A DNA stretch of 64,000 bases, from positions 18,771,971 to 18,835,970 of the forward strand of contig NC_003070.9 of NCBI RefSeq assembly GCF_000001735.4, given 5' to 3'. Every line of letters begins with the position of its first letter. The stretch's first letter is position 1. Made by a program: the position numbers and the translations under genes. This document shows positions 1 to 64,000 of this stretch, one piece after another. The notes under the pieces were generated by a model. The model saw only the letters and a program-made list of their open reading frames with translations. It ran no database searches and was not told the DNA's origin. Source of the stretch: Arabidopsis thaliana (Eukaryota > Streptophyta > Magnoliopsida > Brassicales > Brassicaceae).

Positions 1-163
1 GGTCATTGCTTAATTTTGAAGTTCAAGTTTTGACCACTGCTCTATCAAATCCTTATCTTCTTTGTTTGCATTATCTATCACAGCTCTAAATTTTGTTCAT
101 ATGGAGAAAGAAATTTATGTTCATAAGCTTTCTGTTTTAAGCTATCTTGTTGTTTCCTTGCAG

Positions 164-2415
164 GGAAATGGTGGATACATGGGTGTTCCGTATCTTTATC
201 ACCATAGTGACAAACCCTCTGGTGGTCAGAGCAATAAGATAAGGCAGAACCCTAGTACTATTGCTACGACAAAAAATGGATTCTTGTGTAAGGTGTGTTG
301 ATCTTTTCAATCTTCGTAGTGTATATGATTTTAGCTAAACAAGTAGATGAGTGAAATACTTTTTGCAGTTTTTTTGGATATCGTGCACCCGTTGTCTATT
401 TACTCTTCAAAGACTTAGAGCTCTTTTACCAGTTACCATAATCTGAATGCAGCTTTTTTGTGTTATGATTTCTTTTCATTTTTAACCCGGTAAAAATTAT
501 TTTTATGAATGAAGTTTATTGTTGAAGAGCACGGAAATTTTCTCGTAATATCCCCGGCTGCAGAAAGGAAAAACTTAAATGAGATTGAAATAATGAATCT
601 GTGAGTTCAAGTTGGTTCTATGAGTCCTTTCGGTCAGTCTTACCTTTTTGGGTAATCGGTTTTATAAAAGCTGTAATTCTCAATATAACTCTTGACTGAG
701 ATATTCTTGTCCTAGTCCTTGAAGGTCCTTCTTGTTGTTGATCTTATGTTTTGTAATCAATTTTTTATGGTTTCTTGACCTCAAGTCTTCTATTGCTTTC
801 TTGTCAGCTCGAACCTTCAATGCCATTTCCCCACTCAGCAATGGAGGGGGCGACAAAATGGGATCCTGTCTGCTTGGATACAATGGAGGAAGTACACCAA
901 ATATATAGCAACATGAAGCGTATTGATCAGCAAGTGAATGCTGTGTCATTGGTTTCTTCCCTTGAAGCAGAACTGGAGGAAGCACATGCTCGCATAGAAG
1001 ATCTCGAGAGCGAGAAGCGATCTCATAAAAAGAAGCTCGAGCAGTTCTTGAGGAAAGTTAGCGAGGAGAGGGCTGCTTGGCGGAGCAGGGAGCATGAGAA
1101 GGTCCGAGCAATTATTGACGATATGAAAACTGATATGAACAGGGAGAAGAAAACCCGTCAGAGATTAGAAATCGTAAATCATAAACTAGTCAACGAGCTT
1201 GCAGATTCAAAGTTAGCCGTGAAGCGTTACATGCAGGACTACGAAAAGGAAAGGAAAGCAAGAGAATTGATTGAGGAAGTTTGCGACGAACTTGCAAAGG
1301 AAATAGGAGAAGATAAAGCTGAGATTGAAGCATTGAAGAGAGAATCCATGAGCCTCAGAGAAGAAGTGGACGATGAAAGAAGAATGCTACAGATGGCTGA
1401 GGTCTGGCGTGAGGAACGTGTCCAGATGAAGCTTATTGATGCCAAAGTAGCACTCGAGGAAAGGTACTCACAAATGAACAAGCTTGTAGGAGATTTGGAA
1501 TCTTTCCTTAGGTCACGAGATATCGTGACAGATGTCAAAGAGGTGAGAGAAGCTGAGTTATTAAGAGAAACCGCAGCATCAGTTAATATCCAAGAAATCA
1601 AGGAATTTACGTATGTGCCTGCAAACCCGGATGATATCTACGCGGTGTTTGAAGAAATGAATCTCGGTGAAGCCCATGATAGAGAAATGGAGAAATCTGT
1701 CGCTTACAGTCCAATCAGCCACGATTCTAAAGTTCACACGGTAAGTCTAGATGCCAATATGATGAACAAGAAAGGGAGACACTCAGATGCTTATACTCAC
1801 CAGAATGGAGACATTGAAGAAGATGATAGCGGTTGGGAAACAGTGAGCCACCTCGAAGAACAAGGATCGAGTTACTCACCAGATGGGAGCATTCCTTCTG
1901 TGAACAACAAGAATCACAATCACCGACACAGCAACGCCTCCAGTGGTGGTACAGAGTCCTTAGGCAAAGTTTGGGATGATACAATGACTCCAACCACAGA
2001 GATAAGTGAAGTGTGTTCCATTCCAAGACGGTCATCCAAAAAGGTTTCATCAATAGCAAAGCTTTGGAGATCAACAGGTGCAAGCAATGGAGATAGAGAT
2101 AGCAACTACAAGGTAATATCAATGGAAGGTATGAATGGAGGAAGGGTTTCAAATGGGAGAAAGTCAAGCGCGGGAATGGTTTCACCAGACAGAGTCTCGA
2201 GCAAAGGCGGATTTAGCCCGATGATGGATTTGGTTGGACAATGGAACTCTTCACCGGAATCTGCAAATCATCCTCATGTAAACCGAGGAGGAATGAAAGG
2301 TTGCATAGAATGGCCTAGAGGTGCACAGAAGAGTAGTTTGAAGTCAAAACTCATTGAAGCACGAATCGAAAGCCAAAAGGTTCAGTTAAAGCATGTCCTT
2401 AAACAGAGGATTTAG
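164..2415 (+). CDS. Coiled-coil protein, BRANCHLESS TRICHOME-like family (3' part of gene)
   Basis: The 5' end lies outside the window; bases 1-163 are the end of an intron. Two exons are visible, 164-292 (43 codons) and 808-2415, joined in phase 0 across a 515-bp GT-AG intron. The reading frame runs through the junction as FLCK/LEPSMPF. The last exon encodes about 535 residues. It begins with a conserved segment around KWDPVCLDTMEEV. A long charged heptad-rich region follows (bases about 940-1,520), then a Ser/Asn-rich low-complexity stretch, and finally a conserved basic tail (SSLKSKLIEARIES). This layout is typical of the plant actin-regulatory/pan-like coiled-coil proteins related to BRANCHLESS TRICHOME. 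No catalytic domain is present. A structural or cytoskeletal role is inferred from the family only. Coding identity is very likely; function is uncertain. Confidence 0.85.
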
Positions 2416-3115
2416 GAGCCAAACCGTTTTTGGTCACAGCTGAACCAGATCTTAATACCCGGGACACTGCGTGCGGTTCTCTAATCTTTCACCGGTTTCA
2501 GATGCTGTATGATGTAATAATGTTCCGGGAAAGCAGTCGGGACCAGCAAGCAGCTTAGATCGGGGTTTAGATTTATGTCATTGGTCATTAGCAATTAAGC
2601 AATGTGTACTCTAATATCATTATCTCATTATGGAAGAAAAACCTTTAGTAGAGTAAGAGACGCTAATGTTAGAGACTTGTTCATCAATTTATATAATATA
2701 GTTACTAGTTTCCGGCAAACTCACCAAATCGTTTTGTTATGTAATGCTCCAATTTGGATTATTGATATTACAGTTCCTGTTTTGGTTAGACAATCTTGTA
2801 ACGATGTAAGAAACAACATAGCAAATTGTGGAAAATAAATAAAAGCAATACTATCCACATATTGGAAATTTTTGGTTTTAACACAGAGCAAATGAATCCA
2901 AAGAAGTTCATTTTTTTCATGGCATTATTGGTGAGACAACAATGATCCTCCTCATAAAGAGGTCATCACTAGAGTAAAGAACACAACACAAGATAATTGC
3001 ACAACAGACTGAATTTGTATTGTTGACAACATAAAATTAAAATTAAGCACATCATTTTCGTGGTTTACTTTCTTGTTTCTTGGAACTGTATAAAAGAATC
3101 AAATCAATCATTCTC
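2416..3115. other. Shared 3' ends of convergent genes
   Basis: This stretch lies between the stop codons of the coiled-coil gene (+) and the OTU gene (-). It should hold both 3' untranslated regions. A short open frame at 2,602-2,838 has no recognisable protein signal. I see no other gene, repeat or RNA. Confidence 0.5.
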
Positions 3116-4582
3116 TTATTTGTATTCTTGAAAATTAACATGACCAGTTGCTTGAGCATGTTCCACAGCTTCCTGTTTCAAGTTCAAAATTCAAGCTCTG
3201 TCTGATCTATGAAATAATATCAAATGAAGAATTAAGGAGACAAAGCAATGACCTTTTGTCCAATAACTCCAATTTGGCAAACACCGCAACGTAGAGTGAA
3301 GTTTGCAGTATCTGTGTAACTCCTTTTCCTGAAACAGATAAACCAAATCACAGGCTTATTCTTGTTTCCTTCAGCCACATTCAACAAAACTATGGTTGAC
3401 ACTTATATATATTACCTTTGTTGGTCCTTCACTAGATTCAAAGCAAGCCCTTCAATTGATCCTATGGATCTATCTTTACCAACTGGATATATAGTCATAT
3501 CAAAATCTTCCTCGGCCCCTTCAAATGGAGACAGCTGGAATATTGCAGCAATGAAATTATAATTAAGCCACCAGTTTTGGACCTTTGATTACCAAGTTAT
3601 TTTTTCAATGGAGGATATATCAACTTACAGCAAGAGCATCGTAATGAAGACCGTCATAGATCAGCATAACTCTTTCGTCGTAGTTTCTCGTCTACAAAAG
3701 GGAAAAGTCCTGTCTAATACATTCCAAGGTTTTTTCTTCAGAATTTGTATGTTGGAAATGTGATGATTACCTGTCCATACAAGTCACATCGACTAGTTTG
3801 AATGTCGTAAGCTGCAATTTCTCGACCATAATAATCTGCTAATATCGAAAGCTCAATCGCACCTACACAAAGCAAAAGAAAACGGAAAGACACTATCAAT
3901 TCAAAATGATGAACCGTACAAACATTATTAGCCATGAAAAATCATGAACAAGAGACATTTACCAACATATCTCGCCTGATACCTATAACTTAATCAATTA
4001 TGGAGAATCATGTTTTACAATCTAGGAAAATATACCTCCCCACTTGTCTGGATTGAGAATCCAAGCACAATATTCTTCATTGAGCTTCCCTAGAAATGCT
4101 TCATTATATTTCTCCTTGTTGCTTGCAACTGCTGCTGCTATCACCTTATCAAGATAGCACCAAGCTAAATGTCTCAGAATTGTTTCTATTATACTCGTGA
4201 AATACTCAATTCATGTAGTAACATTCCTTCTATTCGCTATATTAAAATGGACTATATAGAACGGTATCAGTAACTTCTAAGCTTAAATACCTTATGAAGC
4301 TGATAAGCTACGAAGTAAAAGAAGCTAAACGTTGAATGAAGCTGAAGTAACTTCAACAGATCAAAGAATGCTAAAAGATATGAACAAACCTGTCTGAGCT
4401 CAGGAGCTTTGTTTTTGTCCTTGTCCATGACATAACTGTAGAAGAGAAACCTCAAAGATAAAGAAACACAAGCCTCAAAAACATTCTTCTTGACTTAAAA
4501 AAAAAGCTTATTATTACCCGATTGCATTGAAGAGACAACTGTTATCAGATGGTATAACTCTTCTCACAATGATTCCTTCCAT
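3116..4582 (-). CDS. OTU2: OTU-family deubiquitinase, yeast Otu1-like (OTU2)
   Basis: There are eight exons on the minus strand: 4518-4582, 4390-4435, 4036-4144, 3771-3862, 3629-3691, 3416-3534, 3253-3328 and 3116-3172. All have GT-AG introns, and together they give 208 residues. The protein starts MEGIIVRRVIPSDNSCLF, and the DNSC motif holds the catalytic Asp and Cys of OTU cysteine proteases. Further landmarks are IELSILADYYGREI and a histidine region (LHYDALAL). The C-terminus has a C2H2-like Cys-x2-Cys...His-x5-His segment ending HVNFQEYK, as in Otu1/YOD1 proteins. The family cleaves ubiquitin chains and in yeast works with Cdc48 in protein quality control. The length matches the known Arabidopsis protein. 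A 5' leader intron is likely because a GTGAGT donor sits near 5,028. Confidence 0.93.
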
Positions 4583-5630
4583 GTTATTATAATCTCAAAC
4601 TATTTGCATTCCAAAAAAAAAAACTCAATTAATCAAGAATTTGTCCTAATCCCAATCTTAAAAAGATGATGAAGAGTGTTGATCCGATCTAATTCTAAGA
4701 ATCGATTGGAACCAAATCAGATCCATAAGCAAAAGCATCATCATCAAAACAACAAGAACTATAAAGGATAAATTTTTTGCAAAAGTAAAGTATAAAGATT
4801 GATTCTTGAGAATACCCAGATGAAGATGAACACCAAACGCGATGAAAGCAAACAACTTTTGAATATAAAACAAAGTTGGGTTCTTGGTTTTGAAGGAATA
4901 GACTAGAGAGAAACAAAATCCAGAAATGGGAAGATAAAACTCAAAATTCCAACCTAAAAGGGAAGATGAAAATTGGATCCACCAAAACCCAATGTGAATG
5001 AAAAGGAAAGTTAGATAAGAAGAACTCACCGTTGGGCAAGAGATCTGATTTTTGGAATTCAAAAAAAAAGAACTAAATAAAAATCGTAATTATGTTCAAA
5101 AACAAAAAAATGTAATTTTGCGTTGGAACAAAGAAAAATATTATAATCTTTTTTACTTTTTGTTGGATGTTGTTAAATAGAATTTCTCTAAAATAAATTT
5201 TCAGTTGATTTTACATTTATTTTTATAAAATTATTCAAATTTATTAAGTTCATAAATAATCTTTAGTAAGTTTTATTTGTGACATTTTTTTTTTCTTTTC
5301 ATTTTTTACTCTTTTATTCTTGAGAAATTGATAAAAACTAATTGACCAGTTAACAAATACTATTGATAAGATTTTTTGGTTAAGTCTTTCTTCTTATAAG
5401 GCCAAAAGCTTCTGAGCTTGTCATGAGTAAACTAGCAATCTTGGTGGTTATGCATTGCGAGTAGCTCACTTTGATAATGGTTATCGAAATCTAAACCAGT
5501 AACGAAGCATTGAGAAAATCATTTAGTAAACCAATCTCTAGTTAAGTAAAACAATTTTGTTAATAAAAATTCATGAGGTACAAGTAAAACAAGTTCTAGT
5601 TGAAGTAAGAAACTTTTAAAGAAAAATTCC
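4583..5630. other. OTU gene 5' leader (probable intron) and intergenic DNA
   Basis: On the minus strand, a donor-like GTGAGT near 5,028 and an acceptor-like AAATAG near 4,597 suggest a 430-bp leader intron. Open frames at 4,658-5,062 have no coding signal and lie inside this leader. The 5,063-5,630 stretch is AT-rich. It holds the OTU promoter and the 3' end of the AP2/B3 gene, and nothing else recognisable. Confidence 0.45.
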
Positions 5631-6725
5631 CTAAGGACATTCGATCCTTACACCAAACAGCATAAACCCTCCTTTGTTCTCCTCTGATTTGGTTTCTTTA
5701 TCTTCTAACATGGAGCTAACCAAGTTTTCTGTTTTCTTTACTTGCACTGAACTGTCATGAACCGTCATACTTACTTCCTCAGCTACCACGGAACCGTTGT
5801 CTGAAAAGCAATGAACATCGATCATCAAGAAGTTCTTTCTTTGACCTTCTAATGTCTTCACATTGTTCGGGACATCGCAAGTGTAGAAGGCAATAACATC
5901 CTTCTCCTTGAGATTCTTCTCCTTCACGAAACTATTCCATCCTCTGGTGAAGACAAAGCTCTGGCTACTTTTCCAGTAACAATACCTAAACTTCCATTGT
6001 CTCATTGCTCTGTCGTAAAACACAACCTCCACATCTTCCACAGATCCTACTATTTCACCCTCTTCTTTCTCGCTTTGATCAGCGCTTATGAAAGGCATAT
6101 ACTTCACTGCATACTTTTTAGGTATCACAAGCCTATTTAGTTTCCCTACATCGCTCGGTGTCAATTCCTTCTGAAAAAGCTGTGTGCAAGAAAAACACTT
6201 GTCTGATTCTTGATTCACTTCTCCTCGGGCTTGTTTTGGTCCCCCGATGTTGATACTCGCAACAATCTGAGATCTGATTCTGAGAAAATCTCTGAATTTG
6301 TGTTGGTACGAACCGTCTCTGATCATGTTCAACACAGTCTCTGTTGTGTAGCAATTTTGAAAGTCTGGTTCGTTGAGAGTGATTGTAGACCAAGGGAAGT
6401 TCCGGTGCGAGTTAGCGTCAAAGCTTCGGAGTTTGATAGATGCACTATCGTAAGCCGTGGCGGCTTCATCAGCGGATTTGAAAGTTCCAAGCCAAATCCT
6501 TTTGTGGTCTGCGTAAATCTGGGCACCCCAATGACCGTTCTGTTGCTGAACGACTCCTTTGTACTTGACATTGCCAGAAGCCACAACCGTCTTTGGTGAA
6601 GACGAAACCACTAGGGCGTTTTCTGGTTCGTCATCAAGTCTCATGCGTTTCTTGAGAGGCAAGAAAGAGTCGCTTGAACCTGAAGACACTGAAGTCTCCG
6701 TCTTTGCGTCGTCGATGTTGTTCAT
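5631..6725 (-). CDS. AP2/B3 transcription factor (RAV/TEMPRANILLO class)
   Basis: Single exon, 364 residues. An AP2/ERF domain spans about residues 54-111 (YKGVVQQQNGHWGAQIYAD ... RIWLGTF ... AAxAYD ... NFPW). A B3 DNA-binding domain spans about 183-297 (LFQKELTPSDVGKLNRLVIP ... WKFRYCYWKSSQSFVFTRGW ... KEKDVIAFY). One AP2 domain followed by one B3 domain defines the RAV family, whose members bind bipartite CAACA/CACCTG sites. TEMPRANILLO members repress FT and delay flowering. The C-terminus ends GGFMLFGVRIECP. The MLFGV core resembles the RLFGV repression motif of this family, with Met in place of the usual basic residue. A near-complete antisense frame (6,210-6,599) is a shadow. The family is certain; the target genes are not visible. 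Confidence 0.95.
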   Translation of the reverse strand: MNNIDDAKTETSVSSGSSDSFLPLKKRMRLDDEPENALVVSSSPKTVVASGNVKYKGVVQQQNGHWGAQIYADHKRIWLGTFKSADEAATAYDSASIKLRSFDANSHRNFPWSTITLNEPDFQNCYTTETVLNMIRDGSYQHKFRDFLRIRSQIVASINIGGPKQARGEVNQESDKCFSCTQLFQKELTPSDVGKLNRLVIPKKYAVKYMPFISADQSEKEEGEIVGSVEDVEVVFYDRAMRQWKFRYCYWKSSQSFVFTRGWNSFVKEKNLKEKDVIAFYTCDVPNNVKTLEGQRKNFLMIDVHCFSDNGSVVAEEVSMTVHDSSVQVKKTENLVSSMLEDKETKSEENKGGFMLFGVRIECP

Positions 6726-6815
6726 TAGAATTCAAGAAACAGAGTAGTAGAAAGATACGAGAGACAGAGAAAGAGAAGCGAAACAAAACGATGAAGAAAT
6801 ATGAGGAACAGAGAG

Positions 6816-6826
6816 AGAACTATATA
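6816..6826 (-). promoter_or_regulatory. TATA box of the AP2/B3 gene
   Basis: The minus strand reads TTTATATAG about 95 bp upstream of the AP2/B3 start codon, the expected spacing for a plant TATA box. No experimental start site is known from the sequence. Confidence 0.45.
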
Positions 6827-7715
6827 AAGAGAGCAAATCGTGGGAGCAAATTGTGTTTCTTAATCTTGTTGTTTCTTGCGGTGCTTGAGTATTTATCAAG
6901 TTATCATTTTCCATTTTCTATTTGTTGTAGTTTCTATAATTTAGCTATGAGAGAAAATTATGGAAAGTATTGAAATTAAAGAATTTCCATGTTTCGTCGG
7001 TTCATTAATTACTTGATATATCTGATTGGATAAAAAATGGAAATACGTGAGAGAGCCGCTGGAAAATATCATCAAGTAACTTATTAGGGTTTTATGTTTA
7101 CCCTAATTTTATCATTCATTAACAAAACGTTTCTCATCTCATGTGGTTGAGTATTTTTTTTATTTCTTCATTATTATTTGTTTTCCAATAAGTCAACTAA
7201 AAACAAAAGAAAAATTAACAAAAATATTTCTCTATGTAAAAATTTAGCAAGTTTTGAGAAGCAGAAAAAGGTACACAGTAAATGGAAAGAATACAAAACG
7301 TACGTTTAATGATGTACAACAATTAGGCTTTTGCAATCACCACGATCACGACCAATTAGGGTTACACATCTGCTTCCGTGATGGGCAAATAAGACATCTG
7401 AGATTCCTAATTTAAAACTTCAGAAATTTAATTTTGATGAGATTTCGTCTACTTGATTATACGAAAGGAAGGAATAGTTATGATTTGATTTGACTTTTAA
7501 TTTTCCGGATTTGGATTTTTAACTTTGAAAACTAGTGAGTATTTTTTAACCAAATTTAACCGATCTAGATTAATTTTAACAACCACAATGATGATAAGGT
7601 TTTACAATAATCATCTACTAGCTAGTTTAGTGTCTCTACACGAATTTTCTCTCTTGGAGGCTTGATATTTTCTTAGTCACTTTTTTTCTTTTTGTTTTTT
7701 GTTTGTTGTGCACAC
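6827..7715. other. Intergenic DNA between divergent promoters
   Basis: This AT-rich spacer separates the AP2/B3 gene (-) and the cystatin-like gene (+). Both genes are transcribed outwards, so it is a bidirectional promoter region. I see no open frame of interest, repeat or RNA gene. Confidence 0.5.
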
Positions 7716-7724
7716 TATAAATAG
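7716..7724 (+). promoter_or_regulatory. TATA box of the cystatin-like gene
   Basis: TATAAATAG lies 74-82 bp upstream of the ATG at 7,798, an ideal plant TATA sequence at the expected distance. Confidence 0.65.
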
Positions 7725-7797
7725 AAGAGGGACCTTTTTTTTATCTTGAATGATAGAAGAAACAGAGAATTAGGGTTTCATCTAATCTGCCATAGTT

Positions 7798-8542
7798 ATG
7801 GATCCGCAGGTGGTGGTCGATAAGAAATCTGAGGAGCCTGATCTGAAGCGTCAGAAGCTGGAGGAGGAGGAGGAGGAGGATTGCGAAGAGATGTCTTCGT
7901 ACAGCGAGTCGACGTGTAGTTTCGATTCGGAAGATGAACGATTGGTCGAAGAAGAATACCAAAGAAGCGGGGTATGTAGTTGTAATGATCCACCAATCTC
8001 TCCTTCGCTTCTTACTTTTTCGAATTGAGATTTTGTCTGTGATTTCAAAAGCATTATGTCGGCTTCTCTCATGAATGTGATTGTTGTCTGTAGTATTACG
8101 ACTTTGACACCACGAAACAAAGACGCCTTGTGTTTTGCTATCCTGTTATCTTCGAGGATAGTGACGTTGCTCATAAACCCGAAACCGACGGAGATTTGGT
8201 TCATAGATTATCCAAGATTGCTCTTCAGAAATACAATGATGATAAGCTGGAAAATCTTGAACTTGTGAGAGCTGTCAAGGCTAATCGGAAATATGGAGCC
8301 GGATTCATTTTCTACATCACCTTCGAGGCCAAGGATGCTAATTCTCACACTGACCCCATTACTTTTCAAGCTGCCGTTCGCTACCTTCGAGGGATTGAAA
8401 CGGTCTACCGTGTCCACCCTAAACCATTATTAGATTCGTAAGCTCTAAAATTTTCCCATCCTACTAAGTTTAAGTTGTTATTGATATGTGTTTTGGTAAA
8501 ATCTTGTTTTTTTTTGTGTGTTTACTGTTTAGGACCAAGTAG
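7798..8542 (+). CDS. Cystatin/monellin-like small protein (Arabidopsis cystatin-related family)
   Basis: Three exons, 7798-7971, 8094-8437 and 8533-8542, give 175 residues with consistent phases. The last exon contributes only three codons, including the stop. The N-terminus is acidic, with a run of seven Glu-rich codons at about residues 21-27, and Ser-rich. The second exon carries the conserved block of this Arabidopsis-expanded family: FDTTKQRRLVFCYPVIF, an ALQKYND helix-like segment, FYITFEAKD, and a C-terminal RGIETVYRVHPKP. Relatives are described as cystatin-related or UPF0725-like and are probably structural relatives of cysteine protease inhibitors. I see no classic QxVxG inhibitor loop, so inhibitor activity is doubtful. 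A broken partial copy lies just downstream. Confidence 0.75.
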
Positions 8543-8964
8543 TGGCAGATGTAACGGGATGTTCCTTTGTATAATGACATTCTACTCAACTTTCTATTTA
8601 TCTGCAAACTTCTTTACCGTTTCTGGGATAAACTTATGCATCTTTTACTCTCGTACCATTAAGCTGTGTGTATCTTTAACTTCTATTGCGACAAGTTGTT
8701 TACTTTGTTTTGTAAAGATTTTTGGTAGCTTGTATCTTTTATTGGTTACACCTAGCGAGAATTGTCCTCCTGTTGGAGACACCATGGCAACACAGGTAAA
8801 TCCTGTTGGACACAGCATGGTTCTACTGTCATTGCTAATTTGCTTCCTCATCTATTTTTTCTTCATTTTTGCTGTCTTCCTTGTATTGGTCTTCTTCTTC
8901 GTTGTCTCCCATGGTTTTACGGCTCTACTCTTTCCTGTTCTTCCCACCTTTGAAATTTTCCAGC
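8543..8964. other. 3' region of the cystatin-like gene
   Basis: This is 3' untranslated and spacer sequence. A 164-codon frame at 8,475-8,969 is hydrophobic by composition (T-rich DNA) and matches nothing I recognise, so I do not call it a gene. Confidence 0.4.
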
Positions 8965-9060
8965 AGTAACAACTTACACTGCGAATGAACTGGAAACCAA
9001 CAGAGACTTGGTCCATCGATTGTCCACCTAAACCACGATTGTTAGATATGTAGGTAAGGT
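8965..9060 (+). pseudogene. Decayed partial copy of the cystatin-like gene
   Basis: Bases about 8,980-9,055 resemble two separate parts of the gene just upstream, joined together. 'GGAAACCAACAGAGACTTGG' followed by 'TCCATCGATTGTCC' matches the exon 2 segment at about 8,178-8,213. 'CACCTAAACCACGATTGTTA' matches the exon end at about 8,416-8,434. The sequence between them (about 200 bp) is missing, and no frame is preserved. This looks like an old tandem duplicate with an internal deletion. Confidence 0.5.
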
Positions 9061-9411
9061 TTGAAAATTTGGTGGGAATCTTCCTGAGTAGTGTGGCCAT
9101 AAACGTAGGAGCAAAGACATGAAAACGTTACTGTTGGTTATAGTATCATCACGTATTGATATGTGTTTAGGGAAGTTTTGATTATTCATTTTTCTGTTCA
9201 TCGATAGTAGGTCCATCCTCCATGAGCCATGAAACTTTTGTTGATGATTATATACTATATTAGAAAAAAAGTGGCATATGGAGGGTAAACAAGAACTTGA
9301 ACCTATCCTTCCTCGCTCTCTTTTGAATATTTTGTGGTATTTTATGTTAAGAAATTCACTAAGAACCCCCAATTTTTAGAATAATGCTGATTTTTAACGA
9401 TTTCAACTAGT

Positions 9412-9858
9412 ATGCACAAAAGAAAATCGATAAAAGTTCAAAGCAGAAATTTAAAAGGCACAAAAGAAGAATTACTATATCACGTTACAAAATTTAGACA
9501 GACTCTAAAAGCGACCTTCATCGACTCTTTTCAATCGGCCATAACATTGAGGGAGGCTCTATTTCAAATGAAGCGGCTGAGCTATCAGGGTGTCATATTT
9601 TGCGAGGACTCGAATATCTTATATGGTCACTTGGAGAGGGCAATAGAACAGCGCCAAAAATCATATGGACCGTTGGAAATTCAAGGATACATTAAAGATA
9701 TAATGATCATGGCAAAGGTTTCTTATAGATTTATGCGCGTTAATGGGAAGGAGAACACAATGGCGTACATATTAGCTAAGAAGGCTAGACAACAAAACTG
9801 GAAAATCTGGCCAAAGAAAATTAAAAAAGTCACAAAAGAAATTGACTTGTCTTGTTAA
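9412..9858 (+). pseudogene. RNase H-like (RVT_3) fragment of a non-LTR retroelement
   Basis: An open frame of 148 codons resembles the plant RNase H-like domain found at the 3' end of LINE-type polyproteins and in many short Arabidopsis genes. Visible blocks are ALREALFQMKRLSYQGVIFCEDSN (helix then strand with an acidic Asp), LEIQGYIKDIMIMA, SYRFMRVNGKENTMAYILAKKAR (normally ... V.RE.N..AD.LAKKA). A stop lies directly before the first ATG, and no reverse transcriptase precedes it. It is therefore a truncated relic, or possibly a domesticated small gene. The conserved final Asp (AD.LAK) is replaced by Tyr in AYILAK, arguing against nuclease activity. Confidence 0.55.
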
Positions 9859-10243
9859 AAAAATTGTCAATTTAATTTCACGAACAAACTAAACTCCACA
9901 GCTGCCCCAAAAAGCCGACCTTTAGAGATCCCTCCACTACTTTGTAACTTCTTCTTCCCCAACTTTTCATGATTCTTCTGCAATTCAACTTTCCAAACAA
10001 TCATTTGTTCTAAATCTCTTAAACACAAATCTTTGCTTGATTAACCAAGTTCGTTGTCCTTAGTTGCTGAATTGTAGCCTATACGTCTTCTAGTATAAAC
10101 CCACCCAAAAAAAAGATCAAACCTTTGCTTATTTCTCTGTTTTATATCCCTGATTCTCTGCAAATTTTCACGAAAGGTTCGATCTTTGGTCTCTGGGTCG
10201 TGATATTTTGAGCTTATTTAGCTAAAGCAAAGACGAACGGGCA
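9859..10243 (+). promoter_or_regulatory. CPK33 promoter and 5' leader
   Basis: Non-coding, with CT-rich tracts typical of Arabidopsis leaders. No clear TATA box was found. It ends at the ATG in a good context (GGGCAATGG). Confidence 0.4.
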
Positions 10244-12415
10244 ATGGGGAATTGCTTAGCCAAGAAATACGGATTGGTGATGAAACCACAACAAAATGGT
10301 GAAAGATCAGTTGAGATCGAGAACAGAAGAAGGAGCACCCACCAAGATCCGTCTAAAATATCCACCGGAACGAATCAACCACCACCTTGGCGGAATCCAG
10401 CGAAACACAGTGGTGCTGCAGCTATACTCGAGAAGCCGTACGAAGACGTGAAACTGTTCTACACTTTGAGCAAAGAATTGGGTCGAGGCCAGTTTGGAGT
10501 AACGTATCTGTGCACAGAGAAGTCGACGGGGAAGAGATTCGCTTGCAAGTCGATTTCCAAGAAGAAACTTGTGACGAAAGGTGATAAAGAAGATATGAGG
10601 AGAGAGATTCAGATTATGCAGCATTTGAGTGGACAACCTAACATTGTTGAGTTTAAAGGAGCTTATGAAGATGAGAAAGCTGTGAATTTGGTTATGGAGC
10701 TTTGTGCTGGTGGTGAATTGTTCGATAGGATTTTAGCAAAGGGACATTACAGTGAGAGAGCAGCTGCTTCTGTTTGTAGACAGATTGTTAATGTTGTCAA
10801 TATTTGTCATTTCATGGGTGTGATGCATAGAGACTTAAAGCCTGAGAATTTCTTGTTATCTAGCAAAGATGAGAAGGCTCTTATCAAAGCCACTGATTTC
10901 GGATTATCAGTCTTTATCGAAGAAGGTATATTACATCTTTTGTTGTATTGGTGATATGTCTTTTGGAATTGGTTCATTCATGATGGTTTATTTTGCAGGG
11001 AGAGTGTATAAAGATATAGTTGGGAGTGCATATTATGTTGCTCCTGAAGTTTTGAAGCGGAGATATGGTAAAGAAATCGATATATGGAGTGCTGGAATTA
11101 TACTATACATTCTACTTAGTGGTGTGCCTCCGTTTTGGGCTGGTAAATGCGATGAAATTATCGGTTATTTCGATTCATATATATTTGAGAAGAATGTAGT
11201 TGCATGTGTGTATGAGTATGGATTGTTGGCTTTGGGAATGTAGAAACGGAGAAAGGGATATTTGATGCTATATTGGAAGGTGAAATCGACTTTGAATCCC
11301 AACCTTGGCCCTCAATTTCCAATAGTGCTAAAGATTTGGTACGTAGAATGTTGACACAAGATCCGAAAAGACGGATTTCTGCTGCTGAAGTTCTTAGTAA
11401 GTAAACGATCTTATTCTTTGTTGGTTATGGTAACTTCTTGTATACTTACTTGAATGTTGACAATATGGTTGATGTTTTACCTTTTGAAGAGCATCCATGG
11501 CTAAGAGAAGGTGGAGAAGCATCGGATAAGCCTATTGATAGTGCTGTTCTCTCAAGGATGAAGCAATTTAGAGCGATGAATAAACTAAAGAAACTTGCTT
11601 TAAAGGTTAGATCAAAGATTCTACACCTTGTTGCCAGATTTGACAGTCCTTTGTACCTTTCATCTTACAGATTGATTTTGACACAGGTCATTGCGGAGAA
11701 CATTGACACGGAAGAAATACAAGGCTTAAAGGCGATGTTTGCTAATATAGATACAGACAATAGTGGTACTATCACATACGAAGAATTGAAAGAAGGATTA
11801 GCCAAACTGGGATCAAGACTCACTGAAGCTGAAGTGAAACAGCTCATGGATGCTGTAAGTTTTGATCAAGACAAGATCGTTCATTTACTTCTTGAATGTT
11901 TAAAAACTCCTATTCGGGTTTTTGTGATTCAGGCTGACGTTGATGGAAATGGGTCAATAGATTACATTGAGTTTATTACTGCAACAATGCATAGACATAG
12001 GCTTGAAAGTAATGAGAACGTTTACAAAGCCTTCCAACATTTTGACAAAGATGGGAGTGGGTAAGTGATCTTTCTTTTGGTATGAATCATTTTGCAATGT
12101 AAATAGATTTGTTAGCAATGATTGATGAGACTATTACTGAAAATGTGTTTAATAGATACATTACGACAGACGAGCTAGAGGCTGCTTTGAAGGAATATGG
12201 AATGGGAGATGATGCTACTATCAAAGAGATTTTGTCTGATGTCGACGCTGATAATGTAAAAGCCAAAAGATTAAAGCTCTTCGCCCTTGTAACGTTTTTC
12301 GTTTTCTTTCTCTGACCTCAAATTTTGTTTCTTGTTACAGGACGGTAGAATCAACTATGACGAGTTTTGTGCTATGATGAGAAGTGGGAATCCACAACAA
12401 CCAAGATTGTTCTAA
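10244..12415 (+). CDS. CPK33: Calcium-dependent protein kinase CPK33
   Basis: Eight exons: 10244-10925, 10999-11142, 11244-11396, 11490-11605, 11687-11854, 11933-12060, 12156-12255 and 12341-12415. All phases agree and give 521 residues. MGNC at the N-terminus is a myristoylation (Gly2) and palmitoylation (Cys4) signal, implying membrane attachment. The kinase domain starts near residue 73 with the glycine loop GRGQFG (80-85), catalytic Lys102 in FACKSI, the HRDLKPEN catalytic loop, DFG and the APE-type PEVL segment. An autoinhibitory junction ([17 protein letters not shown]) follows. Four EF-hands complete it, with loops beginning [24 protein letters not shown] and DADNDGRI, all with the key Asp and Glu positions. 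Published work links CPK33 to FD phosphorylation in flowering and to stomatal channels. Downstream it converges on AUG4. Confidence 0.96.
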
Positions 12416-12748
12416 CATATTTTATTTGTCTTCTGTCTGAATCTAATCAAAAAAGACAAGAGTGGTATTATTATTGTTGTTTAGGCAAAAATTTAAGGTT
12501 GAAAAGAGAGAGAGAGAGATGATTGCTTTCATTTATTTTGGTACTGCTAAACTGGTCATCTCATTTGGTTTGAAGGACCAATAAAAGTATATAACAGAGG
12601 AAGATAACACAATGTAAGTAGATTACAAGTAGTGGACCACATAGCTAGATGTATATTTAAATTATACTGATTTTTTCTCCCAGTTCAATCTTTCTTGGAG
12701 GATTAGATTTGCTAATACATATATCACAAGTGTTAACAAATCTAGTGA
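12416..12748. other. Convergent 3' ends of CPK33 and AUG4
   Basis: This is a 333-bp spacer holding both 3' untranslated regions and a short GA microsatellite near 12,506-12,520. Nothing else is seen. Confidence 0.5.
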
Positions 12749-15645
12749 TCAGTCATGAGACTTAAGGTCCATTTCTACTTGATGAATGGTCCACTGCATA
12801 TTTTCCAGTTTCTGCAAAACCATGAAAGCTCTCATTATAATTCGTGTTGTTGTATTCCCACAAGTCAAATCAAATTTAGAAGGTGAAATGACTTAAGTAA
12901 TGACTTGCTTGTACCTTAACAATGTCATGGTACTGTCTGGCAATTGTATCAAAATGCGGATCTACTCCTTGATATTCTCTAAGCCGAGTAACCTGTGTGT
13001 CATTTCGCAGGCTCGGTTAATTAATCGGGAGTAAAATGCCAATGAAGACTGAACAAAAGGGTTTAGTGCTAAGCAATGTAAGAGAGGATAAAGACACAAA
13101 CCGCTTTGTTGTATGCAGCTGAAGCTTCCTCGGTAGCCTCGACTAGATAATTCCTAAAAAAATACAATAATGCTTGGAGGTGAGAGACGGGGTCATGGAT
13201 TTATCAAATACATGGAAAGAAACATGTCTGGAAAATAGATTCCCGCACCTGATGTTGTGCAGAGCTGATATGGAGTCAGGGGTGTATGTCTCAAGGAGGA
13301 GAACATTTTCCAAAACCCTTCAAGCAGAGAAAGATAAGATATCTTAACTACTGCAATAGCCTGAAATTTAGATCCTAAACAGTAAAGGATGAGATTATAC
13401 CTTAATTTTGCATTCATGGTCTCACACCTTTTACACAACCAAGTCTTCTGCATCTCATTCTGTGACAATATATAGAGTAAGCTATATATGAACAGGCAGC
13501 ATTTAAATCAATTGGAAAACACTGAAACCCTTACATATTTGTGTTGATGTTCTAACTTTAGATCCTTCACAAGCTTTATAAGTACCCCGAGTATTTGTTC
13601 CAGGACCTTGTTCAGAATAAAAACGAACAGTCATCAGAACTTACTACAACTAGGGGATACATGGATAATTGACAAGTAGTAGCTTTCATATACATGTAGA
13701 AATTTATCTATAAAAAAAAAAAATTTAGTAAAATATCATGCAACAGCCCAGTAATTAGATTTTCGGTTTGCATAATACAATATGAATATTCTTTTCACCT
13801 ACATTGTAATATTCAGCAAACTTCCTGTCAGCCGAGTACAGGTCCTCTCGTAGAGCTGCTTCATCTCTTTCAATCTCCTCAATTATAAACTTAACCCTGA
13901 AATGCAAGAAAACACGGTCACTCATCGGTACTAGAGAGCTTAAGAGGATGGCTAAGTGTGAGAAAATCATTTGTTCCTTCTAGACTTTTAATAAACTTTA
14001 CAGAGAAACAGAATACTATCACGAACATAACTTTTTCTCTATGGCTATGATCCCATCATCTAAAAGAGGCTTTCAGTTGCATTTCGCTACCATATGTTTA
14101 CATGTATATCACATTATGTAGATATATATATCCCTAGAAAGGCCAGTTGCCATCCGTCTTCACTAAAACCATAACGCTATTAAGTTTTTCTTTTAGATGT
14201 CTTTAGGCATAGTTAAACCATAGTGATAAAGCTAACCTTTCTGGGAGCCTAGCACTTGAATTTCGATTTCCTGTGGACGAATCTGTCATTTAATGAAGAG
14301 TATAAGAAAAATACAGTCAGGATTGGCACACAACTTAACATAAAGTCCAAGTATCACATTGGACAGGAACAAATGAATTTGGGTAAGGAGCGAAAGACCT
14401 CTTTCTCTGTCTGCTAGTAATGAAGATCTTACCAGTGTCATCAACAATGGCATCAGCCAACTTATCACATTTTTCCTTCAATCGACCTTCTATCTCACGG
14501 GCAAGAAACATTTGGTAGTCAGCCATGTCCTAAGCAAAGTTATTTAAAAGAAAAAATTAGATACTCAAAGATATCCATAACCCAATCTTTCATAAGAATT
14601 GGTGCAAAAATATTTCGCAATCAGCAGATGAAGGAACAACATAGTTATGAAGACACCAAAAGTAGGCACAGTATGATCTCACATTACCATGGAAATAGTA
14701 TTTTGAAGCTGAACATAGGATAAGTAAGCAGGTGTTATTCCAAGAAATCGATTCGGAACACCACCTACTACGTCAGTATCAACAGCACTAAGACTAATCC
14801 CACCAGCAACACTATTTGCAGAGCTATTCGCATAGTTCACGGAGTTAGAAGTGGAGCTAATCGTAAAACTCGTGCTTGCACTATCAAGAGAGCTTCTTGA
14901 AAGTATACTCCACTTTTCAATCTCTTCCTCATGAATTTCACCACCATCTGAAATAAGAGGTAGCCTCAGTTTCTGAGCCGCCTCAGCAACCACCAACCTA
15001 TGCTCTAGAGTCTCATAAACCTAAAAAAAATCAACAATTATGCTCATAAATGAGTCTCGAGATAACAAATAATTCCAGAAAAAAAATCACGTTTTTGAGA
15101 TTAGAAACCTGAGGAGAATTCTTCAAGCCAAGTTGAGGGTATAGACCTTGAACATCACGAATTCCCCCATGGTTAGCTACTGAAATAGCTTGCTGATATT
15201 CTTCAACCATAGCTACAGCTTCACAATAAATAGCCTAACAATTGTAAAAACTAATAATGTGAGTCCTTAGATTGAATCAAACCCTAATTTGAACTAATCA
15301 GCTTCAACTTCAATAAGTGAATGAAGAAAATCCTGAAATTAAAATAAACCCCAAAAATGGAAGAAGAGATAAAAGTGTTACCATAGCTTCCAAATACCGA
15401 AGTCTCTCCCGAGACATCTCCTCTCTCGCCTGCAATGTCGATACAATAACATTTGAGGCTCTTAAAGAGAATTAGGGGATTGTGGACACAAAATCTGAAA
15501 GAGAGATTACGAGTTGGAGATCGGAGTAGACAGATTTGGTAACAAGAGATCCATCGGGAGCCAAACAGTGACGCTCTAACTGATCGATCAATTGGTTGAC
15601 ATCCGCCGGTAGATTCTGAGCCGCGCCTTGCAGTGCCTTCACCAT
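12749..15645 (-). CDS. AUG4: Augmin complex subunit 4 (HAUS4-like)
   Basis: Thirteen exons: 15511-15645, 15382-15429, 15109-15234, 14688-15020, 14433-14529, 14237-14282, 13803-13896, 13535-13606, 13401-13459, 13249-13317, 13102-13153, 12915-12992 and 12749-12811. All junctions are GT-AG and in phase, giving 423 residues. The protein begins MVKALQGAAQNLPADVNQL. It has a Ser-rich loop in the large fourth exon, then a long helical region (REIEGRLKEKCDKLADAI ... FIIEEIERDEAALREDLY ... DLKLEHQHKYNEMQKTWL), ending MDLKSHD. I recognise it as plant AUG4. Augmin recruits gamma-tubulin to existing microtubules for branched nucleation in spindle and phragmoplast. The start was taken at the first ATG; an upstream frame has only TTG. 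Confidence 0.94.
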
Positions 15646-16039
15646 TGGCGGCGATAGATACCTCAATGTGACGTTTTCCAGCGAGAGATCTGCTTCGATC
15701 TACCTTTTGCCGCGACTGTTGATTCAAAAACTTATTCTCAGGCGCTCCATTGCCAATTCTCTCCCTTAATAATTTATCTTCTTTTAGATTTTGGGAAAAT
15801 CGTTAAAACAAAATCTTTTAAAAAAAAGTTACCCGAACAAGTTCAGCCTGACGAGAAAAAGTTAACTTAAGACTCAAATAAGCATAAGTTAACTTTTTAC
15901 CTTGGGCCAGTCAACTTCAGATAAATCTCCTATACTAAGTAACGAAATCAATTACATGATACGTAGTAACAAAAGCTATCAACGATGTTCATAATGTGTG
16001 CATGAAAATGTGGTAAGTTAATATGAAAATCTTTTAAAT
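15646..16039. other. AUG4 promoter side, intergenic
   Basis: This holds the AUG4 leader and promoter on the minus strand. No gene signal was found on either strand before the Argonaute fragment. Confidence 0.45.
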
Positions 16040-16470
16040 CACCTCAATCGGTAAGTAAATCGGGTGATCAGAGCCGACATCCCTTAGACAAGGAAAGTCA
16101 CCTAAATATTTCAGCTTAATTCCCAACACTTTGGTGAAATATTTATATACCGTAGTCTTAACCTTCACCGATTCTTAGTTTTTTGTTTGTAAACTTTCGA
16201 ATAAACCTAAATAAAGCAAAGAAATATATCTTATAATAATGAACATAAAAAGTATATAAACATAAGAGACATACATTTGTTCATTGTAGTGATCTTTACT
16301 TAGACCAAATATCATGTACTCTTTATCATCGTGTAACGTCTGAATTTTCCGACTTTTTAAAATGTGTTTAGCCTCTTTCCAGTCAAGTTCACCAGCCGAA
16401 GGATTCAAGGACAATATCCCATGAGTAAAATGCAAGAAGATGTAGTCGTTGCCCCTTGATGATTCTCTGG
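16040..16470 (-). pseudogene. Argonaute (AGO4-clade) fragment, linker to PAZ region
   Basis: Two exon pieces on the minus strand, about 16,470-16,275 and 16,206-16,040, flank a 68-bp intron with intact GT and AG. The first reads ELDWKEAKHILKSRKIQ ... DKEYMIFGLSKDHYNEQM. It aligns with the Argonaute linker motif DW..AK..LK......E..I.GLS....EQ. The second reads VYKYFTKVLGIKLKYLGDFP, then CLRDVGSDHPIYLPIEV. It aligns with the AGO4-type start of PAZ (V..YF.....I.L.Y..DLPC..VG......Y.P.E). One extra base near 16,160 breaks the frame between them, and the rest of the gene is absent. Identification rests on motif recall, not a search. Confidence 0.6.
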
Positions 16471-17209
16471 ATTCGTTAATTTGTTGATTGACACTCAAAA
16501 TCTTTTTTTTGAAACTTTGTTTTTTTTGGCAAAGTTCTCATAGCTAGGTTCAACTTTTGTTAAATCTCAACTCTTCATTTCTTTAATGTTATTCACATTC
16601 CTATCAACAAAATAAATTACTTGAAACATCTATAATATCAAATAATTTAATAATTAATTCTTCAATTATTCACTTAAATAACAAAATATCATCACATATA
16701 ATATAGAAAATGGAATAATAGATGTTATACGGTTCATAAATTTGATTTTTTTCTTTGTTTTTTTTTCTTGCATATTCTCTTCATTTGTTTTCAAACTTTA
16801 GGCGTCATCTCTAAGCTTCTCTTTTTTTTTCAAATAATATTTCATCTCTAGACAAAGTTTATGTTTGAAAATCACTATCTTTTTTGTCATATAGAATATT
16901 TTAATATGTAAAATGGAATAATATCTATTATATGGTTCATAAATTGTGAGATTTATATGTTAGTAAAGGCTTATGAAGCCATGCACTGCCAGATTATTGG
17001 TCCATGGAATAATAGATGTTATATGGAATAATATCTATTATATGGTTCTCCATTTCTTGAACCTTTTTGCAATATCAAACATTCAAACTCATATCACAAA
17101 GAAAACCAATCTAGTCGTATCAAATTATCGATTAAAATTTATAAATCGAAATAAACAAAACACTAATAAAATACCAAAGTTTAACATATAAAAACTAACT
17201 AATCACATA
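16471..17209. other. AT-rich intergenic DNA with short local repeats
   Basis: The phrase 'ATGGAATAATAGATGTTATA' with a following TATGGTTC recurs with variation at about 16,709-16,735, 16,913-16,938 and 17,004-17,046, a small local duplication. No gene was recognised. Confidence 0.4.
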
Positions 17210-17674
17210 TCATGCGTAATTACACAACCCATAGACACAAAACTCACCAACCAAACAACTATGGTTGCACTCCCCACAATGCCTCTTATCATAAGCTAAG
17301 TAAACGCACTCTCCTCTACAACAAGTCTGCGTGAACTTGCATTGGTTCTTACATGCGCCACAGTTATCGTTATCGTACGCCAGATCAACACACTTGTTGC
17401 TACAACACGCCATGGTTGAGTTGTACATTCCTTGACTCTTGCATATCTCCTCTTCTTTATTGCAATGATCCGCTGCGTTAAGATTACGACCGTTCTTTGC
17501 GTTTTGCGCTAAGAAACGGCTCACCCTTCCCGTTGTAATTAGCGTTTGCGTCTGCGTATGCGTTTGTAACAACGTTTCTGTTTTGTTGTTGCTAACAAAT
17601 ACTGTAGCAATGAGTACCATTATGGCTATAGAAATGGTTAGAAGTATTGTCAATACGGTATTTCTATGCCCCAT
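17210..17674 (-). CDS. STIG1-family secreted cysteine-rich protein
   Basis: Single exon, 154 residues. An N-terminal hydrophobic segment (about residues 8-27, [20 protein letters not shown]) acts as a signal peptide. A Thr/Gln-rich linker follows, then a cysteine-rich C-terminal domain from about residue 70. The domain carries the repeated STIG1 pattern: [21 protein letters not shown], then [21 protein letters not shown], then [12 protein letters not shown]. Stigma-specific STIG1 relatives are apoplastic peptides acting at stigma and pollen tube surfaces and in exudate secretion. A TATA box lies 89-96 bp upstream. Length and motif spacing are normal for the family. Receptor and tissue cannot be told from the sequence. 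Confidence 0.92.
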
Positions 17675-17762
17675 GTCTTTTTTCGTTTGTTAAAAAGAGA
17701 AGTTGAGAGAAAGAGAGATTTGGGATCGTGAAATGTATTGTTAAGGACGAGGGAAATAGAGT

Positions 17763-17770
17763 TTATATAA
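17763..17770 (-). promoter_or_regulatory. TATA box of the STIG1-like gene
   Basis: The minus strand reads TTATATAAAC about 90 bp upstream of the STIG1 start codon. Confidence 0.55.
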
Positions 17771-18130
17771 AGTTTGACGAGTCGTATTATTCTGTAGTAG
17801 CTATGCATGTGATGGAAATTGAGTAAAGTACGTTTAAATAATTCTTCATTAATGTTGAATATTTTTATCACAAAGTCCAAAAAATTTGTAATTAGTTTTC
17901 CAAGAATTTTGAAAGTTCAAGTTTATATTCAAAAGAACTATTTTGTCCGGTAACGTAAGTTTGTGTATTTTTTCGGGTCTTGGTTATTATAAGTTTATAT
18001 CTTTAGATCCAATTATGAACGAAGGAAGCGGGAAACATATATGTATGTTCATCAAAAATTAAAGCTATTTGACTCCATATATTTTACTCTTATCATCACT
18101 TATATAATTCTGCATTGGATCACTAACTAT

Positions 18131-18215
18131 ATATCCTACTATATTATTTGGGAAGTACATTTTAAATGTAACATTAATTTTTGTAATTAATTACATGACA
18201 ATGCCATTAGAAAAA
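18131..18215. repeat. Direct repeat R1, copy 1
   Basis: About 85 bp starting TATCCTACTATATTATTTGG recur at 18,957-19,045 with a handful of changes. Further along, 18,311-18,358 (GACGGGTTATCAAAAATTTT...) is again found at 19,786-19,835. In the second copy the two parts are separated by a Helitron-like insert. Confidence 0.7.
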
Positions 18216-18364
18216 TTTAATAAAAAAAAATCTTTAATGACGTTATTAAGGTTACCAAAATCATTTAACGACAATATTCATCTCTTAATTATAGGGCTTA
18301 TTGGATCTAAAGACGGGTTATCAAAAATTTTCTAAACTGAAGCAAAATATACTAATATTATTTT

Positions 18365-18877
18365 TTAAAATCTTTAATATTTTATTTTTTAAGACCACTA
18401 ATATTAAACATATCAAATCATCCTAATTTAGAAAAGATTATATAAAACCAAAAATGTTTTGTGGTATGTATAATGTTACTATATAAAATTAAACTATAAA
18501 ATATAAATGTATTAGAGAATGGCAAAACTTTTATATATAACAAATAATTCTTAAATTTTAAAAATTACTACTTTAAAAAAAAATCACGGGACGGGTAAAG
18601 AAACTATAGAACGGGTTTTATTTTGGAATTGGGTTATATGGTGGATGTATTTGAATCAATATTTATAAAATTTTAAAATATTATTAATAGGCTGTTTTAA
18701 CAGGGGTTAAAACTTCAGTTTTTTAACAATTGTCTCATGGATACGTGGTATAGTGTTACTTAATAACAATTATAAACTGTAAAATATAAATATTTTATAA
18801 AAATAAAATTTGCAAGTTTTAATATATATTACTTTTAGAGTAAATCGTCTCGCGGTATACCGCGGGCTAAAATCTAG
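18365..18877 (+). mobile_element. Helitron-like element A
   Basis: The element ends with the palindrome CGCGGTATACCGCG (18,851-18,864), followed ten bases later by CTAG (18,874-18,877) and then T. This is the 3' hairpin plus CTRR end and A/T-type target of Helitrons. Its roughly 510 bp closely match 20,383-20,893 in the same orientation. No coding capacity, so non-autonomous (ATREP-like). The 5' boundary is approximate and taken from where the two copies diverge. Confidence 0.65.
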
Positions 18878-18956
18878 TATACATATATTATGCTTCTTGG
18901 GTTCAAGCTTACCAAATCTTACTAACGCATTTGACATTATAGCCACAATATAAATT

Positions 18957-19045
18957 ATCCTACTATATTATTTGGGAAGTACATTTTAAATGTAACCTTA
19001 ATTTTTGTAAGTAATTACATAGGTATGCCATTAGAAATAAAATTT
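18957..19045. repeat. Direct repeat R1, copy 2
   Basis: Second copy of the 18,131-18,215 repeat. Its continuation is interrupted by Helitron-like element C and resumes at about 19,785. Confidence 0.65.
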
Positions 19046-19064
19046 TAAAGAGTAAATTAATTTA

Positions 19065-19780
19065 TCTCTTTAAGGATTAAAAAGTCAAATACTAATTTAA
19101 ATAATTAAAATTAATTAAAAAACGAAATTATTATTAATTTCTAAAAATAATAACCAATCAAAATCAACATATAAGATTTGATATCTAAATTTTATTTAAT
19201 TTAATTTAATTAGAAAAACGAAATACATTATTAATTTCCAAAAAAGTAACCAATTAAAATCAACAAATTATATTTGATATCTAAATTATCATATTAATGT
19301 TTTATTAATTATTATAGTTCACTTATCATCTTTATATGATTCTATTTTTGCGAAAAAATAATATTAAGAAAACTTTCTACTGAGTAACGGGTCATAATTT
19401 GAAATATTTCTATTCAATTTCATACATATTATATTGAAAATTTATAATTTTATATACTACAATAATTAATAACATATTAGATGTGATTCAATTTTTAATA
19501 CAAGCTGGAAAATCCTAGAATTGACGGGTTTAGATCGATATTAATACAAGATGGTATACTACACATGAAACTCTTAAATTAAGAATCAAACTACAAGTGT
19601 ATAATTCTAAACACTAAACAATATAGATAATATCAACAAAACATATACAACTCACAGTTTACTATACATTTAAAATCAAATAAAATAATATCATATATTT
19701 TTAAATCATCTTTACAATAAAAGTTTTTAGTTTAACTAAAATATAAGCGTACTTGCGGTATACTGCAGGTTAATATCTAG
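19065..19780 (+). mobile_element. Helitron-like element C (diverged)
   Basis: Starts TCTCTTTAAGGATT after an A and ends with an imperfect hairpin TGCGGTATACTGCA (19,754-19,767) and CTAG at 19,777-19,780. It sits exactly where the second R1 copy is interrupted, supporting insertion. It is non-coding and AT-rich. The base after CTAG is A, not the expected T, so the 3' junction is slightly uncertain. Confidence 0.5.
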
Positions 19781-20382
19781 ATTAAGACGGATCATCAAAG
19801 ATTTCCTAAACTGAAGCAAAATATACTGAATATTCAAATATCTATCTGTTACCAAATTATAAACAAATAAGTCAATTTAATATTTTATATACGAAATCAA
19901 TTAAATCTTAATCACATAAAAATTAGCACAAAAAAAAAGTATTCAACAATTACAAAATTATCAAATCTTTGTATTATATAAGTTTTGATACTATATTCGA
20001 ATAAAATGTAATATACTTTTTCAATTTGAATTCTTTAACTAATTTAAGCTAACTAATATATTTGCTAATCTTATACCTATCAAAACCGACTATAGTTTCT
20101 TATCTCTATAGTATTTTTGCAAGACTTTTTTGGTGGATTTGGATAAAAGTGCATTCGGGTCATATGGTACATTTCCCTATTAAATAAATATGGTGCACTC
20201 CTATGTTATTAGCTAAAAATTTTAGATTATAATTCAGAGTCATATCATAAATAAAATTAATATTAATAAAATAAATGACTTTTTAGCAAGACGGATTTGG
20301 AGGGACGGGTTTTTTGAATCAACATTAATAAAAAAGTAAAATATAATTAATCTACCGTTTCTATACGGGTTAAATCTTTAAA

Positions 20383-20893
20383 TTATTATTTTTAAGACCA
20401 CTAATATTAAACATATCAAATCATCTTAATTTAGAAAAGGTTATATAAAACCAAAAAGTTATGTAATATGTATAATGTTACTATATATAAAATTAAACTA
20501 TAAAATATAAATGTATTAGAGAATGATACAATTTGCAAAAATTTTATATATAATAAATAATTCTTACATTTTAAAAATTACTACTTTAAAAAAAAATCAC
20601 GGGACGGGTAAAAAAATTACAGAACGGGTTTTATTTTGGAATTGAGTTATATGGTGGTTGTATTTGAATCAATATTTATAAAAAATTTAAAATATTATTA
20701 ATATGTTGTTTTAATAAGGGTTAAAACTTCAGATTTTTAACAATTATCTCATGGATTCGTGGTATACCGTTACTTAATAACAATTATAAATTGTAAAATA
20801 TAAATATTTTATAAAAATAAAATTTGCAAGTTTTAATAAATATTACTTAAAAAAAATAAATAGTCCCGCGGTATACCGCGGGTTAAAATCTAG
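20383..20893 (+). mobile_element. Helitron-like element B
   Basis: Close copy of element A. It ends with an 18-base perfect palindrome CCCGCGGTATACCGCGGG (20,865-20,882), then CTAG (20,890-20,893) followed by T. Non-coding. Upstream bases 20,280-20,382 may belong to a longer version of the same element, since 'GACGGG'-type motifs continue there. Confidence 0.65.
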
Positions 20894-23304
20894 TTAATGA
20901 TTATAATCTAAGCACTGCCGGTTAGTTTAGTCGATAATCAATGTATATTAATCAAGTGTGTAAGATTTTATATTTAGGTTAACAAATTTTGAAATAAGCT
21001 TAATTAGGTCTAACAATAAATTTATGACGATTACACGCATCATATGTTAAAGCCTTAATTCTATTTCTAATTATAATAATCAAAAATATTTGTGTGATGA
21101 CAAATGTGAGCAAACTTGATCAAGTGATATATATGCTTAAAGAAAGTTGAAAAAAAAGAAGGTAAACCGGTTATTAAGGAAGAGCCGGAATGTGACCTAG
21201 AAAGTGTGAGTATAATCATGGCTGGACGAGAAATTAAAGGCATGCGGTGTGGTGAAGCAATGTTAATCAAATCCTTAATATTACCATAGGGACTTTCGTT
21301 CCAAGTCTTTGTGCCCTCTCGTACACCGTCGGCCAAATAATTATAATATTTATTAAATTAATTATTATTGAACTTTTTGTTACTTCGTTAAACATTTTTT
21401 CTTGGGACTATTCTATATATTTTTATATTAAAATTGTTATGATATTGGAATAGTTAAAGAAGTTATTCAACATTGACAATTTGAGATATAGCAATATTTT
21501 TCTGTAATTTGTGTTTGTTAATTTGCATTTGTTTATAATCAAATGAACATGCCATTTGATATAAGCGTACATATAGGTGTGCTAGTATAACGTATAAGCT
21601 AACTACTAATCTACTAGCCTACTAGTACTAGGAATATTGCATGCGTAAGTTTTGCGTACGGTGCATACTTCTTTTTTATTTAAACAATTTTTCAAGAGAA
21701 TATAAAAATGATAGATATGATTAAAATCTAATTTATAAAATGAAATTGATTAAAATCCTTTAAAAATCATTATATATTTTTTTCTATTCATATTTTCATA
21801 TTATTTAGTATATATTAATTAATAGATAAGAAAAACTATTAATCTTGATAAAAATTTAAATTTATCATCTAAATAGCTTTTGGAAAGAAATTGCTCAAAT
21901 TTTTGTTCTCAAGATTAGTTATTGATCTCAACCTCACTATTCAACTCCATTTGCGAGGGGTGATTTGCATCTTAAACATGGTAGTATCAACGGGTTGTCT
22001 CGGATATCAAGAACAATGATGGGACAAAAGTTCAAACTTCACACGGTTAATTAAGAAATAAATAGTTATTGATCTAGCAACAAAAAGTAGAAAAAGATAA
22101 ATGATATACGTATATAAAAAAGTCCAAAATTAATATCATGATATCCCTACGAATTCACGTTTTAGGTGCAACATTTATCAATCCACCACAAATATTATCA
22201 ATTTGAATGAAGAGTACGAGTAACTTGTTGAATATCTGGTATAAGACTCCCTCATTGACCCCATTAATGTGGAAGAATCCAAAGACCAAAGGATTATTGC
22301 CCAAAAAGAGCGTAATCAGGTTTTGGAACCGTCCTCAACGTCACTTTGTCACACAACCGTGACTAATCTTTCACTTCCCGAAGTACTCGTGGAAGTGCCC
22401 ACGCCTAACCATGAATTTGCTTGTGCCAAGAAGCTATCTAGCTATTGCCTTCAAGTGTTTGTAGAGAAAAAGTCGAATTATCTTTACAATCTTTATGTTC
22501 ATTTGTGAGTGTCTTTCCTTTTCATTTACAAAACTTTAGATCTTTGAATCTCACCTTTGTACTATGTTTTTCGTTTGTCTCTGAATGAATGAAAATCAAG
22601 TCTTCGCACGCACAAAAAAAAGGCGTAGTAAGATATATAGAAATTATACAAAATGAAATAGGTTTATTTAGTGTAAGAAGAAAACAAAGAAATGAAGCTT
22701 AATTGAAGAACACCAAACTTAGTTAATCTTAGATTGATATCATGAAATGATGAACAAGGACAGTTGCATAAAGTTGCAACTCCCAAAATTAGCTACATTG
22801 GATTATTGGTTCTTAACTTCTTATAACAACATAGTTTTTATGAATCTAAACTTGCTATAAAAACTCAAATTAGGTGGGTTTATGAATTTTTAATGAGATA
22901 ATAGTTGGACTTCTTATGTGGAATTCTCTCATAATTAACACTAACATTATTTTTAACTCTACTAATTTTTTCAAGATCCTCCACTGCTCTCAAATAATAT
23001 CAAACACACAAAAAAAGAGAGAACTAATTTAACTTGTTTCAGTCTTAATTCGGAGTAGACATGAGACTCACAAGTTGTTGGTTATAAGAAAAAAAAAAAA
23101 CTCACGTTGACAAAATCAATTCAGCTGGTTAAGTTTGGTTTAGTTCGGTTTGTTCTTGGGTTAGAATTTTTGTTTTGGGACACGTCTACTCCAATTTGAC
23201 TTTTCATAAAACGACACCGTAAAATCACCATTAAGCGTTGTGGTTCTTCTCAAAGCAGAATCGCAGATCGTCTCCGGAGAGACGACAACGAGAATCACAA
23301 AGCC
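20894..23304. other. Gene-poor AT-rich intergenic region
   Basis: This 2.4 kb spacer precedes the VPS35L-like gene. Two short open frames, 21,067-21,336 (-) and 22,269-22,508 (+), have near-normal codon composition. I recognise neither protein, and neither has a clear promoter or splice context. The last 150 bp (from about 23,150) should be the promoter and leader of the downstream gene. Confidence 0.4.
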
Positions 23305-26300
23305 ATGGAGTTGGAATTCCGGCGTCGCGACTATGGAGCTACACATAAATCTCAATTTCTTCCTCGGTCACAAACTCAAAAGCATCCTCTTTCCTCTACA
23401 CTTGCTTCTCGTGACCAACAGGTCTGCGATACGATCCCTTAGAGGAGCGTTCACTAGCTATATCAATTCCCACATTTTTGTTCCCTTATCCAATTCATTA
23501 GTCTTCTCTGAATTCCTAGTGATTAGAGTAAAAAACTTCAATATATTGTTTGATTATTACTGCTGAATTTGATGGCTTTTGATTTTTAGTTCTTGAAGAG
23601 GATTGATGCATAATAAGACTTGAAAAAATTGATTTATAAAATATATATGTAGGCTAAAACTGTCAGAGGTCGCGATCTTCACTTCTTTGATCCATTGAGG
23701 GGCTTGGATGTGAATGCTTCTGCTGAAGAGAATGTTGAAGATACTTGTATATCCATTGAAGCTGTAACTCAGGATCTGATAAAGGAGTGGAAATCACTTA
23801 AAAGAATCTTAATGCAGCGGTTTCCTGTCTCCAAAGTGATTTCATTTTCTCCAGTTACGTATATTCTTTGCATAGAGACTTATTATTTGCTAAAAAGATC
23901 ATTTGGTGTCTCCCTTATTCATCTTGTCTAACCTGTTCACCCATATTTTACAGATATCTAATATAATAACGAAAGGTTCCAAGGGTATGTCTTCGTTATG
24001 CCTAATAATAACCCTTTTCATTGTAGCAGCCTGGTTTATTGTTTCATGAACTTGTGGATGCATATCATAACAGCTTCTGCTTTGCTTTACTCAATCAGCA
24101 GTTGAGTCCCCTTCTGCTCTTTCCCATCCGGAGGAAACTGGCAGCGAACAAACTTCTCTGGAAGAGCCGGCCAAAATAATCAGCCAACATGAATATATAG
24201 CCAAAGTACATGAGCTAAGAGATGGAATAAATAGCGCTTGGCAGGCTGAAGATCGAGTAACATCGTTGAAGTTATCAATAAAGGTTAACATACTAACTAA
24301 TCAAATTGCTTTGCAACAAAGCATGGAGAATTTGTTTGTAAAAATTTCAAAAAATTGGTTGTGTTCTATTCCTCTGTATCATTTTTATCCGTATGAATAA
24401 GTAAAAAGGATTCATTTGATTGATATATCCAATATAGAGTGCTCTTAAAAGCTCGTGTTCAATTGGAGTTGTATTTGAATACTTTTCCGCCATAGAAGCA
24501 GTTTGCTTGGAAATAAAAATAGATATGTGCTTTGGCTGTAGATATTTATTCCTAACTAACTAGATTATTATTATTTTAGGGTTCAATAATATCTTCCATT
24601 CTGCAGGTCACAAAGCTTCTGATGGATACAACAGTTTTGCGGTTTTATCCTACAGTCTTTGTCATTGTCACTGACATGCTAGATATGCTTGGGGATATGG
24701 TGTGGGAGCGGATCAAACAGAAAGCAGAACTTGATATAGATGGAACAGTGATCTGCGCCTTACCGAGTATGCATTTCTATTCTAATCGTGTGTTTCTTTC
24801 TAACAAAATAATATTTAGTCCTGAGCATAGTGTTCTCGAGAATAAAATTATGTGACCTGGGCATTTGTTCATGATTACAATCAAACACATACATTTGATG
24901 CCAACAGGTAGCGTTATTTCTAGTTGCAGCTTATAATTTATTCTCTAACCTGTGCTAAAGACAGATGATTTTCAATCAAGTGATATCTGCCTTGAAGCAA
25001 GAGAGACTTGCTATAACTGGTTTTGCAAAGTTGGTTCTGTTCGAGAACTTCTCCCTCGCATGTAAAGCCCCATCAATTATTATTTTTCTTATTCTCCCTA
25101 CCTTCCTCTGCCTTAGCATTGGCCTTTCTTTGTATGCCCATAGTTATCTGGAGCTTGCGATCTTGCCTTGCTGGCGTTTCCTCATTAATCAACCCATGGA
25201 AGTTCTGGATCGTTTAGTCATGATGGTGAGAGGTCTCGCAGATCCACTGACATCTTTGTATTGTCGTCTTTATATGGTGCATCGCATGCAGAAGTTTGGG
25301 TTCTGCAGTTCAGGTACTCTTATACTATTATTCTTTCAGCAAAATGCTAGATACATGGTTGAAGAATCATAATGTTTTGTAATTTGCAGAATAAGCTTGG
25401 CTTTCTTAAACCGAAATGGATACAGAATTCTACTCTAGTCACATTTTCTTGCTAGATATTATAAGTTATGAATTTCCTTGTCATGAGTGAATACAGTTTG
25501 AACTTTGAAGAGACTAGGGAAGTCTGTTTGACTTGAGTATAGCACATGGGAGTTCTCGTGAATCATTCCATCATGACTGAATATCTGTAGATGAAGTGTC
25601 TCCTATCCTTTTACTTTTAGCAAGATGATGCGTAATGTTAGACACCTTCAGTTTGCGAATTTGAAGTTAGGATTTTACATGCCAACAATTAGATTTATGT
25701 GAGATGTTTTTTTCTTCCTTGAGGAAGACACTTGATATCTAAGTTTGACCTTTATATAACAGGATATTTAATCAAATGCATCAAGGATATTGAAGATGTA
25801 TTGGCGCCTGTTTTAGTGGACAAGGAGGGGTATTCCTATATTACAGACGACAAAAAGTTACTTTTTAGTTTGGTGGAACCAGCCATCGAGTATATAATGA
25901 AATGCTTATTTCTGACTGGACGTCAGGTTAGTCAATGTTCTTGACTGACTAAAACTTTTGGTTCACCTTTTTTTCCCATTCACAATGAGCTTGAGTTAGT
26001 TTTGCATTACATTTACTGAGGCAAAAAATGTCTGTCAGACCTTGTTTATCATTTCCGTGGTTTGTTATAAATTGATTGTTGTCCTAAAAATTTGGTTAGT
26101 GTACAGGAGAACAATGTCTTGGGCATACTTGAGGAGCTTGGATTTGGACGGAACAAATTTCAGTCATCTTACAACTCTTCGCATGTGTCCATTTTACTTC
26201 ATTATTTACTCAAGGAACTTCCGTCTGAATTAGTTAGTTCACTAGCAATGGAGATCTTGGATATGATTAGATGCAGCAATGATTGTTCCTTTAGTCAGGT

Positions 26301-29300
26301 TATTTCTTCATCTCAGATTATATAAAATAGACAATCCAGTGAGTCTAACCCTTCCTTTTATGTTGTACTGTTTCATCAAGCAGGTTTTGAATTATAGGTT
26401 ACTTGGAAATAGATTGTCTGAAGGGAAATCTCAAGAAGGTTTTCTCAGTTCACTCATTGATGAAGTTATTCAGGTTTGGTGTTTCGTCTTTCGTTCAACA
26501 AAATTAGGAATTCATTCTCATGGATTTTCAATCTTTTTGTGCCTGACATACTGACATTTATATATACACATCATATACCAAAAGATGCATCTCACTCCTT
26601 CCTGAATACTGATTTGCATAATACTCCTTTTCTTGCACATTTAATATGTCAACAAAACCTATGGTAAGGAGCGAAAAGTTAACGTGACTATTGCAACAGG
26701 CTGACATTTAAATGTAACTATTGTAACAGGCTGCTTCTCAGTATCAGTCACTTTATGACTACTTAAGAATTATGGACGCATATGTGGATCTTATGTTGCA
26801 GAACAAGATGGTGAGACCGATGTGATTTTTTTATTTGTACTCATGAGAATTCTCTGATCTCGTTTCTTTAGATTTATTTATCAGTTTTAATGGTTTCAGG
26901 AAAATCATCTGGATGCTCTCTTGGATGATATTGTAAGCCTAGCTCGCGACAAGTTTCTTTCTGAAGAAGAACAAGCAAGTTTGCAATCCATAATTTTGAA
27001 GCTGCTCTCTCATTTCGAGAACTTGCAAGAAGTACTTCCTCTGGTAATACTTTCCTCCCTCTTTCCTTTATCTACTTTCAGGCTTTCAGGAAACAGTACA
27101 CAGCATCCAAATAGAGCTGTTTTGTATTTCTTTGGATGACATCATTATCTAGTTTCGCTAAACAACTTCTTTGGTTATCTTCTAGAATCATTTCATCGAG
27201 ATTCTGGATCTTATGTCTGGGACTTCAAAGAGCAGTGTAAACATGCATCTTCTTAACATGGGTACAAGGTAAGGCTTGTTTGTTTTTCCAACGTTCTTAA
27301 TTTGAACTAAATATCTCACACTTTTTGGATGGGGACATAGACCATTGTAAAGTTGATGAACGTTAATTTACATACATAACGTTTATGTATTTGGAAGGAT
27401 TTGTGATCCTCTTTCTTTCTTGGTTAAAGTATTCATGTTTCTTTTCCTTTGGAGCAGGAATGGCTGCATTTGTGATTCAACAACAGTGCAATTGCTTTTT
27501 GAAGTTTCTCAGGCTCTTTATGATGCTACAGATTTCGTTAACATAAAGGATGATGACAATAGACAGACATCACATTTAATTTCTCGTTTTGTTGAGATGG
27601 TACCTTAAGTTCCACTTACATTATTACGAAATCAGTGAGCACTTGCCCTTTTTGTCAAGTTAGTTGAATTTGACTTCACTTTTGATGCTTAGGTTGACTA
27701 TGGGGCAGAAATGGAACGCCATTTATTGTTTTTGGCGGAGTGTCGTGAGGCCTTTAATGGGATACATGAACTTAAGGTCAGCAAAAAGTTAATTATTCTT
27801 TGGTATCAGTTTTAACTTTTAATACTGCTATACCTGTGGAGGACCCTGTATAGTTCCAGTCTTGTGCATTCTTTTACTTCTTAAAGAGAGTTGATTATCT
27901 GGTAATCAGTTAATTATGGTGCATTGCTATTTATCTAGTCCTTTCTTGCTTGGTCATGACGGATACTTAGCCTTGGATTTGAGGGTCAAGCAGCAATGTA
28001 TCTGCCATCTGGTGCATGATCTAAGTTATACATAATAGAATTTGAAGGTTAATGTGAATTTGGTAAAAACTCTAGAAATTACCGCAAAATTTGGCTACAT
28101 ATGATATGGTACATTTATGAGAAGGGAGGAGTACAGAGACTATTAGATATTAAGTATAGAGACTAGAGAGGGAACAAGAGCAATACATGCTTCCCACATG
28201 CTTTTTTTCTTGCTATGGGTGTGTTTATTTTTCGTTTATTTGCATTAGAGCTTGACACAAACAAAAATTATCAAACATTTTGATCATTTTTCCTGCTTAT
28301 GGTCACTGGCTGCAGGAGACACTTGTTCGTTCAAGCAACACCTTGGCAGTAAAAGCACTGAAAGCAGGAAAGAAGCATATCAACTTTGTTAAATCTTGCC
28401 TAGCATTTAGCGAAGTGACCATCCCATCTATTTCATCTCCCACGAAACACTTAAATCTTTATCTTGAAACTGCTGAGGTAATATTTTTGTCTTTTTCAGT
28501 CCTTTACACTCCCACTTCAAAGCAATATACGTACTAAAGTTTGTTTTATAGGTTGCACTTTTAGGTGGTTTGATTTCTCATTCAGATGAACTGGTCATGT
28601 CAGCTGTTGAGTATCTAGAGAATGTAGTGCTGACAGATGGTGAGTCTGCAAATGTTTAATTTAACTACTGGATACTAAATAAATATCTGAAAAGTAATAA
28701 AACTAGTCTGACATATCTTGCCACCCTAAGACCAGTTACTGCAAAGAGAATACTTGGTTTAAATATTATAATGATGATTCTATGGTCGGTGGCCTGCATA
28801 CACTTTTACTTGTGAAGTTTTTTCAAGTATAGATGATTATCTTTTTCTTCGTCACTCTAGCTTTGTATTTTTTCCATTTTCAGTTGTTCTTCAGGGCCTT
28901 TTATTTTTTCTCCAGATAAATGTATATGTCTTAATGAATGAATATGCATCGGATATGTTGATGGTATAATATCTTGTACATTTTTCTCTATCAGGTTTAA
29001 AATCAATTGATATAGATAGTATGGCCTCGGTTATATGCAAATTGTGCAGCCTCTTGGTAATGATCCCAGGTAAATCGTGGAAACTGTTTGATAGTTTTTG
29101 CTCAACAATATAGATGTGACTCTGTGTCACCAAATTGATTTCGTTCTCCTTATTTCTTCGGAGCTTCATAACTGAGTTATTTTCGTATATTCAATTGGAA
29201 AGGTAATCCCGAGAAAGGCGTGATGGAGATCCTTAAAAGTATCTTCTCTGCTACTCGCTCTAGTTCATGGTATGCATATCTCAAGGACTTAGTTTTTACC

Positions 29301-30128
29301 TACCTGTGGGCTGTGGACATGTAAAATAGACATGTATTCTCTTGTTTGTCTGCTGTTCTAATGCCCTCTTATGGCTAAAAGTTTATTGTCCCTTATGTAA
29401 TTGTGATTGTGTGACATTTTGTGTTGTTGTAGGGCAACACTGAGAGTAAAGGTGAAGATTTTCTGTGCTATAATGTCACTGTTGTCGACACTTTCTCAGG
29501 ACAATCTGCCTTACCATTCTGCCAATCCAGAGGTATTTATATGCCTCTCATCATCTTATTTGAAGCAAAACATTAGTTCCATTGTCGAAATTCCTTGGTC
29601 TGCGTAGTCTGTTTTCTGATGGCTGGTTTTATAATGTAAAATTTGGGTTATACTTATTTTTGTGCAGATAATTGGAAATGAATTGCTGTTCTTTGGTGAT
29701 TCATCATACAAGCAGGAACTTGTCTCGTGTACTCAGTTAGTTCTAAGTGAACTATTAGATGCTATTGAGCAAGAGTCTTCACAGGTCAAACTACTACCAC
29801 TAATAAGAAACATTCTAACTTTTTTGTTTCTCTAACTAACCCGAGGTTTTATTATTGCAGATTTCTCGGGGGAACATGGCGCTTGAAGCTTGCAATTGCA
29901 TATCATCAGCACTAGTGGTACTGTTTTTCTGCCAAGTTTTGCATATTTTCTCATTCTTGAAAAGTTTTATTAACTTGGGGTGGTGACATGTTTGATGTTG
30001 TGCAGATGAATGAGAAAGTCAAAGAACTTTGCTTGAGACTGCTGGAAACAGCAAAAGGTTGTTTGGGTGCCAATGACAGGTACATCGAATCGACTAAGAA
30101 ATCACTCCAGCTAAGATACACCGAGTGA
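23305..30128 (+). CDS. VPS35L-like protein (Retriever/Commander large subunit homologue)
   Basis: I trace 23 exons: 23305-23421, 23653-23835, 23954-23984, 24099-24283, 24607-24766, 24965-25061, 25144-25313, 25763-25926, 26107-26298, 26384-26473, 26730-26810, 26900-27043, 27186-27268, 27458-27599, 27693-27776, 28316-28477, 28552-28639, 28995-29069, 29203-29269, 29433-29532, 29668-29784, 29861-29917 and 30006-30128. Phases agree throughout and give about 903 residues. Several blocks line up with animal VPS35L (C16orf62): KLLMDTTVLRFYPTVFVIVTD, TCYNWFCKVGSVRELLPR, MVRGLADPLTSLYCRLY and KSCLAFSEVTIPSI. VPS35L forms Retriever with VPS26C and VPS29 and recycles endosomal cargo. The protein is alpha-solenoid-like with no membrane segment. 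The 31-nt exon 3 and the exon 2 donor are the least certain parts. Confidence 0.88.
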
Positions 30129-30810
30129 ATGTTAAATTATATGATCCCAAATGTGGTGGCAACAAAGCTTGTGAGATTGTTGCATTTGGATCCAGTCAAG
30201 TACTCGTTTGTACTGTACTGGGTATCTATTTGTGTCCATAAGGAAAATGACGATATAGTTTTGAGTATGGCAACACTTACTATAGCAGCTAATGGGTGTA
30301 TAATAATAATATACAGCTTCTTAATCATTTATGATTTTGTAAACAATGAAGTCCCATTCGTTACAACATTAATGAAAAAATACATAACACACATTGCAAC
30401 ACTAACCAATGCAAAATTGTACGAACATAGTTACCGGTTTGCAACTTTTATTAGTGCTCGTAGTTTGTTTAATCTCATATTGCTTTGCTCAGATTTTTAA
30501 TGAGCAAGTCTTTTCAAAACGCTAAGTATATATATAGGATGGTTATTAATGCCTGCATCTTGTCATATGCTAAAGAAAAATAAAAAGATGAAGATAATAT
30601 TCTAGAAAAACTTGGGGTTCCTTTTTAATCTAGTTTGACTCCAAAAACAAAATCATCAGATACATGATGACGTGGCTACACAAGATTGGCAAAAAGCCTA
30701 TCTTCACCAAAATTTGACAGGAACCTAGATAACGAAATTTTGAAGGTTACTGTTTTTTCTCTTTGGGGTCAAAATTTTAACAAAAAGGAGGGGAAATTTG
30801 TGTCTGAAAA
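30129..30810. other. 3' end of the VPS35L-like gene and spacer
   Basis: A 123-codon frame (30,129-30,500) starts at the base after the stop codon. It has no recognisable domain and is probably 3' untranslated sequence. The promoter of the next gene lies near 30,600-30,800. Confidence 0.4.
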
Positions 30811-31293
30811 ATGTGGTGTGCTTGCTATCATCAGCCATTACCTGCCAGTTCCGTCGTGTTGAATCAGCAGGCGAAGCAAGAAGAGAGTCTGAGAAGAAAA
30901 CAAGTGTTCTTCTTCTTATCCTCATCATCTCCTTCAAGCTTAAGCACCAAACATCAATGGCAAATCAGTAATTATCCTAAAAATGGGTTCAGACTAAAAC
31001 CAAAAGCGAGTGTGTTGCCTCCTTCTGAGTCTGGTGATATCACTACATTCCTCTTTGTTAGGTATGTCTATAATCTCCATTTCTATTAACTCTTTTAACT
31101 TAAGAAAAGAAAAATTTGAAGATTTTAGCTATTTATTATTGGGAAATTAAACTAGTTATTTGTGTTGATTTATTGTACTTGTTGCAGTGGAGCAATGATC
31201 TCCATGTATTTGGTAACCAATTTTCTGGTTCCATCGTTGCTTTTCAAGTCTCTCCAAGGTGAAGAAGAGGAAGAAGAGGAAGACTCCGATTAA
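30811..31293 (+). CDS. Small membrane protein, probably plastid-targeted (unknown family)
   Basis: Two exons, 30811-31061 and 31188-31293, joined in phase across a 126-bp GT-AG intron, give 118 residues. The N-terminal 60 residues are rich in Ser, Gln and basic residues with few acids, as in chloroplast transit peptides. The second exon encodes one hydrophobic segment (AMISMYLVTNFLVPSLLF) that would span a membrane. The C-terminal tail has seven consecutive Glu residues followed by DSD. I do not recognise a family. The start could also be the internal Met if translation begins later, but none falls before the intron. Function unknown. Confidence 0.7.
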
Positions 31294-31594
31294 ACTATGA
31301 ACTATTAAACGAGTTCTTATTAAATCATGGGTTAATATCCGTATACTAAAGTTTTACGATCAAAATTCATTCCACACGAATTTCTTTCTCTTGCTTTTAC
31401 TACAGAAACCAACATAATCGAACTAAGAAGAAAAAGCATATAGCATCTTTTGTTTCTGAATATTTTCTCAAATTAAATTAAAATATCAAGTGCAAATAAT
31501 ATGAAAAAAGCAACATAAATATTGAAATGAAAATAATAATAATAATAAGAACTTTTTGCCTACTACTACATACATAGTAGCAAACTCATCCTTG

Positions 31595-31693
31595 TTATTT
31601 AGGCTTCTTAAGGACACAAACACCACCCTTGCATGAACCTTTCTTTGAAGATGGCTTCATGAAACAACTGAAAAGCTTCTTGAAGAAACCCAT
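31595..31693 (-). CDS. Very short gene, 32-residue basic peptide (MGFFKKLFSC...)
   Basis: A 33-codon frame on the minus strand encodes MGFFKKLFSCFMKPSSKKGS, then CKGGVCVLKKPK and a stop. The peptide is strongly basic with three Cys. It starts Met-Gly followed by an amphipathic FFKKLFSCF helix, so N-myristoylation plus palmitoylation and membrane attachment is conceivable. A TATA run (31,786-31,797, minus strand) lies about 95 bp upstream of the ATG. A 3' AT-rich end follows. I cannot name a family. The coding call rests on composition and promoter spacing, so it is tentative. Confidence 0.5.
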   Translation of the reverse strand: MGFFKKLFSCFMKPSSKKGSCKGGVCVLKKPK

Positions 31694-31785
31694 CTCTCTT
31701 GAAATTTGAAGACAATATTAAGGCTAATGGACTTTCTAAGGATCTTTGCGTTACATGCACCTCTATTTGACTAGATCCTATACCC

Positions 31786-31797
31786 ACATATATATAA
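31786..31797 (-). promoter_or_regulatory. TATA box for the 32-residue peptide gene
   Basis: The minus strand reads TTATATATATGTGG about 95 bp upstream of the short coding frame. Confidence 0.4.
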
Positions 31798-32149
31798 TCA
31801 TTAATTACTTGCTAATAAAGTTTCAAGATTATGAAATCATGAAGATATGGTTATAAAAGGATCCGGAAGAATGTTAATATATTAACTTAGGAAGTTTACC
31901 ATTATTTCAAAATGTATAATTTACTTAAGTCTTGAGATGTGGTTATTGTATATATTTTCATTGTTACTAAATAAGAAATTTAACTATTTAGTAACAAGAA
32001 AATGTACACAAATATTAATTACTTTCCTAATAACAACTAAAAATATGTACTAAATAGACGACTTAGAAATATGTAACTTTCCTAGAAATCAAAAGGAGTT
32101 TCTTATGAGTCATTTCTTAGTTACAAGATATATATTCTTGTAACATGTG

Positions 32150-32345
32150 ATGGTGATGAGAATGCATGTTATTCAATTTAAAGTGTTATATAAAGTGTTA
32201 ACATTCACATAATGACATTAAAGTATAAGAGATAACTACTTTTTTTTTGGGATAGAATAGTTAATATTCGGGTGAGGGTGTATAATATAGTTTTCACGAA
32301 ATCATGGGATCTAAAAGTGGGAGCAGTTGATTGAAGTTCTAGATG
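32150..32345 (+). repeat. Copy of the FAX gene promoter segment
   Basis: The core GATCTAAAAGTGGGAGCAGT with flanks (about 32,295-32,342) is nearly identical to 35,683-35,731, just upstream of the FAX gene. Weaker similarity extends back to AAAGTGTTA blocks in both. No gene follows this copy. Confidence 0.65.
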
Positions 32346-32564
32346 TTGAAAATTGAGTCCATGATTAAATCTTGTAATATCATATATCCTTTGAAGAAAA
32401 AGAATATATCACATCCACATATTTGGTTAGTAATAGATTACTCTGTAGATTTATTCCTTTTAGATACCAATGATCTCTTCTTTTTATGTAAACCATCAAT
32501 ATCTGCTGAATAATGAAATACGCATATCTATAGAAGATATTTTTACTAGTAGTATATATCATAA

Positions 32565-32745
32565 CTAGATTATAATTCGCCGCAGAAACAATTTTTTTTT
32601 AAAATTAGTATATATAAAAGTCTGCAAATTATATTTATCTATAAAATATTTACATTTTCTAGTTTACAATTGTTATTAAGTAACATTCTTCCAAACCCGT
32701 TCCGCCAAACCCGTCCCGTTAAAAAACTCCGCGGTATACCGCTAA
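32565..32745 (-). mobile_element. Helitron-like terminal fragment, inverted
   Basis: On the minus strand the sequence carries ACGGGACGGGT, then GTTACTTAATAACAATT, then AATTTGCA, and ends in CTAG at 32,568-32,565. This is the same block order as elements A and B, but diverged. A second hairpin-like AGCGGTATACCGCGGAG lies at its inner edge (about 32,728-32,744). It looks like a short, possibly nested, old fragment. Confidence 0.5.
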
Positions 32746-32761
32746 TTTAAATAAATATTTT

Positions 32762-32980
32762 ATAGGATTGTAATTATATTTTAGTTTATCAAACAAATTT
32801 TTGTTTTAAATAGTTGTCGAAATCTAATTCAAATATTGGAGAAATAAGATTTAGTGAACTGATAGTAAATGTATTTAGGTGCGTTTTGGTCATTTTAAGG
32901 GATTGCAATTGTATTTTGGCTTGTCAAATATTTTTTGTTTTAAATAGTTTCCAAAATCTAGTTTAAATTTTGGAGAAATT
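32762..32980. repeat. Two diverged direct repeats of about 85 bp
   Basis: 32,762-32,846 (AGGATTGTAATTATATTTTAG...) and 32,897-32,981 (GGGATTGCAATTGTATTTTGG...) align end to end with about 15-20% change, 135 bp apart. Confidence 0.55.
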
Positions 32981-33217
32981 TGCGTGATATATGAGATTAG
33001 AATATATTTGGAATATTTTTTGTTTGTTAATCAATTTATTGCCAAAAGAAAACCAATAATTAAAAGCCAATGGCAGGCATTGTAAATAAGTTCGAACTCC
33101 AAAATTTATTTCATAAAATGGCTGCAAAAATGTATATATAAATATCAGTTTGTGGAATATTTTAGAAAGAATCATACGATGTAAAATTTTTGAATTTTTC
33201 CTAAATGTAAACTTTCG

Positions 33218-33353
33218 AATTTTCTCTAGTATATTTTAATGAAAAATGTAAACTTACCAAATGTTGCTGAAGTATTTACAAATAAAAAATTCTCTAGTAT
33301 ATTTTTAATGAAAAATGTAAACTTACCAAATGTTGCTGATGTATTTACAAAAA
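33218..33353. repeat. Tandem duplication of about 69 bp
   Basis: Two nearly identical units beginning TTCTCTAGTATATTTTAATG (33,219-33,285 and 33,289-33,355). They differ by one added T and one A/T change, which implies a recent duplication. It lies directly upstream of a short gene's TATA box. Confidence 0.75.
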
Positions 33354-33380
33354 TGTAAAGTTAGTGTTGACAATACATGT

Positions 33381-33390
33381 ATATAAATAT
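33381..33390 (+). promoter_or_regulatory. TATA box for the 48-residue membrane peptide gene
   Basis: ATATAAATAT lies about 90 bp upstream of the ATG at 33,473. Confidence 0.5.
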
Positions 33391-33472
33391 AATCAGTACA
33401 CGAGAAAAAAAGAAGAAGAAGAAGAAAAAAAAAACTTAAGAAGAAAGATTAGAGATTGGTGGTGTGGTGAAC

Positions 33473-33619
33473 ATGAAGATGGACACGTATCATTTGACAG
33501 GATACATCTGCTTGGTGTTGGGCGTCCTCATCTTCACTCTTGCGTCGTGCTTGTATGGTCCTTATCTACGTCGCAAGTTATGCCCATGTTGTGAACCTAG
33601 TGATGACACTAATGCATAA
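33473..33619 (+). CDS. Very short gene, 48-residue single-pass membrane peptide
   Basis: The 49-codon frame encodes MKMDTYHLTGYICLVLGVLI, continuing FTLASCLYGPYLRRKLCPCC and an acidic end. Residues about 9-28 form one hydrophobic transmembrane segment. They are followed by a basic RRK stop-transfer, a CPCC cysteine cluster (possible palmitoylation or metal site) and an acidic tail EPSDDTNA. The frame is GC-richer than the surrounding DNA and has a TATA box at the right distance. Those features argue for a real gene even though it is very short. A MITE begins just after the stop. Family unknown. Confidence 0.6.
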   Translation: MKMDTYHLTGYICLVLGVLIFTLASCLYGPYLRRKLCPCCEPSDDTNA

Positions 33620-33620
33620 C

Positions 33621-33892
33621 TATTATTTCTTCCGTTTTATATTAGTTGTAGTTTAAAGATTTTTACTTTTTTTCAAAATAAGTGTTGTTTTCAATTTTTT
33701 ATACAATTAATAAATATATTTAATACTTTTTAATCAATTATACTTAATCATATTTTTTTATTGGTTAAATTAGTTATAATAAATAATATTTTTATATAAA
33801 AGAAGTAGATTAAATTGAAATTTTTATAATTTCTTAATATGTGTGTAAAAACCTTAAACTACAACTAATATAAAACAGAGAGAATATTATTT
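33621..33892. mobile_element. MITE with long terminal inverted repeats
   Basis: The inverted repeats are about 35 bp (33,630-33,667 and 33,845-33,884; core GTTTTATATTAGTTGTAGTT). They flank an AT-rich centre. TATTATTT occurs on both sides (33,621-33,628 and 33,885-33,892), consistent with an 8-bp target duplication as made by hAT-type transposases. Non-coding. Confidence 0.7.
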
Positions 33893-34524
33893 TGCTACTT
33901 TCAAGTTTTAACTATGTTTCTGTTACTTTTTTTTTAATTACCTATAAAATAGCAGAACAATATTTTTTGCTTCAAAATATTGTAACTCTATTCTATTTCT
34001 ACGTATTGCATTGATATTTATACGATAATACAATTTTCTTTTCAAATAGTTTGTTTATTGAAGCTGTCATTTTCTTTGGCTTTGTTTTACTTTTTCTTCG
34101 AGTTCAATATTCCATCTCACCGTTTTGTTTCTTATATATTACATGTACTACATTTTGCTCAATATTTTGATGGTATCACATCCAAGTTTTGCAAAACATG
34201 TCGTCAAATTAGAAACTTATCAAAACAAATGCAACCCCATTAATATCATTTGTATGCAAATCCTTATTTTCTCTAAAAATCTCTAGAAAACCAATCAGAT
34301 CCCTATGCCTAATATTTTCAACATGTTTTGCAATATCTAAAATTTTAAAATAAGAAAATTATTGATTATAAATTATGAGAATTATTACATTTTTACATAG
34401 ACGATTCTACCGACTTCTAATGGTTATCTTAACGCGTATAATTACATTAAAAAAAAGAGAGTTGTAGGGTAATTAATTAAAAAATTAAGAAATTAGAGTA
34501 ATCTGGGAATTGGATAGATTTCGT
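33893..34524. other. AT-rich intergenic DNA
   Basis: A 61-codon frame at 34,058-34,243 has no recognisable protein and poor composition. No other structure was seen. Confidence 0.4.
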
Positions 34525-35455
34525 GCTAGGTAATTATTTATTTTTATTTTTTTTTAAATAATAATTTTAATAAAATTCGATCCAAATGGGCTTGGGCTTA
34601 AAGTCTACAACGCAAGTGACCCAGTTACAAAAAGGGAAATCGGAAAAAAGTTCACCGGAAAAGAAAAGCGGCTCGACTCTTGTTGATCACCGTTCGCAGA
34701 GTGACCAAATCTTAGATCTGGCAAAATCAAGACTCACAACTTTGCGACCCCATCAGAAGATTGAAACAACCGGTGAAAGATTTCAGTTTCCGACCAACCA
34801 TCTCTTTCTCCCGATGCACCAACCCGCCACAAGTCTCCCAGAAAATTAGTCACCCCGACGAAGCGGTTCGACGGTGAGAAATCCCGACCTAGCAACCCCT
34901 CACACTTATAGATATCCTCGCTCTCCTTTACCGGAAACCCCTGAAATTCCAGAACCGCCGTGACTCGATCCGGACAGTCGGCTCACTCGAGACGGCAAAT
35001 CTAGAAGCTGGTGGCTCACTCATAACTACTAAATCCGACCCCCGTCTCAGCCATTGAAGACCTAGATCTTCCGCTACCCACCTGTCAAATCAACACCAAA
35101 CCCACCTTATCCCCTTCAACTTCCGCCGTAGATGCAGCTACCAGGTCGACGACTGAGCCTAAGGAGAATCAAAGCAACTCCCAACGTCCACAACCGGGAG
35201 ACCACCGCTTCAATGCTCCTCCTCCGCCAATCTAGGGCCACAACCACATTAGCGGGGAAACACCACACCCTTGTTGACGGAGAGGCACGACGACTCACTC
35301 CTGGATCACTTGCGAGAAGACTTTGTCGACGTTAAGAGCAGAACGGAACAGAAAATTCTAGATCTAAAAACCAGAAATCGCCTACAAGCGAGAGAGAAAT
35401 ACACGGTTTACGAGGCAACAATTGGGCCCGATTTTCTCAGTTTGCTAGGTAATTA
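34525..35455 (-). mobile_element. Non-autonomous retroposon with target duplication (Sadhu-like candidate)
   Basis: A 12-bp sequence, GCTAGGTAATTA, is repeated exactly at 34,525-34,536 and 35,444-35,455. Between them lie about 907 bp, markedly richer in G and C than the flanks. The left edge is T-rich on the plus strand (34,537-34,575), which is a poly(A)-like tail if the element lies on the minus strand. Short open frames within (for example 34,586-34,849) show no known domain. A 0.9 kb non-coding retroposon with tail and target duplication resembles the Arabidopsis Sadhu group. Family membership is an inference. Confidence 0.6.
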
Positions 35456-35559
35456 ATTATATGAAGTTGTGATTGATTTCGTCTCTGATAAGTAAGTTGA
35501 TAAAATTTTGGCTTAACGTTATCGCTTGTTGCATGATGTTAGTATGGAAGTTAGTAGTG

Positions 35560-35731
35560 ATGATTTTTTTGACGAAAAAATTACTATGTAATATGTAATG
35601 ATAAATATGTAATGTGTTATTAAATTTAAAGTGTTAATAAGGCCATTACATTAATCAATTATTCGGGGTATATTAGTAATTTTGACGAAATCATGAGATC
35701 TAAAAGTGGGAGCAGTTGATTGACGTTCTAG
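35560..35731 (+). promoter_or_regulatory. FAX gene upstream segment, duplicated at 32.2 kb
   Basis: The region before the FAX leader shares its GATCTAAAAGTGGGAGCAGT core and flanks with 32,150-32,345. The shared segment stops at about 35,731, some 160 bp before the start codon. It probably contains promoter sequence. Confidence 0.5.
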
Positions 35732-35890
35732 AGACCGTTGACGAAGAAACGCCGAAGCTGACTTCTTCTTCCACGCGTTCTCCAAATCCAAATGCACACT
35801 CGTATAAATTGATCGGAGACGATCTCTATCAAATCAATCTGAGATAACAAAAAAAAAACCCAGATTCCATTAACCCAGCTCGAGAATATA

Positions 35891-36795
35891 ATGCACGATT
35901 TCTGCTTCACTATCCCGTACGGGATCCTTCTGATCGTCGGAGGATTTATCGGGTATCTGAAGAAAGGAAGTATTGCATCTCTCGCCGGAGGAGCAGGCAC
36001 TGGATTGCTTGTCGTTCTCGCTGGTTTCATCAGCCTTAAAGCTTTCGAGAAGAAGAAGACATCGTTACTCGCTACTCTTCTCGAAACAGGTTTTTTTTTT
36101 TTTATCTCTCGTGATTGGCTTAGATCGAATTTTTGTTTGGATTCATTGGTCTGGGATTAGATTTTGGTGATAGGTGCCACTGGAATTCGAGTTCTTATTT
36201 GCATTTTATTCCGAAAAGGGATGACTTTCAAGCTTCAATATAGAAAAATTACCAAATTTAGACCCAAGTTAGGTGAATTCAGAACAAATTGATTGGCTTC
36301 TTTGTTGGAATCAAGAATTTGTTTTTACATGGTAGGCTCTAGCGTAAGAGTTAGATAAGCTATGCTTAATTGATGTATTGTGATCTCATAAATGAAAACT
36401 GATTCACATTTTAAATGTGGATTGTGGTTATTGTTACCATTCACTGAAAACAGAACCAAACCCAAAAACAAAACACTTACAAGGCCTCACAGTTTATCTT
36501 CTGTTTAAGTGATTATTAGTGACTGAATACTCATTTGAAAATGTCTTGTTATACAGTCATTGCAGCTGCTCTCACATTTGTCATGGGACAACGGTTCTTG
36601 CAGACTCAGAAGATTATGCCAGCTGCTTTGGTAGCTGGAATCAGGTATTTATCTTTTTTTTTTTTTGTATCTAAAGATTTAGACTTTCAAGGGCTCTCAT
36701 GAACATTTTGTCTGTATTGCAGTGCTCTCATGACTTGTTTCTACGTATACAAGATCGCAACTGGCGGCAACCACATACCACCGAAAGCTGAATGA
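35891..36795 (+). CDS. FAX5: TMEM14/FAX family membrane protein (probably FAX5)
   Basis: Three exons, 35891-36089, 36557-36644 and 36723-36795, in phase, give 119 residues, the usual TMEM14 length. The protein starts MHDFCFTIPYGILLIVGGFIG. It contains the Gly-rich signature GYLKKGSIASLAGGAGTGLL. It has four hydrophobic helices and ends with NHIPPKAE. TMEM14/FAX proteins export fatty acids or small hydrophobic molecules. The short members without a transit peptide, like this one, are thought to act in endomembranes rather than the plastid envelope. Parts of intron 2 and exon 3 have been copied repeatedly into the PMD array that follows. Confidence 0.9.
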
Positions 36796-37213
36796 TTAGT
36801 GTTATACACTCCGGTTGTCGATGAAGCTCCTCCACTGTTGAAATAAGGTATATGGATTTTAGATTTACAAATCAGGATAGTGTAGATAATACTGATTACG
36901 CTCTATAAGGGAGTTTAGTTATCTTGGTCCCTAGGTGAACATGGTTTTCCTGTAAGAATCTCTTTCATAAATCTAATTTGTATTTTCTTATGATCGAATC
37001 AGGCTGTTCCATTTACTAAGAAGCTATTAGCTCATAACTGTGTTCAAAAGATAACAATTAAAATATAAAACACTTAAAAGCAAACCAGTTCTCAAAAGAT
37101 ACTAAGCAGCAATATAAAAAGATACTTAACCTAGAGATCACAAAGGTGAGATTGATCTTTGATATTCTACTTGCATTTGACTGCTCCCTTCTTTTATCTG
37201 CTCAAAACAATAC
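36796..37213. other. FAX 3' region and first copy of the PMD 3' flank
   Basis: Contains the flank motif 'CATAACTGTGTTCAAAAGAT', then ACACTTAAAAGCAAACCAGT (37,034-37,092). It recurs downstream of every PMD copy in the array. Confidence 0.6.
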
Positions 37214-40080
37214 CTAGATCCAACGAGCTGCTTCAATTTTTCTCTGTCTCATGGCACTCCTTTCTTTCAAAGATGCCAGATTTCTCTGTGCCATAGTAAT
37301 ATGCTCTTTTAACGACAATGCCAGCACCTTCAGCTCTTCCAATCTCTTTTCGTATGAGTCATTAGCAGCATCACCCTCACCAAAATCATTCTTTCTCTTT
37401 TCTAAATCCTCTAACTGCTCATTGGATTTCGAAGTTTCATCACTTCCGAGGCCATTATCTTGAAGCCCACAATCCTGTCCTTGGCTTCCTTCCCCTACAG
37501 CGATTTGAATGTTTGACTCATCAGTTGGGCTCAGAACCACACTCTTGCATGCTCTGCTTGTTTCATCTCTATTAGTTCCTCTGGTAGCATGCTGTTGATG
37601 AGGGACTGGTTCAATGTTGTTCATTGTGTCATCATCAGCAACAACATCTTCCTTCTCAGCTTCACTACTGCACAACTTCTCATCTGAGCTCGGCTCCTCT
37701 ACTGCAATGATACCATCTTCGTGGAGCAAACACTTTGGTTGCTTGCTGCCATCATCAAACATATCTGCATTACTTTCATTTACATCAAGCTCATCATCAC
37801 AGGCTTGCCTTGTCTCTGGTGGTGACACAACAATGTCAACTACTCCTCTGTCAGCACAAAAAGGAGGTTCTGAAGAGTTGTTTTCATCAAATGGGCTCTC
37901 ATCCATATTCGTCCCTGCTCTGCTTCCAGCTTCATCGGTCTCTCCATTCCTATGCGCAATTTCTGATGGTGGTACAATTTCATCTCTTATTGAAGCAAGC
38001 TTTTGAAAAGTCCCCAAATCATTGTTATCTGCCTCAACTCTACTTATCTTACCAAGCGGTTCAGAAGCATCTCTTCCACTATTCCGTACATCACTATACT
38101 TCTTCTTATTAAGTCTCAGAAATTGAGCAATGGAGAGGTTATCATCTTCATCATTATTGTCTGAATGAACATGTGTATGACATTGACCCATATGACTCTC
38201 ATTGTTCTCACGAACTCGTTTCATGTACTTGCGTCTCTTGTCGAAATCCTCAGCTATCTTCATTCCATCTTTGCTTGTTCTGTTCACCTTAGAGCCTGAA
38301 AGAACAAAACTAGTATCACACCTATGATGTTTCTTGATTTCAATGTTTCACCTGACTCATTGTTACCGTTTTTTCGAGCTTGCTTTATGTACTGGAGTCT
38401 TTTTTCACGAGCTTGCTTCATGTATTTGAGTCTTTTGTCACGAGCTTGCTTATTGTAATTGCGTCTCTTGTTTGAATCGTCAGTTATATTCATTTCATCC
38501 TTTCTTGTTCTGTTCATCTTAGAGCCTGCAGCAACAAAATTAGTATCATCACCTATGATGTTTCCTTATTTCAATATTTCAGTTGATTCATTGTTACAGT
38601 TTTCACTAGCTTTCTTCATGTACTTGCGTCTCTTATTCTTGCTTTATGTTCTTGCGTCTTGTGTTTGTCGAATCCTGAGCATGAATTTTCATATTATCCT
38701 TGCCTTTCTTGTTCATCTTGGAGCCAGAAGGAACAAAACTAGTATCAGCCCCTAGGCTTTTTCTGTCTCTAGCTTTCAATGTTTCAGCTGATTCATTAGC
38801 ATCCTTATCCTTAGAAGAAGTCTGGAATTCTGGAAACGACCTCCTCCACCATTCGCAGAACGTTGGAGTAACACGAGGTATTGCAGAACGTGAAGGAATG
38901 AATAATGCTAAATCGTTAATAGGCTTATTGTAATCATTCCAAGCTGCCTCCTGTGAGAGGTTGTTCTGGTTAACAGCACAAGGAACATCTTGAAGCATCC
39001 CAAACTGTGAAGCCACTCGATTGGGAAAGTAATGCTCCACATTGTCAATTCCAACAAGCTGAGACACCTTAATGCATCGAGCAAAGGAGACAAATTCAAC
39101 ATCAAGATTGGGACTAGCAGGAATCCACACCGCTTTCTCGGGGTAAAACTTAGGAAACTCTCACTCTTTCTCAGTTTTTGTGTAGGGACGCCACTCAAAA
39201 CTGTCGATTTTCAAGCTATCCAGAATCTGTCTCGCATCGCTGGTTCTCTGTAAGAGGCCATGCCAAAGAGCCAATCTTGGCTCACCTTTCAGCAATGGAT
39301 TGGGTTTTACTGTAGTTCCTTGAACCTCTCCCATGTCCAAACTTGAAGCAACTTAAACAGGGCAGTGAGATCAATTCTAGCCGTACTCGTCGATTCACTG
39401 AAAGCTGTGATGTGTTTTTTTAAGAGACTTAGCTCAGCATATAAGTGTGCAAGAACAGCAAGGGCAAGAGCAATCCTAGTACCAGTTGAAAGATGAACAA
39501 CAATTGGGAAAACAGCTTTATAGAGATGATACAAGCGTGATGGAAACACAAAATAGTTAAGCCACAAGACGAGGAAAGCCACATGCTCAAGCTCATCACC
39601 ACTGTCCATGAATCTCTCCATCCATGCTACTTGTGTTACGAAATTGACTTTAGCTTTCTTAATCTTCTTCCACTCTTTATCCAGTTTCGCCTTAACCTCC
39701 TTTCCTGAGCTATCCAGAGTGGCAAAAACAGGTGAACCCAAAACAGAGAAACCTGAAAGCACCATAACATCTTCAAGTGTGACAGCTGTTTCACCCCAAG
39801 GGAAAACAAAGGTTTTGGTGTAAGGACACCATTTCTCAGCAATACCCAGAATAAGATCCGGGTTTTTAGGGATTCTGTATATGGATGCCATGACTGCTTC
39901 AAAAATGCCAGCTTCTCTCCAAGTGGGTTCATGTAAAGCAGCCATTTCTATAGCCCAAGACTCGAACTTTGTGTTTGCAAATCTCCAACCCCAGTAGGAA
40001 ACACTCTTAGACAGAGCGTTTGAGTGAAGAGAAGGAGCAGAACGGTTTTGACAAGGAAGCATAGCTTCAGATCCCTTCAT
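37214..40080 (-). pseudogene. PMD (MAIN-like) gene, array copy 1, with frameshift and stop
   Basis: The 5' part (40,080-39,310) reads through the first two thirds of the plant mobile domain (WGWRFANTKFESWAIEMAAL ... LEDVMVLSGFSVLGSPVFAT ... VWTWERFKELQ). One base is missing at about 39,309-39,311 where the paralogues have Gln-Pro-Lys, giving a TAA. Further on, a conserved Trp codon (KNWxFP) is TGA at 39,163-39,161. The frame continues 39,160-38,633, then breaks again in a region of repeated 'SGSKMNR..KDEM.I' modules (38,720-38,280). A 357-codon tail (37,214-38,287) is open. The tail is acidic, Ser-rich and ends in a short coiled coil. Splicing around the lesions cannot be excluded, but the paralogues have no introns here. 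Confidence 0.75.
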
Positions 40081-40559
40081 AGGTTTTCAAAGATGAGTTT
40101 TTGTTTTCAGAGGGAAACAAACAAATGCTGGAGAAGAAGAAGATGAAAGAGAGAGTTTTTGTTCTTTTTTTTATTTTTTTTTTTGAACCTTTGAAAAGTT
40201 TGAAAGAAAGTCTAAGGTAAAAGAAATTATGTTAATGCAGGAGCTAGAAATGTAACAGTTGCTTTTTAAGGTAATTGGAAAGTAACTATTTAGTAAAATG
40301 TCTCATCAAGGCATGCATTTAAAGTGAGCCGTGTCATGTCGAACCTATCACCAAAATCTTGTAAACCAGGCAATGTTAGGTTTTCCAATCACAAACCGGA
40401 ATTGACCAAATCAACCCAAACCTAATGATAAAACTAATATAAAAAATCTGTTAATTATTGATTCAATCATTTGATATATCACCTCTTAACCTCAGAGCAC
40501 AACTTCTCATTGTATTTCTCATCATCCAATCATTTGAATTATCAGTCTGTTACATTACT
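40081..40559. other. 5' flank of PMD copy 1
   Basis: Promoter-side DNA of the PMD copy. It includes the 'GGTAATTGGAAAGTAACTATTT' segment (about 40,270-40,291) that recurs as part of a larger repeat at 43.6-45.3 kb. No gene seen. Confidence 0.4.
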
Positions 40560-40790
40560 CATCGACGATTATAGTCTACTTCTCTGCAGTATTTTCATTT
40601 ACATCAACCTCAAAATCATCACAAATTGCACTCGACTTCATGTGGTTTTCTTTGCAGTTCTATCATCCTCTTCACTCTTTTGCTCTGTTTTTATCGAAGC
40701 AACTTTTTGACAAGGCCCTGAATCATCCTATCTACCACTTGCAATCTTATGGTTATAATATAATACACAGTCGCTTTTGTAACACCTATA
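40560..40790 (-). pseudogene. PMD tail fragment
   Basis: The plus strand contains CTGCAGTATTTTCATTTACATC followed by AACCTCAAAATCATCACAAA and TCATCCTCTTCACTCTTTTG. These match, in the same order, the antisense of the PMD tail at 63,900-64,000 and of other array copies. No frame is kept. It is a remnant between PMD copies 1 and 2. Confidence 0.6.
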
Positions 40791-40984
40791 TACACTTTGA
40801 CTTGAAAACTTCTCACATTTCTAGAAACACTAAAACTGCAGTTAACAACTTAAGCTCCATTGCAGTAAACTTATATTCATTTCTTACGAGCAAACTTACA
40901 GGCGTGTATCTGTGTGTAACTATGTATTCCCGCAAACTTTAGTCAGAACACTTGCTACTTTTTTGGTTCGAATCAAAAACTTGT

Positions 40985-41200
40985 GTTTTCGTATTGTGCT
41001 AAACAAATATACAATTTGCTCCAACTTAAGAGTTAGATAAGCTATGTTAAAAAGGTACATTAGCTTATGAAAACTGAAAATGTAATACCGAATATATTGA
41101 TGTTGACTAATGCCTAAATGTGGATTGTGGTTCTGTTACCATTTTAAACCATTGACTGTAAAGTGCAAACAGAACCAACCTTACAAGACCTCACGGTTTC
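40985..41200 (+). repeat. Remnant of FAX introns 1-2
   Basis: 'AAGAGTTAGATAAGCTATG' (about 41,026-41,045) matches FAX intron 1 at 36,345-36,365. 'AATGTGGATTGTGGTT' with ACAGAACCAA and CAAGACCTCACGGTTT (41,115-41,200) matches 36,415-36,495. The copy sits directly downstream of PMD copy 2, as the real FAX gene does for copy 1. Confidence 0.7.
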
Positions 41201-41490
41201 GTTAGTTACAAGAACCATGCTGTTCCATTTAATGATGAATCTATCTCTATAAGGAAACTCTGATCTGCAACTCGCCAAGAAACTCATAACTGTGTTCAAA
41301 AGATAATACAAATGAAACACTTAAAAGTAAACCAGTCCTCAAAACACAAATTAAACACTTAAAAGCAAACCAGTTCTCAAAAGATACTAAGCAGGAAAAT
41401 AAAAAGATATTAAACCAAGAGATCACAAAGGTGAGATTGATCTTTGATAATCTACTTGCATTTGACTGCCAAAACCAACCTCGAACACAC

Positions 41491-43470
41491 CTAGATCAAA
41501 CGAGCTGCTGCTGGTTTTCTCTCTTTTATGCTTTTCCGTTCTACCAACAATGCCACAGTTTTTTGTGTCTTATTCATACGCTCTTCTAGCGACGATGCTA
41601 GCACCTTCAGCTTCTGAAGTCTCTTTTCGTAGGAGTCATTAGCACCAAGGGGAGGATCTGAAGAGTTGTTCTCATCAAATAGGCTCACAGCCATACTCTT
41701 TCCTGCCTTGCTACCACTTCCATCTGTCATTTCGTTCCTTTTCTCTATTTCTGATGGTTGAACAGAAATAGAGCAAACACCCGTAGTACTCTCATCCTTC
41801 TTACGATCTTGCATCATGTACTTGCGTCTCTTGTTTGAATCCTCAGCTATCTTCATTTCATCATTGCTTGTTCTCTTAGAGCCTGAAAGAACAAAACTAC
41901 TATGATCACCAAACATGTTTCTTAAATTCAATATTCCTACTGATTCATTGTTACCTCTTTCACGAGCTTGTTCCATGTACTTGCGTCTCTTGTCACGAGC
42001 TTCCTCTACGCACTTGAGTCTCTTGTTTGAATACTCAGCTATAGTCATTTCATCGTTGCTTGAGCCTGAAATAGTATCATCACTTATGATGTTTAATGTT
42101 TCAACTGATTCATCAGCATCCTTCTCCTTAGAAGAATACTTGATTAATTCTGGATACGTCTTCCTCCACCATTCGCAGAACGTTGAAGTAACACGAGGTA
42201 TTGCAGAACGGGAAGGAATGTGTAATGCTAAATCATCAATAGGCTTATTATAATCATTCCAAGCTGCCTCCCGTGAGAGGTTGTTCCTGTCAACATGAGG
42301 AGAAGGAACATCCTGAAGCATTCCAAACTGTGAAGCCACTCTATTGGGGAAGTAATGCTCCACTTTCTCAATGCCAACAAGCTCAGAATCTTTGATGCAT
42401 CGAGCAAATGAGATTAATTCTTCATCAAGACTCGGAGAAACATGAACACACATCGCTTTCTCGGGATAAAACTGAGGAAATTTCCAGTTTGTCACACTTC
42501 TTGTGTATGGACGCCACTCAAAACTGTCGATTTTCGAGTTGTCGAGAATCTGTCTCACGTTGCTGGTTTGCTGTTTCAGCTTATTCCAAATAGCCACTCT
42601 TGGCTTACCTGCTAGCAACGAATTAGGTTTTGGTTGTAGTTCCCTAAATCTCTCCCATGTCCAAACTTGAACCAACATAAACAAGGCACTCAATCTAATT
42701 TCGACCCTAGGCGGAGATTTGCTGATGTGGGTTTTCAAGAGACTTAGGTCTGCATACAAGTGAGCAAGAACAGCAGGAGCAAGAGCAATCCTAGTACCAC
42801 TTGAAAGATTAACAGCAATAGGAAAAATAGTTTCACAGAGATGATGGAAGCGTGATGGCAACACGAAATAGCCAAGCCACAAGACGAGGAAGGCAACATG
42901 CTCAAGCTCACCACCACAGTTCATGAACCTGTCCATCCATGCAACTTGCGTTAGCAGATTGACTTTACCTTCTCGTTTAATCGTCTGCCATGCGTTCTTT
43001 AGCCTCTCCATAATCTTCTTTCCTGAGCTGTCGAGAGTAGCAAAAGCGGGTGAACCCAAAACAGAGAAACCTGAAAGCACCATAACGTCTTCAAGTGTTA
43101 TTGTAGCTTCACCCCAAGAGAAAACGAAGGTTTTGGTGTCGGGAGACCATTTCTCAGCAACACCAAGAACGAGATCTGTGTTTTTGTGGATCTTGTATGT
43201 GGATGCATTAACTGCTTCAAAGATCCCAGCTTTTCTCCATATGGGTTCGTGCAAAGCAGACATTTTTCTAGCCCAACGCTTGAACTTCATGTTTGCAAGT
43301 CTCCACCCACTGAAGGAAACACTGGAAGATAGATCATTTCTTTGAGGGGAAGGAGCTGAAAGAATTTGACAAGGAAGCATAGCTTCAGATCCTTCAATGG
43401 AGGTTTCAAGAGAGACAAGTGTTTTTGTTGGTGCTAGGTTGACTGTTTTCAGAGGGAAACAGGTCCTCAA
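41491..43470 (-). CDS. Plant mobile domain (MAIN-like) protein, array copy 2
   Basis: Single open frame, 659 residues, the best preserved complete copy together with copy 5. The plant mobile domain covers about residues 50-420: SGWRLANMKFKRWARKMSAL, HEPIWRKAGIFEAV, WGEATITLEDVMVLSGFSVL, ALAPAVLAHLYADLSLL, FEWRPYTRSVTNWKFPQFYP, EHYFPNRVASQFGMLQDVP. The C-terminal third is charged and Ser-rich with repeated KRRKYM-type basic patches (possible nuclear signals). It ends in a short coiled coil. PMD occurs in transposons and in MAIN/MAIL proteins needed for silencing and genome stability. The function of this subfamily is unknown. The true start may be a later Met (SEAMLPCQ). Confidence 0.85.
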   Translation of the reverse strand: MRTCFPLKTVNLAPTKTLVSLETSIEGSEAMLPCQILSAPSPQRNDLSSSVSFSGWRLANMKFKRWARKMSALHEPIWRKAGIFEAVNASTYKIHKNTDLVLGVAEKWSPDTKTFVFSWGEATITLEDVMVLSGFSVLGSPAFATLDSSGKKIMERLKNAWQTIKREGKVNLLTQVAWMDRFMNCGGELEHVAFLVLWLGYFVLPSRFHHLCETIFPIAVNLSSGTRIALAPAVLAHLYADLSLLKTHISKSPPRVEIRLSALFMLVQVWTWERFRELQPKPNSLLAGKPRVAIWNKLKQQTSNVRQILDNSKIDSFEWRPYTRSVTNWKFPQFYPEKAMCVHVSPSLDEELISFARCIKDSELVGIEKVEHYFPNRVASQFGMLQDVPSPHVDRNNLSREAAWNDYNKPIDDLALHIPSRSAIPRVTSTFCEWWRKTYPELIKYSSKEKDADESVETLNIISDDTISGSSNDEMTIAEYSNKRLKCVEEARDKRRKYMEQARERGNNESVGILNLRNMFGDHSSFVLSGSKRTSNDEMKIAEDSNKRRKYMMQDRKKDESTTGVCSISVQPSEIEKRNEMTDGSGSKAGKSMAVSLFDENNSSDPPLGANDSYEKRLQKLKVLASSLEERMNKTQKTVALLVERKSIKERKPAAARLI

Positions 43471-43609
43471 TGATATTTTATTGTTTTTCCCATTAATGTT
43501 TTAGCTCTGACTCTCAATGTGGAAAGTTTGAATAATGAAAGTTAATGCAAATAAATTTTGTTCCAAATATTATGAGCTAAAATTTAAATAAGATTTCCTA
43601 ATATTTAAG

Positions 43610-45340
43610 ATAATTGGAAAGAAATCATTTCCCTTTTGAGCTTATTTGATGTTTTGTGTAAAACCATGAGACTTTAGAAATTTTATTGGTAACCATAAAA
43701 AGAACAATAGAAATAGGAAAGAAAAAGAATCAAAATGAACAAAAAGGGAAGGAAAATGACCAAAATGAGGAACATGGAAAATTGAACAAATGGTTATAGT
43801 AAATGGTAACCAAAAAGTTGAATAAATATTTAACAAAGATTATTTTTAAAAATCATTTATTGAACATATTTTATATATTTCATTTCAAAAATTAATGTTT
43901 TATATAAATCTAAAATAACAATATAGTATGAATTCAAATATTTTAATAAAATATCTATATATATTATAAGTATTTTTATTTATTCCAGTATAAATAGCCA
44001 AATACTAATCTAAAATAAACTCATAACATTTATTTAAATTGAATGTTTTTGTTAAAAATAATTATATATAATAATATAAATATATAATAAAAACACAAAA
44101 AACTTTCTATAAGAAATGTAAATGTTACAATAAAGCATCCTTTCTTCCTTTATGTTAATGCTAAGAAATGTTTTCTGTTAAAATATTAAAGAATATTAAA
44201 AATTATTAACTGTTTTTAGTAAATTTAACTAAAACATTCAACTTCTTATCAATATTAACTCTTCTAGTTCATTTGCAGCAAATTTATCGATTTGTCAAAT
44301 CTTTTTTTTTAAATAAGAAAGAAATCTCTTATTTATAATAAAAGGCTTTTTTTACGAAAAAAGAAAATCGAACTATCAAACAATAAGTAAAATGAAGGAA
44401 AAAGAAAAAGAAAAGGAAAGAACTACTGCCACTTTGAGTTTAGATTACCCATTGGAGCTTACATTAGATTAGTATTGGCCATAGGGTTGGTTGATATTTT
44501 AAAAGTTTCTTTAATTTGGTTTTCACAGAATATTACTCTCTCTGTTCCTAAATGATTGATTTTCTAGAAAAAGAATTTGTTTTTAAAGATTGATTTTTTA
44601 AAGTTTTTTTATGCAATATTTATTGGTTAGTATTGGTGAATTGTGATTTTCAAAAAAAAAAGTTAATTATCATTGGTTTAGAGTTATAGAAAACTGTAAA
44701 ACACAAAAAATAATACATTTATAATCAACATTTAATATATTTTCTTAATATCTGTGTTTTTTATAAACAATCAAACAAAAAGGAACAGAGAAAATATTAT
44801 TTTTAAAGTTCGTTAATTTTGTATGGAGAAATAAATGAGACGTAAAATTATGGTGGATATACTGCTAATAAATTGTTAGTCCTAAGTCCTAACTGGAAAG
44901 AACTACTTCTTCTTTGAGTTTATTAGATGTTTTAGGTAAAGCCATGACACTTGAAAAACTACGGTGACTTAGTATAGGGGTTGTTGATATTTTAAAAGTC
45001 CGTTAATTTATATTTAAAAAGTTCTTTAGTGATTTAGTATTAAGTTTCTATGTTTTGGAATCCTTTTTTAGGTCGTACACTAATATAACGAATATATTTG
45101 TGTTTTGTAAGATTCGAATTTTTAGTTTGGGAGTAAATGCATTTAGAGCCTTTTTTTATGGAGAAAAAGAATGAGACCCGACGTTTAGCTAGATCTATTT
45201 TTAATAGACCATCATCCCTAATTGGAAAGAAACTATTTTCCGTTTGAGTTTATTAGATGTTTTGGATAAAACCGTGAGGGTTAAAAAACTACGGAGTCTT
45301 AGTGAGAGTTTAACTACCATAAAATATGTTAATTTTAAAA
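43610..45340. repeat. Four diverged copies of an approximately 100-bp unit
   Basis: Units start at about 43,611, 44,415, 44,890 and 45,220. Each has GGAAAGAA...TTGAGTTTA..., then AGATGTTTT and AAACCATGA-like text. Later shared blocks are AAAAACTACGG and GATATTTTAAAAG. They separate PMD copies 2 and 3. The unit matches the 5' flank of a PMD copy, so these may be eroded PMD promoter duplications. Confidence 0.55.
44529..44799. mobile_element. MITE with terminal inverted repeats
   Basis: Inverted ends, CTCTCTCTGTTCCTAAATGA at left and its approximate complement TTTGTTTGATTG...AGGAACAGAG at right. AATATTA lies on both sides (44,529-44,535 and 44,793-44,799). The element is 257 bp, AT-rich and non-coding. 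It is about the same size as the MITE at 33.6 kb but of different sequence. Confidence 0.6.
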
Positions 45341-45444
45341 GTTCATTAATTTATTAAATTCATAAAGAGTTTTGTGATTTTTTCCATATAGTTTTGTTGT
45401 AAAAACTTTAACAATCTCATCGATATTCTGAAAGTTTAATAAAT

Positions 45445-45700
45445 AGTAAGAATCAATGTTTTTTTTTTTTACCAACGTGCTATCGACCTAGTTATAAATC
45501 TCTCAGGTGGAGGTGATGGGTTCGAGGCACGCTGGGAGAGATCTCTTCTCCAAAGGAGATAAATTGAACCTGATGTAGGTCACGCCTCTCGGAGATGTAG
45601 AGTCTTTTGGACCTGAACTTCCAGATATTAAAAAAAAAATAAAAAAAAATTAAAAAATCAATGTTTTTTGCACACAAAAAAAGAAGTAAGAATCAATGTT
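45445..45700 (+). mobile_element. tRNA-derived SINE with target duplication
   Basis: A tRNA-like head contains a B-box GGTTCGAGGC (45,520-45,529) and, about 35 bases upstream, an A-box-like CGACCTAGTTATAA. An A-rich tail (45,628-45,657) follows. AGTAAGAATCAATGTT is repeated exactly at 45,445-45,460 and 45,685-45,700 (16 bp). A shorter alternative duplication (AATCAATGTTTTTT at 45,451 and 45,656) means the right edge is uncertain. Non-coding. Confidence 0.7.
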
Positions 45701-46254
45701 CTAGTAACACCAAACTTTTAATAGATTTACAAAATCAATAATAATACAAATTTTAAATAACAAAGAATTTTGAATAAAATTTAAAAATAATCAAACTGAT
45801 AACAGCTGATTTTACTAAGAGTCGAATAATACATAAAACCAATAACAATGAAATGTCAAAATTTATAAATCTACAAAAATCCTTCAACAATAAATTATAA
45901 ATATTTCACTTCATTCAACATTGAAAAACACTTCAAAAAATACTGCATAATGTTAATGGTCACAAAAAAAAAGAACTTTAAATATTGCATAAAAATTTGT
46001 AAAAATTTAATCAAATGTTTTACGGGAACATCAAGACTCTCCGACTAAAACATTATTTGGAATAAGTTGATTTTAAGGAGATTTGTAGAGATTTTTGTGT
46101 TCTCAAAAGTTTAGTTATAAAAACTTTAACAATCTCAAGGATATCCATGATATTCTGAAAGTCAACGTTCGTTGACATTTGGACCTCTTCACACTCTTTT
46201 AGGTCAGCTCCTTAATCTCTCTTCTATAAGGAGCACAAAGAGAACGTTACTCTC
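45701..46254. other. AT-rich intergenic DNA
   Basis: No gene recognised. It repeats short phrases from the 45.4 kb area (for example ACTTTAACAATCTCA at 45,407 and about 46,124), a sign of local duplication. Confidence 0.4.
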
Positions 46255-46500
46255 TTTACCACATACCACCGAAAGCTGAATATTGGTACTGCAATCTGGG
46301 TTTTAATGGAACACACCAAGAACTTCATAAGTTAGTAGTATATGTTAGAGATATAGGCTGTAACTTTTAAGGATGAAGCTATTTATGTTAGAGAAATATA
46401 ATCTGCAACATACCAAGAACTTCATAAGTTAGTTTAGAAGATACAAATGAAACACTTCAAAAGCAAAGCAGTCCTCGAAGGATAGTAAGCAGGAATATAA
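46255..46500 (+). repeat. FAX exon 3 scrap plus PMD 3' flank
   Basis: CACATACCACCGAAAGCTGAAT (46,261-46,282) is identical to the last codons of the FAX gene (36,772-36,793). The usual flank motif 'CTGCAACATACCAAGAAC' (46,402-46,419) and following text lead into PMD copy 3. Confidence 0.75.
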
Positions 46501-46588
46501 AAAGATAATAAACCAAAAGATCACAAGGGTTAGATTGATCTGTGATACTCTACTTGTATTTGACAGCCAAAAACAATATAGAACACAC

Positions 46589-48533
46589 CTAAACCAAACG
46601 AGCTACTGCTATTTCTCTCTGTTTTGTGGCTCTCCTTTTCTTCAACCATGTCACAGTTTCTTGTGCCTTAAGAATACGCTCCTTTATCGACAATGCCTCA
46701 ACCTTCAGCTCTTGAAATTTCTTTCCGTAAGAGTCATTGCAATCATCACCCTCACCAAAATCCTTGTTCCTTTTTTCGTTTACCTCATTGGATTTCAAAG
46801 TTTCATCACTCTCGAGGACATTATCATGAAGCAAACAGCCTTGTCCTTGATTTCCTTCCCCTACAGCTACAGTGATGTGAATGTTTGACTCTTCTTGCTT
46901 CTCAGCTTCACTACTGCAGAAATTCTCATCTGAGCTCGTCTTTTCTCCTGCTATGCTACCATCTTCATGGAGCAAACAGTCTGGCTCCTTGCTGCCATCA
47001 TTGATTATATCTTCATTGCTTTCATATACATTAAGCTCATCATGACAGGTTTTTCTTGTCTCTCGTGGAGACACAACAGTGTCATTAGCACCAAAAGGAG
47101 GATCTGAAAAGTTGTTTTCATCAAATGGGCTCAGAACCGTATTATTCCCTCCTTTGCTTCCAGCTTCTTCTTCACCATTCTCTTCGCACCTTTGCTCATG
47201 TCCCTGACTTCCTTCCGCTACAGCGATGTGAATGTTTGACTCATCAGATGGGCTCAGAACCACACTCTCATATGCTCTGCTTGTTTCATCTCCTTTAGTG
47301 CCTCCAGAAGCATGCTGTTGATGAGAGACTGGTTCATTGTTGTTAATCATAATGTCATCATCAACAATATCATCTTCCTTTGCAGCTTCACTACCGCACA
47401 ATTTCTCATCTGAACTTGCCTTTTCTCCTGCTATGATACCATCTTCGTGGAGCAAACACTTTGGTTGCTTGCTGCCATCATTGATCATATCAGCATTACT
47501 TTTACTTGCATCAAGCTCACCATCACAGGTTTTCCTTGTCTCTGGTGGTGACACAACATTCTTACCTGCTTTGCTTCCAGTTTCATCAGTGGCTTCATTC
47601 TTTTTCTCTATTTCTGATGGCGGTACAGTTTCATTTCCATCATAACTTGTCGAAGCAAGCTTTTGACAAGGGCCCGAATCATTGTTATCCACCTCAACTC
47701 TACATTTTTTACCAAGCGGTTCAGAGGTATCTCGTCCACCATTCTTAACATCACTATATTTCTTCTTACTAGGTCCCACCATTTGAGCAATGGTGAGTCT
47801 ACCATCTACTTCATCATTGTCTATACAAATGAGCAAGAACAGCAGGAGCAAGAGCAATCCTAGTACCGCTTGAAAGATGAACAGCAATGGGCAGAATAGC
47901 TCCATAGATATGATAATAGCGCGATGGAAAAACAAAGTAGCTAAGCCACAACACTAAGAAAGCCACATGCTCAAGCTCATCACCACTGTCCATGAATCTC
48001 TCCTTCCATGTTCTTTGGGTTGCATTGCCTTTATCTTTCTTAACCTTCTTCCATTCTTTCTCCAGCTTCTCCCTAATAATCTCTCCTGAGCTATCCAGAG
48101 TTACAAAAACCGGTGAACCTAAAACAGAGAACCCTAAAAGCAACATAACATCTTCAAGTGTTATGGTTGTTTCACCCCAAGGGAAAACAAAGGTTTTGGT
48201 GTCAGGACACCATTTCTCAGCAATACCCAGAACGAGCTCTGTGTTTGGGTTGATTTTGTATGTGGATGCTGTGACGGCTTCGAAAATGCCAGCTTTTCTC
48301 CAAATGGGTTCGTGTAAAGCAGCCATTTTTCTAGCCCAAGACTTGAAATTTTTGTTTGGAAACCTCCACCCATTGAAGGAGACACTGAAAGACAGAAACT
48401 TTAATTCAGGAGGAGAAGGAGCTGAACGATTTTGAGGAGTTTCAGATCCATCAATGGAAGTGTTGTTACAAGGTTTTAAAAGATGGGGTTTTTTGCTGCT
48501 TCTTGGTGAACTGTTTTCAGTGGGTAAAACCAT
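46589..48533 (-). pseudogene. PMD (MAIN-like) gene, array copy 3, with central deletion
   Basis: From the likely start at 48,533 (MVLPTENSS), the frame gives the first half of the plant mobile domain, up to ALAPAVLAHLY at about 47,825. There the sequence jumps straight to the acidic tail (DNDEVDGRLTIAQ), losing roughly 250-300 codons found in the paralogues. The junction is also out of frame: the N-terminal frame stops after two more codons (47,814), while the tail continues open to 46,589. The tail is unusually long because an approximately 100-residue block (VVSPxETRKTCxxELxxxxS ... LLHEDGxIAGEK) is present twice. A truncated 239-residue product is possible. Loss of function is likely. Confidence 0.75.
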
Positions 48534-49039
48534 GCTCTTCTCTCTCTCTTCAACGCTCGTCTTGGTGATTGAAGAAGAAGAAGACAATTCTCAGAATTTT
48601 GAACTCATATATGAAGACGAAGACTGATAAATTTTCCAGGAAAAACAAAAACAAAACAGAAAATGAAATGTGGTTATTAGTTAAATGACACGATGTCGTT
48701 TCATAGACAATTGAGAATCATAAAGCAATCAACTTGGTTTAACCAAACCAACTCGCTTTTTTAAACTCATCAAATCAGCATTAAATAGTTTTAACTCTTT
48801 TTTTTTATTTTTTTTATTAATGAACTTACAATTATATTAGAAAAAATAGACTGATTTAATAATAGCATTCCAAATTGCAAAAACTGATTGGTAACAATAG
48901 CATTTTACAATTTCTTGTTACCATAAAGCTTTGGCATTTGTGTCTAGTAAGTTCTCTAGGTAATGCAAAAGAGATCACACCAACAGATTGAAGATATGTG
49001 AGACACTCCCATAAAACATTGTAGAAGTTTCAGATTAAA
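48534..49039. other. 5' flank of PMD copy 3
   Basis: Promoter-side DNA. TTTTTCTTTTAT-type low complexity occurs near 48,798-48,825. No gene seen. Confidence 0.4.
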
Positions 49040-49220
49040 TGGTTTTGAGACAACTAGCTAAGCAGAAATTCCCTTTTTGGTCTTCTTCTCAACGATTTTA
49101 GTTCCCAATGTTACCATTAATCTCTTTAACACATTTCTCTGTGTGCATTGCAGTGCTCTCATGACCTGTCTCTACGTGTACAAAATGGAGCATATGATCT
49201 CCTCCACTACTGAATGTTGA
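49040..49220 (+). repeat. FAX intron 2/exon 3 remnant
   Basis: 'TGTGTGCATTGCAGTGCTCT' then CATGACCTGTCTCTACGTGTAC (49,140-49,182) corresponds to the acceptor and start of FAX exon 3 (36,712-36,752). It then diverges. The same remnant lies at 51,600-51,780. Confidence 0.8.
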
Positions 49221-49312
49221 CATCTGAATTTGTCAATATTATCTGTTTTGAGTAGAAATCTAAATTTCTTGGTTTAAATATGATTTATATTATATGATGG
49301 AATCAAGGCTAT

Positions 49313-49626
49313 CTCTGTTCATCATGAAGCAAACAATCCTGTACCTCATTTCGATCCCCTACAGCGATGTGAATGTTTGACTCATCAGATGGCTTCAAAA
49401 CCTTATGCTTATATGATTTTCTTGTTTCATCTCCATTAGTGCATCCAGATTCCAGAAGCAAACTTTTGATGAGGGCTTGGTATTTTTCTGTCTGCCTTTA
49501 ATGCTAGCACCTTCTCATTGATCCTTTCATCAGCATCTTCCTTCTCAGCTTCACTGCAACACTTCTTATCTGATCCCACTATTTCTCTAGTTATGGAACC
49601 ATCTTCATGGAGCACAAACACTTTGG
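49313..49626 (-). pseudogene. PMD tail fragment, array copy 4
   Basis: This corresponds to the acidic tail of copy 5 (52,325-52,585), with the same order of motifs on the minus strand: LHEDGSITREI, SDKKCCSEAEKEDADERIN, ALKAD. The N-terminal domain is missing. It ends abruptly at the aldehyde oxidase fragment. Confidence 0.75.
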
Positions 49627-49858
49627 TTCAAGCTTGAGCTCTCCTCTGTTGACCCTTCAAGAACTTTGTTGGAGTTCTTCGTTATCAGACTTCTTTCAAG
49701 AGCGTTAAGCTCAGCTGCGGTGAAGGTGATTGCTTTTTTTTTTTTTTTTTTTAAATCCTTTCTTCTAACTGTTTATGGTTGTTTGTCTGATATTGTTGTT
49801 GTTGTTTTGGTTCAGGAGGATGTGGTGCTTGTGTTGTTCTTCTCTCCAAGTACGATCC
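49627..49858 (+). pseudogene. Aldehyde oxidase gene fragment (exons 1-2, [2Fe-2S] motif)
   Basis: Exon piece 49,627-49,725 reads FKLELSSVDPSRTLLEF, then after one missing base RYQTSFKSVKLSCGEG. A GT-AG intron (49,726-49,815) follows. Exon 2 (49,816-49,858) then reads GCGACVVLLSKYDP. Together this is the N-terminal plant-type ferredoxin motif CGEGGCGAC of aldehyde oxidase/xanthine dehydrogenase, as in the Arabidopsis AAO genes. The retained intron means a DNA copy, not a retrocopy. The preceding ATG and everything after are absent, and a frameshift lies near 49,678. Confidence 0.75.
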
Positions 49859-50157
49859 TTTTTTTCTTTTTCTTGTCTCTTCTCTTCTCTCATGCATGAT
49901 CTGATTCTGAATTTAGTGTTTGTGTTGATATTTTATGATAACAGTTGTTGTGATTAGATGCAACTCTCTTGATGATCTTAATGAAAATGTTTGTTTGGTA
50001 AAATATTAAAAAAAAATAAGTTTGACCGAGTCACATAGTAATACCACCGACATTAGTATGTCTAATCTCTATATATTTGTGGGCTTTGCCTCTCTACTCT
50101 CTTCTTCACTCTCGATTCCATTATCTCTCTCCGTAAGAAACAAAACAAACCCTAATA

Positions 50158-51107
50158 ATGTCGTCGTCTGATTGCACAATGAGGAAAAGAGGAACAAAAA
50201 GAAAGATTGAAATTGAGAAACGCCTGACTAAACAACAACGATCTGTGGCCTGCAGCAAACGCCGTCCTACACTCTTCTCCAAAGCGGCTGATCTTTGCCT
50301 TCTCTCCGGAGCCAACATAGCCGTTTTGTAACTTCTCCTGATGAGAACTCCGACGTCGTTTATTCATTCTCGGGCTACTCTCATGCCTCTGAAATTGTTG
50401 ACTGTTACCTCAACGGCAAGTCTCCTCCCAAGACTACTATTAACCCCGAATCATCCAAGTTTTGGTGGGAAGACCCTAATCTCTACGGTGATTGTGACGA
50501 TTTGTCTGAGTTAAGAATCATCGAAGATCGTCTGATGAGAACGAAGAAGCATCTCATGGATTGTCTTGAGAAGAAAGAAAAATCATACTCTGTTTCTAAA
50601 TCTGATCAAAACCCTAAGAACAACGGTGGGTCTTCTTCTTCTTCTTCTTCTTCTTCTTCTCAAATTGCTTCTGATTTTGGTCAAAACCCTAGTACCTCTT
50701 CTCCGTTTTTTGATCACCACTCTTACTCCTCGCTTGAGCCTTCGTCACAAGTTACTACTTGTTTTGATCAAAACCCTATTTTCTCTGTTGGCAGCGAGTC
50801 ATCATCTGATCAATTTCGTTACTTGGTGAATGAAGATGCTGGATTTGTTGACTGCTTATTTGAAACAGAGGAGGAGAAGAACAGAATGATTGTACCCCAA
50901 GAAACACAAACACAACCGATGTTCTCTGAGGAGGATCAGAGCTTTTGGGAAAACCTAGATGTCGACGACGTGTTTGGTCTTTTTAACGACGACACCAACC
51001 TTGAGGTTCCTCTTCAAGATCATTCCTCAACCAACGAAGAAGACGAGTTTATGATTGATATCAGTGAATACTTAAGCGAAGAAGCAATGGAATGGCCCAT
51101 GTTTTAG
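50158..51107 (+). pseudogene. Type I (M-alpha) MADS-box gene with one-base frameshift
   Basis: ATG at 50,158 opens a MADS domain (RGTKRKIEIEKR, then SKRRPTLFSKAADLCLLSGANIAV). TAA at 50,329-50,331 stops it after 57 codons. One T fewer in the run at 50,324-50,327 than the frame needs accounts for this. The continuing frame (50,328-51,107) reads VTSPDENSDVVYSFSGYSHASEIVDCYLNG, the normal end of such a domain. A Ser-rich C-terminus of about 260 residues in all follows, including a (TCT)n-encoded Ser run and acidic end. There is no K domain, as expected for type I. M-alpha genes such as AGL62 act in endosperm and female gametophyte. Whether the lesion is fixed or accession-specific cannot be seen. 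Confidence 0.8.
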
Positions 51108-51529
51108 TTAGTTCACACATCTTGATTAAGCATGATCTCATAGTTAGTTACGGTTTTAGTTAGTTCATTAGGTAATTACCATTTATGTTGTTGTGTGTAA
51201 CTATCTATAGTATCTGTTTTATCTCCAACTCTTTTTGATTCTGTAATTTCGATTTTGGTTATGGCTGTGGTTAGTGAGTCTAATTGTGTATTAGTGAGAC
51301 TAACTGATTAAGGATTCAGTTGAAATCTTGTGTGTTTTATATCACTAATGGCATCAATTAATATCTATTTTTGATCCTACATTTATAAACTATACGATAT
51401 CAAAATCAAATTGCAAAAACTGATTTGTAATAATAGTAGCGTTTACAATTTCTTGTGGTGAATTACAATGTACTAGTAGATATATCTTTCATATACTAAC
51501 ACCATAAAACCTTGTGTCCAGTAAGTTAA
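51108..51529. other. 3' region of the MADS gene
   Basis: Probable 3' untranslated sequence and spacer. No gene signal. Confidence 0.4.
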
Positions 51530-51780
51530 GAGTTTCAGATTAAATGGTTAATCATACACAACTAGCTAAGCTGAAACTAGTCCCTTTGTGGTCTTCTTAT
51601 CAGCGATTTTAGTTCCTAACGTAACAGTTAATCTCTTTAACACATTTCTCTGTGTGCAATGCAGTGCTCTCATGACCTGTTTCTACGTGTACAGAATCGT
51701 GACTGGCGGCAACCACATACTACTTCTTTTATTGGAGCATATGTTCTCCTCCATTGTTGTATGTTGACTGGCGGCAAGTA
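51530..51780 (+). repeat. FAX intron 2/exon 3 remnant
   Basis: 'TGCAGTGCTCTCATGACCTG', then TTTCTACGTGTACAGAATCG and CTGGCGGCAACCACATAC (51,660-51,720), covers most of FAX exon 3. It is closer to the original than the 49.1 kb copy. The frame is broken before the normal end. Confidence 0.8.
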
Positions 51781-52079
51781 GTAATCAATATAGTAATCTG
51801 TTTTGAGTAGATATCTATTTTTCTTGGTATATAATGGAATCAGGCTATCTCTGTAAGAAAACTCTTATATGCAACACACCAAGAAGTTATTAAGTTGCTC
51901 ATAACTGAGTAGGTTCAAAAAGATACAAATGAAACACTTAAACCAAAACCAGTCCTCAAAATATTACTAAGCAGGGAAAGCAAAAGAAACTAAACCAAAA
52001 AGATCATAAAGATATGAGACTGAACTTTGATATTTAACTTGCATTTGACTTCTATTTCTTTATCTGTCCACAACAACAC

Positions 52080-54518
52080 CTAACTCAAACCAGCTGCTGC
52101 TACTTTTCTCTGTTTTATGGCTCTCCTTTGGTTCAACCATGCCACAGTTCTTTCTGCCTTAAGAACACGTTCCTCTATCGACAATGCCAGCACATTCAGC
52201 TTTTGAGATCTCTTTTCAGTGGTGTCATTATCAACATCACCCTCACCCAAATCATTGTTTCTCTTTTCAAAAACCTTTAACTGCTCGTTGGATTTCATAG
52301 TTTCTTCACTTCTGATTCCATCATCAGGAAGCAAACAAGCATGAGCCTGATTTCCATCAGACCGCTTCAGTACCTTAGGCTTATATGCTTTGCTTGTCTC
52401 ATCTCCATTAGCGCATCCAGAAGCAAGTTTTTGATAAGGGATCGATTTTTTGTTGTCTGCCTTTGATGCTAGAACCTTGTCACTGATCCCTCCATCAGCA
52501 TCTTCCTTCTCAGCTTCACTGCAACACTTCTTATCTGATCTCGCCATTTCTCTAGTTATGGTACCATCTTCATGGAGCAAACACTTTAATTCCTCGCTGT
52601 CATCATCGATCATAGTCTTCTTCTCTGCATTGTTTCCATATACATCATCACAGAATGTCATTGTCTCTGGTGCTGATACAACAATGTCAATTGCTCGACC
52701 AAAATCAACAGGAGGTTTTGAAGAGTTGCTTTCATCAAATGGGCTCAGAACCACACGCATCCCTGATTTACTTCCTGTTTCTTCATTCCTTTTCTTTATT
52801 TCTGGTGGTGGTACAGTTTCATCCCCATCATATCTTATCGAAGAAAGCTTTTGGCAAGGCTCTAAACCATTGTTATCTGCCTCAAGTCTTATTTTCTTAC
52901 CAAGCGGCTCAGAAGCATTTCCTCCACTGTTCTCACTATACTTCTTCTTATAAAGTGTCGTTATTTGAGCAACGGTGAGGCTATCATCGTCATCAGCATC
53001 GTCTGATATAACCTGTTTCTGACCCATTGTACTCCCATCGTTCTTACGAGCACTCTTCATGAACTTAAGTCTCTTTTTTGTTGAATCCTCAGCTATCTTC
53101 CTTCCATCCTCGCTTCTTCTATTCATCTTAGAGCCTGATGGAACAAAACTAGTGTCATCACCTATGCTGGTTCTCAATGTTTTAGCTGACCCAACAACCC
53201 TCTTTCTCCAACTGTCGCAGAACATTGGCGTATCACAAGATATTGCAGAACGGGAAGGAATGTATAATTCCAAATCATCAAGAGGCTTGTAGTAATCATT
53301 CCAAGCTGCCTCACGTGAGAGGTTGTTCCGGTTAACAGGACAATGCACATCCTGAAGCCTCCCAAACTGTGAAGCCACCCGATTGGGATAGTAATGCTCC
53401 AAACTGTCAATGCCAACAAGCTGAGACACCATAATGCATCGAGCAAAGGAGATAAATTCATCATCACGGTTGGGAACAAGAGTCACCCACGTCGCTTTCT
53501 CAGGATAAAACTGAGGAAAGTCCCAGTTTTTCACAGTTTTTGTGTATGGACACCACTCAAAACCATCGATTTTCGAGTTGTTCAGAATCCGCTTTGCATT
53601 GCTGGTTCTCTGTTTCAGGTCATTCCAAAGAGCCAATCTTGGCTCACCTTTTAACAACAGATTGGGTTTTGATTGTAGTGCCCTGAATCTCTCCCAAATC
53701 CAAACATTGACCAGCTTACACAAAGAACTCAGATCAATTTCGACCTTAATAGGCGATTCGCTTAAAGCTGTAATGTGATTTTTCAAGAGACTTAGGTCTG
53801 CATACAAGTGTGCAAGAACAGCAGGAGCAAGAGCCATCTTGGTACCGTTTGAAAGATGAATAGCAATTGGCCAAATAGCTTCATAGATATGATAATAGCG
53901 TGTTGGAAACACGAAGTAGCTAAGCCACAAGACAAGGAAAGCTAAATGCTCAAGCTCATCACCACTGTCCATGAATCTCTCTATCCATGCTATTTGGGTT
54001 ACAAATGTTCCTTTATCTTTCTTAATCTTCAGCCATTCTTTCCCCAGTTTCGCCATTATCTCCTTTCCTGAGCTATCCAGAGTAGCAAAAACAGGTGAAC
54101 CCAAAACAGAGAAACCTAAAAGCACCATAACATCTTCAAGTGTTATGGTTGCTTCACCCCAAGAGAAAACGAAGGTGTTGGTGTCAGGACACCATTTCTC
54201 AGCAATACCCATAACAAGATCTGTGTTCTTAAAGATTTTGTAAGTGGATGCTAAAATTGCTTCAAAAATCCCAGCTTTTCTCCAAATGGGTTCGTGTAAA
54301 GCTGACATTTTTCTAGCCCAAGAGTTGAACTTGTTGTGTGGATACCTCCATCCCCAGAAAGTAACACTCGTGGAAAGAGCTTCTAAGTCAGGAGAAGGAG
54401 CTGAGCGTTTCTGACAAAGATGAGCTTGAGATTCATTAATGGAGGTGAGACAAGGTTTCAAAAGATGGGGTTTTTTGCTACTACTAGATCGATTACTGTT
54501 CTCTGTGGGAGACGCCAT
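52080..54518 (-). CDS. Plant mobile domain (MAIN-like) protein, array copy 5
   Basis: Single open frame. The start at 54,518 (MASPTENSN) is preferred over an upstream in-frame ATG at 54,581 because the paralogues begin with M-x-x-x-TENS. This gives 812 residues. The complete plant mobile domain spans about residues 45-420: WGWRYPHNKFNSWARKMSAL, HEPIWRKAGIFEAI, WCPDTNTFVFSWGEATITLE, LAPAVLAHLYADLSLLKNHI, FEWCPYTKTVKNWDFPQFYP. A long acidic/Ser-rich tail carries PLGKKIRLEADNN, LLHEDGTITREM and SDKKCCSEAEKEDADGG modules. It ends with a coiled coil (ERVLKAERTVAWLNQRRAIK). Probably nuclear. The molecular role of this subfamily is unknown. Confidence 0.88.
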   Translation of the reverse strand: MASPTENSNRSSSSKKPHLLKPCLTSINESQAHLCQKRSAPSPDLEALSTSVTFWGWRYPHNKFNSWARKMSALHEPIWRKAGIFEAILASTYKIFKNTDLVMGIAEKWCPDTNTFVFSWGEATITLEDVMVLLGFSVLGSPVFATLDSSGKEIMAKLGKEWLKIKKDKGTFVTQIAWIERFMDSGDELEHLAFLVLWLSYFVFPTRYYHIYEAIWPIAIHLSNGTKMALAPAVLAHLYADLSLLKNHITALSESPIKVEIDLSSLCKLVNVWIWERFRALQSKPNLLLKGEPRLALWNDLKQRTSNAKRILNNSKIDGFEWCPYTKTVKNWDFPQFYPEKATWVTLVPNRDDEFISFARCIMVSQLVGIDSLEHYYPNRVASQFGRLQDVHCPVNRNNLSREAAWNDYYKPLDDLELYIPSRSAISCDTPMFCDSWRKRVVGSAKTLRTSIGDDTSFVPSGSKMNRRSEDGRKIAEDSTKKRLKFMKSARKNDGSTMGQKQVISDDADDDDSLTVAQITTLYKKKYSENSGGNASEPLGKKIRLEADNNGLEPCQKLSSIRYDGDETVPPPEIKKRNEETGSKSGMRVVLSPFDESNSSKPPVDFGRAIDIVVSAPETMTFCDDVYGNNAEKKTMIDDDSEELKCLLHEDGTITREMARSDKKCCSEAEKEDADGGISDKVLASKADNKKSIPYQKLASGCANGDETSKAYKPKVLKRSDGNQAHACLLPDDGIRSEETMKSNEQLKVFEKRNNDLGEGDVDNDTTEKRSQKLNVLALSIEERVLKAERTVAWLNQRRAIKQRKVAAAGLS

Positions 54519-55189
54519 GAGCTCTTCTCTCTTTTCAATGAAGATCTTCGATCGGTAGAAACAAGAAGAAAATGAAAGCAAGAAAGAAAAATTAAATGCT
54601 TTTTTTGTTTTGTTTTTTCTTGTGGCTTAATGTTTGAAAGTCAAGCCACGCAGAAACTATGTTGCAGAGGACAGAGGTGATAAGCATTTGCCAAAATTGG
54701 AATTAATTGACCAAACAAACCGAAATTGATTGGTTTCTTATGTTGAAACTTATTTGAGAATCGGACTGAAACTTAGTACATTACTCTTATTTGTTTTGCT
54801 CTTAATAAATCACTTGAATGTGGTGAAAAATATTGATACACAAATATTTTCTCATCTCACTTGAATGGATATCTTTTTTTTGTTTACAGCACTTGAATGG
54901 ATATCTAAAATATTTATATACCTATATTTTCACCTCATTCAAGTGATCATTAATCTATACGAAACTGGAGATTCCAATCTCGCCTTTATTTTGCTAGCTA
55001 GATAACCAGAGTTCCTCACTCCCTGATCACAGAGAATTGCTTCAACTTTAGCAGCATTAGTCCCATTAGCCTTTAACCTCAGTTTAAATGCAATAATACG
55101 ATCGTACGTTGTTTTTAGTATAGATTATTAGATATTTAATGGTGAGAACTGGTATACTATGGTTAGATATTCACATGAGGGAATCAGGC
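54519..55189. other. 5' flank of PMD copy 5
   Basis: Promoter-side and spacer DNA. CACTTGAATGGATATCT is repeated at 54,861-54,877 and 54,891-54,907. No gene seen. Confidence 0.4.
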
Positions 55190-55640
55190 TGTCTATGTAA
55201 GAAAATTCTCATCTGCAACATACCAAGAAGCTATTAATTAGCTCATTCATAACTTAGTAAATTCGGAAAATACAAATTAAACACTTAAGGATGAAGCTAT
55301 CTTCTGTAAGCAAAACTCTGATCTGCAAGATCATAACTGAGTTCAAAAGATTTAAATGAACACTTAAAGCAAAGAAGTCTTCAAAGGATACTAACTGATC
55401 AGATTGAGAGCTCATTTTCTGGATTAAAAAAAAGATCTATCATACCTGTAAGAAACAAATGCATTGATTTATCAAACTTGTAAGAAAAATCTGATCTGCA
55501 ACACACCAAGAAGCTACTAGCTCATAACTGAGTTCAAAAGATTTAAATAAAACACTTAAAGCAAACCAGTCCTCAAAAGAGATTAAGCAGGAAAATCAAA
55601 GGATACTAAACCAAAAGATCATATAGATATGACTATATGA
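55190..55640. repeat. Three partial copies of the PMD 3' flank
   Basis: The flank text (CTCATCTGCAACATACCAAG ... CATAACTTAG ... AAACACTTAA, or its variants) occurs at about 55,207-55,290, 55,315-55,395 and 55,492-55,585. A single copy lies beside most other PMD genes. Confidence 0.65.
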
Positions 55641-55735
55641 GACTGAACTTTGATATTCTACTTGCATTAGACTTCACATTTCTTTATCTACCCAAAAAAG
55701 CACCTAACTCAAACGAGCTGCTGCTTTTTTTTCTG

Positions 55736-56556
55736 TTATATGGCTCTCTTTTCTTTCAGCCATGCCACAGTTCTTTCTGCTTTAAGAATTCGCTCCTCTA
55801 TCGATGATTCCAGCACCTTGAGCTCTTGAAATCTCTTTTCAGTGGTGTCATTATCGACTTCACCATCACCAAAATCATGGTTTCTCTTTTCTAAATCCTC
55901 TAACTGCTCACTGGATTTCTTAGTTTCTTCACTTCCGAAACCATCGTCATGAAGCAAATAATTTTGTCCCTGACTTCTGCCACCTGCAGTGATGTGAATG
56001 TTTGACTTATCAGATGAGCTGAGAACCATACTCTTATATGTTTTGCTTGTTTCATCTTTGTCTCCCTTTGATGCTTGCACCTTATCGTTGATCCTTCCAT
56101 CATCATTTTCTTTCTCAGTTTCACTGCACAACTTACTATCTGATCTCGTCATTTCTCCAGCTATGGCATCATCTTCATGGAGCAAACACTTTGGTTCCTT
56201 GCTGCCAGCATCGATCTTAGTCGACTTCTCTGCATAGCTTCCATACGCATCAAGCTCATCATCACATAATTGCCTTGTCTCTGGTGCTGGTTCAACAATG
56301 TCAATTGCTCCATCAAAATCAACAGGAGAACCTGATGAGTCAGTTTCATAAAGTGGTCTCAGAACCATACGCTTCCCTGCTTTGCTCGCTGTTTCATCAG
56401 TTTCTTCATTCCTTTGCCCTACTTCTGGTGGTGGTACAGTTTCATCTCCATCATAGCTAATCGAAAATGGCTTGTGACAAGGCTTTGAATCATTGTTACC
56501 CACCTCAAGTCTACATTTTTTACCAAGCGGCTCACAATCTCCTCCACTGTTCTTAA
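55736..56556 (-). pseudogene. PMD gene copy 6, 3' part (cut off by copia insertion)
   Basis: Open tail from the insertion site (56,556) to 55,736. It reads IKNSGGDCEPLGKKCRLEVG, then the acidic/Ser-rich modules and a final coiled coil ERILKAERTVAWLKEKRAI. The stop comes about ten residues early compared with paralogues, because an AAA-type codon is TAA. It continues, in the same frame, the reading frame interrupted at 61,316. It has no start of its own at the right place. Confidence 0.8.
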
Positions 56557-56857
56557 TGTTGAAGTATAATCAAATCTCGCATCATAGTTTATTTACATAA
56601 ATCAGTTATTTGATCAAGAGACACAAGTCATGTCTTTTACAGTTGTGTCTTTAGATCAAGAGTTGTGTCTTTTATCAAGAGTCATGTCTTTTACACAAGA
56701 CAATGTTTCGTTTCATATAAGTAAAGATCGAGTCTTGTTTCTGCAACACAACACAACAATTGAGTTTTGTAATACAATCAAGTCAATAAGATTGACTACA
56801 TTCATACTCTGTTTTTTCGTTCTTACTCTGTTCTTCTTTCATAACAAAACATTAACA
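56557..56857 (+). repeat. 5' LTR
   Basis: 301 bp, TGTTGAAG...ATTAACA. It differs from the 3' LTR at 56,796 only. Confidence 0.95.
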
Positions 56858-56869
56858 TGGTATCAGAGC
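56858..56869 (+). other. Primer binding site (initiator tRNA-Met type)
   Basis: TGGTATCAGAGC directly after the 5' LTR is the usual plant copia primer binding site. Confidence 0.9.
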
Positions 56870-56957
56870 TTATCGATTGAGAGGACAAGAGAAAACACTA
56901 AAAAGAGAGAGAGGCAACAAAAGTGAGATCGTATACGTCTCAGCAAAAAGCGAGACG

Positions 56958-58262
56958 ATGCAAGACTCCTCACATCAAGTCATCCCTATATTCGATGGGG
57001 AGAAATATGACTTCTGGAGCATTAAAATGGCAACCATTTTCAGGACCAGAAAACTATGGTCCGTGGTTGAAGAAGGCGTACCGGTCGAACCGGTACAAGC
57101 GGAAGAAACTCCTGAAACTACAAGAGCAAAGACGCTCAGAGAAGAAGCAGTGACAAATGATACAATGGCTTTGCAAATCTTGCAAACTGCCGTAACCGAT
57201 CAAATCTTCTCACGGATTGCAGCGGCATCATCATCAAAAGAAGCGTGGGATGTGTTGAAGGACGAATACCAAGGATCTCCACAAGTCCGATTGGTTAAAC
57301 TTCAATCGCTGCGTAGGGAGTACGAGAACTTGAAGATGTATGACAATGACAACATCAAGACATTCACCGATAAGTTAATTGTTCTGGAAAATCAATTGAC
57401 TTATCATGGTGAAAAGAAGACAAACACTCAACTCATACAGAAGATACTCATCTCTCTCCCAGCCAAGTTCGACAGCATTGTTAGTGTTCTAGAGCAAACT
57501 CGCGACTTGGATGCACTAACAATGTCAGAACTTCTTGGTATCTTAAAAGCACAAGAAGCGAGAGTAACTACAAGAGAAAGCACAAAAGAGGGAGCATTCT
57601 ATGTTCGGTCTAAAGGAAGAGAATCCGGTTTCAAACAAGACAACACCAACAACCGTGTCAATCAAGACAAGAAATGGTGTGGTTTTCACAAGAGGAGCAA
57701 ACACACAGAAGAAGAGTGTCGAGAGAAACCGAAGAATGACGATCATGGCAAAAATAAGAGAAGTAACATCAAGTGTTACAAGTGTGGGAAGATCGGCCAT
57801 TACGCAAATGAGTGTCGCTCGAAGAACAAAGAGAGAGCTCATGTAAGTCTTGAAGAAGAAGACGTAAATGAAGATCATATGTTGTTTAGTGCAAGTGAAG
57901 AAGAACCAACAACGTTAAAAGAAGATGTTTGGTTGGTAGACAGTGGCTGCACAAACCATATGACGAAAGAAGAGAGATACTTTTCAAACATCAACAAAAG
58001 TATCAAAGTCCCAATTAGAGTCGGAAATGGAGATATAGTCATGACAGCCGGTAAAGGAGATATTACCGTCTTGACAAGGCATGGCAAAAGAATCATCAAG
58101 AATGTTTTCTTAGTGCCTGGTTTGGAGAAGAACCTATTGAGCGTTCCTCAAATCATCTCAAGCGGCTATCGGGTACGTTTTCAAGACAAGAGATGCATCA
58201 TCCAAGATGCAAATGGCAAGGAGATCATGAACATAGAGATTAAGTTCTGTCGAAGAAGAAGC
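56958..58262 (+). CDS. Copia gag-protease region
   Basis: Frame from the ATG at 56,958. It contains a copia gag domain (IPIFDGEKYDFWSIKMATIF ... EAWDVLKDEYQGS ... LVKLQSLRREYENLKM), then a CCHC zinc knuckle CYKCGKIGHYANEC (57,774-57,815). The aspartic protease active site DSG follows (57,939-57,947, WLVDSGCTNHM). The true frame ends by a shift near 58,240-58,264; the same frame otherwise runs on to 58,400 without meaning. Structural and processing functions of the element. Confidence 0.9.
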
Positions 58263-58263
58263 C

Positions 58264-61002
58264 ATGACAGCCAATGTTCAAACAGAGGAAACTTGGCACA
58301 AAAGACTTGGCCATGTAAGCAACAAGCGCTTGCAACAAATGCAAGACAAGGACTTGGTAAATGGGTTACCAAGATTCAAAGTGACGAAGGAGGCATGTAA
58401 AGCGTGTAATCTTGGGAAGCAATCACGCAAGAGCTTTCCAAAAGAATCTCAAACGAAGACAAGAGAAAAGCTTGAGATTGTGCATACGGATGTGTGCGGA
58501 CCGATGCAACACCAATCGATCGATGGAAGTCGCTACTATGTGCTGTTTTTGGATGATTATACTCACATGTGTTGGGTATACTTCCTAAAACAAAAGTCGG
58601 AGACGTTCGCAACGTTCAAGAAATTCAAAGCGTTGGTGGAGAAACAATCAAATTGTTCCATCAAGACGTTGAGATCCGATGGAGGTGGTGAGTTCACTTC
58701 ACGAGAATTCAATCAGTTCTGTGAAGATGAAGGAATTAATAGGCAAGTGACTTTGCCTTACTCACCTCAACAAAATGGTGCAGCAGAACGCAAGAATAGA
58801 TCATTGGTGGAGATGGCAAGATCAATGCTTGTTGAACAAGACTTACCCCTCAAGTTATGGGCAGAAGCGGTATATACCTCAGCGTATTTGCAAAATCGTT
58901 TACCATCAAAAGCAATAGAAGATGATGTGACGCCTATGGAGAAGTGGTGTGGACACAAACCAAATGTGTCACACTTGAGAATGTTTGGAAGCATATGTTA
59001 CGTTCATATACCGGATCAGAAAAGAAGAAAGCTAGACGCTAAAGCAAAGTGTGGTATTCTCATCGGTTATAGCAATCAAACCAAAGGCTATAGAGTGTTC
59101 TTACTGGAAGATGAGAAGGTGGAAGTATCAAGAGATGTTGTTTTTCAAGAAGACAAGAAGTGGGATTGGGATAAACAAGAATAAGTTAAGAAAACTTTTG
59201 TCATGTCCATCAACGACATACAAGAGTCAAGAGATCAACAAGAGACATCCAGCCATGATTTGTCTCAAATCAATGATCATGCTAACAATGGAGAAGGAGA
59301 AACCTCAAGTCATGTGTTATCCCAAGTCAATGATCAAGAAGAACGAGAAACTTCAGAATCACCAAAAAGATACAAATCCATGAAAGAGATCTTGGAAAAG
59401 GCACCAAGAATGGAGAATGAAGAGGCGGCTCAAGTCATAGAAGCTTGTCTTGTTGCGAATGAAGAACCACAAACTTATGATGAAGCTCGTGGTGATAAAA
59501 AATGGGAAGAAGCCATGAATGAGAAGATAAAGATGATCGAGAAAAACAGAACATGGAAACTAGTAGACAAACCGGAGAAGAAGAATGTGATAAGCGTGAA
59601 GTGGATCTATAAGATCAAGACGGATGCAAACGGAAATCACGTCAAGCACAAGGCAAGACTAGTTGCGAGAGGTTTTTCTCAAGAATATGGAATCGATTAT
59701 CTTGAGACATTCGCCCCTGTTTCAAGATATGATACAATACGAGCCTTACTTGCGTATGCGGCTCAAATGAAGTGGAGATTGTATCAAATGGATGTGAAGT
59801 CGGCGTTTCTAAACGGAGAGCTTGAAGAAGAAGTTTATGTCACATAACCACCTGGGTTTGTGATAGAAGGCAAAAAAGAGAAGGTGTTAAGGCTTTACAA
59901 AGCCTTATATGGTCTTAAGCAAGCTCCACGTGCATGGTATGAAAGAATTGATTCTTACTTCATTCAAAATGGTTTTGCAAGAAGTATGAATGATGCAGCC
60001 TTGTACATCAAGAAGAAAGGAGAATACGTGTTGATCGTTAGCTTGTACGTCGATGATCTTATCATCACTGGAAACAACACTCATCTCATCAACACATTTA
60101 AGAAGAACATGAAGGACGAGTTCGAGATGACAGATCTCGGTTTGCTAAACTACTTCCTTGGAATGGAAGAACACCAAGATGACAGTGGCATTTTTCTTTC
60201 ACAAGAAAAATATGCAAACAAACTTATTGATAAGTTTGGGATGAAAGAGAGCAAGAGTGTAAGCACCCCATTTACACCACAAGGGAAAAGAAAAGGAGTA
60301 GAAGGTGACGACAAAGAATTTAAAGATCCAACAAAGTACCGGAGCATTGTCGGAGGATTGCTCTATCTATGTGCATCAAGACCTGATGTGATGTACGCAA
60401 GTTCTTACCTATCAAGGTACATGTCATCACCAAGCATTCAACACTATCAAGAAGCCAAACGAGTGTTGAGATACGTCAAGGGAACGTCAAACTTTGGAGT
60501 ACTCTTTACAAGCAAAGAGACACCAAGATTAGTTGGCTACTCGGACAGCGATTGGGGTGGTTCTCCGGAAGACAAGAAAAGCACCACAGGTTATGTCTTT
60601 ACTCTTGGTTCGGCTATGTTTTGTTGGCAGTCTTGTAAGCAGCAAACAGTGGCTCAATCAACGGCGGAAGCAGAGTACATAGCAGTGTGTGCTGCGACAA
60701 ACCAAGCCATATGGTTGCAAAGACTCTTTGAAGACTTCGGCTTAAAGTTCAAAGAAGGTATTCCCATCTTATGTGACAACAAGTCGGCAATAGCGATTGG
60801 AAGGAATCCGGTGCAACATAGAAGAACAAAGCACATCGAAATCAAGTATCATTTCGTGAGAGAAGCTGAGCACAAAGGACTCATTCAACTTGAGTATTGC
60901 AAAGGAGAAGATCAACTCGCGGATATACTTACCAAGGCGTTAAGTGTTACAAGGTTTGAAAATCTCAGAAGGAAGCTTGGAGTGAAGCCGAGATATGATT
61001 AA
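58264..61002 (+). pseudogene. Copia integrase, reverse transcriptase and RNase H, with in-frame stops
   Basis: Frame offset from gag, so a frameshift lies near 58,250. It begins with the GAG-pre-integrase motif TWHKRLGHVSNKRLQQM. The integrase core follows (HTDVCGPM, LDDYTHMCWVYFLK, RSDGGGEFTS). TAA at 59,182-59,184 and TAA at 59,845-59,847 (expected Gln before PPGF) split the rest. Reverse transcriptase blocks KHKARLVARGFSQ and the catalytic YVDD (60,046-60,057) are intact. RNase H has TAEAEYIAV and CDNKSAI. The polypurine tract AAGGGGGAG lies at 61,001-61,009. Confidence 0.9.
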
Positions 61003-61009
61003 GGGGGAG
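61001..61009 (+). other. Polypurine tract
   Basis: AAGGGGGAG directly before the 3' LTR primes plus-strand synthesis in LTR elements. Confidence 0.85.
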
Positions 61010-61310
61010 TGTTGAAGTATAATCAAATCTCGCATCATAGTTTATTTACATAAATCAGTTATTTGATCAAGAGACACAAGTCATGTCTTTTACAGTTGTG
61101 TCTTTAGATCAAGAGTTGTGTCTTTTATCAAGAGTCATGTCTTTTACACAAGACAATGTTTCGTTTCATATAAGTAAAGATCGAGTCTTGTTTCTGCAAC
61201 ACAACACAACAATTGAGTTTTGTAATACAATCAAGTCAATAAGATTGATTACATTCATACTCTGTTTTTTCGTTCTTACTCTGTTCTTCTTTCATAACAA
61301 AACATTAACA
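61010..61310 (+). repeat. 3' LTR
   Basis: 301 bp, one difference from the 5' LTR (61,249). Its right end supplies, on the minus strand, the stop codon of the truncated PMD gene. Confidence 0.95.
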
Positions 61311-62891
61311 CTTAATATCACTATACTTCTTCTTATAACGCACCGTTACTTGAGAAACGGTGAGGCTATCATCGTCTTCATCATTGTCTGATGGAACCTG
61401 TTTCTGACAAAGACCCATTGTACCCCTATGAGCTTGCTTCATGTACTTTCGTCTCTTGTTTGTTGAATTCTCAGCTATCTTCATTTCATCCTCGCTTGTT
61501 CTGTTCATCTTAGAGCCTGAAGTTACAAAACTAGTGTCATCACCTATGATGGTTCTTGATTTCAATGTTTCATCTGATTCAACAAAACCCTTCCTCTGCG
61601 GCTCGCACATAGGCGTAACACAAGATATTGCAGAACGGGAAGGAATGTATATTGTCAAACCATCAATAGGCTTGTCGTAATCATTCCAAGCTGCATCACG
61701 TGAGAGTTTTTTCTGGTTAACAGGACAATGAACATCTTGACGCATCCCAAACTGTGAAGCCACTCGATTGGGAAAGTAATGCTCCACACTGTCAATACCA
61801 ACAAGCTCAGACACCTTGATGCATCGAGCAAAGGAGATAAATTCATCATCAAGGTTGGGACCAACAGGCACCCGCATTGCTCTCTCAGGATAAAATCGAG
61901 GAAAATCCCAGTTTTTCACAGTTTTAGTGTAGGGGCGCCACTCAAAACTATCCATTTTGGAGTTGTTGAAAATCCTCCAAGCATTGCTGGTACTCTGTTT
62001 CATGTCACACCACCGAGCCAATCTTGGCTCACCCCTTAGCAACGAAAAAGGTTTTAGTTGTAGTTCCCTGAATCTCTCCCATGCCCAAACTTGAACCAGC
62101 TTAAACAAAGCATTAAGATCAAGCTGTACCTTAATAAGCGATTCACTGAAAACTCTAATGTGGCCTTGCAAGAGACTTAGGTCTGCATACAAGTGTGCAA
62201 GAACAGCAGGAGCAAGAGCCATCTTAGTTCCACTTGAAAGATGAACAGCGACTGGCAAAATAGCTTCAGAGATATGAAATAAGTGTGATGGAAAGGCAAA
62301 GTAGCTAAGCCACAACACAAGGAACCCAACATGCTCAAGCTCATCACCACTGTTCATGAATCTCTCCATCCATGCTAATTTGGTTACCAGACAGACTTTA
62401 TCGTTCTTAATCTTCTTCCATTCTTTCTCTAGCTTCGCCATAATCTCCTTCCCTGAGCTATCCACGGTGGCAAAAACAGGCAAACCCAAAACAGAGAAAC
62501 CCAAAAGCACCATAACGTCTTCAAGGGTTATAGTTGCTTCACCCCAAGGGAAAATGAAGGTTTTAGTGTCTGGACACCATTTCTCAGCTAAACCCAGAAC
62601 AAGATCTGTGTCTTTAGGGATTTTGTATGTTGAAGCTATAACAGCTTCAAAAATCCCAGCTTTTCTCCAAATGGGTTCGTGCAAAGATGCCATTTTTCTA
62701 GCCCAAGACTTGAACTTTTTGTTTGGAAACCTCCAACCCCAGAATTTAATACTCGTAGAAAGAGCCTTTAAGTGAACAGAAAGAGCTGAAGAACGATTCT
62801 GACAATCTTCAAATCCATCAATGGAGGAGGAGAGACAAGGTTTTGAAAGATGGGTTCTTTTGCTACTACTGTTCTCGGTACGAGACGCCAT
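61305..62891 (-). pseudogene. PMD gene copy 6, 5' part, truncated by copia insertion
   Basis: Open frame of 528 codons from MASRTENSS at 62,891. It holds a complete plant mobile domain (WGWRFPNKKFKSWARKMASL ... LEDVMVLLGFSVLGLPVFAT ... ALAPAVLAHLYADLSLLQGH ... FEWRPYTKTVKNWDFPRFYP ... EHYFPNRVASQFGM). The start of the acidic tail then runs into the LTR. The last gene codons are YSDIK, and the LTR adds Cys and TAA. The tail continues, in frame, at 56,556-55,736. The remaining 5' part may still be expressed, as the PMD itself is untouched. Confidence 0.85.
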
Positions 62892-63588
62892 GAGCTCTTC
62901 TCTCTCTTTTCAACAAGGATCTTCAATTCATGGAGACGAAGAAGATTCAAACAAGACAAAATGAAATGCTTTTCCTATTTTTTCCCTTGTGGTTTAATGT
63001 TTGTTTGAACTCAAGTCACGAAGAATCCATGTTGCAGGTTTGTGCTATAATGGAATACTTCTTTTACAATTAATAAAAATTCCCATTAGTAAAAGATAAA
63101 ATAATATTATTTATCTTGTCAAAAATATTTTAAATGTCTTATCAGCCTGGAAAAATAATATGTGTAATTATTAATAACGTTAGAAGAAAAAAAATCAGAA
63201 GAAAAATGATTTATAGAAATGCGTTTACAATTTTCTTTTGTTTCATATTATGTGATAGGCATTTACCAAAATGGAAATCATTGACCAAACAGAGAAACTA
63301 GAAATTGAGTCAAATTTCTTATAAACCGAACGGTCTTTTAATTCTTAAATATGATACCGGACTTTCCCGGAACTTTATTTGAATAGTGACCTCTCATACG
63401 TACTCACTTTCTCTGCGCCTAATTCAAAAGCATACGTACTGATTCTCCATTCCATGTATTTCTAATTACTAACACAATAAATATTTGTGTCTGGTGAGTT
63501 CTTTACATATGCAAAAGAGCAAAAGAGTAAAAGAAAACCACACCAAAGATTGATATGTGTGACACTGTTGTTTTATTTCCATGAGATC
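62892..63588. other. Spacer between PMD copies 6 and 7
   Basis: Promoter-side DNA of copy 6 and 3' flank of copy 7. AT-rich. No gene or clear repeat recognised beyond a short match of its edges to other array flanks. Confidence 0.45.
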
Positions 63589-64000
63589 CTAAGCAGAAAC
63601 TCGACTTTTAATCTGGTTTCCTCTGATTTTCCACTTTCTAATCATGGACAAAGTCTTCTCCATCTCAATCATATGTGCCTCAAGCTTCAGTTCCATCTCC
63701 TTTATTGCAAGCTTTCTCTCTTTCAACCTTTCATCAATTTCTTCTTGCTTTTTAACTTCACTGCACATTTTCTCATTGCATCTATGCTTTTCGCTATTTT
63801 TATGGACCAAAAACTCTGCTTTCTTGCTCCCATTGCTTCCAATGCTTTTCATAGTCGATCCATTATGTTGCTGCTCATCATCGATCATACTCTTCTTCCC
63901 TGCAGTATTTCCAATCACGTCAACCTCAAAATCATTGAAAATCTCCCTTGTCTTGTGTGATTTGCTTGTAGTTTCATCATCCTCTTCACTCCTTTGCTCT
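63589..64000 (-). CDS. PMD (MAIN-like) gene, array copy 7, C-terminal end only
   Basis: Open from the window edge (64,000) to a TAG at 63,589-63,591, 136 codons. It reads EEDDETTSKSHKTREIFNDF, then GKKSMIDDEQQ, KKAEFLVHKNSEKHRCNEKM and a final coiled coil (IDERLKERKLAIKEMELKLE). The module order matches the acidic tail and coiled coil of the other array members, though more diverged. No ATG lies at the start of this piece, so the gene continues beyond the window and its intactness is unknown. Confidence 0.65.
   Translation of the reverse strand, partial: EQRSEEDDETTSKSHKTREIFNDFEVDVIGNTAGKKSMIDDEQQHNGSTMKSIGSNGSKKAEFLVHKNSEKHRCNEKMCSEVKKQEEIDERLKERKLAIKEMELKLEAHMIEMEKTLSMIRKWKIRGNQIKSRVSA

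Follow-up and report, generated by a model that had tools for sequence, protein, structure and literature searches.

The closest described system is human Retriever, whose contacts were defined in a preprint (PMC10312975) and in a further study (PMC10187114). In both accounts the N-terminal belt of VPS35L puts an HPL motif onto VPS29. The pocket that takes up belt residue W6 contains G902 and S829 among other residues, and W6D or G902E was reported to abolish VPS29 binding (PMC10312975). Residue I761, located in a hairpin, makes an accessory VPS29 contact; I761G or deletion lost more than 50% of VPS29 binding while CCC was kept, and mutation of VPS29 L67 weakened the hairpin interface (PMC10187114).

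For plants, a 2024 review describes a VPS35L homologue as recently identified and unstudied, gives it a question mark and states that plant interaction data are lacking (PMC11397296). According to its legend, the belt alignment of the 2023 preprint includes plants (PMC10312975). Furthermore, many plant orthologues carry the NCBI names UPF0505, C16orf62 homolog or VPS35 endosomal protein-sorting factor-like. Given the review and these names, the identity of plant VPS35L is already known in general terms, and an earlier reading of this DNA from its letters (the sequence-only reading) overstated the case in calling the homologue hidden and the subunit missing. In the open-access literature searched, AT1G50730 was named in one paper, in the gene list of an m6A study, and no paper was found that tied plant VPS35L to this locus by name or tested it.

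AT1G50730 lies in a window of 64,000 nucleotides on contig 1 of Arabidopsis thaliana (18771971-18835970), within a searched genome of 119.7 Mb in 7 contigs. A single gene occupies positions 23305-30128 of the window on the forward strand, and these coordinates, as proposed earlier, are exactly those of its start and stop codons. A splice made by hand first gave 23 exons and 903 amino acids with no internal stops. Adding 18 bases to exon 2, which then ends at 23853, gave 909 amino acids and reproduced the annotated AT1G50730 protein (P0001) at every position. The six residues gained recur in similar form in P0032, an orthologue from outside the genus, indicating that the 909-residue model is the better one. 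The exon number of the sequence-only reading was borne out by GT-AG boundaries in 22 of 22 introns, whereas its length of about 903 residues fell six short at the exon 2 donor. Its statement that the locus is listed as a hypothetical protein agreed with the database name, "hypothetical protein AT1G50730". The coding exons, all with GT-AG introns and a translation identical to P0001, are:

23305-23421, 23653-23853, 23954-23984, 24099-24283, 24607-24766, 24965-25061, 25144-25313, 25763-25926, forward strand: exons 1-8
26107-26298, 26384-26473, 26730-26810, 26900-27043, 27186-27268, 27458-27599, 27693-27776, 28316-28477, forward strand: exons 9-16
28552-28639, 28995-29069, 29203-29269, 29433-29532, 29668-29784, 29861-29917, 30006-30128, forward strand: exons 17-23

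When the AT1G50730 protein was searched against the whole genome, 21 exon matches were obtained, all within AT1G50730 itself. At this sensitivity the search revealed no second copy, which should make genetic tests of the gene simple. The protein P0006 from an A. thaliana accession (954 aa) has extra residues between the exon 4 and exon 5 sequences, probably reflecting an annotation difference in intron 4.

Several other features were observed in the window. A cluster of plant mobile domain (PMD) ORFs spans 37214-62891 on the reverse strand; the ORFs at 39307, 41491 and 52080 match PF10536 (E 2e-70 to 5e-118), and further ORFs were similar by eye. Between these opposite-strand ORFs sits a Ty1/copia-type retrotransposon (56877-61002, forward strand) with gag, zinc knuckle, integrase and reverse transcriptase domains and several broken frames. 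A STIG1-family ORF of 154 aa (17210-17674) and a B3 transcription-factor ORF of 364 aa (5631-6725) are on the reverse strand, the latter with a sub-threshold Pfam AP2 match (28.4 vs 33.3 bits).

A profile was built from 76 aligned plant orthologues, the other 75 being 47-93% identical to the AT1G50730 protein. Positions 4-916 of this profile matched human VPS35L (residues 9-946) with 473.3 bits and an E value of 1e-140, whereas the score against VPS35 was 27.2 bits. BLASTP of the AT1G50730 protein over the same human residues gave 292 bits, compared to 25.8 bits for the best of 100 shuffles. By phmmer against PDB sequences, VPS35L (E 8.2e-87) was the sole match at E values up to 10. The AlphaFold model of the protein (mean pLDDT 78.5, pTM 0.65) contains an alpha-solenoid:

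24185-30122, forward strand: alpha-solenoid, residues 146-908, exons 4-23 (AlphaFold model; Foldseek to 8syn_A and 8p0x_O)

With this model as the query, Foldseek ranks 1-5 were human VPS35L chains, followed by retromer VPS35; no unrelated solenoid stood above either of them in the ranking. The proposed resemblance to VPS35L and not to VPS35A-C was thus confirmed by fold and by the profile search that had been suggested with it, and AT1G50730 is almost certainly a VPS35L orthologue.

The N-terminal belt was located by profile alignment to human VPS35L from residue 9, with per-residue counts, and the HPL motif from the 76-plant alignment:

23305-23391, forward strand: N-terminal belt, residues 1-29 (F5, R6, R8, Y10, P20, H27-P28-L29)
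23383-23391, forward strand: HPL motif codons, residues 27-29, predicted VPS29 clip (human role from PMC10312975 and PMC10187114)

The Arabidopsis belt is identical to the human one at 6 of 8 residues (R9, R11, P26, H33, P34 and L35). Human E16 is T in Arabidopsis, yet E in 63 of 76 plants, and human L27 is R in 75 of 76. In the aligned plant sequences the three motif columns are H in 73, P in all 76 and L in 72. HPL was present in 202 of 228 proteins chosen from 275 for an intact upstream belt motif; among the 26 exceptions, 18 of the 20 listed read HPF. The lycophyte Diphasiastrum reads HPF. The fern (Adiantum) model has no belt at its start, but this model is a 523-aa fragment.

Contact residues were compared by adding human VPS35L to the 76-plant alignment with MAFFT, the background identity being 219 of 875. 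Two stretches correspond to partner-contact faces, and a third may do so:

24965-25313, forward strand: VPS26C-contact stretch, exons 6-7 (E245, N249, S256, R258, E259, R263, G294), from identity to published human residues
28316-29269, forward strand: CCDC22-CCDC93-contact stretch, exons 16-19 (S674, P684, S710, H711, D713, P755, G756, N757), from published human residues
23755-23820, forward strand: helix 74-95, before the solenoid (AlphaFold model, block pLDDT 72-88)

On the VPS26C face, seven of the nine published human contact or mutant residues are identical (E275, N279, S286, R288, E289, R293, G325); Q367 and T372, which fall outside exons 6-7, differ. The profile alignment showed that this stretch is partly shared with VPS35, so it points to a VPS26-type partner rather than to VPS26C alone, and the discriminating part is the belt. 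On the CCDC22-CCDC93 face, 4 of 8 human residues are identical (P713, S739, D742, P787). Judged by its position, helix 74-95 is a possible counterpart of human helix alphaC, which contacts CCDC22-CCDC93. In the belt pocket 3 of 8 residues are identical in Arabidopsis (1 of 8 when the majority residue of the plants is taken), and among the other VPS29-face residues 1 of 3, with S in place of H826 and nothing aligned to I761. Enrichment values were 0.001 (VPS26C face), 0.004 (belt) and 0.11 to 0.44 (the three remaining groups); they are descriptive only, since the source papers picked residues partly for conservation.

The partner genes were also found in the Arabidopsis genome. The VPS29 locus (contig 3, 17.637 Mb) matches human VPS29 at 120 of 183 residues. 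Its HPL pocket is identical at 8 of 9 residues, L29 being M, when L152 of one paper and L156 of the other, which are the same residue, are counted once; D99, I91, W93 and V174 are identical as well. Since in human the same pocket takes other proteins, e.g. TBC1D13 (PMC12311110), its conservation by itself is no proof of VPS35L binding. The Pfam Vps26 profile found two loci (contigs 4 and 5) and missed VPS26C, which was located with a VPS26C query on contig 1 at 17.951 Mb. Its exons matched human VPS26C with an E value of 4.7e-19, compared to 0.26 for VPS26A. Of its contact residues, Q233, Q236, D241 and R256 are unchanged, and E210 and N234 are replaced by D and S, respectively. A CCDC22 match was obtained on contig 1 at 20.868 Mb (58.9 bits) and a weak CCDC93 match, under the cut-off of 30, on contig 4 at 15.715 Mb (26 bits). 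From their map positions we take these loci to be AT1G55830 and AT4G32560, respectively. These are the identifiers published for Arabidopsis CCDC22 and CCDC93 (PMC9815543). A genome search for COMM domains gave 0 matches, but its controls were equally silent, so that the absence of COMMD is not thereby established.

The VPS29 lock may differ between plants and human. The residue before the R-x-R-x-Y motif of the belt is F in 74 of 76 plants; one has E, and one is without the motif in its first 40 residues. In contrast, the aromatic W6 of human VPS35L sits two residues further upstream, and in ungapped alignment F5 falls opposite human S8, not W6. At the G902 column 56 of the 76 plants have F and a further 16 have L (72 with F or L). 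MAFFT and the profile paired G902 with L868/F, and phmmer with A867:

29912-29914, forward strand: L868 codon, human G902 column in two of three alignments, possible belt-docking site (DSSP bridge marks at 5 and 868)

In the Arabidopsis model residues 5 and 868 carry DSSP marks for isolated bridges, and in the Nelumbo model residues 3 and 867; in each model they map to the belt F and to the G902 column. Most of the alignments behind the two models are common to both, so that these are not fully independent, and the 5-868 pairing is read from the DSSP marks, not from coordinates. The block of the first ten residues has a pLDDT of 75 in the Arabidopsis model. A size exchange in plants, from W6 to F in the belt and from G902 to F or L in the pocket, is plausible but uncertain. 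As for the hairpin, I761 has no aligned residue in any of the 76 plants by MAFFT, falls at an insertion in the profile and is paired with T by phmmer. The AT1G50730 model has no strands or hairpin between helices 709-724 and 737-750, with pLDDT below 50 at 730-733, and Arabidopsis VPS29 has A at human L67. The contact between the VPS35L hairpin and VPS29 may be reduced on both sides in plants, the loss of the hairpin itself being dependent on the alignment.

VPS35L orthologues were found in eudicots, magnoliids and monocots and, as partial gene models, in the gymnosperm Taxus, the fern Adiantum and the lycophyte Diphasiastrum. No monocot was among the named matches in the best 120 of 415 with the Arabidopsis query or the best 120 of 430 with the Nelumbo query, a result uninformative on grasses. 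A 499-residue Tasmannia query, whose use restricts candidates to about 873 aa, had 145 matches. Among the best 120 listed, at least six were from monocots (Typha, two Musa, Ensete, Canna, Spirodela) and none was named as Poaceae, 13 of the 120 being without an organism name. Typha, which has VPS35L, belongs to Poales, the order of grasses. VPS26C, CCDC22 and CCDC93 have been reported missing from grasses (PMC9815543), and these searches are no more than suggestive of a loss of VPS35L there.

We propose that AT1G50730 is very probably a plant Retriever subunit acting with VPS26C and VPS29. VPS26C would be bound towards the N-terminus of its solenoid and VPS29 towards the C-terminus. A belt of about 29 N-terminal residues would turn back to lie on the C-terminal helices and insert the HPL motif into a VPS29 pocket, committing VPS29 to Retriever, and the opposite C-terminal face would receive CCDC22-CCDC93. 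Counting against this proposal are the low identity in the belt pocket, among the other VPS29-face residues and on the CCDC face, the missing hairpin in the model and the published BiFC pairing of VPS26C with VPS35A. A role of this complex in recycling from endosome to plasma membrane is less certain, because animal recruitment factors have been reported missing in plants: COMMD and WASH are described as absent from seed plants and SNX17 as not identified (PMC11397296, PMC8905187). CCDC22 and CCDC93 look cytosolic (PMC9815543), and together these reports leave membrane recruitment without an explanation.

Plant papers have based their models on VPS35A, which has been tabulated as the plant counterpart of VPS35L (PMC8905187). 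That VPS35A is the large subunit, AT1G50730 having another role or being a relic, draws on the pairing of VPS26C with VPS35A, and not with VPS35B or C, by BiFC (PMC11397296), and on the short root hairs common to vps35a, vps26c and vps29 (PMC11397296, PMC8905187, PMC9815543). However, AT1G50730 encodes a full-length protein whose belt and VPS26C face are kept across 76 plants, and orthologues extend down to a lycophyte, arguing that the gene is not decaying; furthermore, neither belt nor HPL motif was seen in the first exons of VPS35A. We therefore consider that explanation improbable. The sequence favours AT1G50730, which may be, rather than VPS35A, the natural partner of VPS26C and VPS29. 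It is hardly credible that AT1G50730 is a divergent retromer VPS35 paralogue joining VPS26A/B: the Pfam Vps35 score of its protein (49.1 bits, cut-off 35) and the partly common VPS26-binding stretch would fit, but profile and fold rankings favour VPS35L, PF03635 found three VPS35 loci, all separate from AT1G50730, and the AT1G50730 protein found only itself. Identification as a retromer paralogue or an unrelated HEAT solenoid was rejected on profile scores, fold ranking and genome searches.

A further explanation accepts that plant VPS35L binds VPS26C and VPS29 and holds that the complex was repurposed away from endosome-to-plasma-membrane recycling. The reported lack of COMMD, WASH and SNX17 and the substitution of half of the CCDC face are in line with this, but both CCDC22 and CCDC93 have been retained, and their mutants have root-hair phenotypes in common with vps26c (PMC9815543), and we regard it as rather unlikely. 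Returning to AT1G50730 as the Retriever subunit, a wider proposal can be made: flowering plants would have a VPS35L-VPS26C-VPS29 Retriever with CCDC22-CCDC93 and without COMMD or WASH, the VPS35A assignment would be wrong or secondary, the VPS29 lock would be rewired, and the whole module would be lost in grasses. All of this holding together has, in our judgement, an even chance. Should AT1G50730 prove to be the true scaffold, the phenotypes of vps29 would have to be re-read as combined loss of Retromer and Retriever, and plants would have a Retriever working with the CCDC pair but without a COMMD ring.

Compared to known systems, the plant entries under the names UPF0505, C16orf62 homolog or VPS35 endosomal protein-sorting factor-like are orthologues of AT1G50730 and differ in name only. 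Retromer VPS35 (Arabidopsis VPS35A/B/C; PDB 7u6f, 7bln) shares the solenoid fold class and a related VPS26-binding stretch, but is set apart by its low profile score and by the lack of belt and HPL in the first exons of VPS35A. Human VPS35L (C16orf62; PDB 8syn/8p0x) is about 25% identical to AT1G50730, and the two are alike in near full-length homology, in the solenoid, in the N-terminal belt with HPL and in the VPS26C face.
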